This document shows, piece by piece, positions 1-64,000 of a DNA stretch of 64,000 nt. The stretch lies in NCBI RefSeq assembly GCF_010671595.1, contig NZ_JAABOP010000001.1, positions 1,674,001-1,738,000 of the forward strand. Reading direction: 5' to 3'. Source of the stretch: Muriicola jejuensis (GTDB lineage: Bacteria; Bacteroidota; Bacteroidia; Flavobacteriales; Flavobacteriaceae). Position 1 is the stretch's first letter; every line of letters begins with the position of its first letter. The translations under genes and the position numbers were made by a program. The notes beneath the pieces are model-generated. The model was not told the origin of the DNA and made no database searches. It saw only the letters and a program-made list of their open reading frames with translations.

Positions 1-1423
1 CGTTGCTGTAGGACGGGCGTTTTTCGAACCAGGAATTGGTAACGTCTTCAAAGGAGAGGTCGCCCTCGTTTTTAAGGAAGTAATTGGCAGCTTTTATCTG
101 GGGGATCTCTTCAATAAAACTCATATCCTCGGCAGACATCCCTTGTTCCAATCTTTTTTGAATGGACTCATTGGCTATAAAACTGATAAAATCCATGTCA
201 TTAGTAGCTCTTTTGATCCCGTTGGTGATATAGAGGTCCTTGTAGGAATCATTGTCGAAGTCGGCCAGCAAAACACTCCATGACCATTCGGTAGCAGCGA
301 TTCCGGAGAGTTGTCCGATCTCACTAAACGTTTCGTTCCCGAGGTTTACGTGCAGGGTGTTTTGCATGTACTGGGGGGAGTACCCGTTCTTCAGATAGTA
401 CTGGTAGGTCGGGTAAGGAAACTCCAGGCCTGAGGTCTTGTAGGTCTCCAGATCTTCCGGAAGCATGTCGAGAGAGACGATGTCGGTGAGCCCGTCATTG
501 TTGATATCGGCGATATCGTTTCCCATGGAATAGTGACTGGTGTGTCCCAAAGACCGGTCGTCTGAGGTGATGAGTTCCTTGAAAGTCCCGTCCCCCTGAT
601 TGATGTATACATAGTCGTTCTCAAAAAAATCGTTTCCTATGTACAGGTCCGGATATCCGTCCCTGTTTAGATCGCTCACTGTGATCCCCAGGCCGTACCC
701 GATTCTCCCCTGGAAGATCCCGGCCTCTTCCGAAATGTTTGTATACTTCCCATCGTCATTGCGGAAGAGTTTGTCCCCGGAAGCAGGGTCGGGTTGCTGG
801 CGTTGTGACCCTTTGCCATAAGTGAGGTTTGGATGGACGGAATGGTTTAGAAGAAACAGATCGAGATCTCCGTCCAGATCAAAGTCAAAAAATGAGGCCT
901 GGGTGGAGAAACCCCTGAAATCCAGGTCATAGGATGCCGCGTCCTCTTGAAAGACAGGTATCCCCTCTTCATTTATACCCTGGTTGACGAAAAGGAGGTT
1001 CTTTCCCCGGATAGAGCGGTAATTTCCCACCTTGCAGACATAGATGTCCAGCCTGCCGTCGTGATTGATGTCTAGGTGGGTCACCCCGGTAGTCCAGTTT
1101 CCTGTATTCGCGATCCCCGCCTCGGCTGTAATATTCTTAAACCTGAGGTTTCCGAGGTTGAGGTAGAGTTGGTCTTCCGCCTGGTTGGCGGTAAAGTAGA
1201 GGTCAACGAGTCCGTCGTTGTTGAAATCTGCGGCAGCAACGCCTGCCCCGTTATAGAAATAGAGGTAATTCAGGATATTGAGTTCCGGGGATTCGGAAAG
1301 TGTATTCCGGAAGTCGACCCCGGTCCTGGATGCCTCCAGGGAAACGAATTGCCTGGGAGGGGTTTTGTCGCATCCGTAAGCCAGCAGACTCAGTCCAAAA
1401 ATGTACCCGTAGATCTTTCTCAT
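1..1423 (-). CDS. FG-GAP/VCBS repeat lipoprotein, C-terminus beyond window
   Basis: About 474 codons read leftward from an ATG at 1423 and run off the window edge. The N-terminus MRKIYGYIFGLSLLAYGC is a lipoprotein signal with Cys at residue 18, so the protein is probably anchored outside the inner membrane. At least six calcium-loop motifs of the DxNxDGxxD type are visible (for example DFNNDGLVDLYF, DINHDGRLDIYV, DFDLDGDLDLFL, DLNRDGYPDLYI), which define the FG-GAP/VCBS beta-propeller of the CRTAC1-like family. Such proteins are common beside SusC/D loci in Bacteroidota, often as long proteins with a C-terminal ASPIC/UnbV domain that would lie outside the window. Substrate is unknown. The family call is firm; any role in sugar use is only inferred from the neighbouring xylose genes. 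Confidence 0.85.
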   Translation of the reverse strand, partial: MRKIYGYIFGLSLLAYGCDKTPPRQFVSLEASRTGVDFRNTLSESPELNILNYLYFYNGAGVAAADFNNDGLVDLYFTANQAEDQLYLNLGNLRFKNITAEAGIANTGNWTTGVTHLDINHDGRLDIYVCKVGNYRSIRGKNLLFVNQGINEEGIPVFQEDAASYDLDFRGFSTQASFFDFDLDGDLDLFLLNHSVHPNLTYGKGSQRQQPDPASGDKLFRNDDGKYTNISEEAGIFQGRIGYGLGITVSDLNRDGYPDLYIGNDFFENDYVYINQGDGTFKELITSDDRSLGHTSHYSMGNDIADINNDGLTDIVSLDMLPEDLETYKTSGLEFPYPTYQYYLKNGYSPQYMQNTLHVNLGNETFSEIGQLSGIAATEWSWSVLLADFDNDSYKDLYITNGIKRATNDMDFISFIANESIQKRLEQGMSAEDMSFIEEIPQIKAANYFLKNEGDLSFEDVTNSWFEKRPSYSN

Positions 1424-1606
1424 TATTCACCTGAAAACGGGCCTCAAGATACTCATTCCCTGAGGAAGATGGAAGGCAGGCCCGTCTACATTTGGCCTGG
1501 GGAAGCGTTAAAAAGGTTATGGAAAAATTAATAATATTTAATTGCTGGATAATTTTATAAATAATCCGATATATTTAAAGGATCAAACGAACAAACTAAC
1601 CAGGTT

Positions 1607-3259
1607 ATGATAGGTATACTATCCTTCGTCGGCTTCACCTCTTTGGTGGCCATCATTTCTTATTTTGCAACACGGACTACAGATGAAACCTCCTCGGATG
1701 GATACTTCCTCGGGGGAAGAAGCCTTACGGCAGGGGTCATAGCGGGTTCTCTTTTGTTGACCAACCTTTCCACGGAGCAGATCGTCGGCCTGAATGGGAG
1801 TGCCTATAAGGACGGACTTTCGGTTATGGCCTGGGAAACTTTGGCGGCTATTGCCATAGTTGTTACCGCCATCTTCTTGTTACCGCGTTACCTGAAAGGA
1901 GGTCTTACCACGGTGCCCCAGTTCCTGGCCAAAAGGTTTGATGTTTCTACGAAGACCATCACCTCCGCTCTGTTTCTTACGGGATATGTAGTGGTACTGT
2001 TGCCGGTTATCCTTTATTCCGGATCCGTGGCCATCAGTGGGATGTTCAATGTGCCGGAATTGCTGAATGTTTCCGATAAGACGGCCCTTGTGATCTGTAT
2101 CTGGGGAATAGGGATCGTGGGGTCTATCTATGCTGTTTTCGGCGGACTCAAGGCTGTGGCGGTCTCTGATAGTATCAACGCCATAGGCCTAATTCTGGGA
2201 GGTATTCTCATTCCTGTATTTGGTTTGATGGCTATAGGCGACGGCAGTGTATTTCAGGGTTTGGAGACCCTTATGGCGACCAATCCGGAGAGATTCGACT
2301 CCACAGGGGAACCGGGGCAGGAAGTACCCTTTTCCACCATTTTTACCGGGATGATGCTGGTTCAGTTGTTTTACTGGGGTACGAATCAACAGATCATACA
2401 GCGTGCGCTCGCGGCCAAGAACCTGGCAGAAGGGCAAAAAGGGATGTTGCTCGCTTCTTTCCTGAAGATCCTGGGGCCTATCATACTCGTGTTACCGGGG
2501 ATGATCGCCTATCATTATTTCGAAGGTGGACTTGCCTCAAGTGACCTGGCCTATCCGGAGCTGGTAAGGGCTGTATTGCCCAAGCCCCTGATCGGTTTTT
2601 TTGCGGCTGTGCTCTTCGGGGCTATCCTGAGTTCATTTAATAGTGTCCTGAACAGTTCTGTAACCCTTTTTGGGATCGATATTTACAAGCAGCATATTAA
2701 TCAGGACGCGCCCGAAAAAACGGTGGTACGGTACGGGAAGATCTTTGGGATCATCCTGGCTTTGGCCGCCATGTTTATAGCCCCCATGATCGCAAATGCG
2801 GGAAGCCTCTTCAATTATCTCCAGGAGATAAACGGCATCTACAGTATTCCTATCCTTACCATCATCGTGATCGGGTATACCACGAAGCGGGTACCTGCCA
2901 TAGCGGCCAAGATTGGGATCATTTCAGGGTCCTTACTGTATATCATTTCACAGTTCTGGCTTCAACCCAGGTACGTCGATGCCGCAATGGAGGAAGCAAT
3001 GGCCCAGGGGATCACCGATCCGGCCGAGCTGGGGCTCATACAGGCTGATGCCTATCCGCATTATCTCCATGTAATGGCTATTTTGTTTTTAGCCAATATG
3101 GGGATCATGCTGCTGATCGGTAAATTCAAACCAAGACCTACGCCTTATGTCCAGGAATATACCAAGCAAGTGGAGATCACCCCTTACCGATATGTAAAAC
3201 AGGCCGGGTTGGCGATTGTGTTGATAGTGGTCGGTATTTATATCTATTTTGCAAAGTAA
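1607..3259 (+). CDS. sodium/solute symporter (SSS family, SGLT type)
   Basis: A 550-residue inner-membrane transporter with about 14 hydrophobic segments. The segment NLSTEQIVGLNGSAY near residue 53 and YWGTNQQIIQRALAAKN near residue 252 match the sugar-contact regions of the bacterial sodium/galactose symporter vSGLT, so a sugar substrate is likely. The gene is convergent with xylA-xylB, with about 50 bases between the stops, and nothing else in the neighbourhood would import xylose. Sodium-coupled xylose uptake is therefore the best guess, but it rests on position only; galactose, glucose or myo-inositol are alternatives. ATG start. The 183 bases upstream contain no clear -33/-7 pair, only TATATTTA at 1570-1577. 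Confidence 0.85.
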   Translation: MIGILSFVGFTSLVAIISYFATRTTDETSSDGYFLGGRSLTAGVIAGSLLLTNLSTEQIVGLNGSAYKDGLSVMAWETLAAIAIVVTAIFLLPRYLKGGLTTVPQFLAKRFDVSTKTITSALFLTGYVVVLLPVILYSGSVAISGMFNVPELLNVSDKTALVICIWGIGIVGSIYAVFGGLKAVAVSDSINAIGLILGGILIPVFGLMAIGDGSVFQGLETLMATNPERFDSTGEPGQEVPFSTIFTGMMLVQLFYWGTNQQIIQRALAAKNLAEGQKGMLLASFLKILGPIILVLPGMIAYHYFEGGLASSDLAYPELVRAVLPKPLIGFFAAVLFGAILSSFNSVLNSSVTLFGIDIYKQHINQDAPEKTVVRYGKIFGIILALAAMFIAPMIANAGSLFNYLQEINGIYSIPILTIIVIGYTTKRVPAIAAKIGIISGSLLYIISQFWLQPRYVDAAMEEAMAQGITDPAELGLIQADAYPHYLHVMAILFLANMGIMLLIGKFKPRPTPYVQEYTKQVEITPYRYVKQAGLAIVLIVVGIYIYFAK

Positions 3260-3311
3260 GACCGGTTGCTTGCGGTTGACCTCTAACTGAATGCGGAAGG
3301 ATTCTATTTAA

Positions 3312-4637
3312 TTACAGGTATTGGTTGATGATGTTTTCTAGCAGTTCCTGTTTACCGCTTTTCGGAGGTACTTCACCATATTCAAGTGCCAGTTCATAGA
3401 GGTCCGTAAAGGATAATCCACCGGCTTCGAAGGCTTTCCCTTTGCCCGTATCAAATGAGGCATAACGATCCTTTCGCAAGGCTTCATAAGGACTTTCTTT
3501 GAGGATCCTGTCAGCGGTGAGAAGTGCCCGGGCAAAGATATCCGCTCCTCCAATATGGGCGTAGAACAGGTCTGCAGGATCAGTAGAATTGCGCCGTATT
3601 TTGGCGTCAAAATTAATACCCCCTCCCTGGAGTCCACCTGCTTGGAGGAAAACCAACATGGCTTCGGTAACCTCGTAGAGATTGTTTGGGAATTGATCGG
3701 TATCCCATCCGTTCTGATAATCCCCTCTATTTGCATCAAGGCTTCCAAGCATATTATGAGAGGCAGCCACAGCCATTTCATGTTGCATGGTGTGATTGGC
3801 AAGCGTGGCGTGGTTAAATTCAAGGTTTATTTTAAAATCGTCCTGTAATCCGTATTCCTTTAGAAAACCAATGACGGTTGAGGCGTCAAAATCGTACTGA
3901 TGTTTCATGGGTTCCATGGGTTTGGGCTCCACAAAAAATTGCCCCTTAAAACCATTTTTTCTGCCATAATCCCGTGCCATTACCAAAAATTGACCCATAT
4001 GATCAATTTCGCGTTTCATGTCTGTATTAAGGAGCGACATATATCCTTCGCGCCCTCCCCAAAAAACATAATTCTCACCCTTAAGGGCGATGGTGATGTC
4101 CAATGCTAATTTGACCTGTGCTCCGGCTCTTGCTACAACTCTAAAGTCAGGGTTTGTACTCGCTCCATTCATGTAGCGGGGATGCGAGAACAGGTTAGCC
4201 GTTCCCCATAGTACCCCTACGCCAGACTCCCTTTGTTTTTCAGATATATACTCCCCTATCTGCCGAAGACGGGATTCGGATTCTTTCAGACTATTTCCTT
4301 CCTGAATCAGATCAAAATCGTGAAAGCAGAAATAGGCAAATCCCATTTTAGTGATAAACTCAAAGGCCGCATCGGCTTTTGCCCTGGCGGCCTCAAGCGG
4401 ATCCGCAAGCTGGTCCCAGGGATAGTTCTGAGTGGCGCCTCCGAAGGGATCTGTGCCCTGTCCGCAGAAGGAATGCCAATAGGCTACCGCGAATCTAAAG
4501 TGGTCCTTCATGGATTTGCCGGCGACCTTTTGATCTGCATCATAGTATTTATACGCCAGGGGATTATCTGAACCATTTCCTTCATAAGGGATATGGTCGA
4601 TGCCTTTAAAGTATTCTACCTTACCAATTACTGCCAT
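3312..4637 (-). CDS. xylA: xylose isomerase
   Basis: Converts D-xylose to D-xylulose in the cytoplasm. The protein is 441 residues from the ATG at 4637 ([10 protein letters not shown]), the usual length for class II enzymes. The catalytic motif FCFHDFDL with the active-site His-Asp pair, the metal-ligand segment [16 protein letters not shown] and the later [12 protein letters not shown] are all present. An in-frame ATG at 4658 would overlap the end of xylB and one at 4691 lies well inside it, so 4637 is preferred. It is the second gene of a xylB-xylA operon, 10 bases after the xylB stop. Family and function are secure. Confidence 0.95.
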
Positions 4638-4647
4638 TTTTTTATAA

Positions 4648-6123
4648 TTAGAGTTCATTAACGAGAGTTGATTTCCAGGCTGTGTATGCATCCCTGACCT
4701 GGGAGGGTTCCTGTAACGGATATACAGTCTCCCGATGATCGTTATCGGTTAACAGCCTGCTATAGTTTGTGATCCCTTTTTCGGGGATGATGCAGGCCCG
4801 GGCTGCACCAACAGCCCCCGTAGCGTTGTACAATTCTATGGGGTGGCCGATCAGGGTGCTGATGGTTGATGAAAAAACGGCCGACTGAAACAGGTTGTCA
4901 AAACCGGCCCGAAACACCTCAGGCTTAAGACCCTCGTCCATGAGCAGCTCTATACCGTAAACAAAAGCAAAAGCAATTCCTTCGAGGGCCGCCCTGCACA
5001 TATGTGCTTTGGTATGGCGGTTAAGGTTGAGGTGAATGATACGCGCTCCCAGATCTTTGTTAAAAAGCAAGCGTTCCGACCCATTGCCAAAAGGGAGGAT
5101 CAACAGACCGTCGGATCCAACAGGCACTGATTCTGCGAGTCGGTTCATCTCTTCATAACTCTCTATATCCAAGTTGTCCCTTAACCATCGGTATAGGATT
5201 CCGGCGCCGTTGAGGCAGATCAATTTACCTAGAACCGGTGTTTTTCTGGTATACGTGACGTGGGCGAATGTATTTATTCGTGAAATCTCCTCACCATTCA
5301 TATGATCAACTATAGCATAAGTGACCCCGGAAGTACCGCAGGTCATGGCCACTTCTCCTGGGTTGAGAACAGAAAGGGTGAGTGCATTGTTCGGCTGGTC
5401 TCCCGCCCTGTACAACACGGGTGTTCCTTCCGCGAGACCGACATTTTCTGATGCATTTCGCGAAACCTTTCCTTGTTGGCCAAATGTGGGCACCAATGGA
5501 GGCAGGGATTCCGTCTTTAATCCCAGGTGTTCCATCAGCCATGAAGCGACTTCACCTTTTTGATAATCCCAAAAAATTCCTTCTGATAATCCTGGGATAG
5601 TTGTATTGATGGTATTGGTCAGTTTGTAAGCAATATAGTCGCCGGGCAGAAGAACGTATCTAACCTTAGCATAGAGATCCGGTTCATTGTCTTTGACCCA
5701 TTTAAGCTTGGAAATGGTAAGATTACCCGGGGCATTGAGAAGGCTGTGGGCACACAAATCCTGTCCAAGATCCTGTAAGGCTTTGTCTCCTATGGAAACA
5801 GCTCTGCTGTCGCACCAGATGATGGCATTTCTCAATAATTTGCCCTGAGCATCTAATAATACCAGCCCATGCATCTGATAGGCTATCCCGATCCCTGTGA
5901 TACGCTGGGGATCTATTTTGTGAGCCTGAAGTAAATTTTGAGTAGCGTGTACAATATGAATCCACCAATCTTCCGGATTCTGCTCTGCCCAACCGGAATA
6001 GGGGCTAAGTATAGTCATTTCCTCCTCCGGTTCTTTGCGGAGACCCAAGACCCTTCCCGTGTGACACTCCACTATAGCTGCCTTTACTGAGGAGCTGCCT
6101 ATATCGTATCCCAGGTAATACAT
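4648..6123 (-). CDS. xylB: xylulokinase (FGGY kinase)
   Basis: Phosphorylates D-xylulose to xylulose 5-phosphate for the pentose phosphate pathway. The 491 residues begin [19 protein letters not shown], the phosphate-1 loop of the sugar-kinase/actin fold. [11 protein letters not shown], the segment with DSRA, and GTSGVTY follow in the order expected for FGGY kinases. The gene leads the xylBA operon. Its start lies beside a possible promoter (6145-6176), which would give a very short leader. Only the exact sugar is an inference, made strong by the adjacent xylA. Confidence 0.93.
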
Positions 6124-6144
6124 AGGGGGTATAACTGTGAGACC

Positions 6145-6176
6145 TTAAGGTAGGATATTCCCAATGAAAGGGCAAA
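6145..6176 (-). promoter_or_regulatory. possible xylBA promoter
   Basis: On the minus strand TTTG (6173-6176) is followed after 20 bases by TACCTTAA (6145-6152), resembling the Bacteroidota TTTG-N19-TAnnTTTG pattern with two mismatches in the -7 box. Transcription would start about 15 bases before the xylB ATG. The box match is weak and the placement is the main support. Confidence 0.3.
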
Positions 6177-6216
6177 TGAATTGAAAGGGTTTTACGGTGT
6201 GTACGAGAGTAGCCTA

Positions 6217-6246
6217 AGAAAAAACCCCGGCATTTGCCGGGGTTTT
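6217..6246 (-). terminator. intrinsic terminator of the susCD operon
   Basis: A perfect 11-bp stem (6221-6231 with 6236-6246, AAAACCCCGGC/GCCGGGGTTTT) closes on the loop ATTT and runs into a T-tract on the minus strand. It sits 20 bases past the susD stop and before the xylB promoter region. The flanking A and T runs would let it work in both directions, but only the minus strand has a gene ending here. Confidence 0.88.
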
Positions 6247-6266
6247 AATTTATCCTGAATTATAAT

Positions 6267-7892
6267 CTAGTAACCTGGGTTCTGTACCAGATTCGGGTTG
6301 GCCAATAACTGAGCAGGCGGAATTGGGAATAGGTTTCTATTTGCATTTCCAATTTCACTGGACTCTTTAAATAACCAGTCTCTGGTGAATTGACCGAAGC
6401 GGATAAGGTCATTCCTTCTCCATACTTCCTGGTACAATTCGCGCCCTCTTTCGTCTATAAGTTCTTGCGCTCCTACAGAGCCGAGTGGGGTTGCTCCCCT
6501 AAGAACTCTGAGTTCGTTTACCATGGCTGTTGGATCTCCTCCACTTCGCAACATGGCTTCTGCCTTCATCAGGTGTGCGTCTGCATATCGGAATACGACT
6601 TCGTGTCCGGCAAATCCACCGCCATAACGAGGGTTGTATTTCATTACACGGATCCCGGTGGTCTCATCGTTGTTGATGAAACTGGAAGCTCCTGTACCAT
6701 CCACAAAATCTCTTTTGAAGGTTAATGGAGCACCGGCCCTGTCAGTCAGCGGGGTCCCGTCAAGGGCGTATTGCTGCCCAATCAGGTATCCGAATCCAAC
6801 ATTGGAACCGTCTTCAAGGCCTCCATTGTCAGTGGTTCCTGGTTCTCCGGTGTAAGGCTTACCAGCGGATGGAACACCACCTCTTCTTTCTTCCTGTCCA
6901 TCCAGCGGATTGCCATTGACATCGGCGCGGTTGCTGTTGGGATCTCCTTCATAAAGATCGTAGTACTCAGCCAGAGTGCTGAATCCGTTCCAACCACCTC
7001 CACTGATAGCAGTAGAGTTGTAGTGCAGACCGTTAAAGATCCTGTTCCCTGTAGCTAAAGCAGACAGAGACCAAATGGTTTCAGTGTTGCCACCTGTAGT
7101 GGCAGGATCACGGAAAAGATCAAAGAACCCGGCCTGCAGGGCAAAGCCGTCGTCAGCGATCTGATCAACCAGGGCGATAACCTGGTTCATGTCTCCGGTA
7201 TCGGGGCTTCCACCCAGATAGATGTGTTTGTTCAGCAACACTTTAGCCTTGAGATAGCGGGCAGCGGCCTTGCTGGCGCGGTTCAATGTGGCACCACTTC
7301 CGGCAGCCACTGTTGGCAGGTTAGCAATAGCCTGATCCAAATCAGCCAGGATAAAGTCGACAGCGGCCTGTCCTGTAAGGACTTCCGGCAGGGAAGAACT
7401 TGGCAAACTGGTGTCTCTGAAAGGCACCTGGCCGTAATTGTCCAGGATCACCCACATACTGTATGCCCTGATAAAACTGGCGTCTCCAATATTCTGGGCA
7501 GAGGGGTTACTTCTGGAATCCAGGACTCGAGAGGCTCCCAGCTGGTTACCGTTGAACTGGTTCCACACAGTACCGATAAAGGCGTGTTCCCCATTCCAGG
7601 AATGGTTGTGGAGAACCCTCCAAAGACCGTTATCCCCCCAGTCAGTTCCCCTGGTCGGTACCAGGGCAGCGTCTGTGGTTACTTCTTGTAAGGCAAAGAA
7701 ATTCGCCTGGTCACCATATTGCCCCCCTAAAGAACTGTAGAGTCCGTCAATTGCAGAAGACGGGTCTGCTAGTCCCTGGAAGCCCTCACTGATGATGGAA
7801 TCAGTAGCTTCTATCTCCAGGTTCGTACAGGCAGACAGACCTATCACGGAGGCGATGGTTAGAAAATAAATTTTGAATTGATTTCTTTTCAT
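6267..7892 (-). CDS. susD: SusD/RagB-family nutrient-binding lipoprotein
   Basis: A surface lipoprotein that binds oligosaccharide and caps the SusC channel. The 541 residues start MKRNQFKIYFLTIASVIGLSAC, with a lipobox ending in Cys near residue 22. The helical TPR-like core and the C-terminal pattern (ADAHLMKAEAML, RGRELYQEVWRRNDLIRFG, and the end FPIPPAQLLANPNLVQNPGY) are typical of the RagB/SusD family. An in-frame TTG nine bases upstream (7901) is less likely than this ATG. It follows susC by 18 bases and is followed by a strong terminator, so there is no SusE/SusF gene. Maltodextrin as ligand is inferred from the divergent maltose genes. Confidence 0.93.
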   Translation of the reverse strand: MKRNQFKIYFLTIASVIGLSACTNLEIEATDSIISEGFQGLADPSSAIDGLYSSLGGQYGDQANFFALQEVTTDAALVPTRGTDWGDNGLWRVLHNHSWNGEHAFIGTVWNQFNGNQLGASRVLDSRSNPSAQNIGDASFIRAYSMWVILDNYGQVPFRDTSLPSSSLPEVLTGQAAVDFILADLDQAIANLPTVAAGSGATLNRASKAAARYLKAKVLLNKHIYLGGSPDTGDMNQVIALVDQIADDGFALQAGFFDLFRDPATTGGNTETIWSLSALATGNRIFNGLHYNSTAISGGGWNGFSTLAEYYDLYEGDPNSNRADVNGNPLDGQEERRGGVPSAGKPYTGEPGTTDNGGLEDGSNVGFGYLIGQQYALDGTPLTDRAGAPLTFKRDFVDGTGASSFINNDETTGIRVMKYNPRYGGGFAGHEVVFRYADAHLMKAEAMLRSGGDPTAMVNELRVLRGATPLGSVGAQELIDERGRELYQEVWRRNDLIRFGQFTRDWLFKESSEIGNANRNLFPIPPAQLLANPNLVQNPGY

Positions 7893-7910
7893 GATATTCA
7901 ATTTTTTTAA

Positions 7911-10900
7911 TTAGAAGGAAGCATTTAATCCAAATGTTATTGTTCTTGGGTTCGGGAATCCTGCCCAGTCAATACCCCTTGTGGGAACCCCTGATCCAAG
8001 GTCGCCCGTTGGAACGGTGATCTCAGGATCGAGTCCGGAGTAATCCGTAATGAGGAACAAGTTCTGACCGGTTACGGAAAGCCTCAAGGTTTTGAAAAGA
8101 CCGTCACCCGATAGAGGCACATTGTACCCAAGGGTTGCGTTTTGCATCCTCACAAAATCTCCTTTCTCTAGGAACCTCGTAGAAACATCGGCAGAAGCAC
8201 CGCCGTTCTCACCACTCGTAACCACATCCTGTGTGACGTTACGCGCGTTGTTGATGGATCCTCCGGTAAAGAATCCGTTGGCTGTGTTATTGTACACAGA
8301 GAAGCCGAATTGACCTGAGAAGTAAGCCGCAGCATCCCAGTTTCCAGTCCTGAAATTCAGAGAAAGACCTGATGTGATATCGGGGAGTGCATCTTCACCT
8401 ACAAAGGTCTGGTCTGCAATGGGGTCACCCACTCCATTCCCGTCGACATCGCGGTATACTGGGAATCCATTGCTGTCAAAGCCTTCAAAGATAGCCATGT
8501 AATAAGAGAACAGTGACCTTCCTGCTTCAAATCGCTGGGCAAAAGCTCCTGAAAGACCTTGACCGTTGATCTCACCTGTATTGATAGCACTGGCAAAATC
8601 CTGTACCTCGTTATCGTTGTAAGCGATGTTGAAAGAAGCAGAGAACGTGGTATTCTGGGTCTGTACAAAATCGTAACCTATCGCAAACTCAATACCCTGG
8701 TTCAGGATGGAAGCATCTACGTTACCGAACTGGAATGGATCCACTGCTGGAGCAGCAGGGGGAGTCCTCAGCAATACATCGCTGGTTTTGTTTCGGTACA
8801 CATCGATACTACCTGAGAGGCGGTCTGAGTTGAAACCGAAATCAAAACCAACGTTCAGGTTAAGGGTTTCTTCCCACTTCAGATCTGGTACATCCGTGGC
8901 CACAATATTCAAACCACTTTGGTTGACCTGGTAGTTACCTTGAACGCCTAACCCTCCAAAACGCTGACGGGCCACGAAGTTACCGTATCCCAGGCCTTCC
9001 TGGTTACCCACCAGACCACCACTTAAACGGAGCTTCATGGTAGATACGTTGTCTCCCAGGAATCCTTCTTCATTGAGCTTCCAGGCAAAGGCACCGGAAG
9101 GGAAATATCCGTACTGGTTTTCAGGACCAAAACGGGAAGATCCGTCCGCCCTCATAGTGGCGGTGAAGAGGTATTTATTATTCAGGCTGTAGTTGACACG
9201 AGCAAAGAAAGACTGCAGCTCATCTGTATTGTTAAATTTGTCTGCGGTCATACCTTGTACCAGTCTGTCAAAGCCAAAACCAATATTTTCACCAGCAACC
9301 ACAATAGGCTGTATCCTGTTTACGATCAGTCCGGTAGTATTGGATCCGTAATAATATTGTTGGTAAGTTCCGTCAATAGTTTGGGCAGCTCCATTCACAG
9401 TAGCTCTTAGGTCTGCTCCCATTTCATTGAGGTCTGTGGTTGAGAATCCGCGACCCTGCGCATTCCTTCCGCTAACATTAAAATCCTGGAATGAGTATCC
9501 AACCAGGGCGTCGATGTTTGAATTGCCAAAATCCTTTTTGAAATTCAGAGTGGCTTCCAAAAGGTGGTTCTCTCGAGCCAACGTATTGTAAACACCAAAA
9601 CCCTGTCCGGATATGTCCGTGAAGCTCAACAGGTTTCCAGAAAGTACTGAGGTGTTTTCCCCTTCAGACTTATCGTAGCCCATATTGATTTTACCGGTCA
9701 GCTCAGGAGTGAACTTATAATCGATAGATCCGTTCACGAGGATCCTATTGGTATTCGTGCGGTTCTGCGTATTGGCCAGGTAGTTAGCTGGCTTGATCTG
9801 AGTTCCTCCGTCATTAAATGTAGAGCTGGAAGGCCAGGTTGGGTTCGCAGAATAGCTGGCTCCCAGGATATCCCCGCGGAAACCGGCCCCACCACTCAAG
9901 GGAGCAGTTTCGTCATTTACCCTGGAGATCGTGGCCTGAAGACCAAGGGTCAGTTTGTCATCGAGGAAACGATGTGTCCAGTTCAATCTTCCTGTTATCC
10001 TTTCCAGGCTGGTCTTTTCAACCACACCGAATTGCTTCTGATACCCGAAAGTACCCCTGATATTTCCTTTTCCGTAGTTGTTGGAATAGGAAACATTCTG
10101 GTTTTGGGAAGCTACCGTACGGGTGATGAAATCCTGCCAATCGGTATTGCCACCAAAATTAACGGCAGATGCGTTACCTCCATAAAGCGTAACAGCATCC
10201 AGGAACTCATTCTTGTTTAGAAGATCATAACGGTTAGCCGGGGTGGCGATGCTCAGGGAAGAAGCGAATTCCACTTTTCCACCGGAACTGCCCTTACCGC
10301 TTTTAGTTGTGATGATTACAACCCCGTTGGCACCCCTGGATCCATAAATGGCTGTTGCAGAGGCATCTTTTAAGATACTGATGCTTTCAATATCAGAAGG
10401 GTTAAGGAAGTTCAGTGGGTTTCTAACTGCACTACCACCGTTACCCGTGTCACCTCCTGGAGAGGTGCTTCCACCGGCCAGAGGCACTCCATCCACAACG
10501 AAGAGCGGATTGTTGTCACCCCTTACCGAGTTGGATCCACGAATGTTGACCTGGATACCTGCACCAGGCTCACCACTGGTCTGCTGGATGTTTACCCCCG
10601 CAGTCTTACCCTGGATCAATTGTTCTGGAGATGAAATCACACCTCCGTTAAAGTCTTCAGAAGAAACGGCTGTCACGGCTCCCGTTGCATCCTTCACGGT
10701 AGTGGTACCATAACCGATGATCACCACTTCGTCCAATGCCTGGGCATCTTCCTCAAGGACCACATTGATCGTGGAGCGTCCGTTAACGGCGATCTCCTGT
10801 GTTTTGTACCCAATGTAGCTAAAGACGAGAACAGCATTGCTGCCTACGTTGCTTAAGCTGTAATTACCATCAAAGTCTGTCTGCGTACCATTCGTAGTGC

Positions 10901-11036
10901 CTTGAACTACAATACTTGCCCCCGGTAGAGGACCATTGGCATCAGAAACAGTACCTGATACATCTTGCGCCTTAACCAATCCGAAGCTCAAGATCGCTCC
11001 AAACAGCATAAGACCTTTTAGTAGTGTAATCTTCAT
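7911..11036 (-). CDS. susC: SusC-type TonB-dependent outer-membrane transporter
   Basis: Imports oligosaccharides across the outer membrane using TonB energy. The 1041-residue product has a signal peptide (residues 1-23, ending VKAQ), a carboxypeptidase-regulatory-like domain (about 25-105, DVSGTVSDANGPLPGASIVV), a plug domain opening EVVIIGYGTTTVKDATGAV and containing GSRGANGVVIITTKSG, then a long beta-barrel ending in aromatic Phe (TFGLNASF). Length and domain order are standard for SusC. It heads a susC-susD operon with a LacI-type operator (11129-11144) between its start and the nearest -7 box. Alpha-glucan/maltodextrin specificity is inferred from the neighbouring GH13 and GH65 genes. 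Confidence 0.95.
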   Translation of the reverse strand: MKITLLKGLMLFGAILSFGLVKAQDVSGTVSDANGPLPGASIVVQGTTNGTQTDFDGNYSLSNVGSNAVLVFSYIGYKTQEIAVNGRSTINVVLEEDAQALDEVVIIGYGTTTVKDATGAVTAVSSEDFNGGVISSPEQLIQGKTAGVNIQQTSGEPGAGIQVNIRGSNSVRGDNNPLFVVDGVPLAGGSTSPGGDTGNGGSAVRNPLNFLNPSDIESISILKDASATAIYGSRGANGVVIITTKSGKGSSGGKVEFASSLSIATPANRYDLLNKNEFLDAVTLYGGNASAVNFGGNTDWQDFITRTVASQNQNVSYSNNYGKGNIRGTFGYQKQFGVVEKTSLERITGRLNWTHRFLDDKLTLGLQATISRVNDETAPLSGGAGFRGDILGASYSANPTWPSSSTFNDGGTQIKPANYLANTQNRTNTNRILVNGSIDYKFTPELTGKINMGYDKSEGENTSVLSGNLLSFTDISGQGFGVYNTLARENHLLEATLNFKKDFGNSNIDALVGYSFQDFNVSGRNAQGRGFSTTDLNEMGADLRATVNGAAQTIDGTYQQYYYGSNTTGLIVNRIQPIVVAGENIGFGFDRLVQGMTADKFNNTDELQSFFARVNYSLNNKYLFTATMRADGSSRFGPENQYGYFPSGAFAWKLNEEGFLGDNVSTMKLRLSGGLVGNQEGLGYGNFVARQRFGGLGVQGNYQVNQSGLNIVATDVPDLKWEETLNLNVGFDFGFNSDRLSGSIDVYRNKTSDVLLRTPPAAPAVDPFQFGNVDASILNQGIEFAIGYDFVQTQNTTFSASFNIAYNDNEVQDFASAINTGEINGQGLSGAFAQRFEAGRSLFSYYMAIFEGFDSNGFPVYRDVDGNGVGDPIADQTFVGEDALPDITSGLSLNFRTGNWDAAAYFSGQFGFSVYNNTANGFFTGGSINNARNVTQDVVTSGENGGASADVSTRFLEKGDFVRMQNATLGYNVPLSGDGLFKTLRLSVTGQNLFLITDYSGLDPEITVPTGDLGSGVPTRGIDWAGFPNPRTITFGLNASF

Positions 11037-11128
11037 AAAGAGTTAATTTAAGTTTAGTTAATTTAATTCAAGCGTTAAACATATATAAAAAAAATGTTAA
11101 TATTCGAAAACACGGGACACCACCGTAT

Positions 11129-11144
11129 ACGAAAACGGTTTCGT
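11129..11144. promoter_or_regulatory. LacI-family operator before susC
   Basis: ACGAAAACGGTTTCGT: a 16-bp near-palindrome with matching outer arms ACGAAA/TTTCGT around a CG-containing centre. This is the layout of LacI/GalR-family operators and close to the E. coli PurR box. It lies 93 bases upstream of the susC ATG and about 50 bases downstream of the best -7 box, a position suited to blocking elongation or initiation. The LacI-type gene at 11383 is the obvious candidate regulator. Binding is predicted only. Confidence 0.55.
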
Positions 11145-11195
11145 GTTGATAACTTTTTAAAACATGGCAATTTAACAAATTAAGCCTCCACGTTC

Positions 11196-11203
11196 CAAAT
11201 ATA
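11196..11203 (-). promoter_or_regulatory. candidate -7 box for susCD
   Basis: TATATTTG on the minus strand matches the Bacteroidota TAnnTTTG consensus exactly, and a second exact copy lies at 11241-11248. Neither has a clear TTG at the expected -33 spacing. The 11037-11382 gap between divergent susC and the regulator holds no gene; it is AT-rich and carries these boxes, the operator at 11129 and the inverted repeat at 11311. Confidence 0.45.
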
Positions 11204-11310
11204 TCCTAATTATGGGGTGTTTTAATTATCGAATTCGAAACAAATATAATAATTTTTCATTGCGGCCTCCGAAAAATATTGATTTCGAGAAGAATACTTC
11301 CCTCCTGAAA

Positions 11311-11337
11311 GTGTTAAAAAAGCCGATTTTTTAACAC
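11311..11337. promoter_or_regulatory. 27-bp perfect inverted repeat before the lacI-type gene
   Basis: The arms GTGTTAAAAAA (11311-11321) and TTTTTTAACAC (11327-11337) are perfectly complementary around the 5-base centre GCCGA. A second overlapping pairing, AAAGCCG with CGGCTTT, extends to 11344. The repeat ends 45 bases before the TTG start of the regulator gene. It could be an operator, possibly autoregulatory, or a transcript hairpin that influences translation of the regulator. Confidence 0.5.
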
Positions 11338-11382
11338 GGCTTTATGTACCTTTAAATATCGTGTAATAGAGAACAGATCCGA

Positions 11383-12420
11383 TTGAAACGCAAGATCACC
11401 TTAAAGCACATTGCCAGGGAACTGGATGTTTCCATTTCCACGGTATCCAAGGCGCTCAAGAACAGTGAGGAGATCGGACAGGATACCAAGGAGAAGATCC
11501 AGGCCTTTGCCAAACTCTACAACTACCGGCCTAACAATATTGCGATCAGCCTAAAGAACAAAAGGACCAAGAATATAGGCGTGATCATCCCTGACATCGT
11601 CCACCATTTTTTTACAACGGTTTTCAGGGGCATTGAGCAGTACGCCAATAACAAGGGATACAACGTGATCGTCTGCGTTTCGGATGAATCCTTTGACAAG
11701 GAGGTCATCAATATGGAAATGCTAGCCAATGGCAGCATTGACGGTTTTATCATGGCCCTGGCCGGGGAAACCCAGCTCAAGAACGATTTCAACCACCTCA
11801 AGGAGGTGACCGAACAGGGGATTCCTCTTGTTCTGTTCGACAGAGTTACAGAGGACGTGCAATGCGATAAGGTCATCATCAATGATGAGGAAGCTGCTTA
11901 CCAGGCCGTTAAAAAGCTGATCGCTTCAGGCCGCAGGAAGATCGCCCTGGTGACCACAGAAGGCTATCTGAACGTAAGCGCCAAAAGGGCAGAGGGATAT
12001 TTTCGCGCACTGAAAGAACACCATTTGCCGATCGACAAGGATATGATCCTGGAATTACCCTACCAAAAGGATAATGAAAAGAAAAGTGAGGAGTTCTTTC
12101 GGAACAGATCGATTGATGCCGTGCTTTGCGTCAATGAGATCTTTGCGGTAAAATGCATGGGGATCGTACAAAGGTCCGGAAAACGCGTTCCGGATGATAT
12201 TGCCTTTATCGGTTTCACGGACGGGATCCTCTCTCGCCTATCTACCCCTACGTTGTCCTCAGTGGACCAACACGGGGAGCTTATGGGTGAAACCGCAGCG
12301 AGGATGCTCATCGAAAAAATCGAACGCGATCACGACCAGGAAGAGGAAGAGATCTTTCAGACCCGGATTATCAGTGCGACTTTAGTGGAACGGGAATCTA
12401 CCCTGGGCTCTTTGAAGTAG
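11383..12420 (+). CDS. LacI/GalR-family transcriptional regulator
   Basis: A 345-residue DNA-binding repressor or activator controlled by a sugar. The N-terminal helix-turn-helix (ITLKHIARELDVSISTVSKAL, with the hinge through about residue 60) is followed by a periplasmic-binding-like sensor domain (NIGVIIPDIVHHFFTTVFRGIEQYA onward). The start must be TTG at 11383: no ATG or GTG lies in frame between the preceding stop and the HTH, which begins only a few residues in, as is normal for the family. It is transcribed divergently from susCD and leads into the maltose enzymes, so it likely senses maltose or a derivative and acts on the operator at 11129. The TTG start may keep expression low. Confidence 0.9.
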   Translation: MKRKITLKHIARELDVSISTVSKALKNSEEIGQDTKEKIQAFAKLYNYRPNNIAISLKNKRTKNIGVIIPDIVHHFFTTVFRGIEQYANNKGYNVIVCVSDESFDKEVINMEMLANGSIDGFIMALAGETQLKNDFNHLKEVTEQGIPLVLFDRVTEDVQCDKVIINDEEAAYQAVKKLIASGRRKIALVTTEGYLNVSAKRAEGYFRALKEHHLPIDKDMILELPYQKDNEKKSEEFFRNRSIDAVLCVNEIFAVKCMGIVQRSGKRVPDDIAFIGFTDGILSRLSTPTLSSVDQHGELMGETAARMLIEKIERDHDQEEEEIFQTRIISATLVERESTLGSLK

Positions 12421-12598
12421 GGCTTATACAATCCTGCTATATATAAAGGTATAGGTACGTACGAGAAACCTTTAAAAGCAATCGACTTGCGCACTATTCA
12501 GGTATTCGGACATCTTCGTATATTGGCCGTGCATATATCAGCCCTCCATATTCCCTACCCGGGAAATGGATAACCTTTTTGAAACCACTTATTCAGGA

Positions 12599-13255
12599 AT
12601 GCATCACAAAGGATTTATTTTTGACCTGGACGGTGTCATCGTCGACACCGCTAAATACCACTATCTGGCCTGGAAACACCTGGCTGACGAACTGGGTATC
12701 CCCTTTACGGAAGAGCAAAATGAGCAATTTAAAGGGGTGAGCCGGAAAAGATGCCTGGAGATCCTCCTGGAATGGGGCAACCTGAAGGTCTCCAGGGAAC
12801 AATTCGATTCCTGGCTGACAGAGAAAAACCAGGATTACCTGCAATACATTGAAAAGATGACGGAAGATGAGGTGCTCCCTGACGTCCCCAAGGTACTCAA
12901 TTTCCTGAAAGCACACGGTGTCCCCATGGGCTTGGGATCTGCCAGTAAAAATGCCCGTCCTATATTGAAAAAAGTGGGACTAATTCCTTATTTTAACACC
13001 ATTGTAGATGGAACTCAGGTAAGCAAGGCGAAACCGGACCCCGAAGTCTTCATGATTGCGGCAGGTGATCTGAAGCTGCCTCCCCGGGATTGCATTGTGT
13101 TCGAAGATGCTATCGCGGGGATAGAGGCCGCCAATATTGCCGGCATGACCAGCATCGGAATCGGAGACCCGGAAACCCTTTCAGGGGCAAAGTATGTCTT
13201 TAAAGATTTTACCGAGATCGATCTCGACTTTATTAAAGAACTAGCAGAATTATAG
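12599..13255 (+). CDS. pgmB: beta-phosphoglucomutase (HAD family)
   Basis: Converts beta-glucose 1-phosphate, released by the maltose phosphorylase encoded next door, to glucose 6-phosphate in the cytoplasm. The protein has FDLDGVIVDTA (nucleophile and acid Asp pair), the cap region with KGVSRKRCLEILL, then SKAKPDPEVF and FEDAIAGIEAA, all hallmarks of PgmB. The start is taken at the ATG at 12599 (MHHKGFIFDLDG, 218 residues, normal length). An upstream in-frame ATG at 12566 would add 11 residues and cannot be excluded. It ends 3 bases before the GH65 gene, so the two are co-transcribed. Confidence 0.93.
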   Translation: MHHKGFIFDLDGVIVDTAKYHYLAWKHLADELGIPFTEEQNEQFKGVSRKRCLEILLEWGNLKVSREQFDSWLTEKNQDYLQYIEKMTEDEVLPDVPKVLNFLKAHGVPMGLGSASKNARPILKKVGLIPYFNTIVDGTQVSKAKPDPEVFMIAAGDLKLPPRDCIVFEDAIAGIEAANIAGMTSIGIGDPETLSGAKYVFKDFTEIDLDFIKELAEL

Positions 13256-13258
13256 ATT

Positions 13259-15568
13259 ATGAATCAGGATTATATTGTACCAGACAACTGGTCGATCATA
13301 GAGGAAGGATTTGAAAGAGAAAATGTAAAGTCCTCCGAAAGCATTTTCAGCCTGGGTAATGGAGCCATGGGTCAACGTGCGAATTTCGAAGAGCAATATT
13401 CGGGGCCTACATTTCAGGGCAGTTATATAGGCGGGGTCTATTACCCTGACAAGACCCGGGTAGGCTGGTGGAAGAACGGTTACCCGGAGTATTTCGCCAA
13501 AGTGATCAACGCGCCTAGCTGGATCGGAATACACGTCCTCGTGGACGGGGAGGCCCTCGATCTCAATACCTGTACCCGCGTGGAGAATTTCCGCAGGGAA
13601 CTCAACATGAAGGAAGGCTGGTACCAGCGCAGCTTCACGGCCTATTTGAAGAACAACAAGACCATTGACGTTAAGGTGACCCGCTTCCTGAGCCTCGAAC
13701 TCGATGAACTCGGAGCCATCCGCTATGAGGTCACACCGAAAGGAGATGACCTTACTATTACCTTCTCTCCCTTCCTGGACAGCGGGATCACCAATGAGGA
13801 CAGTAACTGGGACGACAAATTCTGGAATACCACCAGAGTAGCCTCCGATGGCAACCAGGCCTTTATTGAGGCTCATACCATGAAGACGAATTTTGAGACC
13901 TGTACCTTTATGGAATGTCATCTGGAGTACAAGGGGATGACACAAAGCAAGCCTATGGGTACGGAAGAAAGGGAGCTGTGGGTTGGACATGGATACGAAC
14001 AGAAGGTGGATAAGGGAACGACGGTTACCTTTTATAAATATGGGGGATATACGGTTTCCCGGAACCACAAGAACGGCGACCTGGTAGGTGCCGCCAAAAA
14101 GGTGTTGGACAAAGCCCAGGCCAAGGGGTTTGACGGACTGCTGGAAGCACAGAAAAAGGCATGGGCCGGAATATGGGAAATGAGTGATATTACCATTGGA
14201 GGGGATATCAAAGCGCAGCAAGGTATACGGTTCAATATCTTTCAGCTGAATCAGACCTATACCGGGAAAGACTCCCGACTCAATATTGGCCCTAAAGGGT
14301 TTACCGGAGAGAAATACGGGGGAAGCACCTACTGGGATACGGAGGCCTATTGCATCCCATTCTACATGGCTACCAAGGATCACCACGTAGCCAGGAACCT
14401 TTTAAAGTACCGGTATAATCATCTGGAAAAAGCCATTGAGAACGCTAAGAAACTGGGCTTTAACAACGGTGCTGCCCTGTATCCCATGGTGACCATGAAC
14501 GGGGAGGAGTGCCACAATGAATGGGAGATCACCTTCGAGGAGATCCATCGCAACGGGGCTATTGCCTTTGCGATCTACAATTACTACCGGTACACCGGAG
14601 ACTACTCCTACATCCCGGAGATGGGGCTGGAAGTATTGATCGGGATAGCGCGTTTCTGGCACCAACGGGCCACCTTTTCCAAGCAGAAGAACAAATACGT
14701 CATCCTGGGGGTCACAGGCCCCAATGAGTACGAGAACAACGTGAGCAATAACTGGTATACCAATTATATCGCTCGTTGGTGTATCCAGTACACACTGGAA
14801 CAACTCGAAAAGGTCAAAACCGGATACAAGGAAGACTACGACAGGATCACGGGCTATACCAAACTCAAAAAGGCAGAGACGGATGAATGGAAGAAGGTGG
14901 CAGACCACATGTACTTTCCTTTCTCAGAAGAGCTGGGAATCTATCTACAGCAGGACGGATTCCTCGACAAGGAACTGGTGACGGTGGCCGACCTCCCCAG
15001 GACCCAGAGGCCGATCAACCAGAAATGGAGTTGGGACAGGATCCTCAGATCCCCCTACATCAAACAGGCCGATGTACTGCAGGGGTTCTATTTCTTCGAA
15101 GACCACTTCTCAATTGAGGATCTGGAAAAGCATTTTGATTTTTACGAGCCCTTCACGGTGCACGAATCATCCCTGTCACCCTGTGTCCACAGCATTCAGG
15201 CTGCGAGACTAGATTGGATGCAACAGGCGTACCAGTTCTATCTGCGCACCTCCAGGCTCGACCTCGACGATTACAACAAGGAGGTAGAGGAAGGTCTCCA
15301 TATTACCTCCATGGCCGGAACCTGGATGAGTATTGTCGAAGGCTTTGGCGGGATGCGTATCAGGAACGATAAGTTGTCCTTCCGCCCCAGGATCCCTGAA
15401 GAATGGGATTCCTACTCCTTTAAGATCAATTTCAGGAACAGGATCCTCAAGGTGCATATCGACAAGTCAGGGGCCCATTTTGAACTCGAGGGCGACCACG
15501 AGATGTCTATCCGACTCAACGGGGAGCGAGTAGTATTGCAGCCGGTTTCCAAAACCACGGCCAAGTAA
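13259..15568 (+). CDS. mapA: maltose phosphorylase (GH65)
   Basis: Splits maltose with phosphate into glucose and beta-glucose 1-phosphate. The 769 residues match the usual GH65 length: an N-terminal beta-sandwich, linker, (alpha/alpha)6 barrel and small C-terminal sheet. The catalytic acid is Glu490 in GPNEYENNVSNNWYTNYIA, the motif typical of maltose phosphorylases. The neighbouring pgmB fits a beta-glucose 1-phosphate product. Trehalose or kojibiose phosphorylase activity is a lesser possibility within the same family. Its stop codon touches an ATG (15569-15571) that begins a short in-frame extension of the next gene. Confidence 0.93.
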   Translation: MNQDYIVPDNWSIIEEGFERENVKSSESIFSLGNGAMGQRANFEEQYSGPTFQGSYIGGVYYPDKTRVGWWKNGYPEYFAKVINAPSWIGIHVLVDGEALDLNTCTRVENFRRELNMKEGWYQRSFTAYLKNNKTIDVKVTRFLSLELDELGAIRYEVTPKGDDLTITFSPFLDSGITNEDSNWDDKFWNTTRVASDGNQAFIEAHTMKTNFETCTFMECHLEYKGMTQSKPMGTEERELWVGHGYEQKVDKGTTVTFYKYGGYTVSRNHKNGDLVGAAKKVLDKAQAKGFDGLLEAQKKAWAGIWEMSDITIGGDIKAQQGIRFNIFQLNQTYTGKDSRLNIGPKGFTGEKYGGSTYWDTEAYCIPFYMATKDHHVARNLLKYRYNHLEKAIENAKKLGFNNGAALYPMVTMNGEECHNEWEITFEEIHRNGAIAFAIYNYYRYTGDYSYIPEMGLEVLIGIARFWHQRATFSKQKNKYVILGVTGPNEYENNVSNNWYTNYIARWCIQYTLEQLEKVKTGYKEDYDRITGYTKLKKAETDEWKKVADHMYFPFSEELGIYLQQDGFLDKELVTVADLPRTQRPINQKWSWDRILRSPYIKQADVLQGFYFFEDHFSIEDLEKHFDFYEPFTVHESSLSPCVHSIQAARLDWMQQAYQFYLRTSRLDLDDYNKEVEEGLHITSMAGTWMSIVEGFGGMRIRNDKLSFRPRIPEEWDSYSFKINFRNRILKVHIDKSGAHFELEGDHEMSIRLNGERVVLQPVSKTTAK

Positions 15569-15574
15569 ATGTAC

Positions 15575-15622
15575 AATCGGGGGCATCTGGATCGCAAGGA
15601 CATTTTGTCCATGCCCCCGATT
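15575..15622 (+). promoter_or_regulatory. intercistronic hairpin covering the start of the GH13 gene
   Basis: AATCGGGGGCAT (15575-15586) pairs perfectly over 12 bp with ATGCCCCCGATT (15611-15622); the second arm begins with the ATG of the downstream GH13 gene. Inside the 24-base loop GGACA (15598-15602) can pair with TGTCC (15606-15610). The stem would hide the start codon unless ribosomes arriving from the maltose phosphorylase gene, or reinitiating at the ATG at 15569, open it. It could instead act as an RNA-stability element or a weak terminator (TTTTATATTTA follows). Confidence 0.55.
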
Positions 15623-17482
15623 TTATATTTATCAATTTCTATCCTCTTTATGACGATGAGCATCGCACATGCCCAGATTGAGCGAATAGAACCTCCTAAC
15701 TGGTGGACGGGTTTCAGGGACTCCACTCTGCAACTGTTGGTTAAGGGAAAAGGCATCGGTAATTATACCGTACATGCACGGGAAGAATGGATCAAGGTGG
15801 TGAAGAGCCACCGGGCAGACAGCCCCAATTACCTCTTTCTCGATCTGGAAATTCCTGGAAACACCCCTGAAGGAGAGATCCATCTGGTCTTCAGAAAAGA
15901 AGGGGATCCCGAAATCAGTGTGCCTTATCTGCTTAAAAAAAGGGAGAGGGTACCCGAAGAATTTGTGGGGTTTTCCAGCGAGGACGTGATCTACCTGATC
16001 ACCCCGGACCGTTTTGCCAACGGAGACCCGTCTAACGATATCGATCCCACCCTCAAGGAGAAGAGGGTCGATAGAAAACAGGATTACGCACGCCACGGCG
16101 GGGACATTAGGGGGATGATCAACCATCTTGATTATATTGAAGACATGGGTTTTACCGCCATTTGGCCCAGTCCCCTTCTGATCAACGACATGCCCAGGGA
16201 ATCCTACCACGGATATGCGATCACCGACTTTTACAAGGTGGACCCCCGATTCGGCACCCTGGAGGAGTATAAGGAATTCACTTACAAAGCAAGGCAAAGA
16301 GGGATCAAGGTCATCATGGATCAGGTAAATAACCATTGCGGCCTTGCCCACTGGTGGATGCAGGACCTGCCATTCTCAGACTGGATCCATTATCAGGAAG
16401 GGTTTGAAGAGGGTCGTGAGATCACGGTGACCAACCACAGGCGAACCGTAAACCAGGATATCTACGCTTCGGATCACGACAGGGAGATCATGGACAATGG
16501 GTGGTTCGTACCGTCCATGCCGGACCTCAACCAGGACAATCCTTTCCTGGCAAACTATCTGATCCAGAACAGCCTTTGGTGGATCGAGACCCTTGGGTTG
16601 GGTGGGATCAGGCAGGATACCTACCCCTATCCGGAAAAGCATTTTATGGCCCGCTGGGCAGAACGCATCATGAAGGAATACCCCTCGTTTTCCATAGTAG
16701 GGGAAGAGTGGAGCTACAATCCTCTGGTAGTCGGGTATTGGCAGTCAGGTGCCCGAAATCGGGATGGGTATGAATCCCACTTGAAGTGCACCATGGATTT
16801 CCCCCTGCAGCAAACCCTGATAGATGCCCTTGCAGAGGAGGAAAACTGGAACACAGGTCTTATTAAGTTATACGAGGGATTGGCCAATGATTTTCACTAC
16901 GCCTCTCCCAAAGACATGATGCTCTTCGGGGACAATCACGACATGGACCGGCTTTTTACACAATTGTCCGAAGAGGTGGAGCTGACCAAAATGGCGCTTG
17001 CATTTATCATGGTAGCCCCCCGTATTCCACAGATATACTACGGTACTGAGATCCTGATGGAAAACACGGACAAGCCCGGGGATCACGGCAGGATCAGGAA
17101 GGACTTTCCGGGAGGCTGGCCCGATGACAAGGTAAATGCTTTTACAGGCAGGGGACTGGATACAAGGAAGAGGGAGATGCAGCAGTTTGTCAGGACCCTC
17201 ACCAGGTTCAGGAGAGACCAGGAGGTGATCCACGCAGGTAATACCAGGCATTTCAGCCCGGAAAATGGGATTTACGTGCTTTTCAGGTACGCGGATGAAG
17301 AAATAGTCATTCTCATTCTCAACAAGAATGAGAGTCCGGTGACCTTGCAGTTAGACAGATTCCGTGAAATGAACATTGAAAATCGCGAGTTCAGGGAGGT
17401 ATTCAGTGGCAAGAGTTTGGTGCTAGGGACTGCCCTGACCCTGGAAAAAAGGGGAGTCTTTTTATTTGCCAACGGAGGATAG
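15611..17482 (+). CDS. susA: GH13 alpha-amylase family protein, neopullulanase/cyclomaltodextrinase-like (SusA type)
   Basis: A secreted (probably periplasmic) alpha-glucan hydrolase. From the ATG at 15611 the product is 623 residues with signal peptide MPPILYLSISILFMTMSIAHAQ. An N-terminal Ig-like domain (IERIEPPNWWTGF) as in cyclomaltodextrinases precedes the TIM barrel with nucleophile Asp336 (GGIRQDTY), acid Glu365 (IVGEEW) and Asp444 (FGDNHD). An ATG at 15569, directly after the previous stop, would place 14 polar residues before the signal peptide, so 15611 is preferred. The role is to trim maltodextrins imported by SusC/D into smaller sugars before uptake. Its expression may be set by the hairpin over its start. 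Confidence 0.9.
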   Translation: MPPILYLSISILFMTMSIAHAQIERIEPPNWWTGFRDSTLQLLVKGKGIGNYTVHAREEWIKVVKSHRADSPNYLFLDLEIPGNTPEGEIHLVFRKEGDPEISVPYLLKKRERVPEEFVGFSSEDVIYLITPDRFANGDPSNDIDPTLKEKRVDRKQDYARHGGDIRGMINHLDYIEDMGFTAIWPSPLLINDMPRESYHGYAITDFYKVDPRFGTLEEYKEFTYKARQRGIKVIMDQVNNHCGLAHWWMQDLPFSDWIHYQEGFEEGREITVTNHRRTVNQDIYASDHDREIMDNGWFVPSMPDLNQDNPFLANYLIQNSLWWIETLGLGGIRQDTYPYPEKHFMARWAERIMKEYPSFSIVGEEWSYNPLVVGYWQSGARNRDGYESHLKCTMDFPLQQTLIDALAEEENWNTGLIKLYEGLANDFHYASPKDMMLFGDNHDMDRLFTQLSEEVELTKMALAFIMVAPRIPQIYYGTEILMENTDKPGDHGRIRKDFPGGWPDDKVNAFTGRGLDTRKREMQQFVRTLTRFRRDQEVIHAGNTRHFSPENGIYVLFRYADEEIVILILNKNESPVTLQLDRFREMNIENREFREVFSGKSLVLGTALTLEKRGVFLFANGG

Positions 17483-19369
17483 ATGAGAAAAAATCTGGCC
17501 ATAGCTTTAGTTTTTAACGCCCTGTTGCTGAGTTGTACAGGACACAAAGAAAGGGAGGTGGCCAAAAAAGAAGGAATGCACATGAAAGGAGAAGGAAAGA
17601 TCGTGATCTACCAGGTATTCACCAGGTTATTCGGGAATACGAATACGAACAACAAGCCATGGGGAACCCTGGAGGAGAACGGCGTTGGGAAGTTTTCAGA
17701 TTTCACTCCCACGGCCCTGCAGGAGATCCGGGACCTGGGGATCACCCATATCTGGTATACCGGTGTGCCCCACCATGCCCTGGTAACGGACTACAGCGAA
17801 CACGGGATTACCCGTGATGATCCCGATGTGATCAAGGGGAGGGCCGGATCGCCTTATGCGGTCAAGGACTATTACAACGTGAATCCCGATCTGGCCGACA
17901 ACCCCGAAAAAAGGCTGGAGGAATTCAAACAGTTGATAGGACGTACCCACGAGGCGGGAATGAAAGTCATCATTGACATCGTACCTAATCACGTGGCCCG
18001 ACGTTACGAAGGGGCGTCCACCCCCGAAGGAAAAGAGCCTTTCGGTGCTTCAGACAATACCTCATCAGAATACGACAGGGACAATAATTTCTACTATATC
18101 CCCGGCACACCTTTTCAGGTACCAGAGTGGAAAAATGGCTATCAGCCTCTCGGGGGGGATCCCCATCCCCTGGTAGACCATTATTTCGCCGAAGATCCAG
18201 CCAAATGGACGGGAAACGGGTCTAGGCTTTCACAACCCGATTTCAATGACTGGTACGAGACCGTTAAGATCAACTATGGGGTACGACCCGATGGTACTTA
18301 TGATTTCGATCTTTTACCGGAGGATTCCGGGTCGAAAGATCACAGTGAGCACCTCAATTTCTGGAAAGGCAAATCCGTCCCGGATTCTTGGGTCAAGTTC
18401 AGGGATATCGCCCTGTATTGGCTGGACATGGGCGTCGATGGATTCAGGTATGATATGGCAGAAATGGTTCCGGTCGAATTCTGGAGTTACCTCAATTCCC
18501 ATATCAAGGAAAAGACTCCCGGGGCACTGTTGCTGGCGGAAGTTTACAATCCATCCCTATACAGGGATTATATCTTCAAAGGGAAAATGGATTACCTGTA
18601 TGACAAGGTAGAACTTTACGACAGCTTGAAGCACATCATGCAGGGACATGGATGGACGGACCACATCCCGGTCGTACAGCGGGGTATGATGGATATCGAG
18701 CACCATATGCTGCACTTTCTGGAGAACCACGATGAGCAGCGTATCCCCAGCCCGGAATTTGCCGGGGATGCCCTAAGAGGAAAACCGGCCATGGTGGTCT
18801 CGGCGACCCTGAGTACTTCGCCGACCATGATCTATTTCGGACAGGAAGTAGGGGAGCCCGGAGCTGAAAATGCAGGATTTGGAAGTCCTTCCCGAACGTC
18901 GATCTTTGATTATATAGGGGTGCCACATCACCAGCGCTGGATGAACGACAAAGCCTTTGACGGAGGGCAATTAACCGCAGAAGAGGCAGCGTTGAGGGAT
19001 TTTTATAAACGACTCCTGAACCTGACCATCAAAAGCCCGGCTCTTCTGGGAGCTTACGAAGACATCCATTATCACAACAAGGACCACACTCCGGGGTACG
19101 ACCACAGGGTGTATTCCTTTGTTCGCTGGAAGGATGGGCAGCGATGGCTGATCCTTGTAAATTTTGACGCAGAACGCGATTACGAACTTGAGATGAAGGT
19201 CCCACCCTCTTTAGTGGGTGCCTGGGGACTGCAGGAGGGGAAGACCTATACGCTGCTCGATCGACTTTACGAAGAGGTGAGGACGGAACTCAGGATAGAA
19301 AAAGGGCAAGGCCTGTTTGAGATTGGCCTCGCCCCTTTGCAGTCCTTTATTTTTGAATTAAGGGATTGA
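17483..19369 (+). CDS. GH13 alpha-amylase family lipoprotein
   Basis: A second alpha-glucan-acting enzyme, directly joined to the previous gene (ATG immediately after its stop). The signal MRKNLAIALVFNALLLSC has a lipobox with Cys at residue 18, so the enzyme is lipid-anchored, at the periplasmic or outer face. The GH13 residues are Asp324 (GVDGFRYDMAEM), Glu353 (LLLAEVYNP) and Asp417 (LENHDEQ). At 628 residues it has the barrel plus a C-terminal beta domain and no separate starch-binding module. In Bacteroidota maltose loci the last gene is often a SusG-like surface amylase, but subfamily cannot be told by eye; trehalose- or maltose-forming specificity is also possible. Confidence 0.88.
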   Translation: MRKNLAIALVFNALLLSCTGHKEREVAKKEGMHMKGEGKIVIYQVFTRLFGNTNTNNKPWGTLEENGVGKFSDFTPTALQEIRDLGITHIWYTGVPHHALVTDYSEHGITRDDPDVIKGRAGSPYAVKDYYNVNPDLADNPEKRLEEFKQLIGRTHEAGMKVIIDIVPNHVARRYEGASTPEGKEPFGASDNTSSEYDRDNNFYYIPGTPFQVPEWKNGYQPLGGDPHPLVDHYFAEDPAKWTGNGSRLSQPDFNDWYETVKINYGVRPDGTYDFDLLPEDSGSKDHSEHLNFWKGKSVPDSWVKFRDIALYWLDMGVDGFRYDMAEMVPVEFWSYLNSHIKEKTPGALLLAEVYNPSLYRDYIFKGKMDYLYDKVELYDSLKHIMQGHGWTDHIPVVQRGMMDIEHHMLHFLENHDEQRIPSPEFAGDALRGKPAMVVSATLSTSPTMIYFGQEVGEPGAENAGFGSPSRTSIFDYIGVPHHQRWMNDKAFDGGQLTAEEAALRDFYKRLLNLTIKSPALLGAYEDIHYHNKDHTPGYDHRVYSFVRWKDGQRWLILVNFDAERDYELEMKVPPSLVGAWGLQEGKTYTLLDRLYEEVRTELRIEKGQGLFEIGLAPLQSFIFELRD

Positions 19370-19386
19370 ATTTATTTACGAAATGA

Positions 19387-19815
19387 TCAGGCCTGTCCTT
19401 CCTTTGGATGTGTGGCCTTGTACATAAGGGCGATCACGGCACCGATAATACCGTAATACACGATATCCAGAACTGCCTCCACAAGGTGTCCGGTCAGGTC
19501 CATAAACTCCGAGGTGGCATACCAAAGGAGTCCCATTCCCAGACCGACGAAGACCCCAATCCAGAGACCGAACTGAAAACCGCCCCCGAAGCTGTGGTAT
19601 CCCCTCGCCCATTTCCCGTAAACTGAACTCAGGGCAAAGGCGGCAATGAGGTTGGAGAGGATCAGCATGGGGAAATCCGGTTCTTCCTTCATCGCATCGG
19701 TAAGAGTGTGCCCTTCAAAAAAATCGACAGTCGCCACGCCCCAGATCAGGAAGCCCAGCACGAACATGGCCACGGCAGCTACTACGGTGGCCAGAAGATT
19801 TTGTTTTGTAAACAT
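19387..19815 (-). CDS. four-helix membrane protein of unknown function
   Basis: A 142-residue inner-membrane protein with about four transmembrane helices: residues 7-28, 50-64, 76-100 and 114-132, the second preceded by a charged loop TDAMKEEPDFP. The glycine-rich stretch GGGFQFGLWIGVFVGLGMGLL is notable. It resembles DUF1761-like small membrane proteins in size and layout, but I do not recognise the family with certainty. It is convergent with the GH13 genes, has its own ATG start and no obvious operon partner. Confidence 0.7.
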   Translation of the reverse strand: MFTKQNLLATVVAAVAMFVLGFLIWGVATVDFFEGHTLTDAMKEEPDFPMLILSNLIAAFALSSVYGKWARGYHSFGGGFQFGLWIGVFVGLGMGLLWYATSEFMDLTGHLVEAVLDIVYYGIIGAVIALMYKATHPKEGQA

Positions 19816-19978
19816 AGTTTTGTTTGTTAATGGGTTGTTGTACTATCAAAGATATTAAATATAAAATATGAAAAATGAAAAAAATTAGCATATAAACAAG
19901 ATAATCAGTAACGTAAGTCTTAATAAATTACAAGAAAATATTATAAAACTCTCAGGAAGGATAATCGAGGGCAAATTG

Positions 19979-19986
19979 TATTTTTG
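19979..19986 (+). promoter_or_regulatory. -7 box before the glycerophosphodiesterase gene
   Basis: TATTTTTG matches TAnnTTTG exactly and ends 21 bases before the ATG at 20008, giving a short leader. No good TTG is seen at -33. The rest of 19816-20007 is AT-rich with no gene. Confidence 0.4.
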
Positions 19987-20007
19987 GGTAAATGAAATTG
20001 AACAGAA

Positions 20008-20754
20008 ATGAAGAGGATCTTTATCCTGATAGTCTTTTGCACTGTAGCTGGCTGCAGTGAAACAGGTCGAAATATGAAAGTCATTGGTCACAGAGGAGCC
20101 ATGGGACACGAAACAGAGAATACGCTGGCGTCCGTACAGAAAGCTCTGGATCTGGGGGTGGATATGATCGAGATCGACGTTTTCCGCGTTAAAAGCGGCG
20201 AGATCGTGGTATTCCACGACGAAAGACTGGAAAGGCTCAGCAATGCGGGAGGTTTTATCGAGGACTGGAATTACTTTGAACTGAGAAAAGTAATTCTAGA
20301 AGGGAACCACAGGATACCGATGCTGCAGGACGTCCTGAAGCTGGTAGACCACCGTGTACCCCTGAATATTGAGCTCAAGGGGGCCAATACTTCGGACCGG
20401 GTGAATTTCATCATGGAGTATTACATCAAAGAAAGAGGATGGAAGCCGGAAGACTTTCTTATCTCCAGTTTTAACTGGGAGGAGCTCAGGAGCATGAGGA
20501 ACCTAAATCCGAATGTCGCCATTGCCGTACTTACCGAATCGGATCCAGTGGAAGCCATATCAGTAGCGAAGGAACTGGGAGCGGTCGCCATCAACCCCAA
20601 TTACAGGAATGTTACTGCCGAAAATGTGGAAGCCCTTCATGAGGCGGGATTCAAGGTCTATACATGGACGGTCAATGAAAAGGAGGATATTGAAGCTATG
20701 CGGAAATATGGAGTGGATGGTGTCTTCACCAATTTCCCCGAAAGGGCCCAATGA
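20008..20754 (+). CDS. glycerophosphodiester phosphodiesterase, lipoprotein
   Basis: Hydrolyses glycerophosphodiesters to glycerol 3-phosphate and an alcohol. The 248 residues begin with a lipoprotein signal (MKRIFILIVFCTVAGC), so it works outside the cytoplasm. GDPD motifs are HRGAMGHETENTL (catalytic His), EIDVFRVKSGEIVVFHDERL (metal-binding Glu/Asp and second His) and NIELKG. The C-terminal VYTWTVNEKEDIEAMRKYGVDGVFTNFP is also typical. The last bases overlap the next gene's ATG, so the two are translated together. Its product could feed the glycerol genes a few kilobases downstream, which lie on the other strand. Confidence 0.92.
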   Translation: MKRIFILIVFCTVAGCSETGRNMKVIGHRGAMGHETENTLASVQKALDLGVDMIEIDVFRVKSGEIVVFHDERLERLSNAGGFIEDWNYFELRKVILEGNHRIPMLQDVLKLVDHRVPLNIELKGANTSDRVNFIMEYYIKERGWKPEDFLISSFNWEELRSMRNLNPNVAIAVLTESDPVEAISVAKELGAVAINPNYRNVTAENVEALHEAGFKVYTWTVNEKEDIEAMRKYGVDGVFTNFPERAQ

Positions 20755-22040
20755 TGTATGACCTTATCGCCGTAGGAGGAGGCGCAGCCGGTTTTTACGG
20801 AGCCATCCACGTGGCTTTGGCGAACCCTTCACTAAAGGTCGCTATTCTCGAGCAAAGCAAGCAGGTCCTGGGTAAGGTCAGGATCTCCGGTGGCGGACGC
20901 TGCAATGTGACCCATGCCGAATTCAATCCCGCCGAACTTACCAAGGCTTATCCCAGAGGTCAAAAGGAATTGCGAGGTCCCTTCAATCATTATCAGCCGA
21001 GGCATACCATCGATTTCTTTGAATCAAGGGGCATAAAGCTTAAAGTGGAGGAGGACGGAAGGATGTTCCCTGTCAGCGATTCCTCCCAGACGATCATCGA
21101 TTGCTTTATGGATTGCGTCAAAACATCAGGAATTGAACTAATAAAAAACACTCCCGTGATCAAGATATCGCCTTTGGAGGACCCGACAGGCGAAGGGGCC
21201 TGGGAGGTACAAACCCAATCGAGATCTTTTATCTGCAAGAATCTTCTGGTAGCCACGGGGAACAGCCAGCGAATGTGGAATATACTCAAAACGCTGGGGC
21301 ATCGGGTGATCGATCCGGTTCCCTCCCTGTTCACTTTTAATATAAAAGACGAGAGAATAGATGGGTTGCAGGGCTTAAGCACCCCGGCAAGGATAGAACT
21401 GGTATCGAGGGAGCTCCCGGGTAAGAGGATATCCGAAGTGATCAAGACCACTTCGAAGCGATCTGAAGGTTTGATGGCTGAGGGCCCTCTGTTGATCACG
21501 CATTGGGGAATGAGCGGACCTGCCGTCCTGAAATTGTCGTCCTGGGGTGCCCGCCTCCTTCACGATTACAATTACCGGTTCCGGATCCGGGTGAACTGGC
21601 TGCCGGATTACCACCAGCACGGTATGTATTCTTTTCTGGAAAAGGTCAAGGATGTAGAAGGGAAGCGCACGGTTTACCGGACCTGTCCGGTGGAGATCCC
21701 CAGACGACTCTGGGGAAAACTGGTGCTCTCCACAGGGATCACACCTGAACAGAAGTGGGCTGAGCTCACAAAAAAGCAATTACAGTCGCTTGCGGGTCAG
21801 CTGACCGCCTCAGAATTCCTGGTAGAGGGTAAAAGCACTTTTAAGGAAGAGTTCGTGACTGCCGGGGGAGTAGACCTCAAAGAGGTCAATTTCAAGACCT
21901 ATGAGAGCAAGCTACACCGTGGCCTTTATTTTGCCGGGGAAGTCCTGAATATCGACGCGATCACCGGAGGGTACAATTTTCAGAATGCCTGGACAGGAGC
22001 GTATATGGCTGCCCACGCGATCACTTCCGAAGAGAAATGA
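20751..22040 (+). CDS. NAD(P)/FAD-dependent oxidoreductase, HI0933-like family
   Basis: A 429-residue flavoprotein of the BaiN/HI0933 family. The N-terminal dinucleotide fold MMYDLIAVGGGAAGFYGAI, the second element KVRISGGGRCNVTHAE and the C-terminal GEVLNIDAITGGYNFQNAWTGAYMAA are diagnostic. The physiological reaction of the family is poorly known; some members reduce enoyl substrates. The start ATGATG overlaps the preceding gene's TGA by four bases, the usual sign of translational coupling. Any functional link to the phosphodiesterase is unknown. Confidence 0.88.
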   Translation: MMYDLIAVGGGAAGFYGAIHVALANPSLKVAILEQSKQVLGKVRISGGGRCNVTHAEFNPAELTKAYPRGQKELRGPFNHYQPRHTIDFFESRGIKLKVEEDGRMFPVSDSSQTIIDCFMDCVKTSGIELIKNTPVIKISPLEDPTGEGAWEVQTQSRSFICKNLLVATGNSQRMWNILKTLGHRVIDPVPSLFTFNIKDERIDGLQGLSTPARIELVSRELPGKRISEVIKTTSKRSEGLMAEGPLLITHWGMSGPAVLKLSSWGARLLHDYNYRFRIRVNWLPDYHQHGMYSFLEKVKDVEGKRTVYRTCPVEIPRRLWGKLVLSTGITPEQKWAELTKKQLQSLAGQLTASEFLVEGKSTFKEEFVTAGGVDLKEVNFKTYESKLHRGLYFAGEVLNIDAITGGYNFQNAWTGAYMAAHAITSEEK

Positions 22041-22047
22041 ATCCCCT

Positions 22048-22773
22048 TTAGAGTACGAGATAAAGTGCGGCGGCCGCTACCCCGCCTATGACCGGTCCTA
22101 AAACGGGAACCCAGGAATACCCCCAATCCGAACCTCCCTTGCCTTTGATAGGAAGGATCGCATGGATAAGTCGGGGTCCCAGGTCCCTGGCGGGATTGAT
22201 GGCGTAACCAGTAGTGCCACCCAGGCTTAGCCCAATTCCCCAAACCAGAAGGGAGACGGGAAGGGCGCCCAAAGAACCCAATCCGATTACTTCTTCCGTG
22301 GCCAGCATGGATGCATCCGTAAAGAAGAGCACCGTGAAGACGAGAACGAAGGTCCCCAGTATTTCGCTGAACAGGTTGGAGGGATATTTCCGTATTGCAG
22401 GGATGGTCGAGAAAACCCCTAACTTCACTCCCTGGTCATCCGTGATGTCAAAATGGTCTTTGTACATGAGCCACACCAGAGTGGCCCCTGTCATGGCCCC
22501 TAAGAGTTGGGCAAGCAGATAGGAAGGGACCTCCGCCCAGTCGAAGCTACCGGCCACAGCGAGGCCAAGGGTCACAGCCGGGTTGATATGGGCTCCGCTA
22601 TAAGGTCCGGCAACGACCACCCCTACAAAGACGGCAAATGCCCAGGCAGTTGTGATCACCAGCCAGCCAGCTCCCTCTCCTTTGGTCCCTTTGAGGATCA
22701 CATTAGCGACTACGCCGCATCCCAGAGTGATCAGGAGTGCGGTACCAATTAATTCTGCAACAAATGGTGTCAT
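22048..22773 (-). CDS. glpF: glycerol uptake facilitator (aquaglyceroporin)
   Basis: An inner-membrane channel for glycerol. From the ATG at 22773 (MTPFVAELIGTALLITLGCG) it has 241 residues and six helices. The first NPA box is GAHINPAVTLGL, the second GYAINPARDLGPRL; the Asp after NPAR is the mark of glycerol-type channels as opposed to water-only aquaporins. A longer reading from 22818 would overlap the glpK end and adds a hydrophilic tail, so it is rejected. It follows glpK by 10 bases. Confidence 0.93.
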   Translation of the reverse strand: MTPFVAELIGTALLITLGCGVVANVILKGTKGEGAGWLVITTAWAFAVFVGVVVAGPYSGAHINPAVTLGLAVAGSFDWAEVPSYLLAQLLGAMTGATLVWLMYKDHFDITDDQGVKLGVFSTIPAIRKYPSNLFSEILGTFVLVFTVLFFTDASMLATEEVIGLGSLGALPVSLLVWGIGLSLGGTTGYAINPARDLGPRLIHAILPIKGKGGSDWGYSWVPVLGPVIGGVAAAALYLVL

Positions 22774-22783
22774 ATACGTATAA

Positions 22784-24280
22784 TTAATTCTCTTTTGTCC
22801 AGTATTCCAGGGCACCAATAGCTTTGTACCATCCCTTGATCCCTTCTTCTATAGCGGTCCTTTCCTTCGCAGGGATGAACCTGCGTTCACTTTCCCAAAT
22901 CGCCTCGATTTCTTCGAGACCAGACCAGTATCCCACCGCAAGACCGGCCAGAAAGGCCGCACCCATGACCGTGGTCTCTACGATCTTTGGCCGTACAGCG
23001 ACCGTGTCCAGAACGTCGGCCTGGAATTGCATTAGGAGATTGTTGACCGTTGCCCCACCGTCTACACGCAATTCTTTTATGTCGATCCCGGCATCGGCCT
23101 CCATGGCCTTAAGGACATCCATGGTCTGGTAGGCGATGGATTCTATGGCTGCCCTCGCAATGTGGGCATAAGTGCTTCCCCTGGTAAGTCCGAAAATGCT
23201 GCCTTTGGCGTGCTGGTTCCAATGGGGAGCTCCAAGTCCGGCAAAAGCAGGGACGAAGTAGACCCCTTCTGAACTGTCGACCGTGCAGGCGAGTTTCTCC
23301 ACCTCGCCCGAAGACTCGATGATCCTCAGGCTATCCCTGAGCCATTGGACGACGGCTCCCGCGATGAATATGCTCCCTTCCAGAATGTAATGGGTCTTCC
23401 CATCTATCTGCCACCCCACAGAGGTGAGCAGGTTGTTCTTAGAGATGATGGGTTTTTCCCCTATGTTCATCAGCATAAAACAGCCCGTTCCATAAGTATT
23501 TTTGACCATCCCGGGTTTTGTGCACATCTGGCCGAAGAGAGCCGCCTGCTGGTCTCCTGCTATTCCTGCAATGGGAACCTCCGTTCCCAGCCAGCGCGCA
23601 GAGGTATGGCCGTATACTTCACTGGAGGGCTTCACCTCGGGCAGCATGGACCTGGGGATATTCAATAGGGCGAGCAATTCATCATCCCATTCCAGGGTAT
23701 TGATATTGAAGAACAAAGTCCTGGAAGCGTTCGTGACATCGGTAATATGCAGAGATCCTTCTGTCATTTTCCAGATCAGCCAGGAATCTATGGTGCCCAT
23801 CAGCAAATCACCTGCCTCGGCCTTTTCCCTGACACCTTCCACATGGTCGAGGATCCACTTGACTTTCGTTCCTGAGAAATAGGCGTCTATTACAAGTCCG
23901 GTCTTATCTCGTATCAGATTAGAAAGCCCGTCTTTTTTGAGTTGATCACAATATTGGGCCGTCCTTTTATCCTGCCATACAATGGCATTGTAGACCGGAT
24001 TGCCCGTATGCTTGTCCCAGACCACGACCGTCTCCCGCTGATTGGTGATACCAATCCCGGCAATGTCAGAGGGGGAAATATTTTTGGAGTCTACAGCCTC
24101 CTTCATCATTTCGGCCTGGGTTTCCCAAATTTCAAGGGCGTCGTGCTCTACCCAGCCCGACCGGGGAAAATGCTGGGTGAATTCCTTTTGGGCAGAAGAC
24201 ACGATGACCCCTTTCTTGTCAAAGATCAATGCCCTGCAACTGGTCGTACCCTGATCTAAGGCCAAGATGTATTTTTTCAT
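22784..24280 (-). CDS. glpK: glycerol kinase
   Basis: Phosphorylates glycerol to glycerol 3-phosphate and traps it in the cell. The 498 residues from the ATG at 24280 ([21 protein letters not shown]) give the standard GlpK length; the 23-residue extension possible from 24349 is not typical of the family. [37 protein letters not shown] and [14 protein letters not shown] are conserved glycerol-kinase segments. It forms a two-gene operon with glpF. No glycerol 3-phosphate dehydrogenase gene lies in the window. Confidence 0.95.
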
Positions 24281-24410
24281 TTTTTTCAGTTCTACTTGGT
24301 TCTTTTCGTTCTCCGTCTTTAAATGTAACAGAATTATTTTGTTTTCCACAAACTGACCTGAAGGCTGAACGGGAAGATGTACGCAGAATATCCGTTCAAG
24401 GGGAATAAGG

Positions 24411-24884
24411 CTAGTTGAGCATCCAGATATTAAAATTCAGTACCATGGCAAAACATACCCAAAGAAGATAGGGGAGCAGCAGATAGGCAGCAGGTCTGCT
24501 GACGATCTTAAACCATTTGATGGTCGCCAGGATAAGGATGATAAGGATCAAGATCACCACCAGAGCCCAGAAAGGTTCGCGGAGTCCGAAGAACACGATG
24601 CTCCACAAAGCATTGAATAGCAGTTGAAAGCCGAAATAGTAAAGGGCGGTCTTCACCCAAATATGATAAAATCCTTTGGCCCAGACCAGGCCTGCGGCGA
24701 TGCCCATGGTGATATAGAGGAAGGTCCAGACAGGGGCAAAGATCCAGTTAGGGGGATTAAAACTGGGTTTTTCGAGCGTTACGTACCAGCTTTCTACCGA
24801 ACTCTGGGTGGCAAAACCCGAAAGGAAGCCAATGAGGAGGCAAACGATCACGGCAATACTGATATAGGTTGCTTTTTTCTTCAT
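24411..24884 (-). CDS. tspO: TspO/MBR-family tryptophan-rich protein
   Basis: A 157-residue, five-helix membrane protein of the TspO/translocator-protein family, which binds porphyrins and modulates stress responses in bacteria. [36 protein letters not shown] is represented by the characteristic elements [15 protein letters not shown] and [12 protein letters not shown] at 24884 is chosen; the codon at 24893 is TTG. It is divergent from the mevalonate genes and monocistronic. Function in this organism is unknown; a link with light or tetrapyrrole stress is only a family-level idea. Confidence 0.92.
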
Positions 24885-24932
24885 CGGGATCAATGCTCAA
24901 AGTCCTAAAATAGGAATTTATTTTGATTGGAG

Positions 24933-24963
24933 TTAGGGGGATTCTCCCTAAGACCTATCTTTG
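24933..24963 (+). promoter_or_regulatory. mvaD promoter with palindromic operator-like site
   Basis: TATCTTTG (24956-24963) is an exact TAnnTTTG -7 box. Just upstream, 24933-24951 is a 19-bp palindrome (TTAGGG arms with CCCTAA, 8 of 9 pairs matching) that would lie over the spacer region, where a repressor would act. Because the in-frame TTG at 24961 is part of the -7 box, translation must start downstream at ATG 24982. Confidence 0.5.
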
Positions 24964-24981
24964 CAAGAAATTTTGGAGTTC

Positions 24982-26076
24982 ATGCGAGAAGGGGAGTTCA
25001 TTGCTGCAAACACCGAGGTTCTAGAAGACCAGTGGATCTCTTCCTGGAGGGCGCCAAGTAATATCGCACTGGTAAAATACTGGGGCAAGTACGAAGGGCA
25101 GATCCCTGCCAATCCCTCATTGAGCTTTACCCTTTCAGCCTCCCATACCAATACCACAACCCTATTTGAGAAGAAGGTTTCCGGGGACAAAATGCCGACT
25201 TTTGAATTGCTTTTCGAAGGGAAGCCACGGGCCGATTTCAACCCCAAGATAGCTACATTTCTCAGGCGAATCCTGCCCTATTCGCCATGGCTAGGGGAAT
25301 ACAACCTCAAGATCAGCACAGAGAACAGTTTTCCGCACAGCAGCGGTATCGCCTCCTCCGCCAGCAGTATGGCGGCCCTCTCACTCTGCATCACAGAGAT
25401 GGAACGAAAGCTGATACCCTCTATGTCTGAGGGAGCATTTCTCAGGAAGGCGTCTTTTTTGGCCCGACTGGGTTCCGGCAGCGCTTGCAGGAGTATTGAA
25501 GGGCCCCTGGTGAGCTGGGGTGAACACGAAAAACTGACGGGGGGATCCGATCTTTTCGGTACGGCCTATTCAGGTCCCGTTCACGAAGTATTCCGGGATA
25601 CCAGGGATACGATCCTTTTGGTTCACAAAGGACAAAAGACCGTAAGCAGCACGGCCGGGCACTCCCTTATGAATGGACATCAGTACGCATCCCAACGCTT
25701 CTCACAGGCGCATTCCAATCTTTCAGCACTGACTGAGGTCCTGGAAAATGGAGACCTGCATCGCTTTGCCGAGATCGTGGAGAGCGAGGCCCTGAGCCTT
25801 CACGCCATGATGATGACCAGTGTACCCTATTACCTCCTCATGAAGCCCAATACCCTGGCAATAATCGAGAAAATATGGGAATTCAGAAGGTCTACTCAGG
25901 TGCCTGTCTGTTTTACGCTGGATGCGGGCGCCAACGTCCATTTGCTTTATCCAGGGACAAGTGCCGATAAAGTTTTGCAATTTATTAAGAATGAGCTTGT
26001 TGCGTATTGTGAAAAGGGACAGTATATTTGCGACGCCTCAGGGCCTGGTGCAAAAAAACTGGAGTCGGCTATTTGA
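24982..26076 (+). CDS. mvaD: diphosphomevalonate decarboxylase
   Basis: Makes isopentenyl diphosphate from mevalonate diphosphate with ATP in the mevalonate pathway. The 364-residue protein has the decarboxylase signature WRAPSNIALVKYWGKYEGQIPANPSLSFTLS, the GHMP phosphate loop (NSFPHSSGIASSASSMAALSLC) and GSGSACRSIEGPLVSW. It opens the flavobacterial-type order mvaD - GHMP kinase - UbiA - pseudouridine synthase. The start at 24982 is fixed by the promoter overlap of the earlier TTG. Confidence 0.93.
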   Translation: MREGEFIAANTEVLEDQWISSWRAPSNIALVKYWGKYEGQIPANPSLSFTLSASHTNTTTLFEKKVSGDKMPTFELLFEGKPRADFNPKIATFLRRILPYSPWLGEYNLKISTENSFPHSSGIASSASSMAALSLCITEMERKLIPSMSEGAFLRKASFLARLGSGSACRSIEGPLVSWGEHEKLTGGSDLFGTAYSGPVHEVFRDTRDTILLVHKGQKTVSSTAGHSLMNGHQYASQRFSQAHSNLSALTEVLENGDLHRFAEIVESEALSLHAMMMTSVPYYLLMKPNTLAIIEKIWEFRRSTQVPVCFTLDAGANVHLLYPGTSADKVLQFIKNELVAYCEKGQYICDASGPGAKKLESAI

Positions 26077-26101
26077 TATCTGCAAATTAGGACTACCTTT
26101 A
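26072..26101 (+). promoter_or_regulatory. promoter for the GHMP kinase gene
   Basis: TTTG (26072-26075) and TACCTTTA (26094-26101, one mismatch from TAnnTTTG) are separated by 18 bases, and the ATG at 26124 lies 22 bases further. The -33 box covers the stop of mvaD, so the kinase can be expressed apart from mvaD. Confidence 0.45.
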
Positions 26102-26123
26102 ACTTGCGGTAATACAGCAAATT

Positions 26124-27062
26124 ATGAAAGGACCTCTTTTCTATTCTAAAATCCTCTTGTTCGGGGAATACGGAATCATCAAGGATTCTAAAGGTCTGTC
26201 TATACCCTATAACTTTTTTAAGGGGGCCCTCAAAACAGAGCACCCTCTCTCGGAGGCCGCCAAAAAGTCGAACGACAGTCTCAAAAAATTTGCGAATTAT
26301 CTGGCAGAGATGCAGCAGGAAGATCCTTCACTGGTGCAGTTCGAGATCGAGGCCTTAAAGCAGGACCTCGATGGAGGTATGTATTTCGACAGCTCCATCC
26401 CTCAGGGATATGGCATTGGCAGCAGTGGTGCCCTGGTTGCCGCCATATACGATAAATACGCCCAGGACAAGATCACCGTTTTAGAAAATCTCACCAGGGA
26501 AAAGCTTTTGCACCTCAAGGCCATTTTCGGGAAGATGGAATCCTTTTTTCACGGAAAATCGTCAGGTCTCGATCCCCTGAACAGTTACCTGAGCCTTCCT
26601 ATCCTTATCAACTCCCAGGACAATATAGAGTCGACCAGCATCCCGTCCCAAAACATCAACGGGAAAGGTGCAGTCTTCCTGCTGGACAGCGGAATGACGG
26701 GAGAAACAGCACCTATGGTACAGATCTTTATGGAGAAGATGAAGCACGAAGGGTTCCGGACGGTACTCAAAGAGGAATTCATAAGGCATACAGATGCCTG
26801 TGTCGAGGATTTCCTTGCCGGGAACATCAAATCCCTTTTTGGGAACCTGAAACAATTATCACATGTAGTGCTCGATCATTTCAAGCCAATGATCCCTCAG
26901 CAATTCCATGAACTTTGGAAAAAAGGGATAGAAACCAACGACTATTACCTGAAACTTTGCGGTTCGGGGGGTGGCGGATATATCCTGGGGTTCACCGAGG
27001 ATATTGATAAGGCCAGAAAAACCCTTGAGGGACACAGACTGGAAGTGGTATACAACTTCTAA
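26124..27062 (+). CDS. GHMP kinase, probable mevalonate kinase
   Basis: A 312-residue GHMP-superfamily kinase that probably phosphorylates mevalonate. The N-terminus YSKILLFGEYGIIKDSKGLSIPY is the motif of mevalonate-type kinases. The ATP loop is IPQGYGIGSSGALVAAIYDKY, and motif 3 is LKLCGSGGGGYILGF. It belongs to the GHMP subgroup that sits beside diphosphomevalonate decarboxylase in flavobacteria (sometimes named GYDIA). No separate phosphomevalonate kinase is seen in the window. Reaction assigned from context and motifs; phosphomevalonate kinase activity is the alternative. Confidence 0.85.
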   Translation: MKGPLFYSKILLFGEYGIIKDSKGLSIPYNFFKGALKTEHPLSEAAKKSNDSLKKFANYLAEMQQEDPSLVQFEIEALKQDLDGGMYFDSSIPQGYGIGSSGALVAAIYDKYAQDKITVLENLTREKLLHLKAIFGKMESFFHGKSSGLDPLNSYLSLPILINSQDNIESTSIPSQNINGKGAVFLLDSGMTGETAPMVQIFMEKMKHEGFRTVLKEEFIRHTDACVEDFLAGNIKSLFGNLKQLSHVVLDHFKPMIPQQFHELWKKGIETNDYYLKLCGSGGGGYILGFTEDIDKARKTLEGHRLEVVYNF

Positions 27063-27072
27063 ACCCCTTTTT

Positions 27073-27978
27073 ATGCTTAGCAGAAAGAACAAGCTCCTGC
27101 TTTTAAAGCTGCTGAGCCTGTTTTCCATTGTAAGGGGATACAACGTACTGGTCATCGTCCTTGCTCAATACCTCGCCGCTATCTATATCATGGCGCCCGA
27201 TCTTCCCTTGCGAAAGGTGGTATTCGACCTGAGCCTATTTGTGATCGTACTGGCATCCGCCCTGGTGATCGCCGCCGGATACATCATCAACAGTTTTTAC
27301 GATTCTGAGAAGGACCTGATCAACAAACCGAGAAAAACCATGCTCGACCGCCTGGTAAGTCAGCGAACCAAGCTGAGTACTTATTTTGTGCTCAACTTTC
27401 TTTCTGTGATATTCGCCAGCTATGTGTCTTTTCGCGCTGTCCTGTTTTTCGGCGCCTATATCTTCGGGATCTGGCTGTATTCCCATAAACTCAAGAGAAT
27501 CCCATTCGTTGGCAACCTGGTATCGGCCACTCTGGCTATCACCCCCTTTTTTGCCGTTTTCGTTTATTACAGGAATTTTGAGGCCGTCATCTTTGTCCAT
27601 GCCATGTTCCTTTTTCTGCTGATCCTCTCAAGGGAGATGATCAAGGACATGGAGAATATAGCAGGTGATATGGCGCTCGATTACAAGACTATCCCGGTTC
27701 TTTTCGGTACCCGTTATTCGAAGATCACGATATCCCTTCTTGTGGTACTGGCCCTGTTGCCCGCCTTTCTTTTAATAGAGATCTTCGATGTGGGGTACAT
27801 GTACCTCTATTTTATTATGGCGGTCGTATTACTGGTGGTCTTTCTCGTTCTGATGTGGAAGTCGACTTCCAAAAAACACTATGTATGGCTTCATAACATA
27901 CTCAAATTCATTATTGTATCCGGCGTATTCAGCATCCTACTCATCAATGTGGACCTGGTCCTGAACCGAATCCTATGA
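27073..27978 (+). CDS. UbiA-family prenyltransferase (geranylgeranylglycerol-phosphate geranylgeranyltransferase type)
   Basis: A 301-residue integral membrane prenyltransferase with about eight helices. The first Asp-rich motif is NSFYDSEKDLINKP (about residues 74-87) and the second region is DMENIAGDMALDYKTIP, both binding prenyl diphosphate through magnesium. Members in this genomic position in flavobacteria are named after the archaeal DGGGP synthase, but the actual acceptor in bacteria is not established; menaquinone or another quinone head group is possible. ATG at 27073 lies 11 bases past the kinase stop; an upstream ATG inside that gene (26971) is rejected. Confidence 0.85.
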   Translation: MLSRKNKLLLLKLLSLFSIVRGYNVLVIVLAQYLAAIYIMAPDLPLRKVVFDLSLFVIVLASALVIAAGYIINSFYDSEKDLINKPRKTMLDRLVSQRTKLSTYFVLNFLSVIFASYVSFRAVLFFGAYIFGIWLYSHKLKRIPFVGNLVSATLAITPFFAVFVYYRNFEAVIFVHAMFLFLLILSREMIKDMENIAGDMALDYKTIPVLFGTRYSKITISLLVVLALLPAFLLIEIFDVGYMYLYFIMAVVLLVVFLVLMWKSTSKKHYVWLHNILKFIIVSGVFSILLINVDLVLNRIL

Positions 27979-27986
27979 TCCCGGCA

Positions 27987-28015
27987 TTGAGACCGGAAGC
28001 AAATTGCTATTTTTG
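27987..28015 (+). promoter_or_regulatory. promoter of the rRNA pseudouridine synthase gene
   Basis: TTG (27987-27989), an 18-base spacer and the exact -7 box TATTTTTG (28008-28015), followed by the ATG 15 bases later. This is one of the best matches in the window to the flavobacterial promoter pattern. Confidence 0.6.
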
Positions 28016-28029
28016 ATAAAAATTACACC

Positions 28030-28872
28030 ATGAGCAGATTCGATAACAGTGGAGGAGGAAAATTCTCGGGAAGAGGAGATGGAAATTTCAGGCGGAAGAG
28101 TTTTGCCAGGGGTAATGCGCCTATCAAGAAAAAGAAGGAGAACGCTCCGGCCCCGGATCCAAACCTTATCAGATTGAACAAATACATCGCCAATTCAGGG
28201 GTGTGTTCACGCCGTGAAGCAGATACGTATATTACTGCAGGGAATATTACGGTAAATGGAAAGACTGTCACTGAGATGGGGTTTAAGGTAAAACGCACGG
28301 ATGAGGTCAGGTTTGACGGCCGACTGCTGAATCCGGAGAAAAAGGAATATGTTCTTTTAAACAAGCCCAAGAACTTCATCACCACCACCCGGGATGAAAA
28401 AGGGAGAAGAACGGTCATGGAACTCATCAGCAATGCCTCCAAGTCGAGACTCGTCCCTGTTGGCAGGCTCGACCGAAATACCACCGGACTGCTGCTCTTC
28501 ACCAATGACGGAGACCTGGCCAAGAAACTCACCCACCCGAGGTACGGGATCAGGAAGATCTATCACGTGGAGCTCAACAGAAACCTCAAGGCTGATGATT
28601 TCAGGAGGATAGAGGAAGGCATCATGCTGGAAGACGGGCTTATTCAGGTCGATGAGATAAGCTATTTGAACAACGCCCCTAAAAAGGAAGTGGGAATCGA
28701 GATCCACAGCGGCAGGAACAGGATCGTAAGGAGGATTTTTGAACATCTGGGGTATGAGGTGATTAAACTAGACCGCGTGGTTTTTGCCAACCTTACGAAG
28801 AAAGACCTGCCTCGAGGCCACTGGAGGCATCTTACCCAACAGGAGGTCATCAACCTGGGAATGATTCAGTAG
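28030..28872 (+). CDS. rluB: 23S rRNA pseudouridine synthase, RluB/RsuA family
   Basis: Converts a specific rRNA uridine to pseudouridine. The 280 residues comprise a Gly/Lys-rich basic tail (1-50), an S4 RNA-binding domain (LIRLNKYIANSGVCSRREADTYI) and the catalytic domain with the active-site Asp in VPVGRLDRNTTGLLLFTNDGDL. The C-terminal GRNRIVRRIFEHLGYEVIKLDRV is a conserved family segment. The disordered N-terminal extension is common in Bacteroidota. RluB versus RluE/RsuA specificity is not decided by eye. Confidence 0.92.
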   Translation: MSRFDNSGGGKFSGRGDGNFRRKSFARGNAPIKKKKENAPAPDPNLIRLNKYIANSGVCSRREADTYITAGNITVNGKTVTEMGFKVKRTDEVRFDGRLLNPEKKEYVLLNKPKNFITTTRDEKGRRTVMELISNASKSRLVPVGRLDRNTTGLLLFTNDGDLAKKLTHPRYGIRKIYHVELNRNLKADDFRRIEEGIMLEDGLIQVDEISYLNNAPKKEVGIEIHSGRNRIVRRIFEHLGYEVIKLDRVVFANLTKKDLPRGHWRHLTQQEVINLGMIQ

Positions 28873-28878
28873 ACCGGT

Positions 28879-29313
28879 CTAAAGGGAAGGCCTGGCATCC
28901 AGCAAACTGCCCACAGTATCCCAGAATACGGCCCCTGCGGGATTTTCATCCTGACTTACCGGTTTCTCTTTCAAATATTCCCTGACCATAAGTTTGAGAT
29001 GGGTGATCTGGGCGTTTTCCCCGTAGAAATTCTCAAAGGCCATATCCCAGGTGGCAAAGGCGCGTTTTTCCCTTACCTCAAAACTCAGCAATTCCACGTT
29101 TTTATGACGTGGATCTGCCTTGATCTTGTCAAAAAGAGTAAGCACTTTGTATTGATTTCCTTCCAGGTACTGGATAAATTCCCCGTGGTGGTAAAGCAGA
29201 CAACCCGTGATTCCAAGGATTCGGTTGTTCTCTTTTGCCCTTTCAAGCATTAACTGGATCTGGTCCAGGGTGAAATTCGGTTTTGCTACTGACCGATATA
29301 CCAGACTGAACAT
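28879..29313 (-). CDS. BLUF-domain blue-light sensor
   Basis: A 144-residue flavin photoreceptor made almost only of the BLUF domain. The residues of the light-driven hydrogen-bond switch are present: Tyr6 (LVYRS), Asn30 (NNRILGITG), Gln48 (FIQYLEG), and both Trp89 and Met91 in FATWDMAFENF. The C-terminal 50 residues are helical with no output domain, so it should signal by binding a partner. It is convergent with the pseudouridine synthase gene and has TATCTTTA as a near -7 box at 29348-29355. The partner and the response controlled are not indicated by the neighbourhood. Confidence 0.93.
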   Translation of the reverse strand: MFSLVYRSVAKPNFTLDQIQLMLERAKENNRILGITGCLLYHHGEFIQYLEGNQYKVLTLFDKIKADPRHKNVELLSFEVREKRAFATWDMAFENFYGENAQITHLKLMVREYLKEKPVSQDENPAGAVFWDTVGSLLDARPSL

Positions 29314-29383
29314 GGACGGTTACCTTTTTTGGTGGTGGTTACTGACCTAAAGATAAAAGAAAATCCAGATGCCTCAGGATAAT

Positions 29384-30667
29384 TTACTTTGAAAATCGCT
29401 GCATCTTCTCACGGATCTCCTTCAGGCAGAGGTTCCCCAGGCTGCCCAGGTGGGTGTGCACAGCGGCTTTCGGAGATTGAAATTCGCCTTTTTCTACAAG
29501 GAGAGCAACTTGTTTATAGGCATCGCGAAAGGGTATGCCCTTTTTTACAAGCTCATTGAGGGCGTCTACTGTGAACAGGAGGTCGTACTTCGGATCGTCC
29601 AAAATATCTTTCTTCACTTCAATCTTACTCAGGCTGAAGGCCATGATATCCAGACAGGCCTTTAACTCCTGAATGGCCGGGATCATGCTGTTCTTCGTCA
29701 GTTGCAAATCCCTGTGGTACCCGCTGGGCAGGTTGGTTAGGAGCATGGACAACTCATTGGGAAGTGCCTGGATGACATTGCATTTGGCACGGACCAGCTC
29801 AAACACGTCCGGATTCTTCTTATGTGGCATAATGCTGCTGCCGGTAGTAAGGTCGTCGGGAAAGGAAATAAAATTAAAGTTCTGGCTCATGTACAGGCAA
29901 ACGTCCATAGCGAGCTTAGACAGGGTACCCCCAAGAGAGGCCATGGCTCTTGCCGTACTAACTTCCACCTTCCCTCTCCCCATTTGTGCGGCCACCACAT
30001 TGTATTTGAGCGTGCTAAATCCGAGTTCGCTTGTGGTCATAGCCCTGTCTATGGGAAAGGAACTCCCATAGCCCGCAGCACTTCCCAGGGGGTTCTGATC
30101 GGCTATGTCTGCAGCGGCCCTGAGCAGGATCATATCATCTACCAGGCTCTCGGCATAGGCAGAGAACCACAGCCCGAAAGAGGAAGGCATGGCCACCTGC
30201 AGGTGTGTGTATCCAGGCAATAGTACTTTATGATGGGTCTCGGCCAGCCCGATAAGCAGGTCAAACAGATCCAGGACCTGGCGTTTCAGGGTTTTTATTT
30301 CTTCTTTGATGTACAGTTGAATGGCTACCAGCACCTGGTCATTCCTGGAGCGGGCGGTGTGTATCTTCTTTCCAGTATCTCCCAGTTTTTGAATGAGCAG
30401 GTATTCGATCTTGGAGTGCATGTCCTCAAAATCATCTTCAATTGTGAAGGTCCCAGCCTCGATCGTAAGGGCAATGGCATCCAGTTCCGCCAGGATGGAC
30501 TCACCCTCTTCCTTCTCAAGCAGCCCGATCGACTGTAGCATACGGCAATGTGCCTTGGAGGCAATTACATCGTATTTGGCCAGCAACAGATCGAGTTCCC
30601 GGTCATTTCCCACTGTAAATCGATCGATCTTCTGATCTGTTTTCAATCCTTTTTCCCATAATTTCAT
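29384..30667 (-). CDS. argH: argininosuccinate lyase
   Basis: The last arginine step: cleaves argininosuccinate to arginine and fumarate. From the ATG at 30667 (MKLWEKGLKTDQKIDRF) it has 427 residues, a little shorter than typical enzymes of about 460. The lyase-superfamily signature TGSSIMPHKKNPDVFEL is intact, as are HTARSRNDQVL and GYTHLQVAMPSSFGLW. The open frame extends upstream into argE (to 30802), but that part is out-of-frame reading of argE. It is the ninth and last gene of the operon. Confidence 0.94.
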   Translation of the reverse strand: MKLWEKGLKTDQKIDRFTVGNDRELDLLLAKYDVIASKAHCRMLQSIGLLEKEEGESILAELDAIALTIEAGTFTIEDDFEDMHSKIEYLLIQKLGDTGKKIHTARSRNDQVLVAIQLYIKEEIKTLKRQVLDLFDLLIGLAETHHKVLLPGYTHLQVAMPSSFGLWFSAYAESLVDDMILLRAAADIADQNPLGSAAGYGSSFPIDRAMTTSELGFSTLKYNVVAAQMGRGKVEVSTARAMASLGGTLSKLAMDVCLYMSQNFNFISFPDDLTTGSSIMPHKKNPDVFELVRAKCNVIQALPNELSMLLTNLPSGYHRDLQLTKNSMIPAIQELKACLDIMAFSLSKIEVKKDILDDPKYDLLFTVDALNELVKKGIPFRDAYKQVALLVEKGEFQSPKAAVHTHLGSLGNLCLKEIREKMQRFSK

Positions 30668-30680
30668 AAGAAGCTGGTCT

Positions 30681-31769
30681 TTAAGGTTTAGGGATCTTTG
30701 CGAACAAAAACCCATGGAGTAATTTGATGTAAAGGGATATCCCTTCCTCGATCTCAGAGACAAAAATGTACTCATCCGCACTGTGCGATCGCCTGCTGTC
30801 ACCCGGTCCCATTTTAAGGGAGGGGCAACTGAGCGCAGCCTGATCAGAAAGGGTCGGTGAACCGTAGGTCTCCCGCCCCAAAGCGATGCCGCTTTGTACC
30901 AGAAGGTGATCCTTAGGAATGGAGGATGAATTCAAGTGAAGTGACCTCGGCTTTAATTTGCAAGGTGCCTGTTCCTGAAGTATTTCCACCACCTCCTGGT
31001 TCGTATACCGGTCATTTACCCGAACATCAATGACCAGGTTCACCCCGGCAGGGACTACGTTATGCTGACTTCCCCCTTGGATCTGGGTCACCGTGAGTTT
31101 AACCTCCCCCAGGACTTCGGAGACTTTCGGGAATTTGAAATCCCGGAACCATTCCAGGACCTCTATGCAGTTATAGAGGGCATTGTCTGTATTGGGATGC
31201 GCGGCATGTGAAGGGGTCCCGCTGACCTCGGCATCGAAGACCACCAGCCCTTTTTCTGCGATGGCCAGTTGCATCAGGGTGGGTTCACCTACTATAGCGA
31301 CATCAATAGGAGGCAGTATCTCCAGCATGGAATTCAGGCCATTGGGCCCCGAACTCTCCTCTTCAGCCGAGGCAACCATAATGAGGTTATGGCTTAGTCC
31401 TTCCTTTTCGTAGAAATAGGTAAAAGTGGCGATCAGAGATACCAGTGCCCCCCCGGCATCATTGCTTCCAAGACCGAATAATTTTCCGTCCTCCACGGAA
31501 GGCTGGAAAGGATTCCTGGTATAGGCTGTATTGGGGCGGACCGTGTCGTGGTGAGAATTCAGGAGCAGGGTGGGCTTGTTCTTGTCAAAGAACTTGTTGA
31601 AAGCATACACGTTGTTCTCCTGCCGTTTGTGGGGAATACCCCTTTCTATGAACCATCCTTCGAGAAGCAGGGCCGTATGGTTCTCTTCCGAAGAGAAGGA
31701 AGGCGTTGCGATCAGCTTTTTCAGCAACTCTATGGCGTCTTTTGTGAGTGAGGAGATCTCTTGCTTCAT
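30681..31769 (-). CDS. argE: M20 deacylase of arginine synthesis (N-acyl-ornithine/citrulline deacylase)
   Basis: A 362-residue zinc peptidase of family M20. Metal-binding segments are LLNSHHDTVRPN, GLGSNDAGGALVSL and SAEEESSGPNG. In operons with an ArgF'-type transcarbamylase this enzyme removes the acyl group from N-acylcitrulline rather than from acylornithine, yielding citrulline for ArgG. Whether the acyl group is acetyl or succinyl depends on the transcarbamylase (see 32542-33483). It overlaps argB by four bases. Confidence 0.92.
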   Translation of the reverse strand: MKQEISSLTKDAIELLKKLIATPSFSSEENHTALLLEGWFIERGIPHKRQENNVYAFNKFFDKNKPTLLLNSHHDTVRPNTAYTRNPFQPSVEDGKLFGLGSNDAGGALVSLIATFTYFYEKEGLSHNLIMVASAEEESSGPNGLNSMLEILPPIDVAIVGEPTLMQLAIAEKGLVVFDAEVSGTPSHAAHPNTDNALYNCIEVLEWFRDFKFPKVSEVLGEVKLTVTQIQGGSQHNVVPAGVNLVIDVRVNDRYTNQEVVEILQEQAPCKLKPRSLHLNSSSIPKDHLLVQSGIALGRETYGSPTLSDQAALSCPSLKMGPGDSRRSHSADEYIFVSEIEEGISLYIKLLHGFLFAKIPKP

Positions 31770-32545
31770 AGGGTAAGGGTTGTATAGGCTGATGGATTTG
31801 GTCGGAGCATGCCGATATTTCCCACACAGACCTTGTGTACCGAATGGTCGAGGGCGTGGAAGCAGTTTTCCAGTTTGGGGAGCATCCCCTCACCTATGGT
31901 TTTTTCCCGTATCAGGCTGTAGTAAGATTGCTTGTTGATATGGGGGATCACGGAAAGGTCATTTCCGATATCAGAGAGCACTCCCGCTTTTTCAAAGCAA
32001 TAGTATAGAGTGGTCCGATAATCCCTGCTGAGGGCGATGGCAAGCTCGGATGCGATGGTATCTGCGTTGGTATTCAGCATTTGTCCGCCTTTATCGCAGC
32101 TAAGGGCGCAGAAAACAGGTACCAGGCCGATTTCCAGAAAGGTACGCAGGGCATCTGTATGAATAGAAACGATGTCGCCCACGAAGCCAAAATCAATGGG
32201 TACTACCGGTCTTTTCACAGCCCGGATGATCCCTGCATCCGCACCGCTAAGACCGATGGCATTGCATTCCATGGCCTGCAGTTCACTGACGATGGACTTG
32301 TTAATGAGCCCGGCATACACCATGATGGCCACCTCCAGGCTCCCTTTGTCCGTGATGCGTCTTCCATTGACCATGGTCGTACGTATCCCGAGTCTTTCCC
32401 CGAGGCGGGTTGCCTCTTTCCCCCCTCCGTGGACGAGGATCTTGGGGCCTTCTACCTTGTGGAAGAGTCTCAGGAAACGAGTGAGCTCCCCTTTGTTCTC
32501 GATGACGTTGCCACCGATCTTGATGACGGATAAAGCGGGTTTCAT
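31766..32545 (-). CDS. argB: N-acetylglutamate kinase family (possibly acting on N-succinylglutamate)
   Basis: A 259-residue amino-acid kinase. The N-terminal VIKIGGNVIENKGELTRFL binds the ATP phosphate, and VHGGGKEATRLGERLG and NTNADTIASELAIAL are family signatures. It phosphorylates the acyl-glutamate made by the first enzyme. It lacks the N-terminal extension of arginine-inhibited hexameric kinases, so feedback control probably lies elsewhere. It overlaps argF' and argE by four bases each. Confidence 0.92.
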   Translation of the reverse strand: MKPALSVIKIGGNVIENKGELTRFLRLFHKVEGPKILVHGGGKEATRLGERLGIRTTMVNGRRITDKGSLEVAIMVYAGLINKSIVSELQAMECNAIGLSGADAGIIRAVKRPVVPIDFGFVGDIVSIHTDALRTFLEIGLVPVFCALSCDKGGQMLNTNADTIASELAIALSRDYRTTLYYCFEKAGVLSDIGNDLSVIPHINKQSYYSLIREKTIGEGMLPKLENCFHALDHSVHKVCVGNIGMLRPNPSAYTTLTL

Positions 32546-33483
32546 AGGGATTCCAATATTTTCATCAGTGCGACCTGGGCCGCAAAGGTCCGGTTGTTGG
32601 CCTGTTCTATGACCAGAGAATTGCTGCTGTCCAGTACAGCGTCTTCGACAATCACGTTTCGCCTAACAGGGAGACAGTGCATAAAATAGGCCTTTCCCAA
32701 TTTTTCGCGGGTGATCATCCAGTGGGGGTCATCAGATAAAACGGCTCCATAGGGCCTGCTGGCACTCCAGTTCTTGACATATACAAAATCAGCGTCCTTC
32801 AGGGCCTCATTCTGGTCGTGGAAAACGGGAATATCCCTGACTATTTCGGGATTGAGCTCATAGCCCTTTGGATGGGTGATGGAAAAGTCGAACTGAGGGT
32901 TGTTCTTCATGATCCCCGCAAAGGAGTTGGGCACTGCCTGGGGCAGGGCCCTGGGATGGGGTGCCCAGGAAAGCACCACCTTGGGCCTGGTCGTTTGTTG
33001 ATATTCTGTGATGGTGATGAGGTCTGCCAGGGCTTGCAGGGGATGGCCGGTGGCGCTTTCCAGGTTCAGGATGGGGATGGTGGCGTACTTTTTAAAACCG
33101 TGGAGAACCTGTTCCGCTTCATCTTTTTCGCGGTCTTTCAGGGAAGCGAATGCCCGTACCCCCAGGACATCGCAGTACTGTGAAATGACCCGGGCTGCCT
33201 CCCTGATATGTTCGGCCTTGCCCTGGTCCATGATGGTGCCGTCCTCGAATTCCAGAGCCCAGCCCTCATTGCCGATATTCATGGTCATACAGTGCATTCC
33301 CAGGTGGTAGGCCGCTCTCTGTGTGCTGAGTCGGGTCCGGAGGCTGTTGTTGAAGAACAGAAGTCCCAGTACCTTGCCCTTTCCTTTCTTTTCGAATTTA
33401 AAAGGTTCTTTTTTGCATTCTGCCGCAAGGGATAACCAGGATGCGGTTGAATCTATATCGTCTACATGGAGAAAGTGCTTCAT
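32542..33483 (-). CDS. argF': N-succinylornithine/N-acetylornithine transcarbamylase; Ala90 predicts succinyl
   Basis: Transfers the carbamoyl group of carbamoyl phosphate to an N-acylated ornithine. The 313 residues carry the carbamoyl-phosphate motif NNSLRTRLSTQ, HPLQALADLIT, SWAPHPRALPQAVPNSF and HCLPVRRN, which place it with the Bacteroides SOTCase and Xanthomonas AOTCase and not with ordinary ornithine transcarbamylase. The specificity position (Pro90 in the B. fragilis SOTCase, Glu92 in the X. campestris AOTCase, as I recall the published work) is Ala90 here (IMDQGKAEH; codon GCC at 33214-33216). Published exchanges of that Glu to Pro, Ser, Val or Ala turned AOTCase into SOTCase, so succinylornithine is the predicted substrate. 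Confidence 0.93.
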   Translation of the reverse strand: MKHFLHVDDIDSTASWLSLAAECKKEPFKFEKKGKGKVLGLLFFNNSLRTRLSTQRAAYHLGMHCMTMNIGNEGWALEFEDGTIMDQGKAEHIREAARVISQYCDVLGVRAFASLKDREKDEAEQVLHGFKKYATIPILNLESATGHPLQALADLITITEYQQTTRPKVVLSWAPHPRALPQAVPNSFAGIMKNNPQFDFSITHPKGYELNPEIVRDIPVFHDQNEALKDADFVYVKNWSASRPYGAVLSDDPHWMITREKLGKAYFMHCLPVRRNVIVEDAVLDSSNSLVIEQANNRTFAAQVALMKILESL

Positions 33484-34607
33484 GCCAGTTCCCTTTTTAA
33501 TGCATTAAAAAATTGATCCAGGTGATCCTTGCTCACATTCAGGGCAGGGAGGATACGCAGAACGCTTTTGTCCTTGGCGCTTCCTGTAAAGATATGTTGT
33601 TTGGTGATCAGTCTTTTTCTCAAAGAGGCCACCTCAAAGCCGAATTCCAGCCCGAGCATAAGCCCCCTGCCTTTCACCCGTTTTACTTCAGGAATCCTGG
33701 CAGCGCATGCTGCAAAATAGGATCCTAATTCCTCAGCGTTCTTCATGAGCTGTTCTTTTTCCAGGACTTCCAGTACGGCCAGGGTGGCAGCACAGGCCAG
33801 ATGGTTGCCCCCGAAGGTGGTCCCCAGCAAGCCGTGGGATGCCTTGAATTTCGGATGGATCAGGATGCCACCCACAGGAAACCCATTTCCCATCCCTTTG
33901 GCCATGGAAATGATGTCGGGTTCAATACCGTGGTGCTGAAAGGCGAAGAATTTCCCGCTCCGCCCGAAACCCGACTGTACCTCATCGGCGATAAGGACCA
34001 CATCGTGTTCCCTGCAAAGCCGGGATATTTCCCTGTAAAAAGCAGTCGATGGCTCATCGAGTCCGCCTACGCCCTGTATGGCCTCCAGGATAACGGCGCA
34101 CACATCCCCCTTCGCCATTTCTGCCTCCAGGGCGGTGGCGTCTTCAAAAGGGAGGAAGGTGACCTGTTGCTGGCGGTTGATCGGGGCGTTGATTCCGGGG
34201 TTATCGGTCGTTGCCACCGCAGCGGAAGTACGTCCGTGAAAGCTGTTGTGAAAAGCGATGACCCTGCTTCTTCCCGTGTGAAAGGAGGCGAGTTTCAGGG
34301 CATTTTCATTGGCCTCGGCTCCGGAATTACAAAGGAATAGTCGGTACTCATCACATCCTGAAAGGTAACCTAGCTTCTCCATTAGCTGCTGCTGCAAGGG
34401 ATTCTGGACTGCGTTGCTGTAGAAGGCGATCCTGTCGAGCTGTTCCTTGATGCGACTCACATAATGGGGATGGCCGTGGCCTATGGAGATCACCGCGTGC
34501 CCCCCATACAGGTCGAGGTACTCCACTCCTTGGTCGTCCGTCAGGATTAGTCCTTTGGCGGAGACGGGTGTTATATCGTAAAGGGGGTAAACGTCGAACA
34601 ATTCCAT
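33480..34607 (-). CDS. argD: acylornithine aminotransferase
   Basis: A 375-residue class III PLP transaminase that forms N-acylornithine from the semialdehyde and glutamate. The PLP lysine is in ISMAKGMGNGFPVGG, preceded by LIADEVQSGFGRSG, and the phosphate-binding CNSGAEANENALKLA is intact. Placement between proC and argF' fixes the pathway role; substrate acyl group is set by the pathway. It overlaps argF' by four bases. Confidence 0.94.
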   Translation of the reverse strand: MELFDVYPLYDITPVSAKGLILTDDQGVEYLDLYGGHAVISIGHGHPHYVSRIKEQLDRIAFYSNAVQNPLQQQLMEKLGYLSGCDEYRLFLCNSGAEANENALKLASFHTGRSRVIAFHNSFHGRTSAAVATTDNPGINAPINRQQQVTFLPFEDATALEAEMAKGDVCAVILEAIQGVGGLDEPSTAFYREISRLCREHDVVLIADEVQSGFGRSGKFFAFQHHGIEPDIISMAKGMGNGFPVGGILIHPKFKASHGLLGTTFGGNHLACAATLAVLEVLEKEQLMKNAEELGSYFAACAARIPEVKRVKGRGLMLGLEFGFEVASLRKRLITKQHIFTGSAKDKSVLRILPALNVSKDHLDQFFNALKRELA

Positions 34608-34608
34608 G

Positions 34609-35403
34609 CTACCCTTTTCTTATTTGGGTGATCTTCTCAAAAGAGGCGACAATCCCCCGGATCAGGGAGGAACTGAGCCCCTGGTGTTCCATCTCATTGA
34701 GACCTTCAATGGTACAGCCCATAGGCGTGGTCACCCGGTCGATTTCTTCCTCAGGATGGTTGCCCGATTCGATAAGCAGGGAGGCAGCCCCATTGCAGGT
34801 GTGCATGGCCAGTTCCTGTGCCTCCTTGGCATCAAATCCGAGCTGAATGGCTCCCTGGGTGGTCGCCCGGATCAACCGCATCCAGAAGGCGATGCCACTG
34901 GCACATATTACCGTTGCGGCCTGCATCTGGGATTCCGGGATCTCCATGGAATGACCCATGCGATTAAAGATCGCCTTGGCGAGTTCAATGCGTTTGGCTC
35001 CCATGGCATTGCTGCAGATACAGGTCATGGAACGGCCCACGGAAATGGCCGTATTGGGCATGCTCCTGATAATATAGGCCTCTTTCCCTATAACGGACTC
35101 TATCTTCTGTATGCTGAAACCCGTGATGGTGGATATGACCACGTGCTTATCGGTCAACAGGTCCTTTACCCCGTGGAGGATGGCTTCAAAGTGCCCCGGC
35201 TGTACGGCAAAGATGAGGATGTCGGACTCCCTGACGGCCCTTGCATTATCCGAGGTGACGGTCACGTTGCCGTATTTTTCGTATTCCCTGATCGACTCAG
35301 TATGCCTTTTGGTCAGGAACATGGTGGTGGCCCCGTTGCTGTGGAGAATGCCCTTGGCTATGGAAATCCCCAGGTTGCCTGCTCCTATGATCGCTATTTT
35401 CAT
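34609..35403 (-). CDS. proC: pyrroline-5-carboxylate reductase
   Basis: Makes proline from pyrroline 5-carboxylate with NAD(P)H. The 264-residue protein has the Rossmann loop MKIAIIGAGNLGISIAKGIL, SMPNTAISVGRSMTCIC and the C-terminal GAASLLIESGNHPEEEIDRVTTPMGCTIEGL. It sits inside the arginine operon, one base after which argD begins, as in other flavobacteria. This ties proline and arginine synthesis, both of which draw on glutamate semialdehyde derivatives. Confidence 0.94.
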   Translation of the reverse strand: MKIAIIGAGNLGISIAKGILHSNGATTMFLTKRHTESIREYEKYGNVTVTSDNARAVRESDILIFAVQPGHFEAILHGVKDLLTDKHVVISTITGFSIQKIESVIGKEAYIIRSMPNTAISVGRSMTCICSNAMGAKRIELAKAIFNRMGHSMEIPESQMQAATVICASGIAFWMRLIRATTQGAIQLGFDAKEAQELAMHTCNGAASLLIESGNHPEEEIDRVTTPMGCTIEGLNEMEHQGLSSSLIRGIVASFEKITQIRKG

Positions 35404-35428
35404 ATGTATATTTTCGAGTTAGGTTGTG

Positions 35429-36403
35429 TTAGTGTACGATCGACTTAAGCCTCAGTCCTGCCTCTTCGTCAAGACCGAACATGAGGTTCATATTTTGCAC
35501 CGCCTGTCCGCTGGCGCCTTTGAGCAAATTATCAATAGCAGAGCTGATCAGTAGCATTCCCTCGTGAAGGTGCAGGTGCAAATGGCATTGATTGGTATTG
35601 ATCACGGGTTTCAAAGAGATTGGCTCCGGTGAGACCTGTGCAAAGGGGGCCTGGGCATAGTAATCGCCATAGAGGGCATAAGCTTCCTCCAGGGACCCTT
35701 TGAAATGCGTGTAGGCAGTTGCCCAGATTCCCCGGGTAAAATCCCCCCGGTTTGGGACGAACCACAGCTTGCCTTTGCGGGATTGTTTGTAAGCGAGGCT
35801 CTCATTGATCTCGTTGAGGTGCTGGTGGGTAAATGCCTTGTAATGAGACATGTTATTTTCCCGCCAGCTGAAATGGGTAGTAGGTGAGAGGCTGACCCCC
35901 GCACCGGTAGATCCCGTGGTGGCATTTACATGGACCTCATCGCCGAGCAACTGCGCGGCTGCCAGAGGGAGCAATGCCAATTGTATAGCCGTGGCAAAGC
36001 AGCCGGGATTGGCAATATTGCCTGCATTTTTGATCTCTTCCCTGTAAAGTTCGGGCAGCCCGTACACAAAATTCCTTCCCTGGAAGGCACTGTCTTTTTT
36101 CAGGCGAAAATCACTGCTGAGATCGATGATCCTGGTCTTTTCAAAAAAGGGATGCTCCTGCAGGAATTTACGGGAATTCCCGTGGCCCAGGCAGAGGAAC
36201 ACCACATCGGTGTCCGGGTCTGCCTTATCCGTAAATTCCAGCGTGGTCACTCCGAGCAGGTCTGTATGTGTGGTTGAGACCCTGGTTCCTGCCCTTGTGG
36301 TGCTGTAGATAAAATTGATCTCGACCTGCGGATGGTGGAGCAAAAGCCTGATAAGCTCTCCCCCCGTATATCCGGATCCTCCTATGATACCTGCTTTAAT
36401 CAT
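35429..36403 (-). CDS. argC: N-acyl-gamma-glutamyl-phosphate reductase
   Basis: Reduces acyl-glutamyl phosphate to the semialdehyde. The 324 residues include the dinucleotide-binding GIIGGSGYTGGELIRLLLHHP and the catalytic cysteine in NPGCFATAIQLALLPL, plus HTHLNEI-like segments (AFTHQHLNEI). It overlaps argG by eight bases. Type 1 family, complete. Confidence 0.94.
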   Translation of the reverse strand: MIKAGIIGGSGYTGGELIRLLLHHPQVEINFIYSTTRAGTRVSTTHTDLLGVTTLEFTDKADPDTDVVFLCLGHGNSRKFLQEHPFFEKTRIIDLSSDFRLKKDSAFQGRNFVYGLPELYREEIKNAGNIANPGCFATAIQLALLPLAAAQLLGDEVHVNATTGSTGAGVSLSPTTHFSWRENNMSHYKAFTHQHLNEINESLAYKQSRKGKLWFVPNRGDFTRGIWATAYTHFKGSLEEAYALYGDYYAQAPFAQVSPEPISLKPVINTNQCHLHLHLHEGMLLISSAIDNLLKGASGQAVQNMNLMFGLDEEAGLRLKSIVH

Positions 36404-37607
36404 GGGTTGTGTTTATCTGGTTAGCGATCTTGCCGGGATTAGACAGGATCTTGATGAACCCCTTGGCATCTTCGGCCGTCCAGGCACGGTTCATTTCGCC
36501 ATAACTGCCGAATTTGGCAGCCATCAGGTCAAAATCCGACCGGATTCCGTTGAGGGTAAATCGATAGGGGTGGAGGGTGACAAACACCTCACCGCTCACA
36601 TGGCGCTGTGTATCTTTCAGGAAGGCTTCTATATTCCTCATTACCTCGTCCAGATAATTTCCTTCGTGCAGGAGCATCCCGTAAAAATTCCCGAGTTGTT
36701 CTTTCTGGAATTGCTGCCATTTGCTGAGGGTGTGTTTCTCCAAAAGGTGATGGGCCTTCAGGATAATCAGGGGTGCTGCCGCCTCAAACCCCACGCGTCC
36801 TTTGATCCCGATGATGGTGTCTCCCACGTGTATGTCCCTTCCAATGGCATAGGCAGAGGCCATGGCCTCCAGTTTCCGGATGTTGTCTACTGGATCACCT
36901 GCCTGTCCGTTTATCGCTTTCAGTTCCCCCCGGTCGAAGGTAAGGGTGACATCTTCAGGTTTTTCCTTCTTTAATGGACTGGGGAATGCTTCATCGGGGA
37001 GTCCCTTCCCCGAGGTGAGGGTCTCGGCCCCTCCTACTGAAGTACCCCACAGGCCTTTGTTGATAGAATATTTGGCCTTTTCCCAGGAATAATCTACTCC
37101 GTTTTCCCTGAGGTAGGTGATCTCCTCTTCCCTTGATAATTGCTGGTCCCGGATAGGGGTGATGATCTCGATCTCGGGCGAGGCGATCTGAAAGATCATA
37201 TCAAACCTAACCTGGTCGTTGCCGGCCCCCGTACTACCGTGGGCGATGGCATGCGCTCCGATCTTTCGGGCGTATGCGGAGATCTCCATGGCCTGGACGA
37301 TGCGCTCGGCACTTACGCTGAGCGGATATGTATTGTTCCTCAGTACATTGCCGAAGATCAGGTATTTCACCACCTTTTCGTAAAAGCTTTGGACGGCGTC
37401 AATAGCATTGTATGAATGTGCACCTAACTCCAAAGCACGTTTTTTGATATCCTCAAGCTCATCTTCAGAGAAACCTCCGGTATTGACGCTGACAGCGTGG
37501 ACTTCGTACCCCAGTTCCTTTGACAGGTACATGGCACAGTAAGAGGTATCCAGGCCACCGGAATAGGCGAGTACCAATTTTTTCTTTTTCGTATTCTCAG
37601 TTTTCAT
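36396..37607 (-). CDS. argG: argininosuccinate synthase
   Basis: Joins citrulline and aspartate with ATP. The 403-residue sequence starts KKKLVLAYSGGLDTSYCAMYL (pyrophosphatase P-loop) and contains AHGSTGAGNDQVRFD. The remainder (for example SINKGLWGTSVGGAE) is typical of a diverged Bacteroidota branch. Second gene of the operon, one base after the GNAT gene. Confidence 0.95.
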   Translation of the reverse strand: MKTENTKKKKLVLAYSGGLDTSYCAMYLSKELGYEVHAVSVNTGGFSEDELEDIKKRALELGAHSYNAIDAVQSFYEKVVKYLIFGNVLRNNTYPLSVSAERIVQAMEISAYARKIGAHAIAHGSTGAGNDQVRFDMIFQIASPEIEIITPIRDQQLSREEEITYLRENGVDYSWEKAKYSINKGLWGTSVGGAETLTSGKGLPDEAFPSPLKKEKPEDVTLTFDRGELKAINGQAGDPVDNIRKLEAMASAYAIGRDIHVGDTIIGIKGRVGFEAAAPLIILKAHHLLEKHTLSKWQQFQKEQLGNFYGMLLHEGNYLDEVMRNIEAFLKDTQRHVSGEVFVTLHPYRFTLNGIRSDFDLMAAKFGSYGEMNRAWTAEDAKGFIKILSNPGKIANQINTTHD

Positions 37608-37608
37608 A

Positions 37609-38223
37609 TCAGGCTTTCTTCTTTTTGAGCAAGAGCTGTTCTTTAATGCTTTTCAAACGCTGAAAGGTCTTGCTGTTCACTTTTCTTTTGTCGTGATTAG
37701 AACTGGCCGGATCGTACAACATCCCTGTACAGAGACACATTTTTCTCTCGGTCCGCGTAAGGATGTCAAAATTCTTGCAGGTCTGGCAACCCTTCCAGAA
37801 TTCCGGATCGTCCGTGAGTTCTGAAAACGTGACGGGTTTATACCCCAGTTCGTAATTCATCTTCATCACGGCCAGCCCCGTAGTGATCCCAAAGATCTTT
37901 GCTTCCGGGAATTTTTTACGGGAGAGGTCAAAGATGGCTTTCTTGATTTTCTTCGCAAGGCCCTGATTCCGGTAATCGGGATGGACGATCAGCCCCGAAT
38001 TGGCTACAAACTTCTGGTGCCCCCATACCTCAATATAGCAGAAGCCCGCAAAACGGTCCCCGTCCAGAGCGATGACGGCATTGCCATTCACGAGTCTCTT
38101 GATAATGTACTCGGGGGTTCTTTTAGCGATACCTGTTCCCCTGATCTTGGCAGATTCCGAGATGGTCTCACTGATGAGGGTCGCGTATTTAATATGGGAT
38201 TCGTTAGCAATTACAATATCCAT
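37609..38223 (-). CDS. GNAT acyltransferase, probable first enzyme of arginine synthesis
   Basis: A 204-residue GNAT protein with the acyl-CoA motif HPDYRNQGLAKKIKKA (about residues 81-96). It heads the arginine operon, which contains no argA or argJ, so it is the likely N-acylglutamate synthase. A four-cysteine pattern, Cys146-x2-Cys149 and Cys163-x-Cys165, near the C-terminus suggests a zinc-binding knuckle not usual in GNATs. If the transcarbamylase is succinyl-specific, this enzyme should use succinyl-CoA. The function is inferred from position. Confidence 0.75.
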   Translation of the reverse strand: MDIVIANESHIKYATLISETISESAKIRGTGIAKRTPEYIIKRLVNGNAVIALDGDRFAGFCYIEVWGHQKFVANSGLIVHPDYRNQGLAKKIKKAIFDLSRKKFPEAKIFGITTGLAVMKMNYELGYKPVTFSELTDDPEFWKGCQTCKNFDILTRTERKMCLCTGMLYDPASSNHDKRKVNSKTFQRLKSIKEQLLLKKKKA

Positions 38224-38380
38224 TGCTGTTAAAATTAGTCGAAAAATGTAAAAAGCTTGAAGGTCGTTGCGGAAATGGACTCACCTATTTCCATGAGAGA
38301 AGTACACCCTTACGGGCGACGGCGAGAAGGCACAAAATTTCTCAATGCGCAGGAAGCAGAGAGAATAAAAAATATGTGTT

Positions 38381-38423
38381 CTTTCAATTTCATCGTTTTC
38401 AAATGTACAAATTAAATTGAAAG
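38381..38423 (-). promoter_or_regulatory. candidate arginine-operon promoter flanked by a 10-bp inverted repeat
   Basis: TACATTTG on the minus strand (38400-38407) is an exact -7 box. It is bracketed by perfectly complementary arms CTTTCAATTT (38381-38390) and AAATTGAAAG (38414-38423), an operator-like arrangement. Transcription from here would leave a leader of about 170 bases before the GNAT gene. The rest of 38224-38438 shows no gene. No clear TTG is found at -33. Confidence 0.4.
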
Positions 38424-38438
38424 TGCCTTATTTACTGC

Positions 38439-39803
38439 CTAATTTTTGGGAATTAGCCAAATAAAGCTGCGATGTTTGAACAATTCGTAGACCAGGAAGG
38501 CATATACCGACAAATATTCAACGACCAGGAAGCCCATGGATTCCACTACTTCCGGATCCGTCCTGTAGGCTGAATAACTCAGGATGAGGGTTGCAGACCA
38601 GATCAGGGGGAACCTGAAATCAGTGAACAGGCACAATACCACCAAGGAAATGATGTACCAGGGGTGTACCGTAGGGCTCATAAAGAAATAAAGGGTAAGG
38701 ATGAGCAACATGGAAAGCGCAAGATCCTGGGGGGATCTGTTCCCACGCAGAAAAGAAAGGAGGCCTACCCAGGCGATCACGAGAAAGGGAAATATCTTCC
38801 CGTAGGTCTTGATCAACTCCCAGGGCTTCAGGTCCATGGTACTTCCAAGGTGTTTTACCACATTATAAATACTGGCATTGAATTCAAAGTTCGAGAACCA
38901 GAGCGACAGGGTGGCCAGGTAGTTCCCTGAAAATTGTGGGTGGTAGAAAGGAAGGGCGGTAAGGGCGACCCCCAGGATGACCAATATGTTGAACATCAAC
39001 CCCTTTTTCAACCCAAAGGTTTTGAAGAACAAGGGGAGGAACATCAGGGGTATTAGCTTTACGGAAATAGAGAGGGACAGGACAAGGGCCGCAGGCACCC
39101 ATTTTCCGGAGTGGATCAGGTAGAGTGCACAGAGAAGGAAGCACAACATCACTCCCTCGAAGTGCACATTCCCACCCAGTTCGATAATGACCAGGGGATT
39201 GAGAAAATACCAGAAGATCAGATGAGGCGATCTATTGAAGAGTTTTAATAGTTTCCGGCCAAAATAGAAGATTCCCACATCTGCCAGCAGGAGGATCGAT
39301 CTCATCGCAATAAGGGACCCCAGTACTTTTCCTCCGCCCAGCCATACCGATACCGCATACAGAAGCTGACTCAGAGGGGGGTAGTTGCTGAAATTTGCCG
39401 CACTCAAAGGCCCCATGCCCCTCAGGAGGGAATCTCCCATGGGTATCAGGGCACCTGAAGATTCCATAAGTCCATCCGGGGTATAGAGGTATGGGTTCTC
39501 CCCTATCAGGACCAGGTGTCCGTCCCAGAGGAACCTGTAGAAGTCCTGGGAGAGGTTGGGGATAGAAAACAACAACACTATGCGAAAGAGCAATCCCAGG
39601 ACCAGGAGCAACCGGAAATTCCACTTCTCAAACTGTATCAGTTTGTAGCACAGGAAGAACAAGGCTGCATAGAGTACACATAGTTTTGTGAATTCTGACC
39701 TTAGCAGATGGTACCCGAAGGCGTAGTACAGCAAACCGCAAAGCAGGGCTATCAGGAGGGAGACCCTATGGAGATTCCAGTACCTAAGTAAGGCGTTAGA
39801 CAT
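38439..39803 (-). CDS. polytopic GT-C glycosyltransferase (mannosyltransferase-like)
   Basis: A 454-residue membrane protein with about 10-12 helices. The loop NLSQDFYRFLWDGHLVLIGENPYLYTP has the conserved acidic residue and the DGxxxxxGxNPY pattern of polyprenyl-phosphate-mannose-dependent (PIG-M/DUF2029-like) mannosyltransferases. It would act on the outer face of the inner membrane. The neighbouring GT2 at 41428 could supply the lipid-linked sugar. Donor and acceptor are not known. Confidence 0.8.
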   Translation of the reverse strand: MSNALLRYWNLHRVSLLIALLCGLLYYAFGYHLLRSEFTKLCVLYAALFFLCYKLIQFEKWNFRLLLVLGLLFRIVLLFSIPNLSQDFYRFLWDGHLVLIGENPYLYTPDGLMESSGALIPMGDSLLRGMGPLSAANFSNYPPLSQLLYAVSVWLGGGKVLGSLIAMRSILLLADVGIFYFGRKLLKLFNRSPHLIFWYFLNPLVIIELGGNVHFEGVMLCFLLCALYLIHSGKWVPAALVLSLSISVKLIPLMFLPLFFKTFGLKKGLMFNILVILGVALTALPFYHPQFSGNYLATLSLWFSNFEFNASIYNVVKHLGSTMDLKPWELIKTYGKIFPFLVIAWVGLLSFLRGNRSPQDLALSMLLILTLYFFMSPTVHPWYIISLVVLCLFTDFRFPLIWSATLILSYSAYRTDPEVVESMGFLVVEYLSVYAFLVYELFKHRSFIWLIPKN

Positions 39804-39860
39804 GCTTTAAAGGGGGTAGTTGGCCCTTGCAAATAACACAAAAAAAAGAGGAATACCTAT

Positions 39861-39897
39861 AAAAAAACAAAGAGCCTCTATCTGCTGACAGAGACTC
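39861..39897 (-). terminator. terminator after the CslA-like gene
   Basis: On the minus strand an 8-bp stem with one mismatch (39890-39897 with 39872-39879) and a 10-base loop is followed by a T-rich tract (39861-39870). It lies 45 bases past the stop of the CslA-like gene and before the start of the GT-C gene, separating the two. Confidence 0.7.
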
Positions 39898-39941
39898 CTC
39901 ATCTTCTATTAATTGGAGGCTAATTAAAGTTTTTGGCTTCC

Positions 39942-41426
39942 TTAGGCCTTTGCCGTTAAGGATTTAAAGAACACAAATCCAAAGCCTAGGAAAAGCATGA
40001 AATGGAATGGGAACAACCCAAAATCATTCAGCGGAATCGCACTGTACATCCCAAACAGGAAATATACCATCAGGCCAAATTCGAGGATCATGTTCGGAGA
40101 TAGTTTTGTGGCAAGATATTTATTTCCTTTCCAGCTGTCCGTAAGGCTGTTGATATTGAATTTCGGCGTACGTACAAATTCGCTTCGCTTGCCCATATGG
40201 CCTTCCAGAACAGCCACGGTGTTGTGAAGGGAAAAGCCCAGGGCCACTGAGAAAAAGGTAAAGAACAGCTTGATATAGTCTATGAAATTATCAAAACTGC
40301 TGCCTTGTATACTCTTATAGGTGAACCAGTAACAAATGAACAGGATGATCGTGGATACGATGAAAAAGCTGGTGGCCTCGAAGATCCATCCTAAATGCCC
40401 GTACATGTTCTTGATGTATAACATAGGGATGCTGAGGATCGCAACGAGGAACACAAAAAGGAACATGGAACTGTTGAGCAGGTGCATCACCCCGTGGAAC
40501 TTGGTCTTAAAAGGAATGTTCTTGGCGGTGATGACGTTGAGCACGGTCTTTCTGAAGTTCTCGGCTCCTCCCTTGTTCCATCGGAACTGCTGAGAACGGG
40601 CCGCACTGATCACCACCGGAAGTTCAGCAGGGGTCTCCACATCCTCCAGGTATTTGAATTTCCAGTTCTTGAGCTGTGCCCTGTAGCTGAGGTCGAGGTC
40701 CTCTGTAAGGGTATCACCTTCCCAGTTACCTGCGTCCAGGATACATTCTTTTCTCCAGATACCAGCGGTACCGTTAAAGTTGATAAAGTGCCCTTTGGCA
40801 TTTCGGCCAACCTGTTCCAGGGTGAAATGGGCATCGAGGGCGAAGGCCTGGATGCGTGTCAGGATGGAATAATCCCGGTTGATGTGTCCCCATCGGGTCT
40901 GCACCACTCCGATCTCTTCGTCCTTGAAATAGATAACGGTCTTCTTCAACCAGTCGGAATCCGGGAGGAAATCAGCGTCAAAGATGGCTATAAAATCTCC
41001 TTTTGCCATCTTCAGCCCTTCTTTCAGGGCCCCGGCCTTGAACCCCTGGCGGTTCTCCCTCCGGATGTGTTTGATGTCGAGTCCGCTCTCCTGCAATTCT
41101 GCTACGCGCTTAGCGGTCTGATGAACGGAATCATCGGTAGAGTCGTCCAGCACCTGTATCTCCAGCTTGCTTTTCGGATAGGCGATCTTCGCGATATTGT
41201 CGAGCAGGCGCTCCACGACGTATTCTTCGTTGTAGATGGGAAGTTGAATGGTGACCGAAGGAATCTCCTTGGGGTCCATGAGGTTGAACTTCGGGGCCTC
41301 GTCCTGTGTTTTCTTGAATCCGAGGTAATTCAGCAACAGGTTCAGCTGTGCAAGGCTGTAGAAGAAGATCAGTACCAGCGCAAGGCTGTAAATTCCGATA
41401 ATAATGTAAGCGATTGTTAAACCCAT
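39942..41426 (-). CDS. processive GT2 glycosyltransferase, CslA/cellulose-synthase-like
   Basis: A 494-residue inner-membrane family 2 transferase with one N-terminal helix, a cytoplasmic catalytic domain and four or five C-terminal helices. The catalytic set is complete: LDDSTDD, FDADFLPDSDW, TEDLDLSYR and QQFRWNKGGAENF, the D, DxD, TED and QxxRW motifs of processive beta-glycan synthases. Overall it resembles plant CslA/CslC mannan and xyloglucan synthases more than bacterial BcsA; it has no PilZ domain. It starts one base after the next upstream gene's stop. Product glycan unknown; beta-mannan-like is a reasonable guess. Confidence 0.88.
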   Translation of the reverse strand: MGLTIAYIIIGIYSLALVLIFFYSLAQLNLLLNYLGFKKTQDEAPKFNLMDPKEIPSVTIQLPIYNEEYVVERLLDNIAKIAYPKSKLEIQVLDDSTDDSVHQTAKRVAELQESGLDIKHIRRENRQGFKAGALKEGLKMAKGDFIAIFDADFLPDSDWLKKTVIYFKDEEIGVVQTRWGHINRDYSILTRIQAFALDAHFTLEQVGRNAKGHFINFNGTAGIWRKECILDAGNWEGDTLTEDLDLSYRAQLKNWKFKYLEDVETPAELPVVISAARSQQFRWNKGGAENFRKTVLNVITAKNIPFKTKFHGVMHLLNSSMFLFVFLVAILSIPMLYIKNMYGHLGWIFEATSFFIVSTIILFICYWFTYKSIQGSSFDNFIDYIKLFFTFFSVALGFSLHNTVAVLEGHMGKRSEFVRTPKFNINSLTDSWKGNKYLATKLSPNMILEFGLMVYFLFGMYSAIPLNDFGLFPFHFMLFLGFGFVFFKSLTAKA

Positions 41427-41427
41427 T

Positions 41428-42117
41428 TTATTTTATGCTGTATTTAAATATCCAACCCAGGATTTTTATGCCGGCAAATATAGTACCTTTTACAGTACCA
41501 GACACTTTTGAGATGCCAATTCTTTTCTTGTAACGCACTGGTACTTCGGTATATGCTATCCTCTTTTTCAGTGCTTTCAATTGCATTTCCACCGTCCAGC
41601 CATAGGTCTTGTCCTCCATCTCCAGGGCCAGTAAGGCCTTATATCGAATGGCTCTGAAAGGGCCGAGATCCGTGAACTTCGAACCGTATATCACTCTCAT
41701 CAAGAACGTGGCCAATCCATTTCCAAACCTCTGCTGGGGCGTCATGGAACCCTTTTCCCGCAATGCGCCGGTCCTGGCTCCGATCACAAAATCCACATCT
41801 CCTTCCAGGATCGGTCTGATCACTTTGTGGAGGTCCTCCGGATAGTCCGAATAATCCCCGTCCATAAATACGACGATGGTGGGTGTTTTGGATCGATTTT
41901 GCAAATAATTAATTCCCTTGAGGCAGGCGTACCCATATCCCATATTTTCCTCCAGGAGAACCGTGGCACCTGCGGCTTTGGCTTCAGCTGCTGTCTGGTC
42001 AGTGGAGTTGTTGTTCACCACGATGATCTCGGAGACCACATCCGGTATTTCCCCGACCACCTTGCCTATGGAATTTCCCTCGTTAAAGGCGGGTATGATG
42101 ACAACGATCTCTTCCAT
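41428..42117 (-). CDS. GT2 glycosyltransferase, polyprenyl-phosphate sugar synthase type
   Basis: A 229-residue GT-A enzyme like dolichyl-phosphate mannose synthase: VVIIPAFNEGNSIGKVV, the DxD motif in VVFMDGDYSDYPED and DLGPFRAIRYKAL. No large C-terminal membrane domain is present, only a short hydrophobic segment near the end (GTIFAGIKILGWIF). It likely makes polyprenyl-phosphate-linked glucose or mannose for the GT-C enzyme nearby. Directly upstream of and co-transcribed with the CslA-like gene. Confidence 0.85.
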   Translation of the reverse strand: MEEIVVIIPAFNEGNSIGKVVGEIPDVVSEIIVVNNNSTDQTAAEAKAAGATVLLEENMGYGYACLKGINYLQNRSKTPTIVVFMDGDYSDYPEDLHKVIRPILEGDVDFVIGARTGALREKGSMTPQQRFGNGLATFLMRVIYGSKFTDLGPFRAIRYKALLALEMEDKTYGWTVEMQLKALKKRIAYTEVPVRYKKRIGISKVSGTVKGTIFAGIKILGWIFKYSIK

Positions 42118-42163
42118 TAAGTTTTGTTAAGGGATTTGAGGGATGCGGATAAGCTCATTTCTT

Positions 42164-43744
42164 TCATTTTTCCTTGACCAGCCGGATCAGATCCACATCG
42201 TTTCCCAGGAGGATCTCGGTAGGGTTGATCCTTCCCTTCACGGGTCCGTTCTCAAGTTTTAATACGCCTCTCGGGCAGACGGCCGCACAGACGCCGCAGC
42301 CCACACAACTGGCCCGGATGATGTTCTCACCTTTCTGGGCATAGGCCCTCACGTCTATTCCCTGTTCGCAATAGGTGGAGCAGTTCCCGCAGGAAATGCA
42401 CTGCCCACCGTTGGTGGTGATCCTGAACCGCGATTTGAAACGCTGTACCAGTCCGAGGTAGGCCGCCAGCGGGCAGCCAAAGCGGCACCATACCCTGTTG
42501 CCGAAGATGGGGTAGAATCCGGTCCCAATGACCCCGGCAAAGATAGATCCGATTAGCAGGCTGTAGGTGTTTTGCACCCCGGATGTTTTGATCCCCAGAA
42601 CGGTCCCCGTATCTGAGAAAAAACTGTAGAGGGTCATCAGGGTCATGCCCACGGCAAAGACCAGTACCCCGTGCACGATCCACCGTTCTATCCTCCAGGA
42701 GAGCAGCGTCTTGCTCGAATGCTGGCGGTAGGGATCCCCCAGGGTCTCCGCCAGGCCTCCGCAGCCACAGACCCAGGAGCAGTACCAGCGCTTGCCGAAA
42801 AAGTAGACCATCACTGGTACGACTATCAAGGTAAGGGCTATCCCCCAGACCAGGATAAAAATACCAATCCCTCCGCTGTTGATCAGGGAGCGAAGGTTCC
42901 ACTGAAAAAAGAAGTCGTAATCGAGGGGGAAGGCGTTTTTAAAATCGTAATAGGGCATTTGCAGACGGACCATGATCTCGGGTATCAGAAAGGCGAACAC
43001 GATCTGAAAGAAGAGCACGGAAGTGGTCCGGATCATCTGGTAGCGGTTGTGCCTGTATTTGATGTACATCCTTACCCCCATGACTACCATGACGGTGCAG
43101 TACATAAAGCCGTAGACAAACCAGTGCCCGGCAGGGTTACCGCTCAGAGTTTCGCTTATGGGATCTACCAGGAAGGTCCAGTTCACGGCGTATTGCGGCC
43201 TGAAGTACAGGACGAGGTAAAAGGCGATGAGGTAGAAAAAGACCACCCAGGCGATCCAGCCGCGATTGGTGGCATTGCGGTGGTAGATCCCATTGTTCTT
43301 TATCCCTTTACTTCCCAGCAAAACCACATTGGGGAGGATGAACATCAGGGCGCCCAGGATGCCCAGGCCAAAGGTGGCCCACCACATCAGGCCCTTGTTC
43401 TCCGCAATAAATCCAGTACCGGCCTGCTTTCCGATCTCGGCGGCCATATCCGTTGCCTTGGTGTAGATCACCTTATCGTACTCCTTGTTCTTCCGATGGA
43501 TGGTATTGACTTCGTTCAGGGCCTCGGCCACCACAGGGGAAAGTTCCTGCATCCCCTGAAAGGTTTTGCCGGCGACCTCCTGCTGTAAGGCCTCTGCAAA
43601 GAGTTCGCTCTTGGTACCTCTGGCTTGTGACCATTTTTCCAGGTCGGAAGAAGTCAGGGAGAAGGTCCCGAGAAGGGGAAGGGCGGAAAAGACCGCCAGA
43701 CCGATCAGGAATAGTACAAGCCCTGTTTGCTTTAAAGTCTTCAT
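42164..43744 (-). CDS. membrane 4Fe-4S protein of the NapH/CcoG type
   Basis: A 526-residue inner-membrane electron-transfer protein. It has several transmembrane helices, a periplasmic helical region after the first helix, then paired cysteine motifs at membrane edges (CSWVCGCGGLAE and CRFGCPLAAY) as in NapH/NosR, and two ferredoxin clusters near the C-terminus: CISCGNCSTYCEQG and CVGCGVCAAVCPRG. It should pass electrons between quinol and a periplasmic or cytoplasmic partner. The flavoprotein gene six bases upstream is the likely partner. The substrate reduced is unknown. Confidence 0.85.
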   Translation of the reverse strand: MKTLKQTGLVLFLIGLAVFSALPLLGTFSLTSSDLEKWSQARGTKSELFAEALQQEVAGKTFQGMQELSPVVAEALNEVNTIHRKNKEYDKVIYTKATDMAAEIGKQAGTGFIAENKGLMWWATFGLGILGALMFILPNVVLLGSKGIKNNGIYHRNATNRGWIAWVVFFYLIAFYLVLYFRPQYAVNWTFLVDPISETLSGNPAGHWFVYGFMYCTVMVVMGVRMYIKYRHNRYQMIRTTSVLFFQIVFAFLIPEIMVRLQMPYYDFKNAFPLDYDFFFQWNLRSLINSGGIGIFILVWGIALTLIVVPVMVYFFGKRWYCSWVCGCGGLAETLGDPYRQHSSKTLLSWRIERWIVHGVLVFAVGMTLMTLYSFFSDTGTVLGIKTSGVQNTYSLLIGSIFAGVIGTGFYPIFGNRVWCRFGCPLAAYLGLVQRFKSRFRITTNGGQCISCGNCSTYCEQGIDVRAYAQKGENIIRASCVGCGVCAAVCPRGVLKLENGPVKGRINPTEILLGNDVDLIRLVKEK

Positions 43745-43749
43745 GGATC

Positions 43750-45108
43750 CTAGCTTGAAGGTTGATTCAGGATTCTCATCCAGCTTTTTCTCTTTGGGAT
43801 GATCTGCGTACCCATCGTCTTGTTGTAATGAGATATGATGTCCTTTTCGTACGGTCTGTAAAATTCAGGATCGAAATTGGCATCTTTCAGGTGTTCCATG
43901 ACGTAGTCGACGGACCGCTCTTCACTCAGCCATCGATCCAGTACATGGTGCCGCATCCGGATCCCAAAGGTGTTGATCCCGAGAAACTTTCGGTCAGAGG
44001 TGCGAAAAGCTGCGGTGATACAGATCTTTTCCTCAGGATGCCGCCAGTGGAAATGCATTTCATCCTCGCCCCGGGAACGCTCGCTCTTCACCCATCCATA
44101 GGTCTGATACTCTATATCCAGGAATTTGGCGGAGTTAAACCAATGCCCCGGGTTGTACGGCCTTCTTTTACCACAAATAGTATAAGCGACCGTTTCGCCC
44201 ATCATCCTGCCGGTATACCATACCGCCTCCACCGACCTTCTTTCCCCTATCGGATGTTCCTGTTCTGCACAATCGCCTATGGCGTAGACGTTCGCTATAT
44301 TGGTCTCAAGATGCCGATTGACAAGGACCCCTTTGTTCAGAGCTATTCCCGAGCCTTTGAGAAAATCGATGTTAGGGGTAACCCCTGCGGTAAGCCCCAC
44401 GAGATTACAGGGTATGGTCTCTCCCTTGTCTGTGACCACCGCCCGTGCCCTGCCATTCGCATCGGAAAGGATCTCTGCGAGGTTGGTACCAAGGCGCAGG
44501 TCAATATGGTGCTCCCGTATGTGTTCGTTGATCATCTGGGATTCCCCTTCAGGTAATACCCCATTCCAGAAACTGCTTTCCCTTACCAGGAAGGTGACTG
44601 GTATTTCCCGGCTCCTGAGCATCTCGGCCAGTTCGATGCCGATAAGTCCTCCTCCCACGATCACTGCCCTGTGGCAGGCCTCCTTGTCCGGGGCGTCTGC
44701 CTCCAGTTGTTCCAGTTCCTGTTTGGAATAAAGCCCCTGAACTCCCTTCAGATGCTGTCCGGGCCACCCGAACCTGTTCGGTTTGGAACCGGTGGCGATG
44801 ATAAGCTTATCGTATGTAATGGGTTTTCCCTTTTTCAGGAGGAGTTCTTTCCTTTTAGGGTTCACCTTTTCCACGCGGTCATGGACCAGTTCGATCCTGT
44901 TCTTCTTCCAGAACCAGTTCTCGTAGGGCTGGGTGTGTTCGAACTTCATATGCCCCATATAGACATACATCAGGGCCGTCCGGGAAAAGAAGTACTCGCT
45001 TTCTGCAGAAATCACAACGATGCGCCTGTCTGACAATTTCCGTATGTGCCTGGCAGCCGTGATCCCGGAAATACCGTTCCCGATGATGGCTATCGTCTCT
45101 GTGGACAT
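43750..45108 (-). CDS. NAD(P)/FAD-dependent oxidoreductase
   Basis: A 452-residue two-dinucleotide-fold flavoprotein. The FAD site is IAIIGNGISGITAARHIRKL, the NAD(P)H site AVIVGGGLIGIELAEML, and the late FAD motif VNRHLETNIANVYAIGDCAEQ. It resembles nitrite-reductase-large-subunit or rubredoxin-type reductases without the iron-sulfur or siroheme parts. No redox-active Cys pair is evident. It heads an operon with the 4Fe-4S membrane protein (6-base gap) and the two GT2 genes. Confidence 0.87.
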   Translation of the reverse strand: MSTETIAIIGNGISGITAARHIRKLSDRRIVVISAESEYFFSRTALMYVYMGHMKFEHTQPYENWFWKKNRIELVHDRVEKVNPKRKELLLKKGKPITYDKLIIATGSKPNRFGWPGQHLKGVQGLYSKQELEQLEADAPDKEACHRAVIVGGGLIGIELAEMLRSREIPVTFLVRESSFWNGVLPEGESQMINEHIREHHIDLRLGTNLAEILSDANGRARAVVTDKGETIPCNLVGLTAGVTPNIDFLKGSGIALNKGVLVNRHLETNIANVYAIGDCAEQEHPIGERRSVEAVWYTGRMMGETVAYTICGKRRPYNPGHWFNSAKFLDIEYQTYGWVKSERSRGEDEMHFHWRHPEEKICITAAFRTSDRKFLGINTFGIRMRHHVLDRWLSEERSVDYVMEHLKDANFDPEFYRPYEKDIISHYNKTMGTQIIPKRKSWMRILNQPSS

Positions 45109-45134
45109 GCTTGGATTTTAACGTTCAGTCGGAT

Positions 45135-45162
45135 TAAAGATAAGAACTTAACAGCCCCTCAA
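45135..45162 (-). promoter_or_regulatory. promoter of the flavoprotein operon
   Basis: TTG (45160-45162 on the minus strand), a 17-base spacer and TATCTTTA (45135-45142, one mismatch from TAnnTTTG), 27 bases before the ATG at 45108. Confidence 0.5.
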
Positions 45163-45185
45163 TATCCGTGGGCTCTAAAAATTTG

Positions 45186-45193
45186 TAGCTTTG
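45186..45193 (+). promoter_or_regulatory. -7 box of the GH113 gene
   Basis: TAGCTTTG is an exact -7 box, 21 bases before the ATG at 45215. It includes the in-frame TTG at 45191, which therefore cannot be the translation start. Confidence 0.5.
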
Positions 45194-45214
45194 GGAGGAA
45201 TCAGACTTTCATCT

Positions 45215-46219
45215 ATGAGAAATATTTGTCTGCTATGGCTGGTGTTGCTGCAAATTTCCTGTAGCAGTCAATTCGTAGGCAAGATCAACGGGATAAGTTT
45301 TGTGGCCTCCAGGGACAGGGCGACAGAGGCACACATCGCCCCTGTGAAAAACATCCATGCCGGACATGCTGCAGTGATGCCTTTCGGCTTTATCCGGGAG
45401 GTGAATTCACCAGATATCATTTTTGATACGGACCGGCAATGGTACGGGGAGACCCGGATGGGGGCCAAGCAGTACATTGAACTCCTCCACAGGAACGGAA
45501 TCCGCGTCATGGTGAAACCCCAGATCTGGATATGGAGAGGGGTCTTTACCGGAGAACTCCAAATGGATTCGGAAGAAAACTGGAAGCAACTCGAGAAGAG
45601 CTATGAAGACTTTATACTGACCTATGCCAGCCTGGCCGAGGAGACGGGAGCAGAGATCTTTTGTATAGGTACCGAACTCGAGCGGTTCGTAGACCAGCGT
45701 CCTGCATTCTGGACCGGGTTGATCCGGAAGATACGGGAGAGGTACAAGGGGAAACTGACCTATGCCGCTAACTGGGATGAATACGGACGCACCCCTTTTT
45801 GGGCATCCCTGGACTATATCGGGATCGATGCCTATTTTCCTCTGTCAGAATCGAAGACCCCCACGGTCGAAGAGCTCAAAGAGGGATGGAGACCCTGGAA
45901 GGATAAGATCGCGGCCCTGTCTGAGCAATTAGACCGCCCCGTACTCTTCACGGAATTCGGGTACAGAAGCATGGATTACACCGCGAAAAAACCATGGTTG
46001 ATGGACAGGGATGAGGGACCCGTGAACCTCGAAGGGCAGGTGAATGCCAAAAAGGCCATTTTCGAGTCCTTTTGGGATGAGAAGTGGTTTGCAGGGGGAT
46101 TTGTCTGGAAATGGTTTATAAACCACGACAGGTCTGGAGGCCCCCAGGACAATCGATTTACCCCTCAGAATAAACCTGCGCAGGAAGTGATCAGCACCTT
46201 CTTTAAACTCTACCGCTGA
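45215..46219 (+). CDS. GH113-type glycoside hydrolase lipoprotein (beta-mannanase-like)
   Basis: A 334-residue TIM-barrel enzyme with a lipoprotein signal (MRNICLLWLVLLQISC, Cys16). The putative acid/base is Glu154 (FCIGTELERF) and the nucleophile Glu247 (VLFTEFGYRS), at the spacing found in GH113, a family known for endo-beta-1,4-mannanase. It is the only plus-strand gene between two minus-strand operons. Next to a CslA-like synthase it may edit the product of that synthase rather than digest food. Substrate unproven. Confidence 0.82.
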   Translation: MRNICLLWLVLLQISCSSQFVGKINGISFVASRDRATEAHIAPVKNIHAGHAAVMPFGFIREVNSPDIIFDTDRQWYGETRMGAKQYIELLHRNGIRVMVKPQIWIWRGVFTGELQMDSEENWKQLEKSYEDFILTYASLAEETGAEIFCIGTELERFVDQRPAFWTGLIRKIRERYKGKLTYAANWDEYGRTPFWASLDYIGIDAYFPLSESKTPTVEELKEGWRPWKDKIAALSEQLDRPVLFTEFGYRSMDYTAKKPWLMDRDEGPVNLEGQVNAKKAIFESFWDEKWFAGGFVWKWFINHDRSGGPQDNRFTPQNKPAQEVISTFFKLYR

Positions 46220-46222
46220 CCT

Positions 46223-46936
46223 CTACCGGACCTGTCTGATATGCCGGGTGTAATAGGCGTACAACACTTCGGGACCTTTTCCTCTGAAATACAAATAATG
46301 GATACATGCGAAATGGTACTGCAGCCTGAACCTTCCGTTCAGGCGATACTTCCTGGCTGAAGTTAGCAGGTCGAACGGGAGTACCCTGAAGTTCGCCTTG
46401 CGGTAGATCCGCCCCACAAACTCATTGTCTTCGTATACCCGGTACGCTTCGTTAAAGCCTCCCAGGGAATCAAAGAGGGAACGGGAGATAAAAAGGGACT
46501 GGTCCCCTCCGCGGCAGATCTGGAAATTAAAGCGGGAAAACCAGGCAAAGAATCCCAGGAAGAGGCTTTGGCTGTCAAATTTCAAACGAAAACAGCCGGC
46601 ATCGGTATCCTTTTCCACCGCCTGCTGTATCAGTTCGTCAAAGTTTTCGGGAGGGAAACTGTCTGCGTGCAGGAAATACAGTATCCTTCCTCGGGCCTCC
46701 CCGGCCCCTGCATTCATCTGCAGGGCCCTTCCTTTATTAGAAGAGATAGCTTTAGCGCCAAGGGAAAGGGCGAGTTCAGCGGAGGTGTCGGAACTGCCCC
46801 CGTCCACAACGATGATCTCAAGTAGATCCGCTTCCTTTGCGCGATTCCTGAGGAAAGGGATAAGTATTTTCAGGTTCTCCTCTTCATTGAGAACCGGGAT
46901 GATGATGCTTATTTGGGGAGAACTACTTTTTTTCAT
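46223..46936 (-). CDS. GT2 glycosyltransferase, arsenosugar-cluster type (TIGR04283)
   Basis: A 237-residue GT-A enzyme: ISIIIPVLNEEENLKILIPFL, IIVVDGGSSDTSAELAL, NKGRALQMNAGA, LHADSFPPENFDELI and ICRGGDQSLFISRSLFDSLGGF follow the TIGR04283 subfamily, which travels with arsenosugar and radical SAM genes. It likely adds or builds the sugar part of an arsenosugar. The start overlaps the preceding DUF547 gene's end by 14 bases. Convergent with the GH113 gene. Confidence 0.85.
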   Translation of the reverse strand: MKKSSSPQISIIIPVLNEEENLKILIPFLRNRAKEADLLEIIVVDGGSSDTSAELALSLGAKAISSNKGRALQMNAGAGEARGRILYFLHADSFPPENFDELIQQAVEKDTDAGCFRLKFDSQSLFLGFFAWFSRFNFQICRGGDQSLFISRSLFDSLGGFNEAYRVYEDNEFVGRIYRKANFRVLPFDLLTSARKYRLNGRFRLQYHFACIHYLYFRGKGPEVLYAYYTRHIRQVR

Positions 46937-47651
46937 TCAGATCCCAGTCATATGGAAGATAGGAGATTCGTGCGGTCTCCCTGATCTTAGTCTTTGTGAA
47001 TGGCTGTATATAGGCCACCAGGCTCCTCTTCTGCATGAAATCCCCTCTGTACCACTTGAAGATAGCAGAGAGCTGCAGATCATCTTCCGAGACGCGGTTC
47101 TTGCTTGGGTCGTTGATGAAATCCATGGCCGCCTGTTGCAATTCCAATTCCATTCCTGAGGCGGTAAAGGCCCGGTTCCTGAGTTTGGGGCAGGACACGG
47201 AAGCGCAGTTGATCGCGAAATGTATCCTGGCCTCATTCATTTTGCGCAGGATGCCATGCTCAATTTTACTGAGGGAGATTTTATCTCCTGCGAGGCGGAT
47301 CCGTCTTTGCCCCCAGGGATTCTCAATGTCTTTTATGCTATTCAGAGGATAGTTTTCAAGGATCAAATGAACCGTGGCGGCGTTGTAAAGGTTGATGTAA
47401 AAAGCCAGGGCTTCATACCGGGAGGCCTCAGAATCTGGTTTGTGGTTGCCCAGGTAATCCAGATAGGCTTCAAGGTCCGATTTCCGTTCCAGAAAGGCCT
47501 TATAGTCCACGTCGCCAACCTCGGTTACATGCTCCTGCAACATTTTATCCCAGGCCGAGTGGTCGAGTACCTGAGGATCATCGCCCTTTTTTGAGGTCTG
47601 AGCAGGAGCCGATATCCAGCATAACAGGAAAAAAAGAAGGGAGTACCGCAT
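46923..47651 (-). CDS. DUF547 secreted protein
   Basis: A 242-residue protein from the ATG at 47651 with signal peptide MRYSLLFFLLCWISAPAQ. The DUF547 core is visible as YEALAFYINLYNAATVHLIL, the following PWG segment and INCASVSCPKLRNRAF. DUF547 proteins have a papain-like or transglutaminase-like look with an uncertain role. Members recur in arsenosugar gene clusters of Bacteroidota. The longer reading from 47864 overlaps arsM and is rejected. Confidence 0.85.
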   Translation of the reverse strand: MRYSLLFFLLCWISAPAQTSKKGDDPQVLDHSAWDKMLQEHVTEVGDVDYKAFLERKSDLEAYLDYLGNHKPDSEASRYEALAFYINLYNAATVHLILENYPLNSIKDIENPWGQRRIRLAGDKISLSKIEHGILRKMNEARIHFAINCASVSCPKLRNRAFTASGMELELQQAAMDFINDPSKNRVSEDDLQLSAIFKWYRGDFMQKRSLVAYIQPFTKTKIRETARISYLPYDWDLNEKK

Positions 47652-47661
47652 AGGCTTCGTT

Positions 47662-48627
47662 TTAGCAGCACCCACCCCCGTCGTAATGCCAGGTGCTTTC
47701 ACTGATGTGGATCTCGTCGGAAAGTTCTGCGAGGGCTGCTGCCGTTTTATCACATACGGCCAGAGGCTGGTTCTGTAACAGGACATGACCTTTCGTATCG
47801 TCAAAATAGGGTTCGCCCCCAAAATAGATGGCCGTTTTACCGGTGAATACACAAGGTCCGTCATCCGGCATGGGGTCTTTGATAGCCGCGATCTCTATGG
47901 ATTCGATATGGATCAACTCTTCAGTAGGATAATGATTGGGAGATAACACCCTGTAGGATTTCCTCGCCCTGATCTCTATGGTCCCAAATCCGGCATCGGT
48001 AAGGACCTTTACGTACTCCTTGATCGGAATACTCCCGCTGAGGCATTGGGCCCTGAGACGGTCGTCGTTGCGCAGGGCATCATTCATGGGTTGTTCGCAG
48101 ACCGGATCGCTCATCACCAGTCGCCCCCTGGGTTTGAGCACGCGATACATTTCGGCCACGGCCTTTTTAAGATCTTCGGTCTTAAAGATATTGAACAGGC
48201 AATTCTGAGCGGCCACATCCACACTTTCCGACTCTATGGGAAGGTTAAGTGCATCCCCTTTCAGGAGGTTGACAAATTCGCTTTTGAACCATGAATTCTC
48301 TTTCTCAGCGATCCTGAAATTTTTCTTGCAGGCCTCTAACATCTCATCTACCACATCCACTCCGGTCACCCCACCGACCTGCCTGGAGAAATAGGCAAAT
48401 TGAAGGAGTTCCATTCCCCCGCCGACTCCCACATACAGCACCTTAGGTTCATTGACCAGGTCAGAAGCTGAAACCGTGCTCCCGCAACCGTAGTTCATTT
48501 CCTGCATGACGACAGGAATTGACAGGCCGGGGAGTTGCCATACCGGGTTAGTGGTGCAGCAAAGGCCCACATCAGGGGTGAGGGCTGCTTGTTTGTACAG
48601 GTCGTTTGTCGCCTCTAGATAACTCAT
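47662..48627 (-). CDS. arsM: arsenite methyltransferase, arsenosugar type
   Basis: A 321-residue SAM-dependent methyltransferase that methylates trivalent arsenic. The N-terminal Cys23-Cys24 and Cys48 (in NYGCGSTV) probably bind arsenic. The SAM loop is VLYVGVGGGMELLQFAYF, and PRGRLVMSDPVCEQPMND follows. The C-terminus ends GGGCC, with Cys320-Cys321 as the last residues, a possible extra As(III) ligand pair. In arsenosugar pathways ArsM makes the dimethylarsenic unit that a radical SAM enzyme then adenosylates. Confidence 0.9.
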   Translation of the reverse strand: MSYLEATNDLYKQAALTPDVGLCCTTNPVWQLPGLSIPVVMQEMNYGCGSTVSASDLVNEPKVLYVGVGGGMELLQFAYFSRQVGGVTGVDVVDEMLEACKKNFRIAEKENSWFKSEFVNLLKGDALNLPIESESVDVAAQNCLFNIFKTEDLKKAVAEMYRVLKPRGRLVMSDPVCEQPMNDALRNDDRLRAQCLSGSIPIKEYVKVLTDAGFGTIEIRARKSYRVLSPNHYPTEELIHIESIEIAAIKDPMPDDGPCVFTGKTAIYFGGEPYFDDTKGHVLLQNQPLAVCDKTAAALAELSDEIHISESTWHYDGGGCC

Positions 48628-49439
48628 AACATGGATATTAATTCGGTGAATAAAGTGATCATTTTTGGTTCTGCCTTACCGGCGACTTCCAGGATCTCTG
48701 AAACGTTGACGGGCTCCAGGTTATCCGGATCGCATTCGTCCGTTAGGACAGATACCGCTACGACAGGTAGTCGTAAATGGTTGGCAATAATTACTTCGGG
48801 TACCGTACTCATTCCCACAGCATCCGCTCCCAGGATCTTCAGCATCCGATATTCGGCTTTGGTCTCCAGCTGAGGACCCACTACGGCCGCATACACGCCT
48901 TTTTGCAGGGAGATCCCGTGTTCGGTGGCTATTTGTTCCACTTTCCTGCGCATATCAGGATCGTAAGGTTCGCTCATATCCACGAACCGGTCACCGAATT
49001 CCGCCACATTCTTAAAGGCGAGCGGAGACCCTCCCTGCAGGTTGATGTGGTCTTCCACCAGCATGATGTCACCCTTCCGGAATTGGAGGTTGATGGCGCC
49101 TGCCGCGTTGGAGATAAACAGTCTTTTTATACCCAATTGCCGCATGACCCGGATGGGGTAGGTGACATCTGTGAATTCGTAACCCTCGTATAAGTGGAAA
49201 CGGCCTTGCATGACCACTACCTTTTTTCCCTTCAGTGTTCCGAAGACCAGTTTGCCCGAATGGAATTCCACCGTGGCCAGCGGAAAAAAAGGAATATGGT
49301 GGTAATGGGCCACTACGGGATTCTTTATTTCATCCACCAGCTTGCCGAGCCCGGTACCCAGTACGATCCCGACCTCGGGCTGGTCAAATCCTTTAGACCT
49401 CAGGTATTGGGTGGATTCATCGAGTTGTTTCTGTGTCAT
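48624..49439 (-). CDS. purine nucleoside phosphorylase family, predicted adenine-accepting
   Basis: A 271-residue trimeric-type PNP: GIVLGTGLGKLVDEI (phosphate loop), MQGRFHLYEGY, ISNAAGAIN, VVGPQLETKAEYRML with the base-contacting Glu192, and DAVGMSTVPEVI. Residue 234 in VSVLTDECD is Asp, where 6-oxopurine PNPs have Asn (Asn243 of the human enzyme); MTA phosphorylases, which bind adenine, also have Asp there. In this operon it probably removes adenine from a 5'-deoxy-5'-dimethylarsinoyl-adenosine intermediate. It overlaps arsM and the DUF2064 gene by four bases each. Confidence 0.9.
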   Translation of the reverse strand: MTQKQLDESTQYLRSKGFDQPEVGIVLGTGLGKLVDEIKNPVVAHYHHIPFFPLATVEFHSGKLVFGTLKGKKVVVMQGRFHLYEGYEFTDVTYPIRVMRQLGIKRLFISNAAGAINLQFRKGDIMLVEDHINLQGGSPLAFKNVAEFGDRFVDMSEPYDPDMRRKVEQIATEHGISLQKGVYAAVVGPQLETKAEYRMLKILGADAVGMSTVPEVIIANHLRLPVVAVSVLTDECDPDNLEPVNVSEILEVAGKAEPKMITLFTELISML

Positions 49440-50056
49440 ATCTTGTCTTTTATAAAGGGCAGAAATGCCGGATTGTCCAAAATATCCTCCAATACGTCTA
49501 CGTCGTTCTTGGGAGGCAGGAGTATGCAGGCCTCTTCCTTGAGGTCGGCCAGGGTTTGTTCCAGTACCCTGGAAGAGCCCCAGGCCTTGTTTTCAAATAG
49601 TTCAGATTTAAAGTGCTTCATCCCCAAAAGGTAATACCCCCCATCCTGGGCCGGACCGAGGACGTAATCCGACTTTTTAAGAGCCTCAAAGGCCTTGTTC
49701 AGGTCTTCCGTATTCAGGTCGAACAGGTCACTCCCTATGATGATGATGTTCTTATATCCGTCCGAAAAGCCGTTTTTAAAGGCCCTCGCCATGCGCTGGC
49801 CGAGATCTGCTCCTTCCTGCACGTGCTTTGAATAGACCTCCTCGTCCCAAAGGTCGTTTACTCCCATCGAATCGGAGTAATACACCCTTTTATCTGCGTT
49901 TAACGGGGTTGTAACCGCTACAGTATGCCTGAGTAAGAAAAGATAGATTTCCAGGGCGGCTTCATCCCCAACCGAGGCTGCCAGTCGGGTCTTGCATTTT
50001 CCGGGTACGGGGTTCCGCGTGAAAATGATCAGGAGATCCTTATTCTTTGCCTTCAT
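49436..50056 (-). CDS. DUF2064 glycosyltransferase-like protein, arsenosugar-cluster type (TIGR04282)
   Basis: A 206-residue nucleotidyl/glycosyl-transferase-fold protein with LLIIFTRNPVPGKCKTRLAASVG, IIIIGSDLFDL and GPAQDGGYYLLGM, the pattern of TIGR04282. These proteins partner the TIGR04283 transferase in arsenosugar and related clusters. Exact reaction unknown. Overlaps the rhodanese gene by 17 bases. Confidence 0.86.
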   Translation of the reverse strand: MKAKNKDLLIIFTRNPVPGKCKTRLAASVGDEAALEIYLFLLRHTVAVTTPLNADKRVYYSDSMGVNDLWDEEVYSKHVQEGADLGQRMARAFKNGFSDGYKNIIIIGSDLFDLNTEDLNKAFEALKKSDYVLGPAQDGGYYLLGMKHFKSELFENKAWGSSRVLEQTLADLKEEACILLPPKNDVDVLEDILDNPAFLPFIKDKI

Positions 50057-50567
50057 CCTCTTTCTGATCTTCCGGTCCGTAGACCTTTTCCCCTTTGTTC
50101 AACAACATTCCCCAGAAGCGGTTGTAGGCATGTACTTTTTGGGTGACGTTCCCATCCCTGTCTACCACCGGATTCCCTTCCTCCACCCATTTGAAAATCC
50201 CTCCGGAGAGGTTTCTCACATCTGTATATCCCCTATTGAGGAGCTTTCTGCCGATCTTACCCGATCGGATCCCCACGGAACAATACACCACGTAAGTAGC
50301 CTTTTTGTCTGGATAGGTTGAGGTAAATTTTTCTGCATCGAAATCCTCGTAACCGATAAACAGTGCATCAGGGAGGTGACTCACCTCGAATTCTTCCAAT
50401 TCCCGGGCATCGAGGCGTATAAAAGCAGGGTTCACCTTTACTTCGGTTACGGAAACCAGGGGTACCTCATCCCCGGACAATTTCTCCATGACCTTCTCCA
50501 ATGTTCGCTGCGCCATAGTCGTGGTTAGGGTGAGTATGAATCCGATGATCAGGCAGGTCTTGCGCAT
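50040..50567 (-). CDS. secreted rhodanese-domain protein
   Basis: A 175-residue protein with signal peptide (MRKTCLIIGFILTLTTTMAQ) and one rhodanese domain with the active cysteine in YVVYCSVGIRSGKIGRKLL. It should carry persulfide sulfur, or possibly bind thiophilic arsenic, in the periplasm. First gene of the arsenosugar-type operon. Its promoter box is so close that the mRNA may have almost no leader. Confidence 0.85.
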   Translation of the reverse strand: MRKTCLIIGFILTLTTTMAQRTLEKVMEKLSGDEVPLVSVTEVKVNPAFIRLDARELEEFEVSHLPDALFIGYEDFDAEKFTSTYPDKKATYVVYCSVGIRSGKIGRKLLNRGYTDVRNLSGGIFKWVEEGNPVVDRDGNVTQKVHAYNRFWGMLLNKGEKVYGPEDQKEDEGKE

Positions 50568-50571
50568 AGGA

Positions 50572-50605
50572 CAAAGATAGGACTTTGGGCAGGATCCGAA
50601 AACAA
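50572..50605 (-). promoter_or_regulatory. promoter of the arsenosugar-type operon
   Basis: TATCTTTG (50572-50579 on the minus strand) matches the consensus exactly, with TTG (50603-50605) 23 bases upstream. The box ends only four bases before the ATG at 50567, so the transcript should start at or within a few bases of the start codon. Confidence 0.5.
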
Positions 50606-50648
50606 TCCTCCCGGAGGTGGAAATCGAATTTTAGTGTATTTTAGGAAT

Positions 50649-52217
50649 ATGGAAAGAAGAACCCTCATTTATACGCTGATAGTGACCTGTGTACTCCTGA
50701 GCTATCATTGCCGGCAGACCCCGAAACCCGAACCAGCGACTGCTAAAGAGATCGGGTTATACGAAGAACCCTTTCGTCCTCAGTACCATTTCAGTCCGCC
50801 TGAGAAATGGATGAACGATCCCAATGGGCTGGTGTATCACCAGGGGATCTATCACCTGTTCTATCAGTACTATCCGGAGGATATCGTATGGGGCCCCATG
50901 CATTGGGGGCACGCCACAAGTACCGACCTGCTTCACTGGGAGAACAAGCCCATCGCCCTCTATCCGGATAAGAACGGTCTGATCTTTTCGGGAAGTGCGG
51001 TGGTGGATACGGAGAACACATCGGGCCTGGGTACGAAGGACAACCCTCCCCTGGTAGCCGTGTTCACTTACCACGATATGGAGAAAGAAAAAGCGGGAGG
51101 CAATGATTACCAGACCCAGGGGGTGGCTTACAGTCTTGACAACGGGGAGACCTTTACGGTCTATGAAGGCAACCCCGTATTGCTCAATTCCGAATTCAAG
51201 GATTTCAGGGACCCCAAAGTCTTTTGGGATGAGGCTATGGAACACTGGGTAATGGCATTGGTGGCCGGAGATCACCTCAGGCTTTACCATTCGGACAACC
51301 TTCTCGAATGGACCTATATGAGTCGGTTTGGAGAAGACCAGGGAGCCCACGGCGGAGTATGGGAATGCCCGGATCTCTTCGAACTAAAGGTAGATGGCAC
51401 CGATGAGAGGAAATGGGTGCTGCTGATCAGCATCAACCCTGGAGCTCCCAATGGGGGAAGCGGAACCCAATACTTTGTAGGGGATTTTGACGGGATCACT
51501 TTTACCTCTGACCAGCGGGAGGCGAAGTGGCTCGACAGGGGTACGGATAATTACGCCGGGGTGACCTACAACAATACACCAGGCGGTGAGAGGATCTTTA
51601 TTGGTTGGATGAGCAACTGGGACTATGCCAGGGATACGCCTACCGAGGTGTGGCGCAGCGCCATGACCCTGCCCAGGACCCTGAGCCTGGCGAAATTCAA
51701 CGGGGATTACACCCTGGTAAACTACCCGATCGGCAGGGTAGGGGAGCTGCTCACCAAAGAAAGCGATCTCGACCTGAAGATCGACGGTGGAGCCGAAGAA
51801 AAGATCGGTCTGGAAAGCGGTAGCCAGACCAGTTTATATTTTAAGACCGCTCTGGAAGACCTCACTTTTGTATTGAGGAACGACTCAGGGGAAGAGGTAG
51901 TCATGAAGCTCGACTCACAGGAAGGGCTCTTCAGCCTGGACCGATCCAGGAGCGGTATTGTGGACTTTCAGGAATCCTTTGGCAAAATACAGCAGATGCC
52001 GCTGAACCACCAAGAGGGGGATATCCTGGAATTCGACCTTTTTATCGACGCCTCTTCCATTGAGATCTTTATAAACAAGGGACAGTATGCCATGACGGCC
52101 CAGGTCTTCCCCACAGTACCGTACTCAGAATTCTCAATAGAGAACGGCATGTCTGATCGGTTGGAGATCGATACCTTGGAAGTATTTACGGTTGCCGGTA
52201 TTTGGAAAAATCCTTGA
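50649..52217 (+). CDS. GH32 fructan hydrolase (levanase/invertase type)
   Basis: Hydrolyses beta-fructosides such as levan, inulin or sucrose. The 522 residues from the ATG at 50649 include an N-terminal hydrophobic signal (LIYTLIVTCVLLSYHC; the Cys context is poor for a lipobox), nucleophile Asp57 in WMNDPNG, transition-state Asp188 in FRDPKVFW and acid Glu239 in WECPDLFEL, then a C-terminal beta-sandwich. It has no SusC/D or fructokinase beside it, so it is an isolated extracytoplasmic enzyme. An upstream GTG at 50634 is less likely. Confidence 0.93.
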   Translation: MERRTLIYTLIVTCVLLSYHCRQTPKPEPATAKEIGLYEEPFRPQYHFSPPEKWMNDPNGLVYHQGIYHLFYQYYPEDIVWGPMHWGHATSTDLLHWENKPIALYPDKNGLIFSGSAVVDTENTSGLGTKDNPPLVAVFTYHDMEKEKAGGNDYQTQGVAYSLDNGETFTVYEGNPVLLNSEFKDFRDPKVFWDEAMEHWVMALVAGDHLRLYHSDNLLEWTYMSRFGEDQGAHGGVWECPDLFELKVDGTDERKWVLLISINPGAPNGGSGTQYFVGDFDGITFTSDQREAKWLDRGTDNYAGVTYNNTPGGERIFIGWMSNWDYARDTPTEVWRSAMTLPRTLSLAKFNGDYTLVNYPIGRVGELLTKESDLDLKIDGGAEEKIGLESGSQTSLYFKTALEDLTFVLRNDSGEEVVMKLDSQEGLFSLDRSRSGIVDFQESFGKIQQMPLNHQEGDILEFDLFIDASSIEIFINKGQYAMTAQVFPTVPYSEFSIENGMSDRLEIDTLEVFTVAGIWKNP

Positions 52218-52234
52218 GGAGATCATGACGGGAT

Positions 52235-52813
52235 TTACAGGGTAAGAACGGGAGATTCCTCCCAGGTCATCATGGCGTTGATCAATTTAACATGAGAGAA
52301 CCGACAGAGGTCTTCCAGTCGCAGGTCCTCTTCAACAATCACCTGATCGAGCAGCAGTTGATGTCTTCTCACACCTTTCAATAAAGGCTCAGCGGGTGTT
52401 ATCCACCTGGTTCCGTCAAAAAAGACCAGATTCGCATAGGAGGCATCCGTAATCCGACCGTTTTGGCACATCATGATCTCATCGGTCCCGGATTGCTTTA
52501 AGAGCTCCTCTATCCAGTTTCTTTGGCCGTATTTGAAAGAATAGACACGATCCCCAATATTCACAGGTGAGATAGAAACCACCCTTCTTTTTTTGTATTC
52601 TATAAATTCCGTGCGGACTAAACCCTGAGTTGAATAGGTCACCCGGCATTTGTAGATCCCTTTGCGCGCTCCTAAGGGGACATCAATGGAGTCCTTCAAA
52701 TCAAAACTAGCACTTCCGTGGTGTTCCATCGTTCTATTCAACCTCATTTGATGGAGATCGAGCAAGGGCATTTCCCCGTTTTGGACGCGTATGGATTCAA
52801 TAAAATGGCACAT
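52235..52813 (-). CDS. pabC: aminodeoxychorismate lyase (class IV aminotransferase fold)
   Basis: A 192-residue, short PLP enzyme of the branched-chain aminotransferase fold. The PLP lysine is probably in YSFKYGQRNW, followed by GRITDASYANLVFFDG and LLKGVRRHQLL. It would release 4-aminobenzoate and pyruvate for folate synthesis. It overlaps pabB by 17 bases, which supports the role. It is shorter than the usual 270 residues but this compact form occurs elsewhere. Confidence 0.85.
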   Translation of the reverse strand: MCHFIESIRVQNGEMPLLDLHQMRLNRTMEHHGSASFDLKDSIDVPLGARKGIYKCRVTYSTQGLVRTEFIEYKKRRVVSISPVNIGDRVYSFKYGQRNWIEELLKQSGTDEIMMCQNGRITDASYANLVFFDGTRWITPAEPLLKGVRRHQLLLDQVIVEEDLRLEDLCRFSHVKLINAMMTWEESPVLTL

Positions 52814-53759
52814 ATACTTTGTCGATCATTTCCTGATATTCACTTTCCAGCACACTTTGGGCCGTAATCCCTCCACCACTTCTAAACTGCCCGTTTTTTT
52901 CCAAAAATCGAATGAGCACACAACTGTCCAAGGATTTCCCGTCGAAATAGAAAGCGACCCCGGTATAATATCCCCTCGGTTCAGCTTCGATGGACCGGAT
53001 CAATTCCACCGTTTTTTGTTTAGGAGCCCCAGAGATGGATCCGGCAGGCAGAAGTGAATACAAGATATCTCCGAGATTGCTGGCGAAGTCCTGTGGCAGC
53101 TTAGCCCGTATTTCAGAACTCACCTGCCCGATCTTTTTACCCTGTACATTCAACACCTCGTAATACCGGTATTTGACCAGAGTGACTTCCCTGCCGACCC
53201 GACTCAGATCATTGCGCATGAGATCCACTATGGTAGCGTGTTCCGCTTCTTCCTTTCGATCGCTCATAATTCGGTGTTGAGCTTCGGGAAGATCGGCATT
53301 TATGGTGCCTTTCATGGGATAGGTGTAGAGGTAGTTTCCCTGAATTTTCACAAAGGTTTCCGGACTGAAACTGACAAATTGATCCTCAATACAAACCGCG
53401 TATTTAGAATTGGCATTGGAAAATATGGTGCTGAGTTCCAGGTTGGTTTCTACATAGGTGGATGTGGTCAGGTTCAGCAGATAGCTGTTACCTTGCTTAA
53501 GAGCCCCTATGACCGCATCGAATTTCGTACGGTATTCTTCGAGTGAAACAGGGTTTTTGACAAAGTATGGTACTTCGGGAAGGGGTTGGCGAATACGGGA
53601 TGAGTTGGTTTTACCGTTGAAGTTGTAGAGTACGTTTTGTGGGACCTGGGACAGAGGCCATGCCAATGGCTTTTCCTGTTCAAAATCAATGATAAACAAA
53701 AAAGGTATTCCTCGTCTGCCCCAATCATTGATAGTATGTTGAATAGGTGTCTTTTCCAT
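52797..53759 (-). CDS. pabB: aminodeoxychorismate synthase component I
   Basis: Aminates chorismate to 4-amino-4-deoxychorismate for folate. The 320-residue compact form lacks the full N-terminal domain of anthranilate synthase. Chorismate-binding motifs are LYTYPMKGTINADLP, HATIVDLMRNDLSRVG, LPAGSISGAPKQKTVELI and RSGGGITAQSV. The YPMKGT sequence favours PabB over TrpE or isochorismate synthases. First gene of pabB-pabC. Confidence 0.92.
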   Translation of the reverse strand: MEKTPIQHTINDWGRRGIPFLFIIDFEQEKPLAWPLSQVPQNVLYNFNGKTNSSRIRQPLPEVPYFVKNPVSLEEYRTKFDAVIGALKQGNSYLLNLTTSTYVETNLELSTIFSNANSKYAVCIEDQFVSFSPETFVKIQGNYLYTYPMKGTINADLPEAQHRIMSDRKEEAEHATIVDLMRNDLSRVGREVTLVKYRYYEVLNVQGKKIGQVSSEIRAKLPQDFASNLGDILYSLLPAGSISGAPKQKTVELIRSIEAEPRGYYTGVAFYFDGKSLDSCVLIRFLEKNGQFRSGGGITAQSVLESEYQEMIDKVYVPFY

Positions 53760-53934
53760 TTCAGGCGAACAAAGAAAATAAATCGAACTAGAAAAGGGTG
53801 ATTTTTAACATATCAACTTTCCGGGATGCCCCTTGTCAAAGATGGTGTGGACTTGTATAGGGGAAACACCTGGGGGCCAAAAGAGATTGATCGACTTTTT
53901 TCATATCTTAAGGGCTCAATTAAAACCAACCACA

Positions 53935-54639
53935 ATGAAAAAACTAACTTTTGCCCTGGCATTCCTTATGTCGGTCACCCTCCTGGCCCAGGAGGGGTAT
54001 TTTACCACTTACAACTTCACCGTGAAACCCGAACATGAAAGTGCCGTCCTGGGGCTGATCTCGGACTATTTTTCAACCCATAAGATCGAAGGCGTCACCG
54101 TTTCCCTCTGGGAAAATCATTTCAGGGATAGCGGAAATAATTTCACACACGGGATCGTATTCTCCGGATCCCTGGATGCCATGGGGACGCAGTATTCCTC
54201 AGACGGGGGAGAAGAATGGATGTTATTCCTCACCCGGATGAACCAGCATATAGAAGAAGGTTTTAGTGCAGCCATGGGGACCCTTCAGAGAAGTTGGGGC
54301 GATATGAGCGCCCAATACCCCGTCCAAAACTACTACATCGTACAGGTAGACAATACCGATGCCTTCAGGAGCGCATACGAAAAGTATCATACTTCGGCCT
54401 TGCGGAAGGGGTGGATGAATATGTACGGAAGCTTTACTACCGGCATAGGGCCCGATGGGGGTTCACATTGGGCCATTACAGGATACAAAGACTTTAAAAG
54501 CGCCATGGGTGGATCCAATGCCGTTCTCACTGAGTCCGAAAGAACGGCCAGGGACAAAGCATGGAACACCTTCCGGGAGACCAATGGCGGGGCCAAAATG
54601 ATCAGATCCGGAACCCGACTATTGCTGGGTCAATGGTAA
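53935..54639 (+). CDS. secreted hypothetical protein
   Basis: A 234-residue protein with signal peptide MKKLTFALAFLMSVTLLAQ. The mature part has two similar-looking halves (YNFTVKPEHESAVLGLIS and YYIVQVDNTDAFRSAYEKY), suggesting a duplicated ferredoxin-like dimeric alpha-beta barrel such as EthD/ABM domains. I do not recognise the family. A longer frame upstream to 53833 lacks support since the signal peptide begins at 53935. Stands alone between minus-strand genes. Confidence 0.75.
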   Translation: MKKLTFALAFLMSVTLLAQEGYFTTYNFTVKPEHESAVLGLISDYFSTHKIEGVTVSLWENHFRDSGNNFTHGIVFSGSLDAMGTQYSSDGGEEWMLFLTRMNQHIEEGFSAAMGTLQRSWGDMSAQYPVQNYYIVQVDNTDAFRSAYEKYHTSALRKGWMNMYGSFTTGIGPDGGSHWAITGYKDFKSAMGGSNAVLTESERTARDKAWNTFRETNGGAKMIRSGTRLLLGQW

Positions 54640-54693
54640 ACAGTTTCTTCAGAGGATAATTAATAAACGAAATATCCGCTTGGCTTTCGGTAC

Positions 54694-55236
54694 CTATCCT
54701 GCATGAGCATAGGCATCCCTTAACCAGTCCTTTAATTCCTGATCGATATCTTCGGGTTTTTCCAGCCTGACCCTATGGGTGCACATGGTGCCAAAAGGCC
54801 CGGAATTCTCAAGTCGGGTAGTGGTGGGATACCCCGGAAGTTTAAGCCCCAGGTCCAGTCTGCTTTTGGTAGCGGGACTGATCAGGGCGAACTGTTTTTT
54901 ACGAACAAAGCTCACCGTGGTCTTCTTGGGGACCACATTAACATCCTCCCCCAGGGCAGAAACGAAGTTTTTTACTTTCTCAAATACCGGCAGGAGGTGT
55001 TCTTTTCCCTGGTATTGGCCTGCGACCAGGTTATCTGTAGGTGTGTCCTCCCCTTTAGACAGGTGGACGATGGTGTTTGCAAAGCCATGGGTGACCCCGT
55101 GTTCTTTTTTAAGGTAATTGACGGCCTCCGAATGTTTTGTGAACGATTTTGTCTTGAGAAGCTTAACCCATTCTTCAAGCGGTTTTCCCGTTTTGGAGGG
55201 CATATTTTCGATCATGCTCTGTAGGGCTTTATCCAT
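54694..55236 (-). CDS. DUF4287 plus DUF5655 domain protein
   Basis: A 180-residue cytoplasmic protein. Residues 1-60 (KTGKPLEEWVKLLKTK, YLKKEHGVTHGFANTIVHL) form a DUF4287 helical domain and residues 75-178 (FEKVKNFVSALGEDVNVVPKKTTVSFV onward) a DUF5655 domain, which resembles the DUF1801/YdhG fold. Such two-domain proteins are common in soil and marine bacteria, with no known role. Single gene. Confidence 0.82.
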   Translation of the reverse strand: MDKALQSMIENMPSKTGKPLEEWVKLLKTKSFTKHSEAVNYLKKEHGVTHGFANTIVHLSKGEDTPTDNLVAGQYQGKEHLLPVFEKVKNFVSALGEDVNVVPKKTTVSFVRKKQFALISPATKSRLDLGLKLPGYPTTTRLENSGPFGTMCTHRVRLEKPEDIDQELKDWLRDAYAHAG

Positions 55237-55292
55237 CTTTTAAAGTTAAAGGGTTATGGAATGTGAAAGGAGACACAGGAATTCTTTCCAGA

Positions 55293-56162
55293 TCAGATTG
55301 GGGTGGCTCCGGACCCGAAGTGCTTGTCCATCGCTTTTTCCAGGGAGGTCCGGCTGATGATTTTTTTTGGGGTCTGATCGTGTTTTCCCTCATTCAGGAG
55401 GTCGAGGTTCTTGGACATGAATTCATAATAAAATGAAAAGATGATATCCTGCATTTTTTCCTTGCAGTCCATTTCCTTCCTTCCGGTGATGACCAGGGCG
55501 ACGTAATGCTTTATAAAACCCTGAACGTAGATCTGATAGGGGCCATAAGGCAGGATAGACAAATGCTGATGCTGTCCCAGAGCGTGCTTTTGGATATGGT
55601 CGTTGATCACCCCGCAGATGACAGAGATCTTCGATTCGTCCACGATGTCGTTCTCCTGGAAAGAGGCCTTTAAATTTCCAGATTTTCGGTCGATCACCAG
55701 GGTTTGAACAATGACTGCGGATTTGAGCTGTTTCTCTGCCTTTTTTGTGGAAGAGGCCGACCTGAAGAGACCAGTAAAGTTCTTCCAGCCGCGGCTTAAA
55801 TTCCTTGCCGGGGCCGACCTTCTGTCTCTTTTTTCCTTTTTTCTCTCAGCCTTTTCCTTTTCAAGTAAGGCTGAGGTAAGGGGTGCGAAGATGGCCGCCA
55901 CAGTGGCCGGGTCCTTTTCTATTTCAGTTTTCAGCACTTGCAGTACCTGTCCTCTCAGGGATTCCTCACTCTCCTTTTTGACCTCCTCCATCTTGCGGCT
56001 CAGCTCGGCATCCAGCTTCCTGATCAGTTCATTTTGCTGCAGTTCCTGTTTCTCCATTCGGAGGATGCGCTCAGAAAGTTGTTCCAGGGCCTTGTGCTCC
56101 CCGGGGAGAAGGATGTCCCTGAGCAGTTCTAATTTGTCCTGATTTTTGGTGCTGGTGGCCAT
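55293..56162 (-). CDS. coiled-coil protein with OmpA-associated N-terminal-like domain
   Basis: A 289-residue protein with no signal peptide. Residues 8-45 (LELLRDILLPGEHKALEQLSERI) and 84-105 (EIEKDPATVAAIFAPLTSALLEK) resemble the N-terminal domain seen before OmpA domains in cyanobacterial and Bacteroidota proteins. Between them is a long charged coiled coil, then a basic stretch (about 106-130) and a C-terminal alpha/beta part (about 148-275) reminiscent of roadblock-type folds. No OmpA domain follows. It is 10 bases after another coiled-coil gene, so the two likely act together. Function unknown. Confidence 0.72.
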   Translation of the reverse strand: MATSTKNQDKLELLRDILLPGEHKALEQLSERILRMEKQELQQNELIRKLDAELSRKMEEVKKESEESLRGQVLQVLKTEIEKDPATVAAIFAPLTSALLEKEKAERKKEKRDRRSAPARNLSRGWKNFTGLFRSASSTKKAEKQLKSAVIVQTLVIDRKSGNLKASFQENDIVDESKISVICGVINDHIQKHALGQHQHLSILPYGPYQIYVQGFIKHYVALVITGRKEMDCKEKMQDIIFSFYYEFMSKNLDLLNEGKHDQTPKKIISRTSLEKAMDKHFGSGATPI

Positions 56163-56172
56163 GGGTTCCGGT

Positions 56173-56535
56173 CTAGGAGTTCTTTACCTTTTTGCCGAGT
56201 TCAATGAGGAGGTCGCCCAGGCTTTGGGCGTCTAACTGTTCTTTTTCCAGGGATTCGAAGCGATCCTCGATCTTGTCTTCCAGTTCCGTGATCCGGATAT
56301 TGACATCTGTAGACACATCGTTGATGGCCATTCTAAGGTCCGTGCGAACGGCCTCTATGAGTTCCTCCAGTTGTTTTTTCTTGCTGATGATGTCCTTTTT
56401 CAGGAGTTCGAACTCCGACTCATAGGCCTGGATGTTCTCTCCGAAGATCAGGTTTTTGATGAGCTCTATTTTGGAGGCGGTCTCCAGATCGGTTTTTCGG
56501 GTGTTGTGGAGGGTAAAATTTTCTTCGTTGGTCAT
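56173..56535 (-). CDS. coiled-coil hypothetical protein
   Basis: A 120-residue, strongly charged helical protein from the ATG at 56535 (MTNEENFTLHNTRK); the codon at 56559 is TTG. Residues 30-100 are nearly continuous coiled coil (LKKDIISKKKQLEELIEAV, ITELEDKIEDRFESLEKEQ), interrupted by VSTDVNIR. It sits just upstream of the larger coiled-coil gene and would be co-expressed, possibly forming a hetero-oligomer. No known family recognised. Confidence 0.7.
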   Translation of the reverse strand: MTNEENFTLHNTRKTDLETASKIELIKNLIFGENIQAYESEFELLKKDIISKKKQLEELIEAVRTDLRMAINDVSTDVNIRITELEDKIEDRFESLEKEQLDAQSLGDLLIELGKKVKNS

Positions 56536-56681
56536 GCGGTCTTCATATTTGAAAAGCAATAGGCTTTAAAAAGTAAAACAGGTCATTTTCACTATACACT
56601 CAAATATAGAAAATTTAAGAAGACCTTGCCAGAGCTCAGGGGAATACATATTTTTAGTTATCAACTCCTTGTTATAATTCT

Positions 56682-56960
56682 ATGGTCAAAGGTTTAGGGA
56701 TCATGCTCCTGGTCTTTCTGGTCGTCGCCGTCCTGGGATGGTTGGCCACCAAAATGGGGAATGTCCCAGAGGAAAAAATGGTAAAGATCAGAAAGTATTT
56801 CTTTTCCTTTTACGGGTTGTTCCTGATCGTACAGGGCTCCTTGCACCTTTGGGAAGACAAAGGGATCGGTGCGATGGCAATAAATATCCCCCTCGGTATC
56901 GTCATTGCCTGGGCAGCCATGTCCGGGAAGATGAATCCACCAACCAAAAAGACCTCCTGA
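56682..56960 (+). CDS. small membrane protein, three helices
   Basis: A 92-residue membrane protein with helices at about residues 5-24, 40-58 and 64-82 and a basic C-terminal tail (SGKMNPPTKKTS). Not recognised. Convergent with the XRE regulator gene, eight bases between stops. Confidence 0.6.
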   Translation: MVKGLGIMLLVFLVVAVLGWLATKMGNVPEEKMVKIRKYFFSFYGLFLIVQGSLHLWEDKGIGAMAINIPLGIVIAWAAMSGKMNPPTKKTS

Positions 56961-56968
56961 TACCCCAG

Positions 56969-57163
56969 TCAAACTTCCAGGCTGAAGAGATCCTCTACGC
57001 TGCACTTAAAGATCCTGGCCAGTTTTAATCCCAGCTCAAGGGAGGGGAAGTACTTGTTGTTCTCTATGGCGTTGATGGTCTGTCGGGAAACATCCAGCCG
57101 GTTCGCCAGATCTTCCTGAGTCATATCGTGAGTAACCCTGTGTATTTTGATAGTATTTTTCAT
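56969..57163 (-). CDS. XRE-family regulator (minimal HTH)
   Basis: A 64-residue, one-domain DNA-binding protein: MTQEDLANRLDVSRQTINAIENNKYFPSLELGLKLARIF is a full Cro/C1-type helix-turn-helix. This compact type (YozG/SdpR-like size) usually sits beside a small membrane protein, here two bases downstream of the 57166-57621 gene. It most likely binds the palindromes at 57660-57707 to control its own operon. Confidence 0.88.
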   Translation of the reverse strand: MKNTIKIHRVTHDMTQEDLANRLDVSRQTINAIENNKYFPSLELGLKLARIFKCSVEDLFSLEV

Positions 57164-57165
57164 AA

Positions 57166-57621
57166 TCAGGAAGCGTAGTGTTTGTGGAGGGAATAGCGCA
57201 GCCTCAGGTTGAAGAAGAGGATGATCGTAAAGAGGTTAAACACCAGGATGTGGAAATAGGACAGGCCAAAGATCAGCAGGGTCGCCAGGATCATGATGGC
57301 GTAATTGACGTACAATGACCAGATCAGGGAGTCGAGGCGTAGTTTGGAGATGAGTTCGTCTTCGACCTTCTCCCTGCTGAAGCTGTGGATGATCCCGGCC
57401 ACGATGATGATGATCGTGAGCAACTCATCCAGGATGCCGTTATGTATCCAGATGCCATTCGGACGCAGAAAATCGTCTGTGCCAAACAGGTCGGGTACAG
57501 GCACCACCAGCAGGTCGTCAAACTGATCGGTGAACCACAGGTAAGAACCGATAATGAGGGAGAGGTAGAAGATCCACCCGGAGATGGTTTTGAACCGGTT
57601 GGGAAAGAGATAATTTTTCAT
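57166..57621 (-). CDS. membrane protein paired with XRE regulator
   Basis: A 151-residue protein with four hydrophobic helices (about 12-30, 53-71, 91-110 and 117-137 from MKNYLFPNRFK). ATG at 57621 is used; an in-frame start at 57660 lies inside an operator. It precedes the XRE gene in the same transcript. DUF2178-like proteins have this size and partner, but the family is not certain. Possible membrane sensor for the regulator. Confidence 0.7.
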   Translation of the reverse strand: MKNYLFPNRFKTISGWIFYLSLIIGSYLWFTDQFDDLLVVPVPDLFGTDDFLRPNGIWIHNGILDELLTIIIIVAGIIHSFSREKVEDELISKLRLDSLIWSLYVNYAIMILATLLIFGLSYFHILVFNLFTIILFFNLRLRYSLHKHYAS

Positions 57622-57659
57622 GTTATACAAGATTAGATTTATCAAAAGTATAAAAAACA

Positions 57660-57707
57660 TTACATAATGTAAAATATATTATACATAAAGTAAAAAATAA
57701 TGTATAA
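57660..57707. promoter_or_regulatory. palindromic operators for the XRE operon
   Basis: TTACATAATGTAA (57660-57672) is a perfect 13-bp palindrome, and TTATACAT (57679-57686) with ATGTATAA (57700-57707) forms a perfect 8-bp inverted repeat. All share the ACAT/ATGT half-site. They lie upstream of the membrane-protein/XRE pair, where an autoregulator would bind. A related TTATACAA at 57623-57630 falls next to the start codon. Confidence 0.55.
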
Positions 57708-57755
57708 AAGAGAGTTAACTGAAACCGGAATCAATAACTTTATTGGAGGGAAGAA

Positions 57756-58712
57756 TTAATCAAGGGAGCGAAAGAATTCCCATATTTCATCGCAGGCGTT
57801 TATTTCCCGACTGGTATGGCCAATGATCCTTTTTCCCAGATACTGCCTTCCGCCTGGCCAGGTATGCCCACCACCCTTGATATCGTATACTTTCAGGTCT
57901 CCTCCTGACCGGCATCCCTCAAAATTTCGAATAGACACAGAAGTGCCATCCCATCGCATGCGGTCAGTGAGATGTTCAGGAGGGAGTTCTTCATGACAGC
58001 CGTTTTTTTCCTTCCAGAATTTTACAAAATCTTCATGGGAGAGAATACTCCCTCTGCTTTTGCCGAATAGCTTGATCTCGCCTCCCTCGTAGGGAACAAT
58101 AGGATCATCGGTGCCGTTCATCACAAGAACGCCAACCGGCTGAGAAGGGTTACATTCTCCATAGTAACCCTCGGATAGGGTTGCGGTAAGAATAGCGCCT
58201 CCACGGAACAGGTCGGCCCGGTCACAGAGCAATCGAGTACTCATGAATCCACCGTTAGACATTCCTGTCGTAAAGATCCTATTCGTATCGATGGGGTATT
58301 CTTTTTTCAGGCGTTCAATGATGGCCGTGATAAAACCCACATCATCAACCCCGATGTTTTCGGGTTTTAAGTGTTCTTTCCTGCCGTCATTCCAGTTTTT
58401 TGCGATAGCATCCGGATAGACCGCGATAAAACCATCTCGGTCTGCCAATTCATTGAACCTCCCATAGGTGAGCCTAACCGTGCCTTTCCCGGTGCCACCC
58501 CCACCGTGAAGATGAAACAACACGGGAAGAGCACCTCCCATTTTGGCCTCAGGGGGTAGGTGTATCCAGTATGTACGTTCCCGGTTTTGCCAGGTCAGGC
58601 TATGGCGGATGATATCCCTGCCTTCGCCCATAGTACTGGAAACCAAGAGAGTTCCCATACTGCCAAAGGCAGCCAGGATGAGAAATTTTGCAAAGGAAAA
58701 TTTATATAACAT
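57756..58712 (-). CDS. secreted esterase, PHB-depolymerase/LpqC family
   Basis: A 318-residue alpha/beta hydrolase with an N-terminal signal (LILAAFGSMGTLLVSSTM). The oxyanion element is LFHLHGGGGTGKG, the nucleophile serine lies in TTGMSNGGFMSTRLLC, and the acid and base are likely in MNGTDDPIVPYEGG and KGGGHTWPGG. The pattern is that of feruloyl esterase or short-chain PHB depolymerase-like enzymes acting outside the cytoplasm. Single gene. Confidence 0.87.
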   Translation of the reverse strand: MLYKFSFAKFLILAAFGSMGTLLVSSTMGEGRDIIRHSLTWQNRERTYWIHLPPEAKMGGALPVLFHLHGGGGTGKGTVRLTYGRFNELADRDGFIAVYPDAIAKNWNDGRKEHLKPENIGVDDVGFITAIIERLKKEYPIDTNRIFTTGMSNGGFMSTRLLCDRADLFRGGAILTATLSEGYYGECNPSQPVGVLVMNGTDDPIVPYEGGEIKLFGKSRGSILSHEDFVKFWKEKNGCHEELPPEHLTDRMRWDGTSVSIRNFEGCRSGGDLKVYDIKGGGHTWPGGRQYLGKRIIGHTSREINACDEIWEFFRSLD

Positions 58713-58791
58713 CCCTTAACATCTTACAAATCCCATGCCATAGGAAGCTATTTTCCAGAACCATTTGGGGCTGTATATTGGCAGAGGAGTC

Positions 58792-59532
58792 TCAACTAAC
58801 TTCAATCGCATTTTCTTGTTCTTCCTTATCTTCCTGTATCTGCCTCGCCTTGGAAACAGCGGAGGAAACGAGTCCGGCCGGTACGGTCACCACCCCCACA
58901 CCTATGATCAGGACAAAAAAGGTGAAGATCTTTCCTCCCAGGGTGATGGGATACACATCTCCGTATCCCACAGTGGTTAGGGTAACGATGGCCCACCACA
59001 GGCTGTGAAAGATGGAGGAGAATACCTCGGGCTGGGCTTCATACTCAAAAAAATAGATCCCGCAGGAGGTGAGATAGGTAAAGATCCCTGTGATGATCAA
59101 AAAGAGCACGATCTCCTCTTTCACCAGTTTGGCTGCGATATGTATGCGCTGCATCGCCCGGTTGTACCGGATCAGTTTCAGGGCGCGGAAGATCCTGAAA
59201 ATGCGGAATGCCCTCAAAGCCCTGAGATCGAAAGCTTTGGTGAGGTAGAAAGGAAGGATGGCGAACAGGTCGATCATCCCATAAAAACTGAAGATATACT
59301 TCCAGGGGTTCCTCGCTATAAAGATGCGAAGGAGATACTCTGCCGTAAAGACAATAACACAGAATACCTCAAAGGAATATAGAGTTTCCAGCATTACCGG
59401 ATCATTGTTGGGCAGGGTCTCCACCGCAAAGCCGATCAGGGAGGCAATGATCAGGAATTGAATGCTGTAGTCAAAAATCTTTCCCTGGCGGGTCGAATTG
59501 TCGTCGATCAGGAGGCGCAGTTTTTCTTTCAT
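58792..59532 (-). CDS. voltage-gated potassium channel
   Basis: A 246-residue six-helix channel subunit. The voltage-sensor S4 has arginines every third position (LRALRAFRIFRIFRALKLIR), the filter is TLTTVGYGDVYP, and the C-terminus is a short charged coil (AVSKARQIQEDKEEQENAIE). This is the simple KvAP/Kch type without a nucleotide domain. The ATG at 59532 (MKEKLRLLIDD) is preferred; 59583 would add 17 residues. Confidence 0.9.
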   Translation of the reverse strand: MKEKLRLLIDDNSTRQGKIFDYSIQFLIIASLIGFAVETLPNNDPVMLETLYSFEVFCVIVFTAEYLLRIFIARNPWKYIFSFYGMIDLFAILPFYLTKAFDLRALRAFRIFRIFRALKLIRYNRAMQRIHIAAKLVKEEIVLFLIITGIFTYLTSCGIYFFEYEAQPEVFSSIFHSLWWAIVTLTTVGYGDVYPITLGGKIFTFFVLIIGVGVVTVPAGLVSSAVSKARQIQEDKEEQENAIEVS

Positions 59533-59897
59533 GGCCGTCTTTCTTTTGAGGATTATAGGACCTAAAATAAAACTAAAAACCATTGGAAGTCAAAAGGCCC
59601 TCAATCGATATCTGTTTGGCCCGATCCTTTGGGCTCTCAGATCCTAATTGGAATTGTAGAAAGTACTGGGAAAAATGTACCGTCACCTGTTTATGCGGAG
59701 TCCCAAATGATCGGTCCATACATCCTATTGCTCTTTGTCGGCTTTCTGATCTCTCTCCAATCGGCTTCCGATACCTGCACCCAGAGCGAGGAATAGGATT
59801 CTTGCTTGTTCTGCCCACAGGAGCTACAGAGCAGGGAGGTGGTTATGAGGCATAGTGATTTTCCCGTCTCTGATTTGAGTATTGTTTTTCGATGAAT
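59533..59897. other. gene-poor gap with one possible 29-codon ORF
   Basis: No gene is convincing here. On the plus strand 59707-59796 reads as a 29-residue peptide, MIGPYILLLFVGFLISL plus a polar tail, resembling a signal or membrane peptide; it has no visible promoter or homologue I can name. Two longer frames (59573-59818 minus, 59583-59855 plus) have no recognisable features. Confidence 0.3.
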
Positions 59898-60240
59898 TTA
59901 CCTATCAGACCAGACTGCGAGTTCGTTGCCGGCGGGGTCCAGGAAATGGAACCTCCTCCCTCCGGGGAAGTTGAATATATCCTTTGAGATCTTTCCACCT
60001 GCCTTGATCACCTCGGTGTGGACAGACTCCATGTCCCCATGGTAAAGGACCACCAGCGCTCCATTGACCACTGGTCCTTTTTGTCTTTCGAATCCCCCGG
60101 CTATGCCGCTTTCGGAAAAGGAGACATAGTCAGGACCGTAATCGGTAAAGGCCCAGCCAAAGACCCGGCTGTAAAAGTTCTTGATCTTTTCCAGGTCCTG
60201 AGCCTTGAATTCAATGTAGTCGATGTGGTTGTTTTTTCAT
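59898..60240 (-). pseudogene. VOC/glyoxalase-family protein, start out of frame by one base
   Basis: Reading leftward, an open frame of 113 codons (60236 to the stop at 59898) encodes NNHIDYIEFKAQDLEKIKNFYSRVFGW, GPDYVSFSESGIAGGF and RRFHFLDPAGNELAVWSDR, a full VOC (glyoxalase/dioxygenase-like) domain. Its only nearby ATG (60240-60238) is in the wrong frame: after ATG come six A's, and with five (or eight) the ATG would read straight into the domain. In the actual frame a TGA precedes the codon AAA and no start exists for over 40 codons. Either a one-base insertion in an A-tract, a sequencing error, or expression by slippage. Confidence 0.75.
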
Positions 60241-60289
60241 GATAAATAAGTCTTCAATTGGCTTTGTGATCGATTTTATTTAGTCCTGT

Positions 60290-62362
60290 TTACTGATGAT
60301 CCCGGCCAATGTGTTCGTTCCATATTGCTGTTTTTAATACCGTGCCATTTTCCCTGATAGCCCTTCGATAATCATAGTAGAAACTATCAGCATCACTTGA
60401 GAACTTGAGTTGTGTTTCCAGGGCGATGGTCCGGTTGGGCAACCGGATGACCACGTCGTAGCCCGCTTCTACAGAAGTATTTGCCGGATCGAGATCTGAG
60501 GTGCGGTGAGTGATGGATTCATGATTCTCGTAGACCCCCCAGGGAAAGGCTTCCTCCCATTGGTTGATCGCGATCACACTTCGGATACGTGTAATAGAGT
60601 CATATGCTACCCGGCTCACCTCGGCAAACCCGGATGAGGTTCCGGACGACAGTCTCTTGAATTCCGGGAGTTCCGGATCAGGAGAGATCTCTTCCCATGC
60701 ATAGCCATCTTTTGCTCCTTCAGGCATCAACGGCAGCAGCAGGCGGCTCCCTTCCGTGCCCCCGGTCAAGACCAGATTACGACCTAAGGAAGGGGTAGGC
60801 CAGAACATCGGCCATTGTGCATTGCTGATCGCTATTCTCAGCCTGTGACCCGGCTGAAAATTCCAGGTGGTCCAATGCAGGTCGATTTCCATACAATAGA
60901 CCTCCCCAACCGGACTTGGCCCCGGTGATGAGGCGGAGACCCGATGGGTGCTGTTGAAGGCACCGCCGGTGACCAGGGTACTCCTTCCGTCAGGGGCCAC
61001 GTCATTGAGTCGAACGACCCAATTGACATGATCCGTTTCTGATTGCACACATAGCTTCAGCCTTGGGTAGCCGGTGATCGAAATTTCCTCAGATACCTCC
61101 AGGTCGTATACCAGGCATTTCTTGTCAAAAGCAGCCTGGTCTGGCGGCCAGTCGCCCCACCACATCACGGGTCCACCCCCTTCTATTCCATCTGAGGCAA
61201 GGCTTTGCAAGGTGTCACCGCGAATGTCCCCGGGCATTTGTTCGCTGAGTCGGGATCCCTCAGAGACGAGTCTGAGTTCCAGGGAGTCCCTTTTAAATTG
61301 ATCCCATGAATCCACGACCTTCCATTTTCCGGGGATGTTCCCAAGCTCGGTTCCTGGAATATGATAGTCCCGTTGATAAAAAATAAGTTCCGGGTACTCT
61401 TTTTGTCGCTGATCCCGGGTAGGTGGTAGCATCCAGATATTTAGCCAGTCTACCACCTCTTTTCTCCACTCCACGGCAGGAGGGGGATCCGCCGTATGCG
61501 GCCAGGTATGGTTAAAGGGCCCGATGATGGCCCTTTTCGGGCCATGGGTTTGGTTGAAGAACCTTTCTACCAGATCCCGGTACCCATCATACAGACCGGC
61601 GATCAGGAAGGTGGGCATGGTAAAGCCGTCGTAGTTCCCATCGAGGGAAGCCCGGTTCCAGAATGGGCCGTCGCCTTGCTGCTTTTTATATTTCAGGAAC
61701 CAGGGATCGGAAAGGAATCTGTCGTGAAAGTAAGCTGAATCCAGTTCAAAATCAGGTGAGGCTGGAAAGGCATTATCCATATCCCTTCCGATCTCATAGG
61801 CGTCTACGTGCAGTATGCCATCCATATAGTGTACATCGTCCTCATACAGGTCGTCTGTAGACATAAGAGATACGATGGTCTTCAGTCCCGGTGGTTTTCT
61901 CATAGCCAGCTGAAGGGCATTAAAGCCACCCCAGGAGATACCAAAGACTGCCACATTCCCATTGGAGAAATCGGATCCTGAAAGATAGCGGATCACCTCC
62001 TCACCGTCATCGAGCTCCTGTTCACTGTATTCATAAGGCACGATTTCGCCATCACTTCTGCCAGTCCCCCTGATATCTACCCGGGCTACGAGATATCCGC
62101 GCTGTACAAAATAGTTGAACACCCCATAGCGGGAGGCCCGTTGCTCGTCTTTCCTGTAGGGTAGGTATTCCAGAATGATCGGGTAGCGAAGGGAAGGATC
62201 GTAATCAGGGGGGAGGTAAAGGTCAGCTGCCAGTTTTACACCGTCCGGCATTTCAATAAAGAGTTCGCGAATGGCAGGTACCTCTCTTTCCTGATCCGGA
62301 CCGCAACTCATGAACAGGAGCGCAAGTAAAAGGATAAAAGGAAAACTTTTTCTATAATACAT
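60290..62362 (-). CDS. CocE/NonD-family hydrolase, lipoprotein
   Basis: A 690-residue extracytoplasmic serine hydrolase. The signal MYYRKSFPFILLLALLFMSC ends in a lipobox (Cys20). The alpha/beta-hydrolase domain has nucleophile Ser in FGISWGGFNALQL, the acid in IAGLYDGYRDLVE and the His in GPFNHTWPH; a cap region and a C-terminal jelly-roll (WTTWNFQPGHRLRIAISNAQWPMFWPTP) complete the cocaine-esterase/X-Pro dipeptidase architecture. Probably cleaves peptide-like or acyl esters. It is longer than many CocE enzymes by about 100 residues at the C-terminus. Confidence 0.88.
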   Translation of the reverse strand: MYYRKSFPFILLLALLFMSCGPDQEREVPAIRELFIEMPDGVKLAADLYLPPDYDPSLRYPIILEYLPYRKDEQRASRYGVFNYFVQRGYLVARVDIRGTGRSDGEIVPYEYSEQELDDGEEVIRYLSGSDFSNGNVAVFGISWGGFNALQLAMRKPPGLKTIVSLMSTDDLYEDDVHYMDGILHVDAYEIGRDMDNAFPASPDFELDSAYFHDRFLSDPWFLKYKKQQGDGPFWNRASLDGNYDGFTMPTFLIAGLYDGYRDLVERFFNQTHGPKRAIIGPFNHTWPHTADPPPAVEWRKEVVDWLNIWMLPPTRDQRQKEYPELIFYQRDYHIPGTELGNIPGKWKVVDSWDQFKRDSLELRLVSEGSRLSEQMPGDIRGDTLQSLASDGIEGGGPVMWWGDWPPDQAAFDKKCLVYDLEVSEEISITGYPRLKLCVQSETDHVNWVVRLNDVAPDGRSTLVTGGAFNSTHRVSASSPGPSPVGEVYCMEIDLHWTTWNFQPGHRLRIAISNAQWPMFWPTPSLGRNLVLTGGTEGSRLLLPLMPEGAKDGYAWEEISPDPELPEFKRLSSGTSSGFAEVSRVAYDSITRIRSVIAINQWEEAFPWGVYENHESITHRTSDLDPANTSVEAGYDVVIRLPNRTIALETQLKFSSDADSFYYDYRRAIRENGTVLKTAIWNEHIGRDHQ

Positions 62363-62397
62363 GATGTTATCCCTTCATTTGAGGTCGTATGATCCCA

Positions 62398-62892
62398 TTA
62401 TTCCACAGCAGATTTAAATTCAAAGGGAATTTCCATTTCCAAATTTGAGACCGAAGCCATAAATCCGCCTTCTTTCTTCCGATAGCTGATCTTCTTGGGA
62501 AAATCCATCGAAGGGTTTTCACAGGTAAAGGTGGTGTCTGACTGTGAGGTCATCCGGAATTTCACGGGCTCCTTTTCACCCGGAGAAACGATCACTAATA
62601 CCCACTCCTCGAGCTCTTTTTCGAGGCTCATGGTTTCCTGCCAAATAGTATCCCCCGCTTTGAGGGTAAAACCAAGGCCCTGGTATCCAGGTCCAGGGCC
62701 GTTATCCCAGAATTCATAGGTAGCCAGGCCTTCCTCTTCGTTAGAGCGCACCCATTTTCCGAGCAGCCAGTCAAACTTACCCTTTTCCTTAGATTCCTGC
62801 TCGTGAACCTCACCATTAACAGGGCTTTCTTTCCGAACCTGATTGCAGGACAGGACAAAAAAAGCCAGGAGCATGAGCAGCATTTTCCTCAT
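62398..62892 (-). CDS. DUF6265 lipoprotein
   Basis: A 164-residue lipoprotein (MRKMLLMLLAFFVLSC, Cys16). FDWLLGKWVRSNEEEGLATYEFWDN and the following beta-strand pattern match DUF6265, a calycin-like small barrel common in Bacteroidota. Unknown ligand. Lies upstream of the CocE gene on the same strand, 35 bases apart, so they may be co-transcribed. Confidence 0.82.
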   Translation of the reverse strand: MRKMLLMLLAFFVLSCNQVRKESPVNGEVHEQESKEKGKFDWLLGKWVRSNEEEGLATYEFWDNGPGPGYQGLGFTLKAGDTIWQETMSLEKELEEWVLVIVSPGEKEPVKFRMTSQSDTTFTCENPSMDFPKKISYRKKEGGFMASVSNLEMEIPFEFKSAVE

Positions 62893-63025
62893 GGCAGATC
62901 ATTCTTTTTGATCACCTGACAGGCGATCGTTGGATTATCAATCAAAAGCTCCGAAAGAAACAAGGTCATCATAATAGTTCATTTTTAAGTTCTTTAGCTA
63001 TTTGGTCATTTAGGATCAGGTCTAT

Positions 63026-63184
63026 TTAATCATCCTCTTTTTTTCTGTTCATACGGCTTCCCAATCCTGCACCAAACGCCAGACCAATGGCGATCCATAC
63101 CCCGATATTATCCAGTGCCACCCCTATGGCAGTCCCTATGGCGATCCCTATGGCCATTCCTTTCCCGAGGTTCCTTTTATCCAT
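63026..63184 (-). CDS. 52-residue glycine-zipper-like membrane peptide
   Basis: ATG at 63184 opens 52 codons: MDKRNLGKGMAIGIAIGTAIGVALDNIGVWIAIGLAFGAGLGSRMNRKKEDD (written here as MDKRNLGKGMAIGIAIG through GSRMNRKKEDD). The two helices are full of GxxxG-type repeats, with basic ends, as in glycine-zipper peptides. It is short but well formed, with high alanine/glycine/isoleucine content unlike noise. Function unknown. Confidence 0.6.
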   Translation of the reverse strand: MDKRNLGKGMAIGIAIGTAIGVALDNIGVWIAIGLAFGAGLGSRMNRKKEDD

Positions 63185-63221
63185 TTCCTGTTTTTGTTTT
63201 CATGTAGCTTAGAAGTAAGAT

Positions 63222-63674
63222 TCAATCCCAAACAAACCGCCAGGTCCCATCTTCCTGTCTCTTCCAGACCGTATGGAATACACCGGTTCGCTCCACGCGA
63301 TTTCCTGTGGAGTCGGCCATGGAAAATATGAACTTCCCATAGGTGTATCCCAGATCACCTGAAGAGGAAACATCCGTAAAATCCGGTTTCCATTCCAGGC
63401 TCATGTTGCTGTCTGCCGGTGCCTGGGTATTGAGGTATTCGGTAATGGCCTTTATTCCCACTACGAGGGAATCATTGCGCATCAGTACGGCATCTTCGGC
63501 GGCAAAGGACAGGAATGCCTCCCGGATCCCTTCTTCTGCTGCCATTTGGGCAAAGCGTTTTTCGGTCTCGATGATCTCCTGTTTCCATTGATCAGTAGAC
63601 CCTTGTTGTGTTTTTTCACCACAGGATGCAAAAATAAAAAGTAACAGGAGGTAGGTTGGGAATTTTATATTCAT
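63222..63674 (-). CDS. SnoaL/DUF4440-like lipoprotein
   Basis: A 150-residue lipoprotein (MNIKFPTYLLLLFIFASC, Cys18) with an NTF2-like fold: EIIETEKRFAQMAAEEGIREAFLSF, the following AEDAVLMRN and the C-terminal GVFHTVWKRQEDGTWRFVWD. These match DUF4440 proteins, small ligand-binding or catalytic domains of unknown role. ATG at 63674. Confidence 0.85.
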   Translation of the reverse strand: MNIKFPTYLLLLFIFASCGEKTQQGSTDQWKQEIIETEKRFAQMAAEEGIREAFLSFAAEDAVLMRNDSLVVGIKAITEYLNTQAPADSNMSLEWKPDFTDVSSSGDLGYTYGKFIFSMADSTGNRVERTGVFHTVWKRQEDGTWRFVWD

Positions 63675-64000
63675 GGTTAAAGCCTTACTAGTTGAAATCA
63701 GGGCATCGAACTGAAAATAAAAGATAAGGAATTAGGCGCTATATCCTGGTTCAATGGCATTAAAAAATGATCTGACTTCCAGGCACATATAAAGTAGTGT
63801 CTGACTTGTATTTCCTGATGAGCACTCTGATGAATAAACTGATCAGGCCCTATGGCCTCACCTTGGGTATGCGTTTGATCAACTCCGCGTTTTGTCAGTT
63901 TTGCACACTAATAGACATTACCAGGGGTCCTTTTAGCGCCATCCCTTGGAATGAATATGGGGAAAGTAATTCGGTGTCCGAAGGGGGAAATATGAACCTG
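63675..64000. other. no supported gene; open frame to window end
   Basis: On the plus strand an ATG at 63818 opens 61 codons to the window end (MSTLMNKLIRPYGLTLGMR onward); on the minus strand a frame entering from the edge ends at a stop after FGHRITFPIFIPRDGAKRT. Neither is recognised, so the stretch is left unassigned. Confidence 0.3.

Follow-up and report, generated by a model that had tools for sequence, protein, structure and literature searches.

We asked which acyl group is carried by the intermediates of an arginine operon in the window, by which we mean the whole 64,000-nucleotide stretch of Muriicola jejuensis DNA analysed here. The operon encodes a knotted-type transcarbamylase, ArgF', which might belong with the N-succinylornithine transcarbamylases (SOTCases) or the N-acetylornithine transcarbamylases (AOTCases); an earlier note, aligning the protein by eye, had proposed the former from an alanine at position 90. 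The genome (3.3 Mb, 26 contigs) encodes only one other member of the transcarbamylase superfamily, pyrB. The argF' gene sits in a run of nine consecutive minus-strand genes, from 38223 down to 29384, in the order GNAT-argG-argC-proC-argD-argF'-argB-argE'-argH:

37609 to 38223, minus strand: GNAT acyltransferase (ArgA2 type), predicted N-succinylglutamate synthase (Pfam Acetyltransf_1; co-occurrence)
36396 to 37607, minus strand: argG, argininosuccinate synthase (NF001770, 290.6 bits, cut-off 334; TIGR00032, 266.6 bits, cut-off 268.2; both below cut-off)
35429 to 36403, minus strand: argC, predicted N-succinyl-gamma-glutamyl-phosphate reductase (TIGR01850, 315 bits, cut-off 234)
34609 to 35403, minus strand: proC, pyrroline-5-carboxylate reductase (TIGR00112, 220 bits, cut-off 197)
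33480 to 34607, minus strand: argD, predicted N-succinylornithine aminotransferase (TIGR00707, 356 bits, below the cut-off of 410)
32542 to 33483, minus strand: argF', knotted-type transcarbamylase of 313 aa, predicted N-succinylornithine carbamoyltransferase (PDB matches; A90/P181/I278; NF003384)
33214 to 33216, minus strand: GCC codon of the switch residue Ala90
31766 to 32545, minus strand: argB, predicted N-succinylglutamate kinase (TIGR00761, 174 bits, cut-off 151)
30681 to 31769, minus strand: argE', M20 deacylase, predicted N-succinylcitrulline desuccinylase (PF01546; TIGR01910, 125 bits, below the cut-off of 218)
29384 to 30802, minus strand: argH, argininosuccinate lyase (TIGR00838, 328 bits, cut-off 280, match starting at residue 55)

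The real start of argH probably lies further downstream than the listed GTG. The argH gene is followed directly, in the same orientation, by one for a BLUF blue-light sensor (28879-29313). Among the best 80 of 585 confirmed named relatives of argF', 58 come from loci of at least 18.9 kb; the full window order is found in 43 of these 58, and 12 more have the same order minus proC alone. A gene of proline synthesis is thereby built into an arginine operon, with proC being present in 46 of the 58 long loci.

To place the window ArgF' among enzymes of known structure, we compared it with PDB chains using phmmer. The top matches are the B. fragilis SOTCase entries 1js1, 2g7m and 2fg6 (E 5e-97 to 7e-97; 327-328 bits), followed by the X. 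campestris AOTCase entries (E ~1e-53; 182-185 bits). The alignment with the B. fragilis chains runs from residue 1 to beyond residue 190 without a gap, which bears out the gapless specificity loop seen by eye (IMDQGKAEH in the window protein, IMDGDKPEH in B. fragilis). A MAFFT alignment, in which the X. campestris row begins at residue 3 and the true residue number is the printed index plus 2, places A90 of the window protein opposite P90 of B. fragilis and E92 of X. campestris, P181 opposite X. campestris N185, and I278 opposite X. campestris K302. The switch residue is therefore Ala90, as the earlier note had read it, and no Glu stands at that position. The Pro-rich loop typical of the knotted enzymes, WAPHPRALPQAVPN, starting at residue 173, and the Trp of the 80's loop, W75, also align with B. 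fragilis. A review by the enzyme's discoverers assigns Glu92/Asn185/Lys302 to the acetyl enzymes and A, S, P, V or Q, then P, then V, I or E to the succinyl enzymes (PMC4581275; statements from the literature refer, here and below, to extracts of the papers cited). The window protein carries the succinyl type at all three positions (Ala90, Pro181, Ile278) and has Ala/Pro/Ile in place of the AOTCase set, which strengthens a single-residue argument to three of three. The same review names E142, H176, R178, K236 and R278 as second-substrate residues of the B. fragilis enzyme, along with W75 and F112; in the alignment all the counterparts are kept in the window protein, as E142, H176, R178, K237, R274, W75 and F112. 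The location of argF' within an arginine biosynthesis cluster is a further mark of the SOTCases. Taken together, the discriminators, the substrate anchors and the operon support N-succinylornithine as the predicted substrate, a prediction already in print.

Ala90 is also shared within the genus. All seven ArgF' genes read from the genus, counting that of the window, have Ala in an identical IMDQGKAEH loop, so Ala90 is no chance match. The matches in genomes of the same genus are 74-88% identical to the window protein, and two of the eight other genomes of the genus, both fragmented, gave no ArgF' match. Among the matches listed, the closest named relative is from an uncultured Muriicola (74% identity), and the remaining named ones are Flavobacteriaceae or flavobacterial.

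We then asked how common this residue is in the phylum. A strict DNA pattern for the loop, with matches in only 6 of 296 genomes, was too narrow for a survey of residue 90, and we replaced it by a profile search of 198 Bacteroidota genomes, 97 of which matched at 1e-40, and read all 97 genes. (One strict-pattern match with F at the switch position, L036, was dropped, as it had no transcarbamylase match at 1e-20.) Position 90 was A in 46, V in 24, S in 16, T in 7, Q in 3 and I in 1, and Glu was found in none of these 97 sampled enzymes; Ala is thus common at this position in Bacteroidota. In the 78 genes nearer to that of the window the residues were A28, V23, S16, T7, Q3 and I1, and in the 19 farther ones A18 and V1. 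The position equivalent to Asn185 was P in 94 and A in 3, and that equivalent to Lys302 was V in 46, E in 27, I in 23 and K, the acetyl-type Lys, in 1. Among the best 80 of the 585 confirmed named relatives, which are hence close ones, position 90 was S in 50 and A in 30. The eight genes with Thr or Ile at the switch position (L195, L202, L203, L206, L207, L209, L210 and L212) fall outside the published residue lists for SOTCases and AOTCases alike. On a tree of 209 sequences, built without three repeats (L037 of L161, L038 of L150 and L003 of the window gene), parsimony gives about 22 changes at residue 90.

For the co-occurrence of these genes we examined 60 genomes, including that of the window, and kept the 49 with a completeness of 90% or more and a contamination of 5% or less. 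ArgF' and ArgE' were both present in 29 of the 49 and both missing in 20. The GNAT was found in 28 of the 29 genomes with ArgF' (the exception is G025) and in none of the 20 that lack ArgF'. Of the 11 genomes left out for quality, two, both fragmented, depart from this pattern: in G005, ArgE' and the GNAT occur without an ArgF' match, and in G007 the GNAT occurs alone. This co-occurrence supports a single dedicated pathway.

Our best explanation is that the window protein is an anabolic N-succinylornithine transcarbamylase in a succinylated arginine pathway with the GNAT, ArgB, ArgC, ArgD, the M20 enzyme, ArgG and ArgH, to which we give a probability of roughly 0.88. The GNAT enzyme would succinylate glutamate, ArgB, ArgC and ArgD would convert the product to N-succinylornithine, and ArgF' would transfer the carbamoyl group to give N-succinylcitrulline, from which the M20 enzyme would take off succinate before ArgG and ArgH carry out the final steps to arginine. 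With its small side chain, residue 90 may leave space for the longer succinyl group, which in the acetyl enzyme would clash with Glu92 or be repelled by it. In the literature consulted on the pathway we came across no assay for a natural Ala90 enzyme or for the acyl donor of the GNAT, and so we infer the acyl group. Succinyl use by ArgB, ArgC, ArgD and ArgE' is likewise predicted from the shared pathway rather than from their own sequences.

This explanation has to be weighed against others, whose probabilities and its own are not mutually exclusive. The operon might instead run on acetylated intermediates, ArgF' being an N-acetylornithine transcarbamylase in which Ala90 is neutral. The NCBIfam model NF003384 does give the window protein the name N-acetylornithine carbamoyltransferase, with 290 bits where the cut-off is 288, and BT3761, a GNAT of the window kind, shares more than 50% identity with Cabys_1732, for which N-acetylglutamate synthase activity has been described (PMC7311316), so that homology of the GNAT leaves the acyl donor undecided. 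Two other observations sit uneasily with a succinyl enzyme. R178, a succinyl anchor, is replaced by Lys in 87 of 114 relatives and is also Lys in the X. campestris acetyl enzyme (the 114 include L033 and L034, which lie outside the 97-gene sample and are biased in having come from the strict DNA pattern, and leave out L002 and L035, copies of the window gene), and within the survey stand the eight enzymes with T or I at position 90 and the one with the acetyl-type Lys at the third position. However, the two discriminators beyond residue 90 are likewise of the SOTCase type, similarity to the SOTCase far outscores that to the AOTCase, and Glu is absent from the switch position throughout the 97 enzymes, which makes an acetylated pathway improbable. 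Somewhat less improbable, though still unlikely, is a permissive enzyme that takes both acyl groups and leaves the GNAT synthase alone to set the cellular one, which would be compatible with our best explanation. Loss of the Glu side chain may do no more than loosen the pocket. Position 90 can be A, S, V, T, Q, I or P and has changed about 22 times on the tree, as noted above, and in distant Bacteroidota, enzymes whose three discriminators read A/V, P/A and V occur with two unrelated candidate first enzymes. The published mutants, on the other hand, are described as switched in specificity, beyond mere relaxation (PMC7311316, PMC4581275). The PDB holds such switch mutants: in 3l02, residue 92 of the acetyl enzyme is Ala, and in 2g7m, residue 90 of the B. 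fragilis enzyme is Glu. Entries 3l04, 3l05 and 3l06 are reportedly the Pro, Ser and Val forms of the acetyl enzyme, and the switch-residue experiment reportedly goes back to Shi et al. 2007.

A further alternative is that the M20 enzyme of the operon, together with ArgD, doubles as DapE and DapC in lysine synthesis, so that the two pathways would share the succinyl chemistry. A DapD is encoded in the window's own genome (L131:1480-2292, C18), a scan of 7 of the 18 other M20 matches in that genome found none with a DapE model at E 1e-40 or better, and DapE is a gap in Echinicola and Pedobacter according to GapMind (PMC7311316). DapD was found in 41 of the 49 good genomes, but 16 of the 49 keep it without ArgE', ArgF' or the GNAT, and four have ArgE' without a DapD match. 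We therefore rejected the M20 desuccinylase doubling as DapE as a general rule, and regard such cross-use as very improbable.

Returning to the transcarbamylases, 19 of the 97 ArgF' genes (L171-L189) group with the X. campestris enzyme, the sole acetyl-type sequence in the midpoint-rooted tree (support 0.999). These 19 distant proteins score higher against the X. campestris AOTCase than against the B. fragilis SOTCase, and the three scanned, those of L238, L245 and L249, pass the NCBIfam AOTCase model widely (392-488 bits against 288), yet all 19 have A or V at the first discriminator position, P or A at the second and V at the third. All 19 operons have argG, argC, argD, argF' and argB in that order, with argE near in 12 and argH in 11. 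In 15 of the 19, argG and argC are separated by a gene, in the same orientation, for an uncharacterised P-loop protein of roughly 350 residues:

L238-L243, L245, L247 and L250-L256, argG-argC interval: P-loop protein gene, for example L245:11800-12840, minus strand

The protein has an invariant Walker-A motif (SGT-M-TGKT). Its Pfam matches, to DUF1611 or other P-loop families, are all sub-threshold, no NCBIfam model matched above its cut-off, and searches of solved structures gave only weak P-loop matches to dethiobiotin synthetase. One of these proteins is 26% identical to an annotated DUF1611 protein from a Sulfitobacter plasmid across 92% of its length. A relative in the window's own genome (L123:443-1474, minus strand; 25% identity) overlaps by one base an M20 hydrolase gene (L123:1474-2634, minus strand). 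Another, 28% identical, occurs on the Priestia megaterium plasmid NZ_CP085446.1 (84726-93631; L280). It is clustered there with genes for an ornithine carbamoyltransferase, two ATP-grasp proteins, an M20 metallopeptidase and a member of the PEP-mutase family, a set that resembles a natural-product cluster.

A genome-wide search for the window GNAT at E 1e-6 found it in 5 of the 19 distant genomes, namely the four that lack the P-loop gene and G088, where both occur; 14 of the 15 P-loop carriers, and thus 14 of the 19 genomes, have no GNAT match, and none lacks both genes (Fisher p 0.0013 within the 19, shared ancestry not corrected). Among 20 nearer genomes, hand-picked for varied residues, the GNAT was found in all and no P-loop gene lay within the 10-18 kb around argF'. 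The DUF1611 family presumably includes DgcN, a D-glutamate N-acetyltransferase. If it does, a relative that acylates L-glutamate is a natural guess. The dgcN gene itself serves D-glutamate racemisation and is found in Bacteroidia and Rhodothermia (PMC12363236). We consider it an even bet that the P-loop protein, and not a GNAT, performs the first arginine step in these genomes as a new, non-homologous N-acylglutamate synthase, in which case the Glu-type AOTCase of Xanthomonas would be a late derivative of Ala-bearing ancestors. Such an enzyme could supply the missing start of the arginine pathway for a group of Bacteroidota. We treat this lead as unpublished solely because no paper that ties DUF1611 or DgcN to arginine was found by title or abstract.

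The window enzyme itself fits well among known systems. Most Bacteroidetes appear to make arginine via succinylated intermediates, 61 of 69 have S, P, A or V at the switch position, and fitness data on the pathway come from Bacteroides thetaiotaomicron, Echinicola and Pedobacter (GapMind, PMC7311316). B. fragilis ArgB is an N-succinylglutamate kinase (PMC7311316, citing a thesis), and the GNAT ArgA2, of which we infer the window GNAT to be an orthologue, has been proposed as the N-succinylglutamate synthase of Bacteroidetes (PMC9026213). The succinyl-type prediction is thus supported, although it is already published and describes what is usual in the phylum; a reading of one residue by eye is confirmed and the known picture is unchanged. 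The earlier note's expectation that standard annotation would misname enzymes of the operon holds for ArgF', given the NF003384 label, which would supply the wrong substrate to metabolic models of marine flavobacteria. Like the window protein, the B. fragilis SOTCase (1js1, 2fg6) has the gapless switch loop, the Pro-rich loop, the anchors and the equivalents of P181 and I278, but it has Pro rather than Ala at position 90. A second contrast is genomic: the window argF' lies within one arginine operon, whereas argF' of G294, whose product is close to the B. fragilis enzyme (618 bits), has no other arg gene within about 8 kb; the GNATs of the two genomes are 59% identical. The X. campestris AOTCase (3kzc and its mutants) belongs to the same superfamily and shares the motifs of the carbamoyl-phosphate site, but has Glu92/Asn185/Lys302 where the window enzyme has Ala/Pro/Ile. 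The succinylated pathway that GapMind describes for Bacteroidetes has the same enzyme types as the window, among them a GNAT for the first step and a distant desuccinylase, and in the extracts of that paper we see no essential difference (PMC7311316); the window is one more carrier of this pathway.
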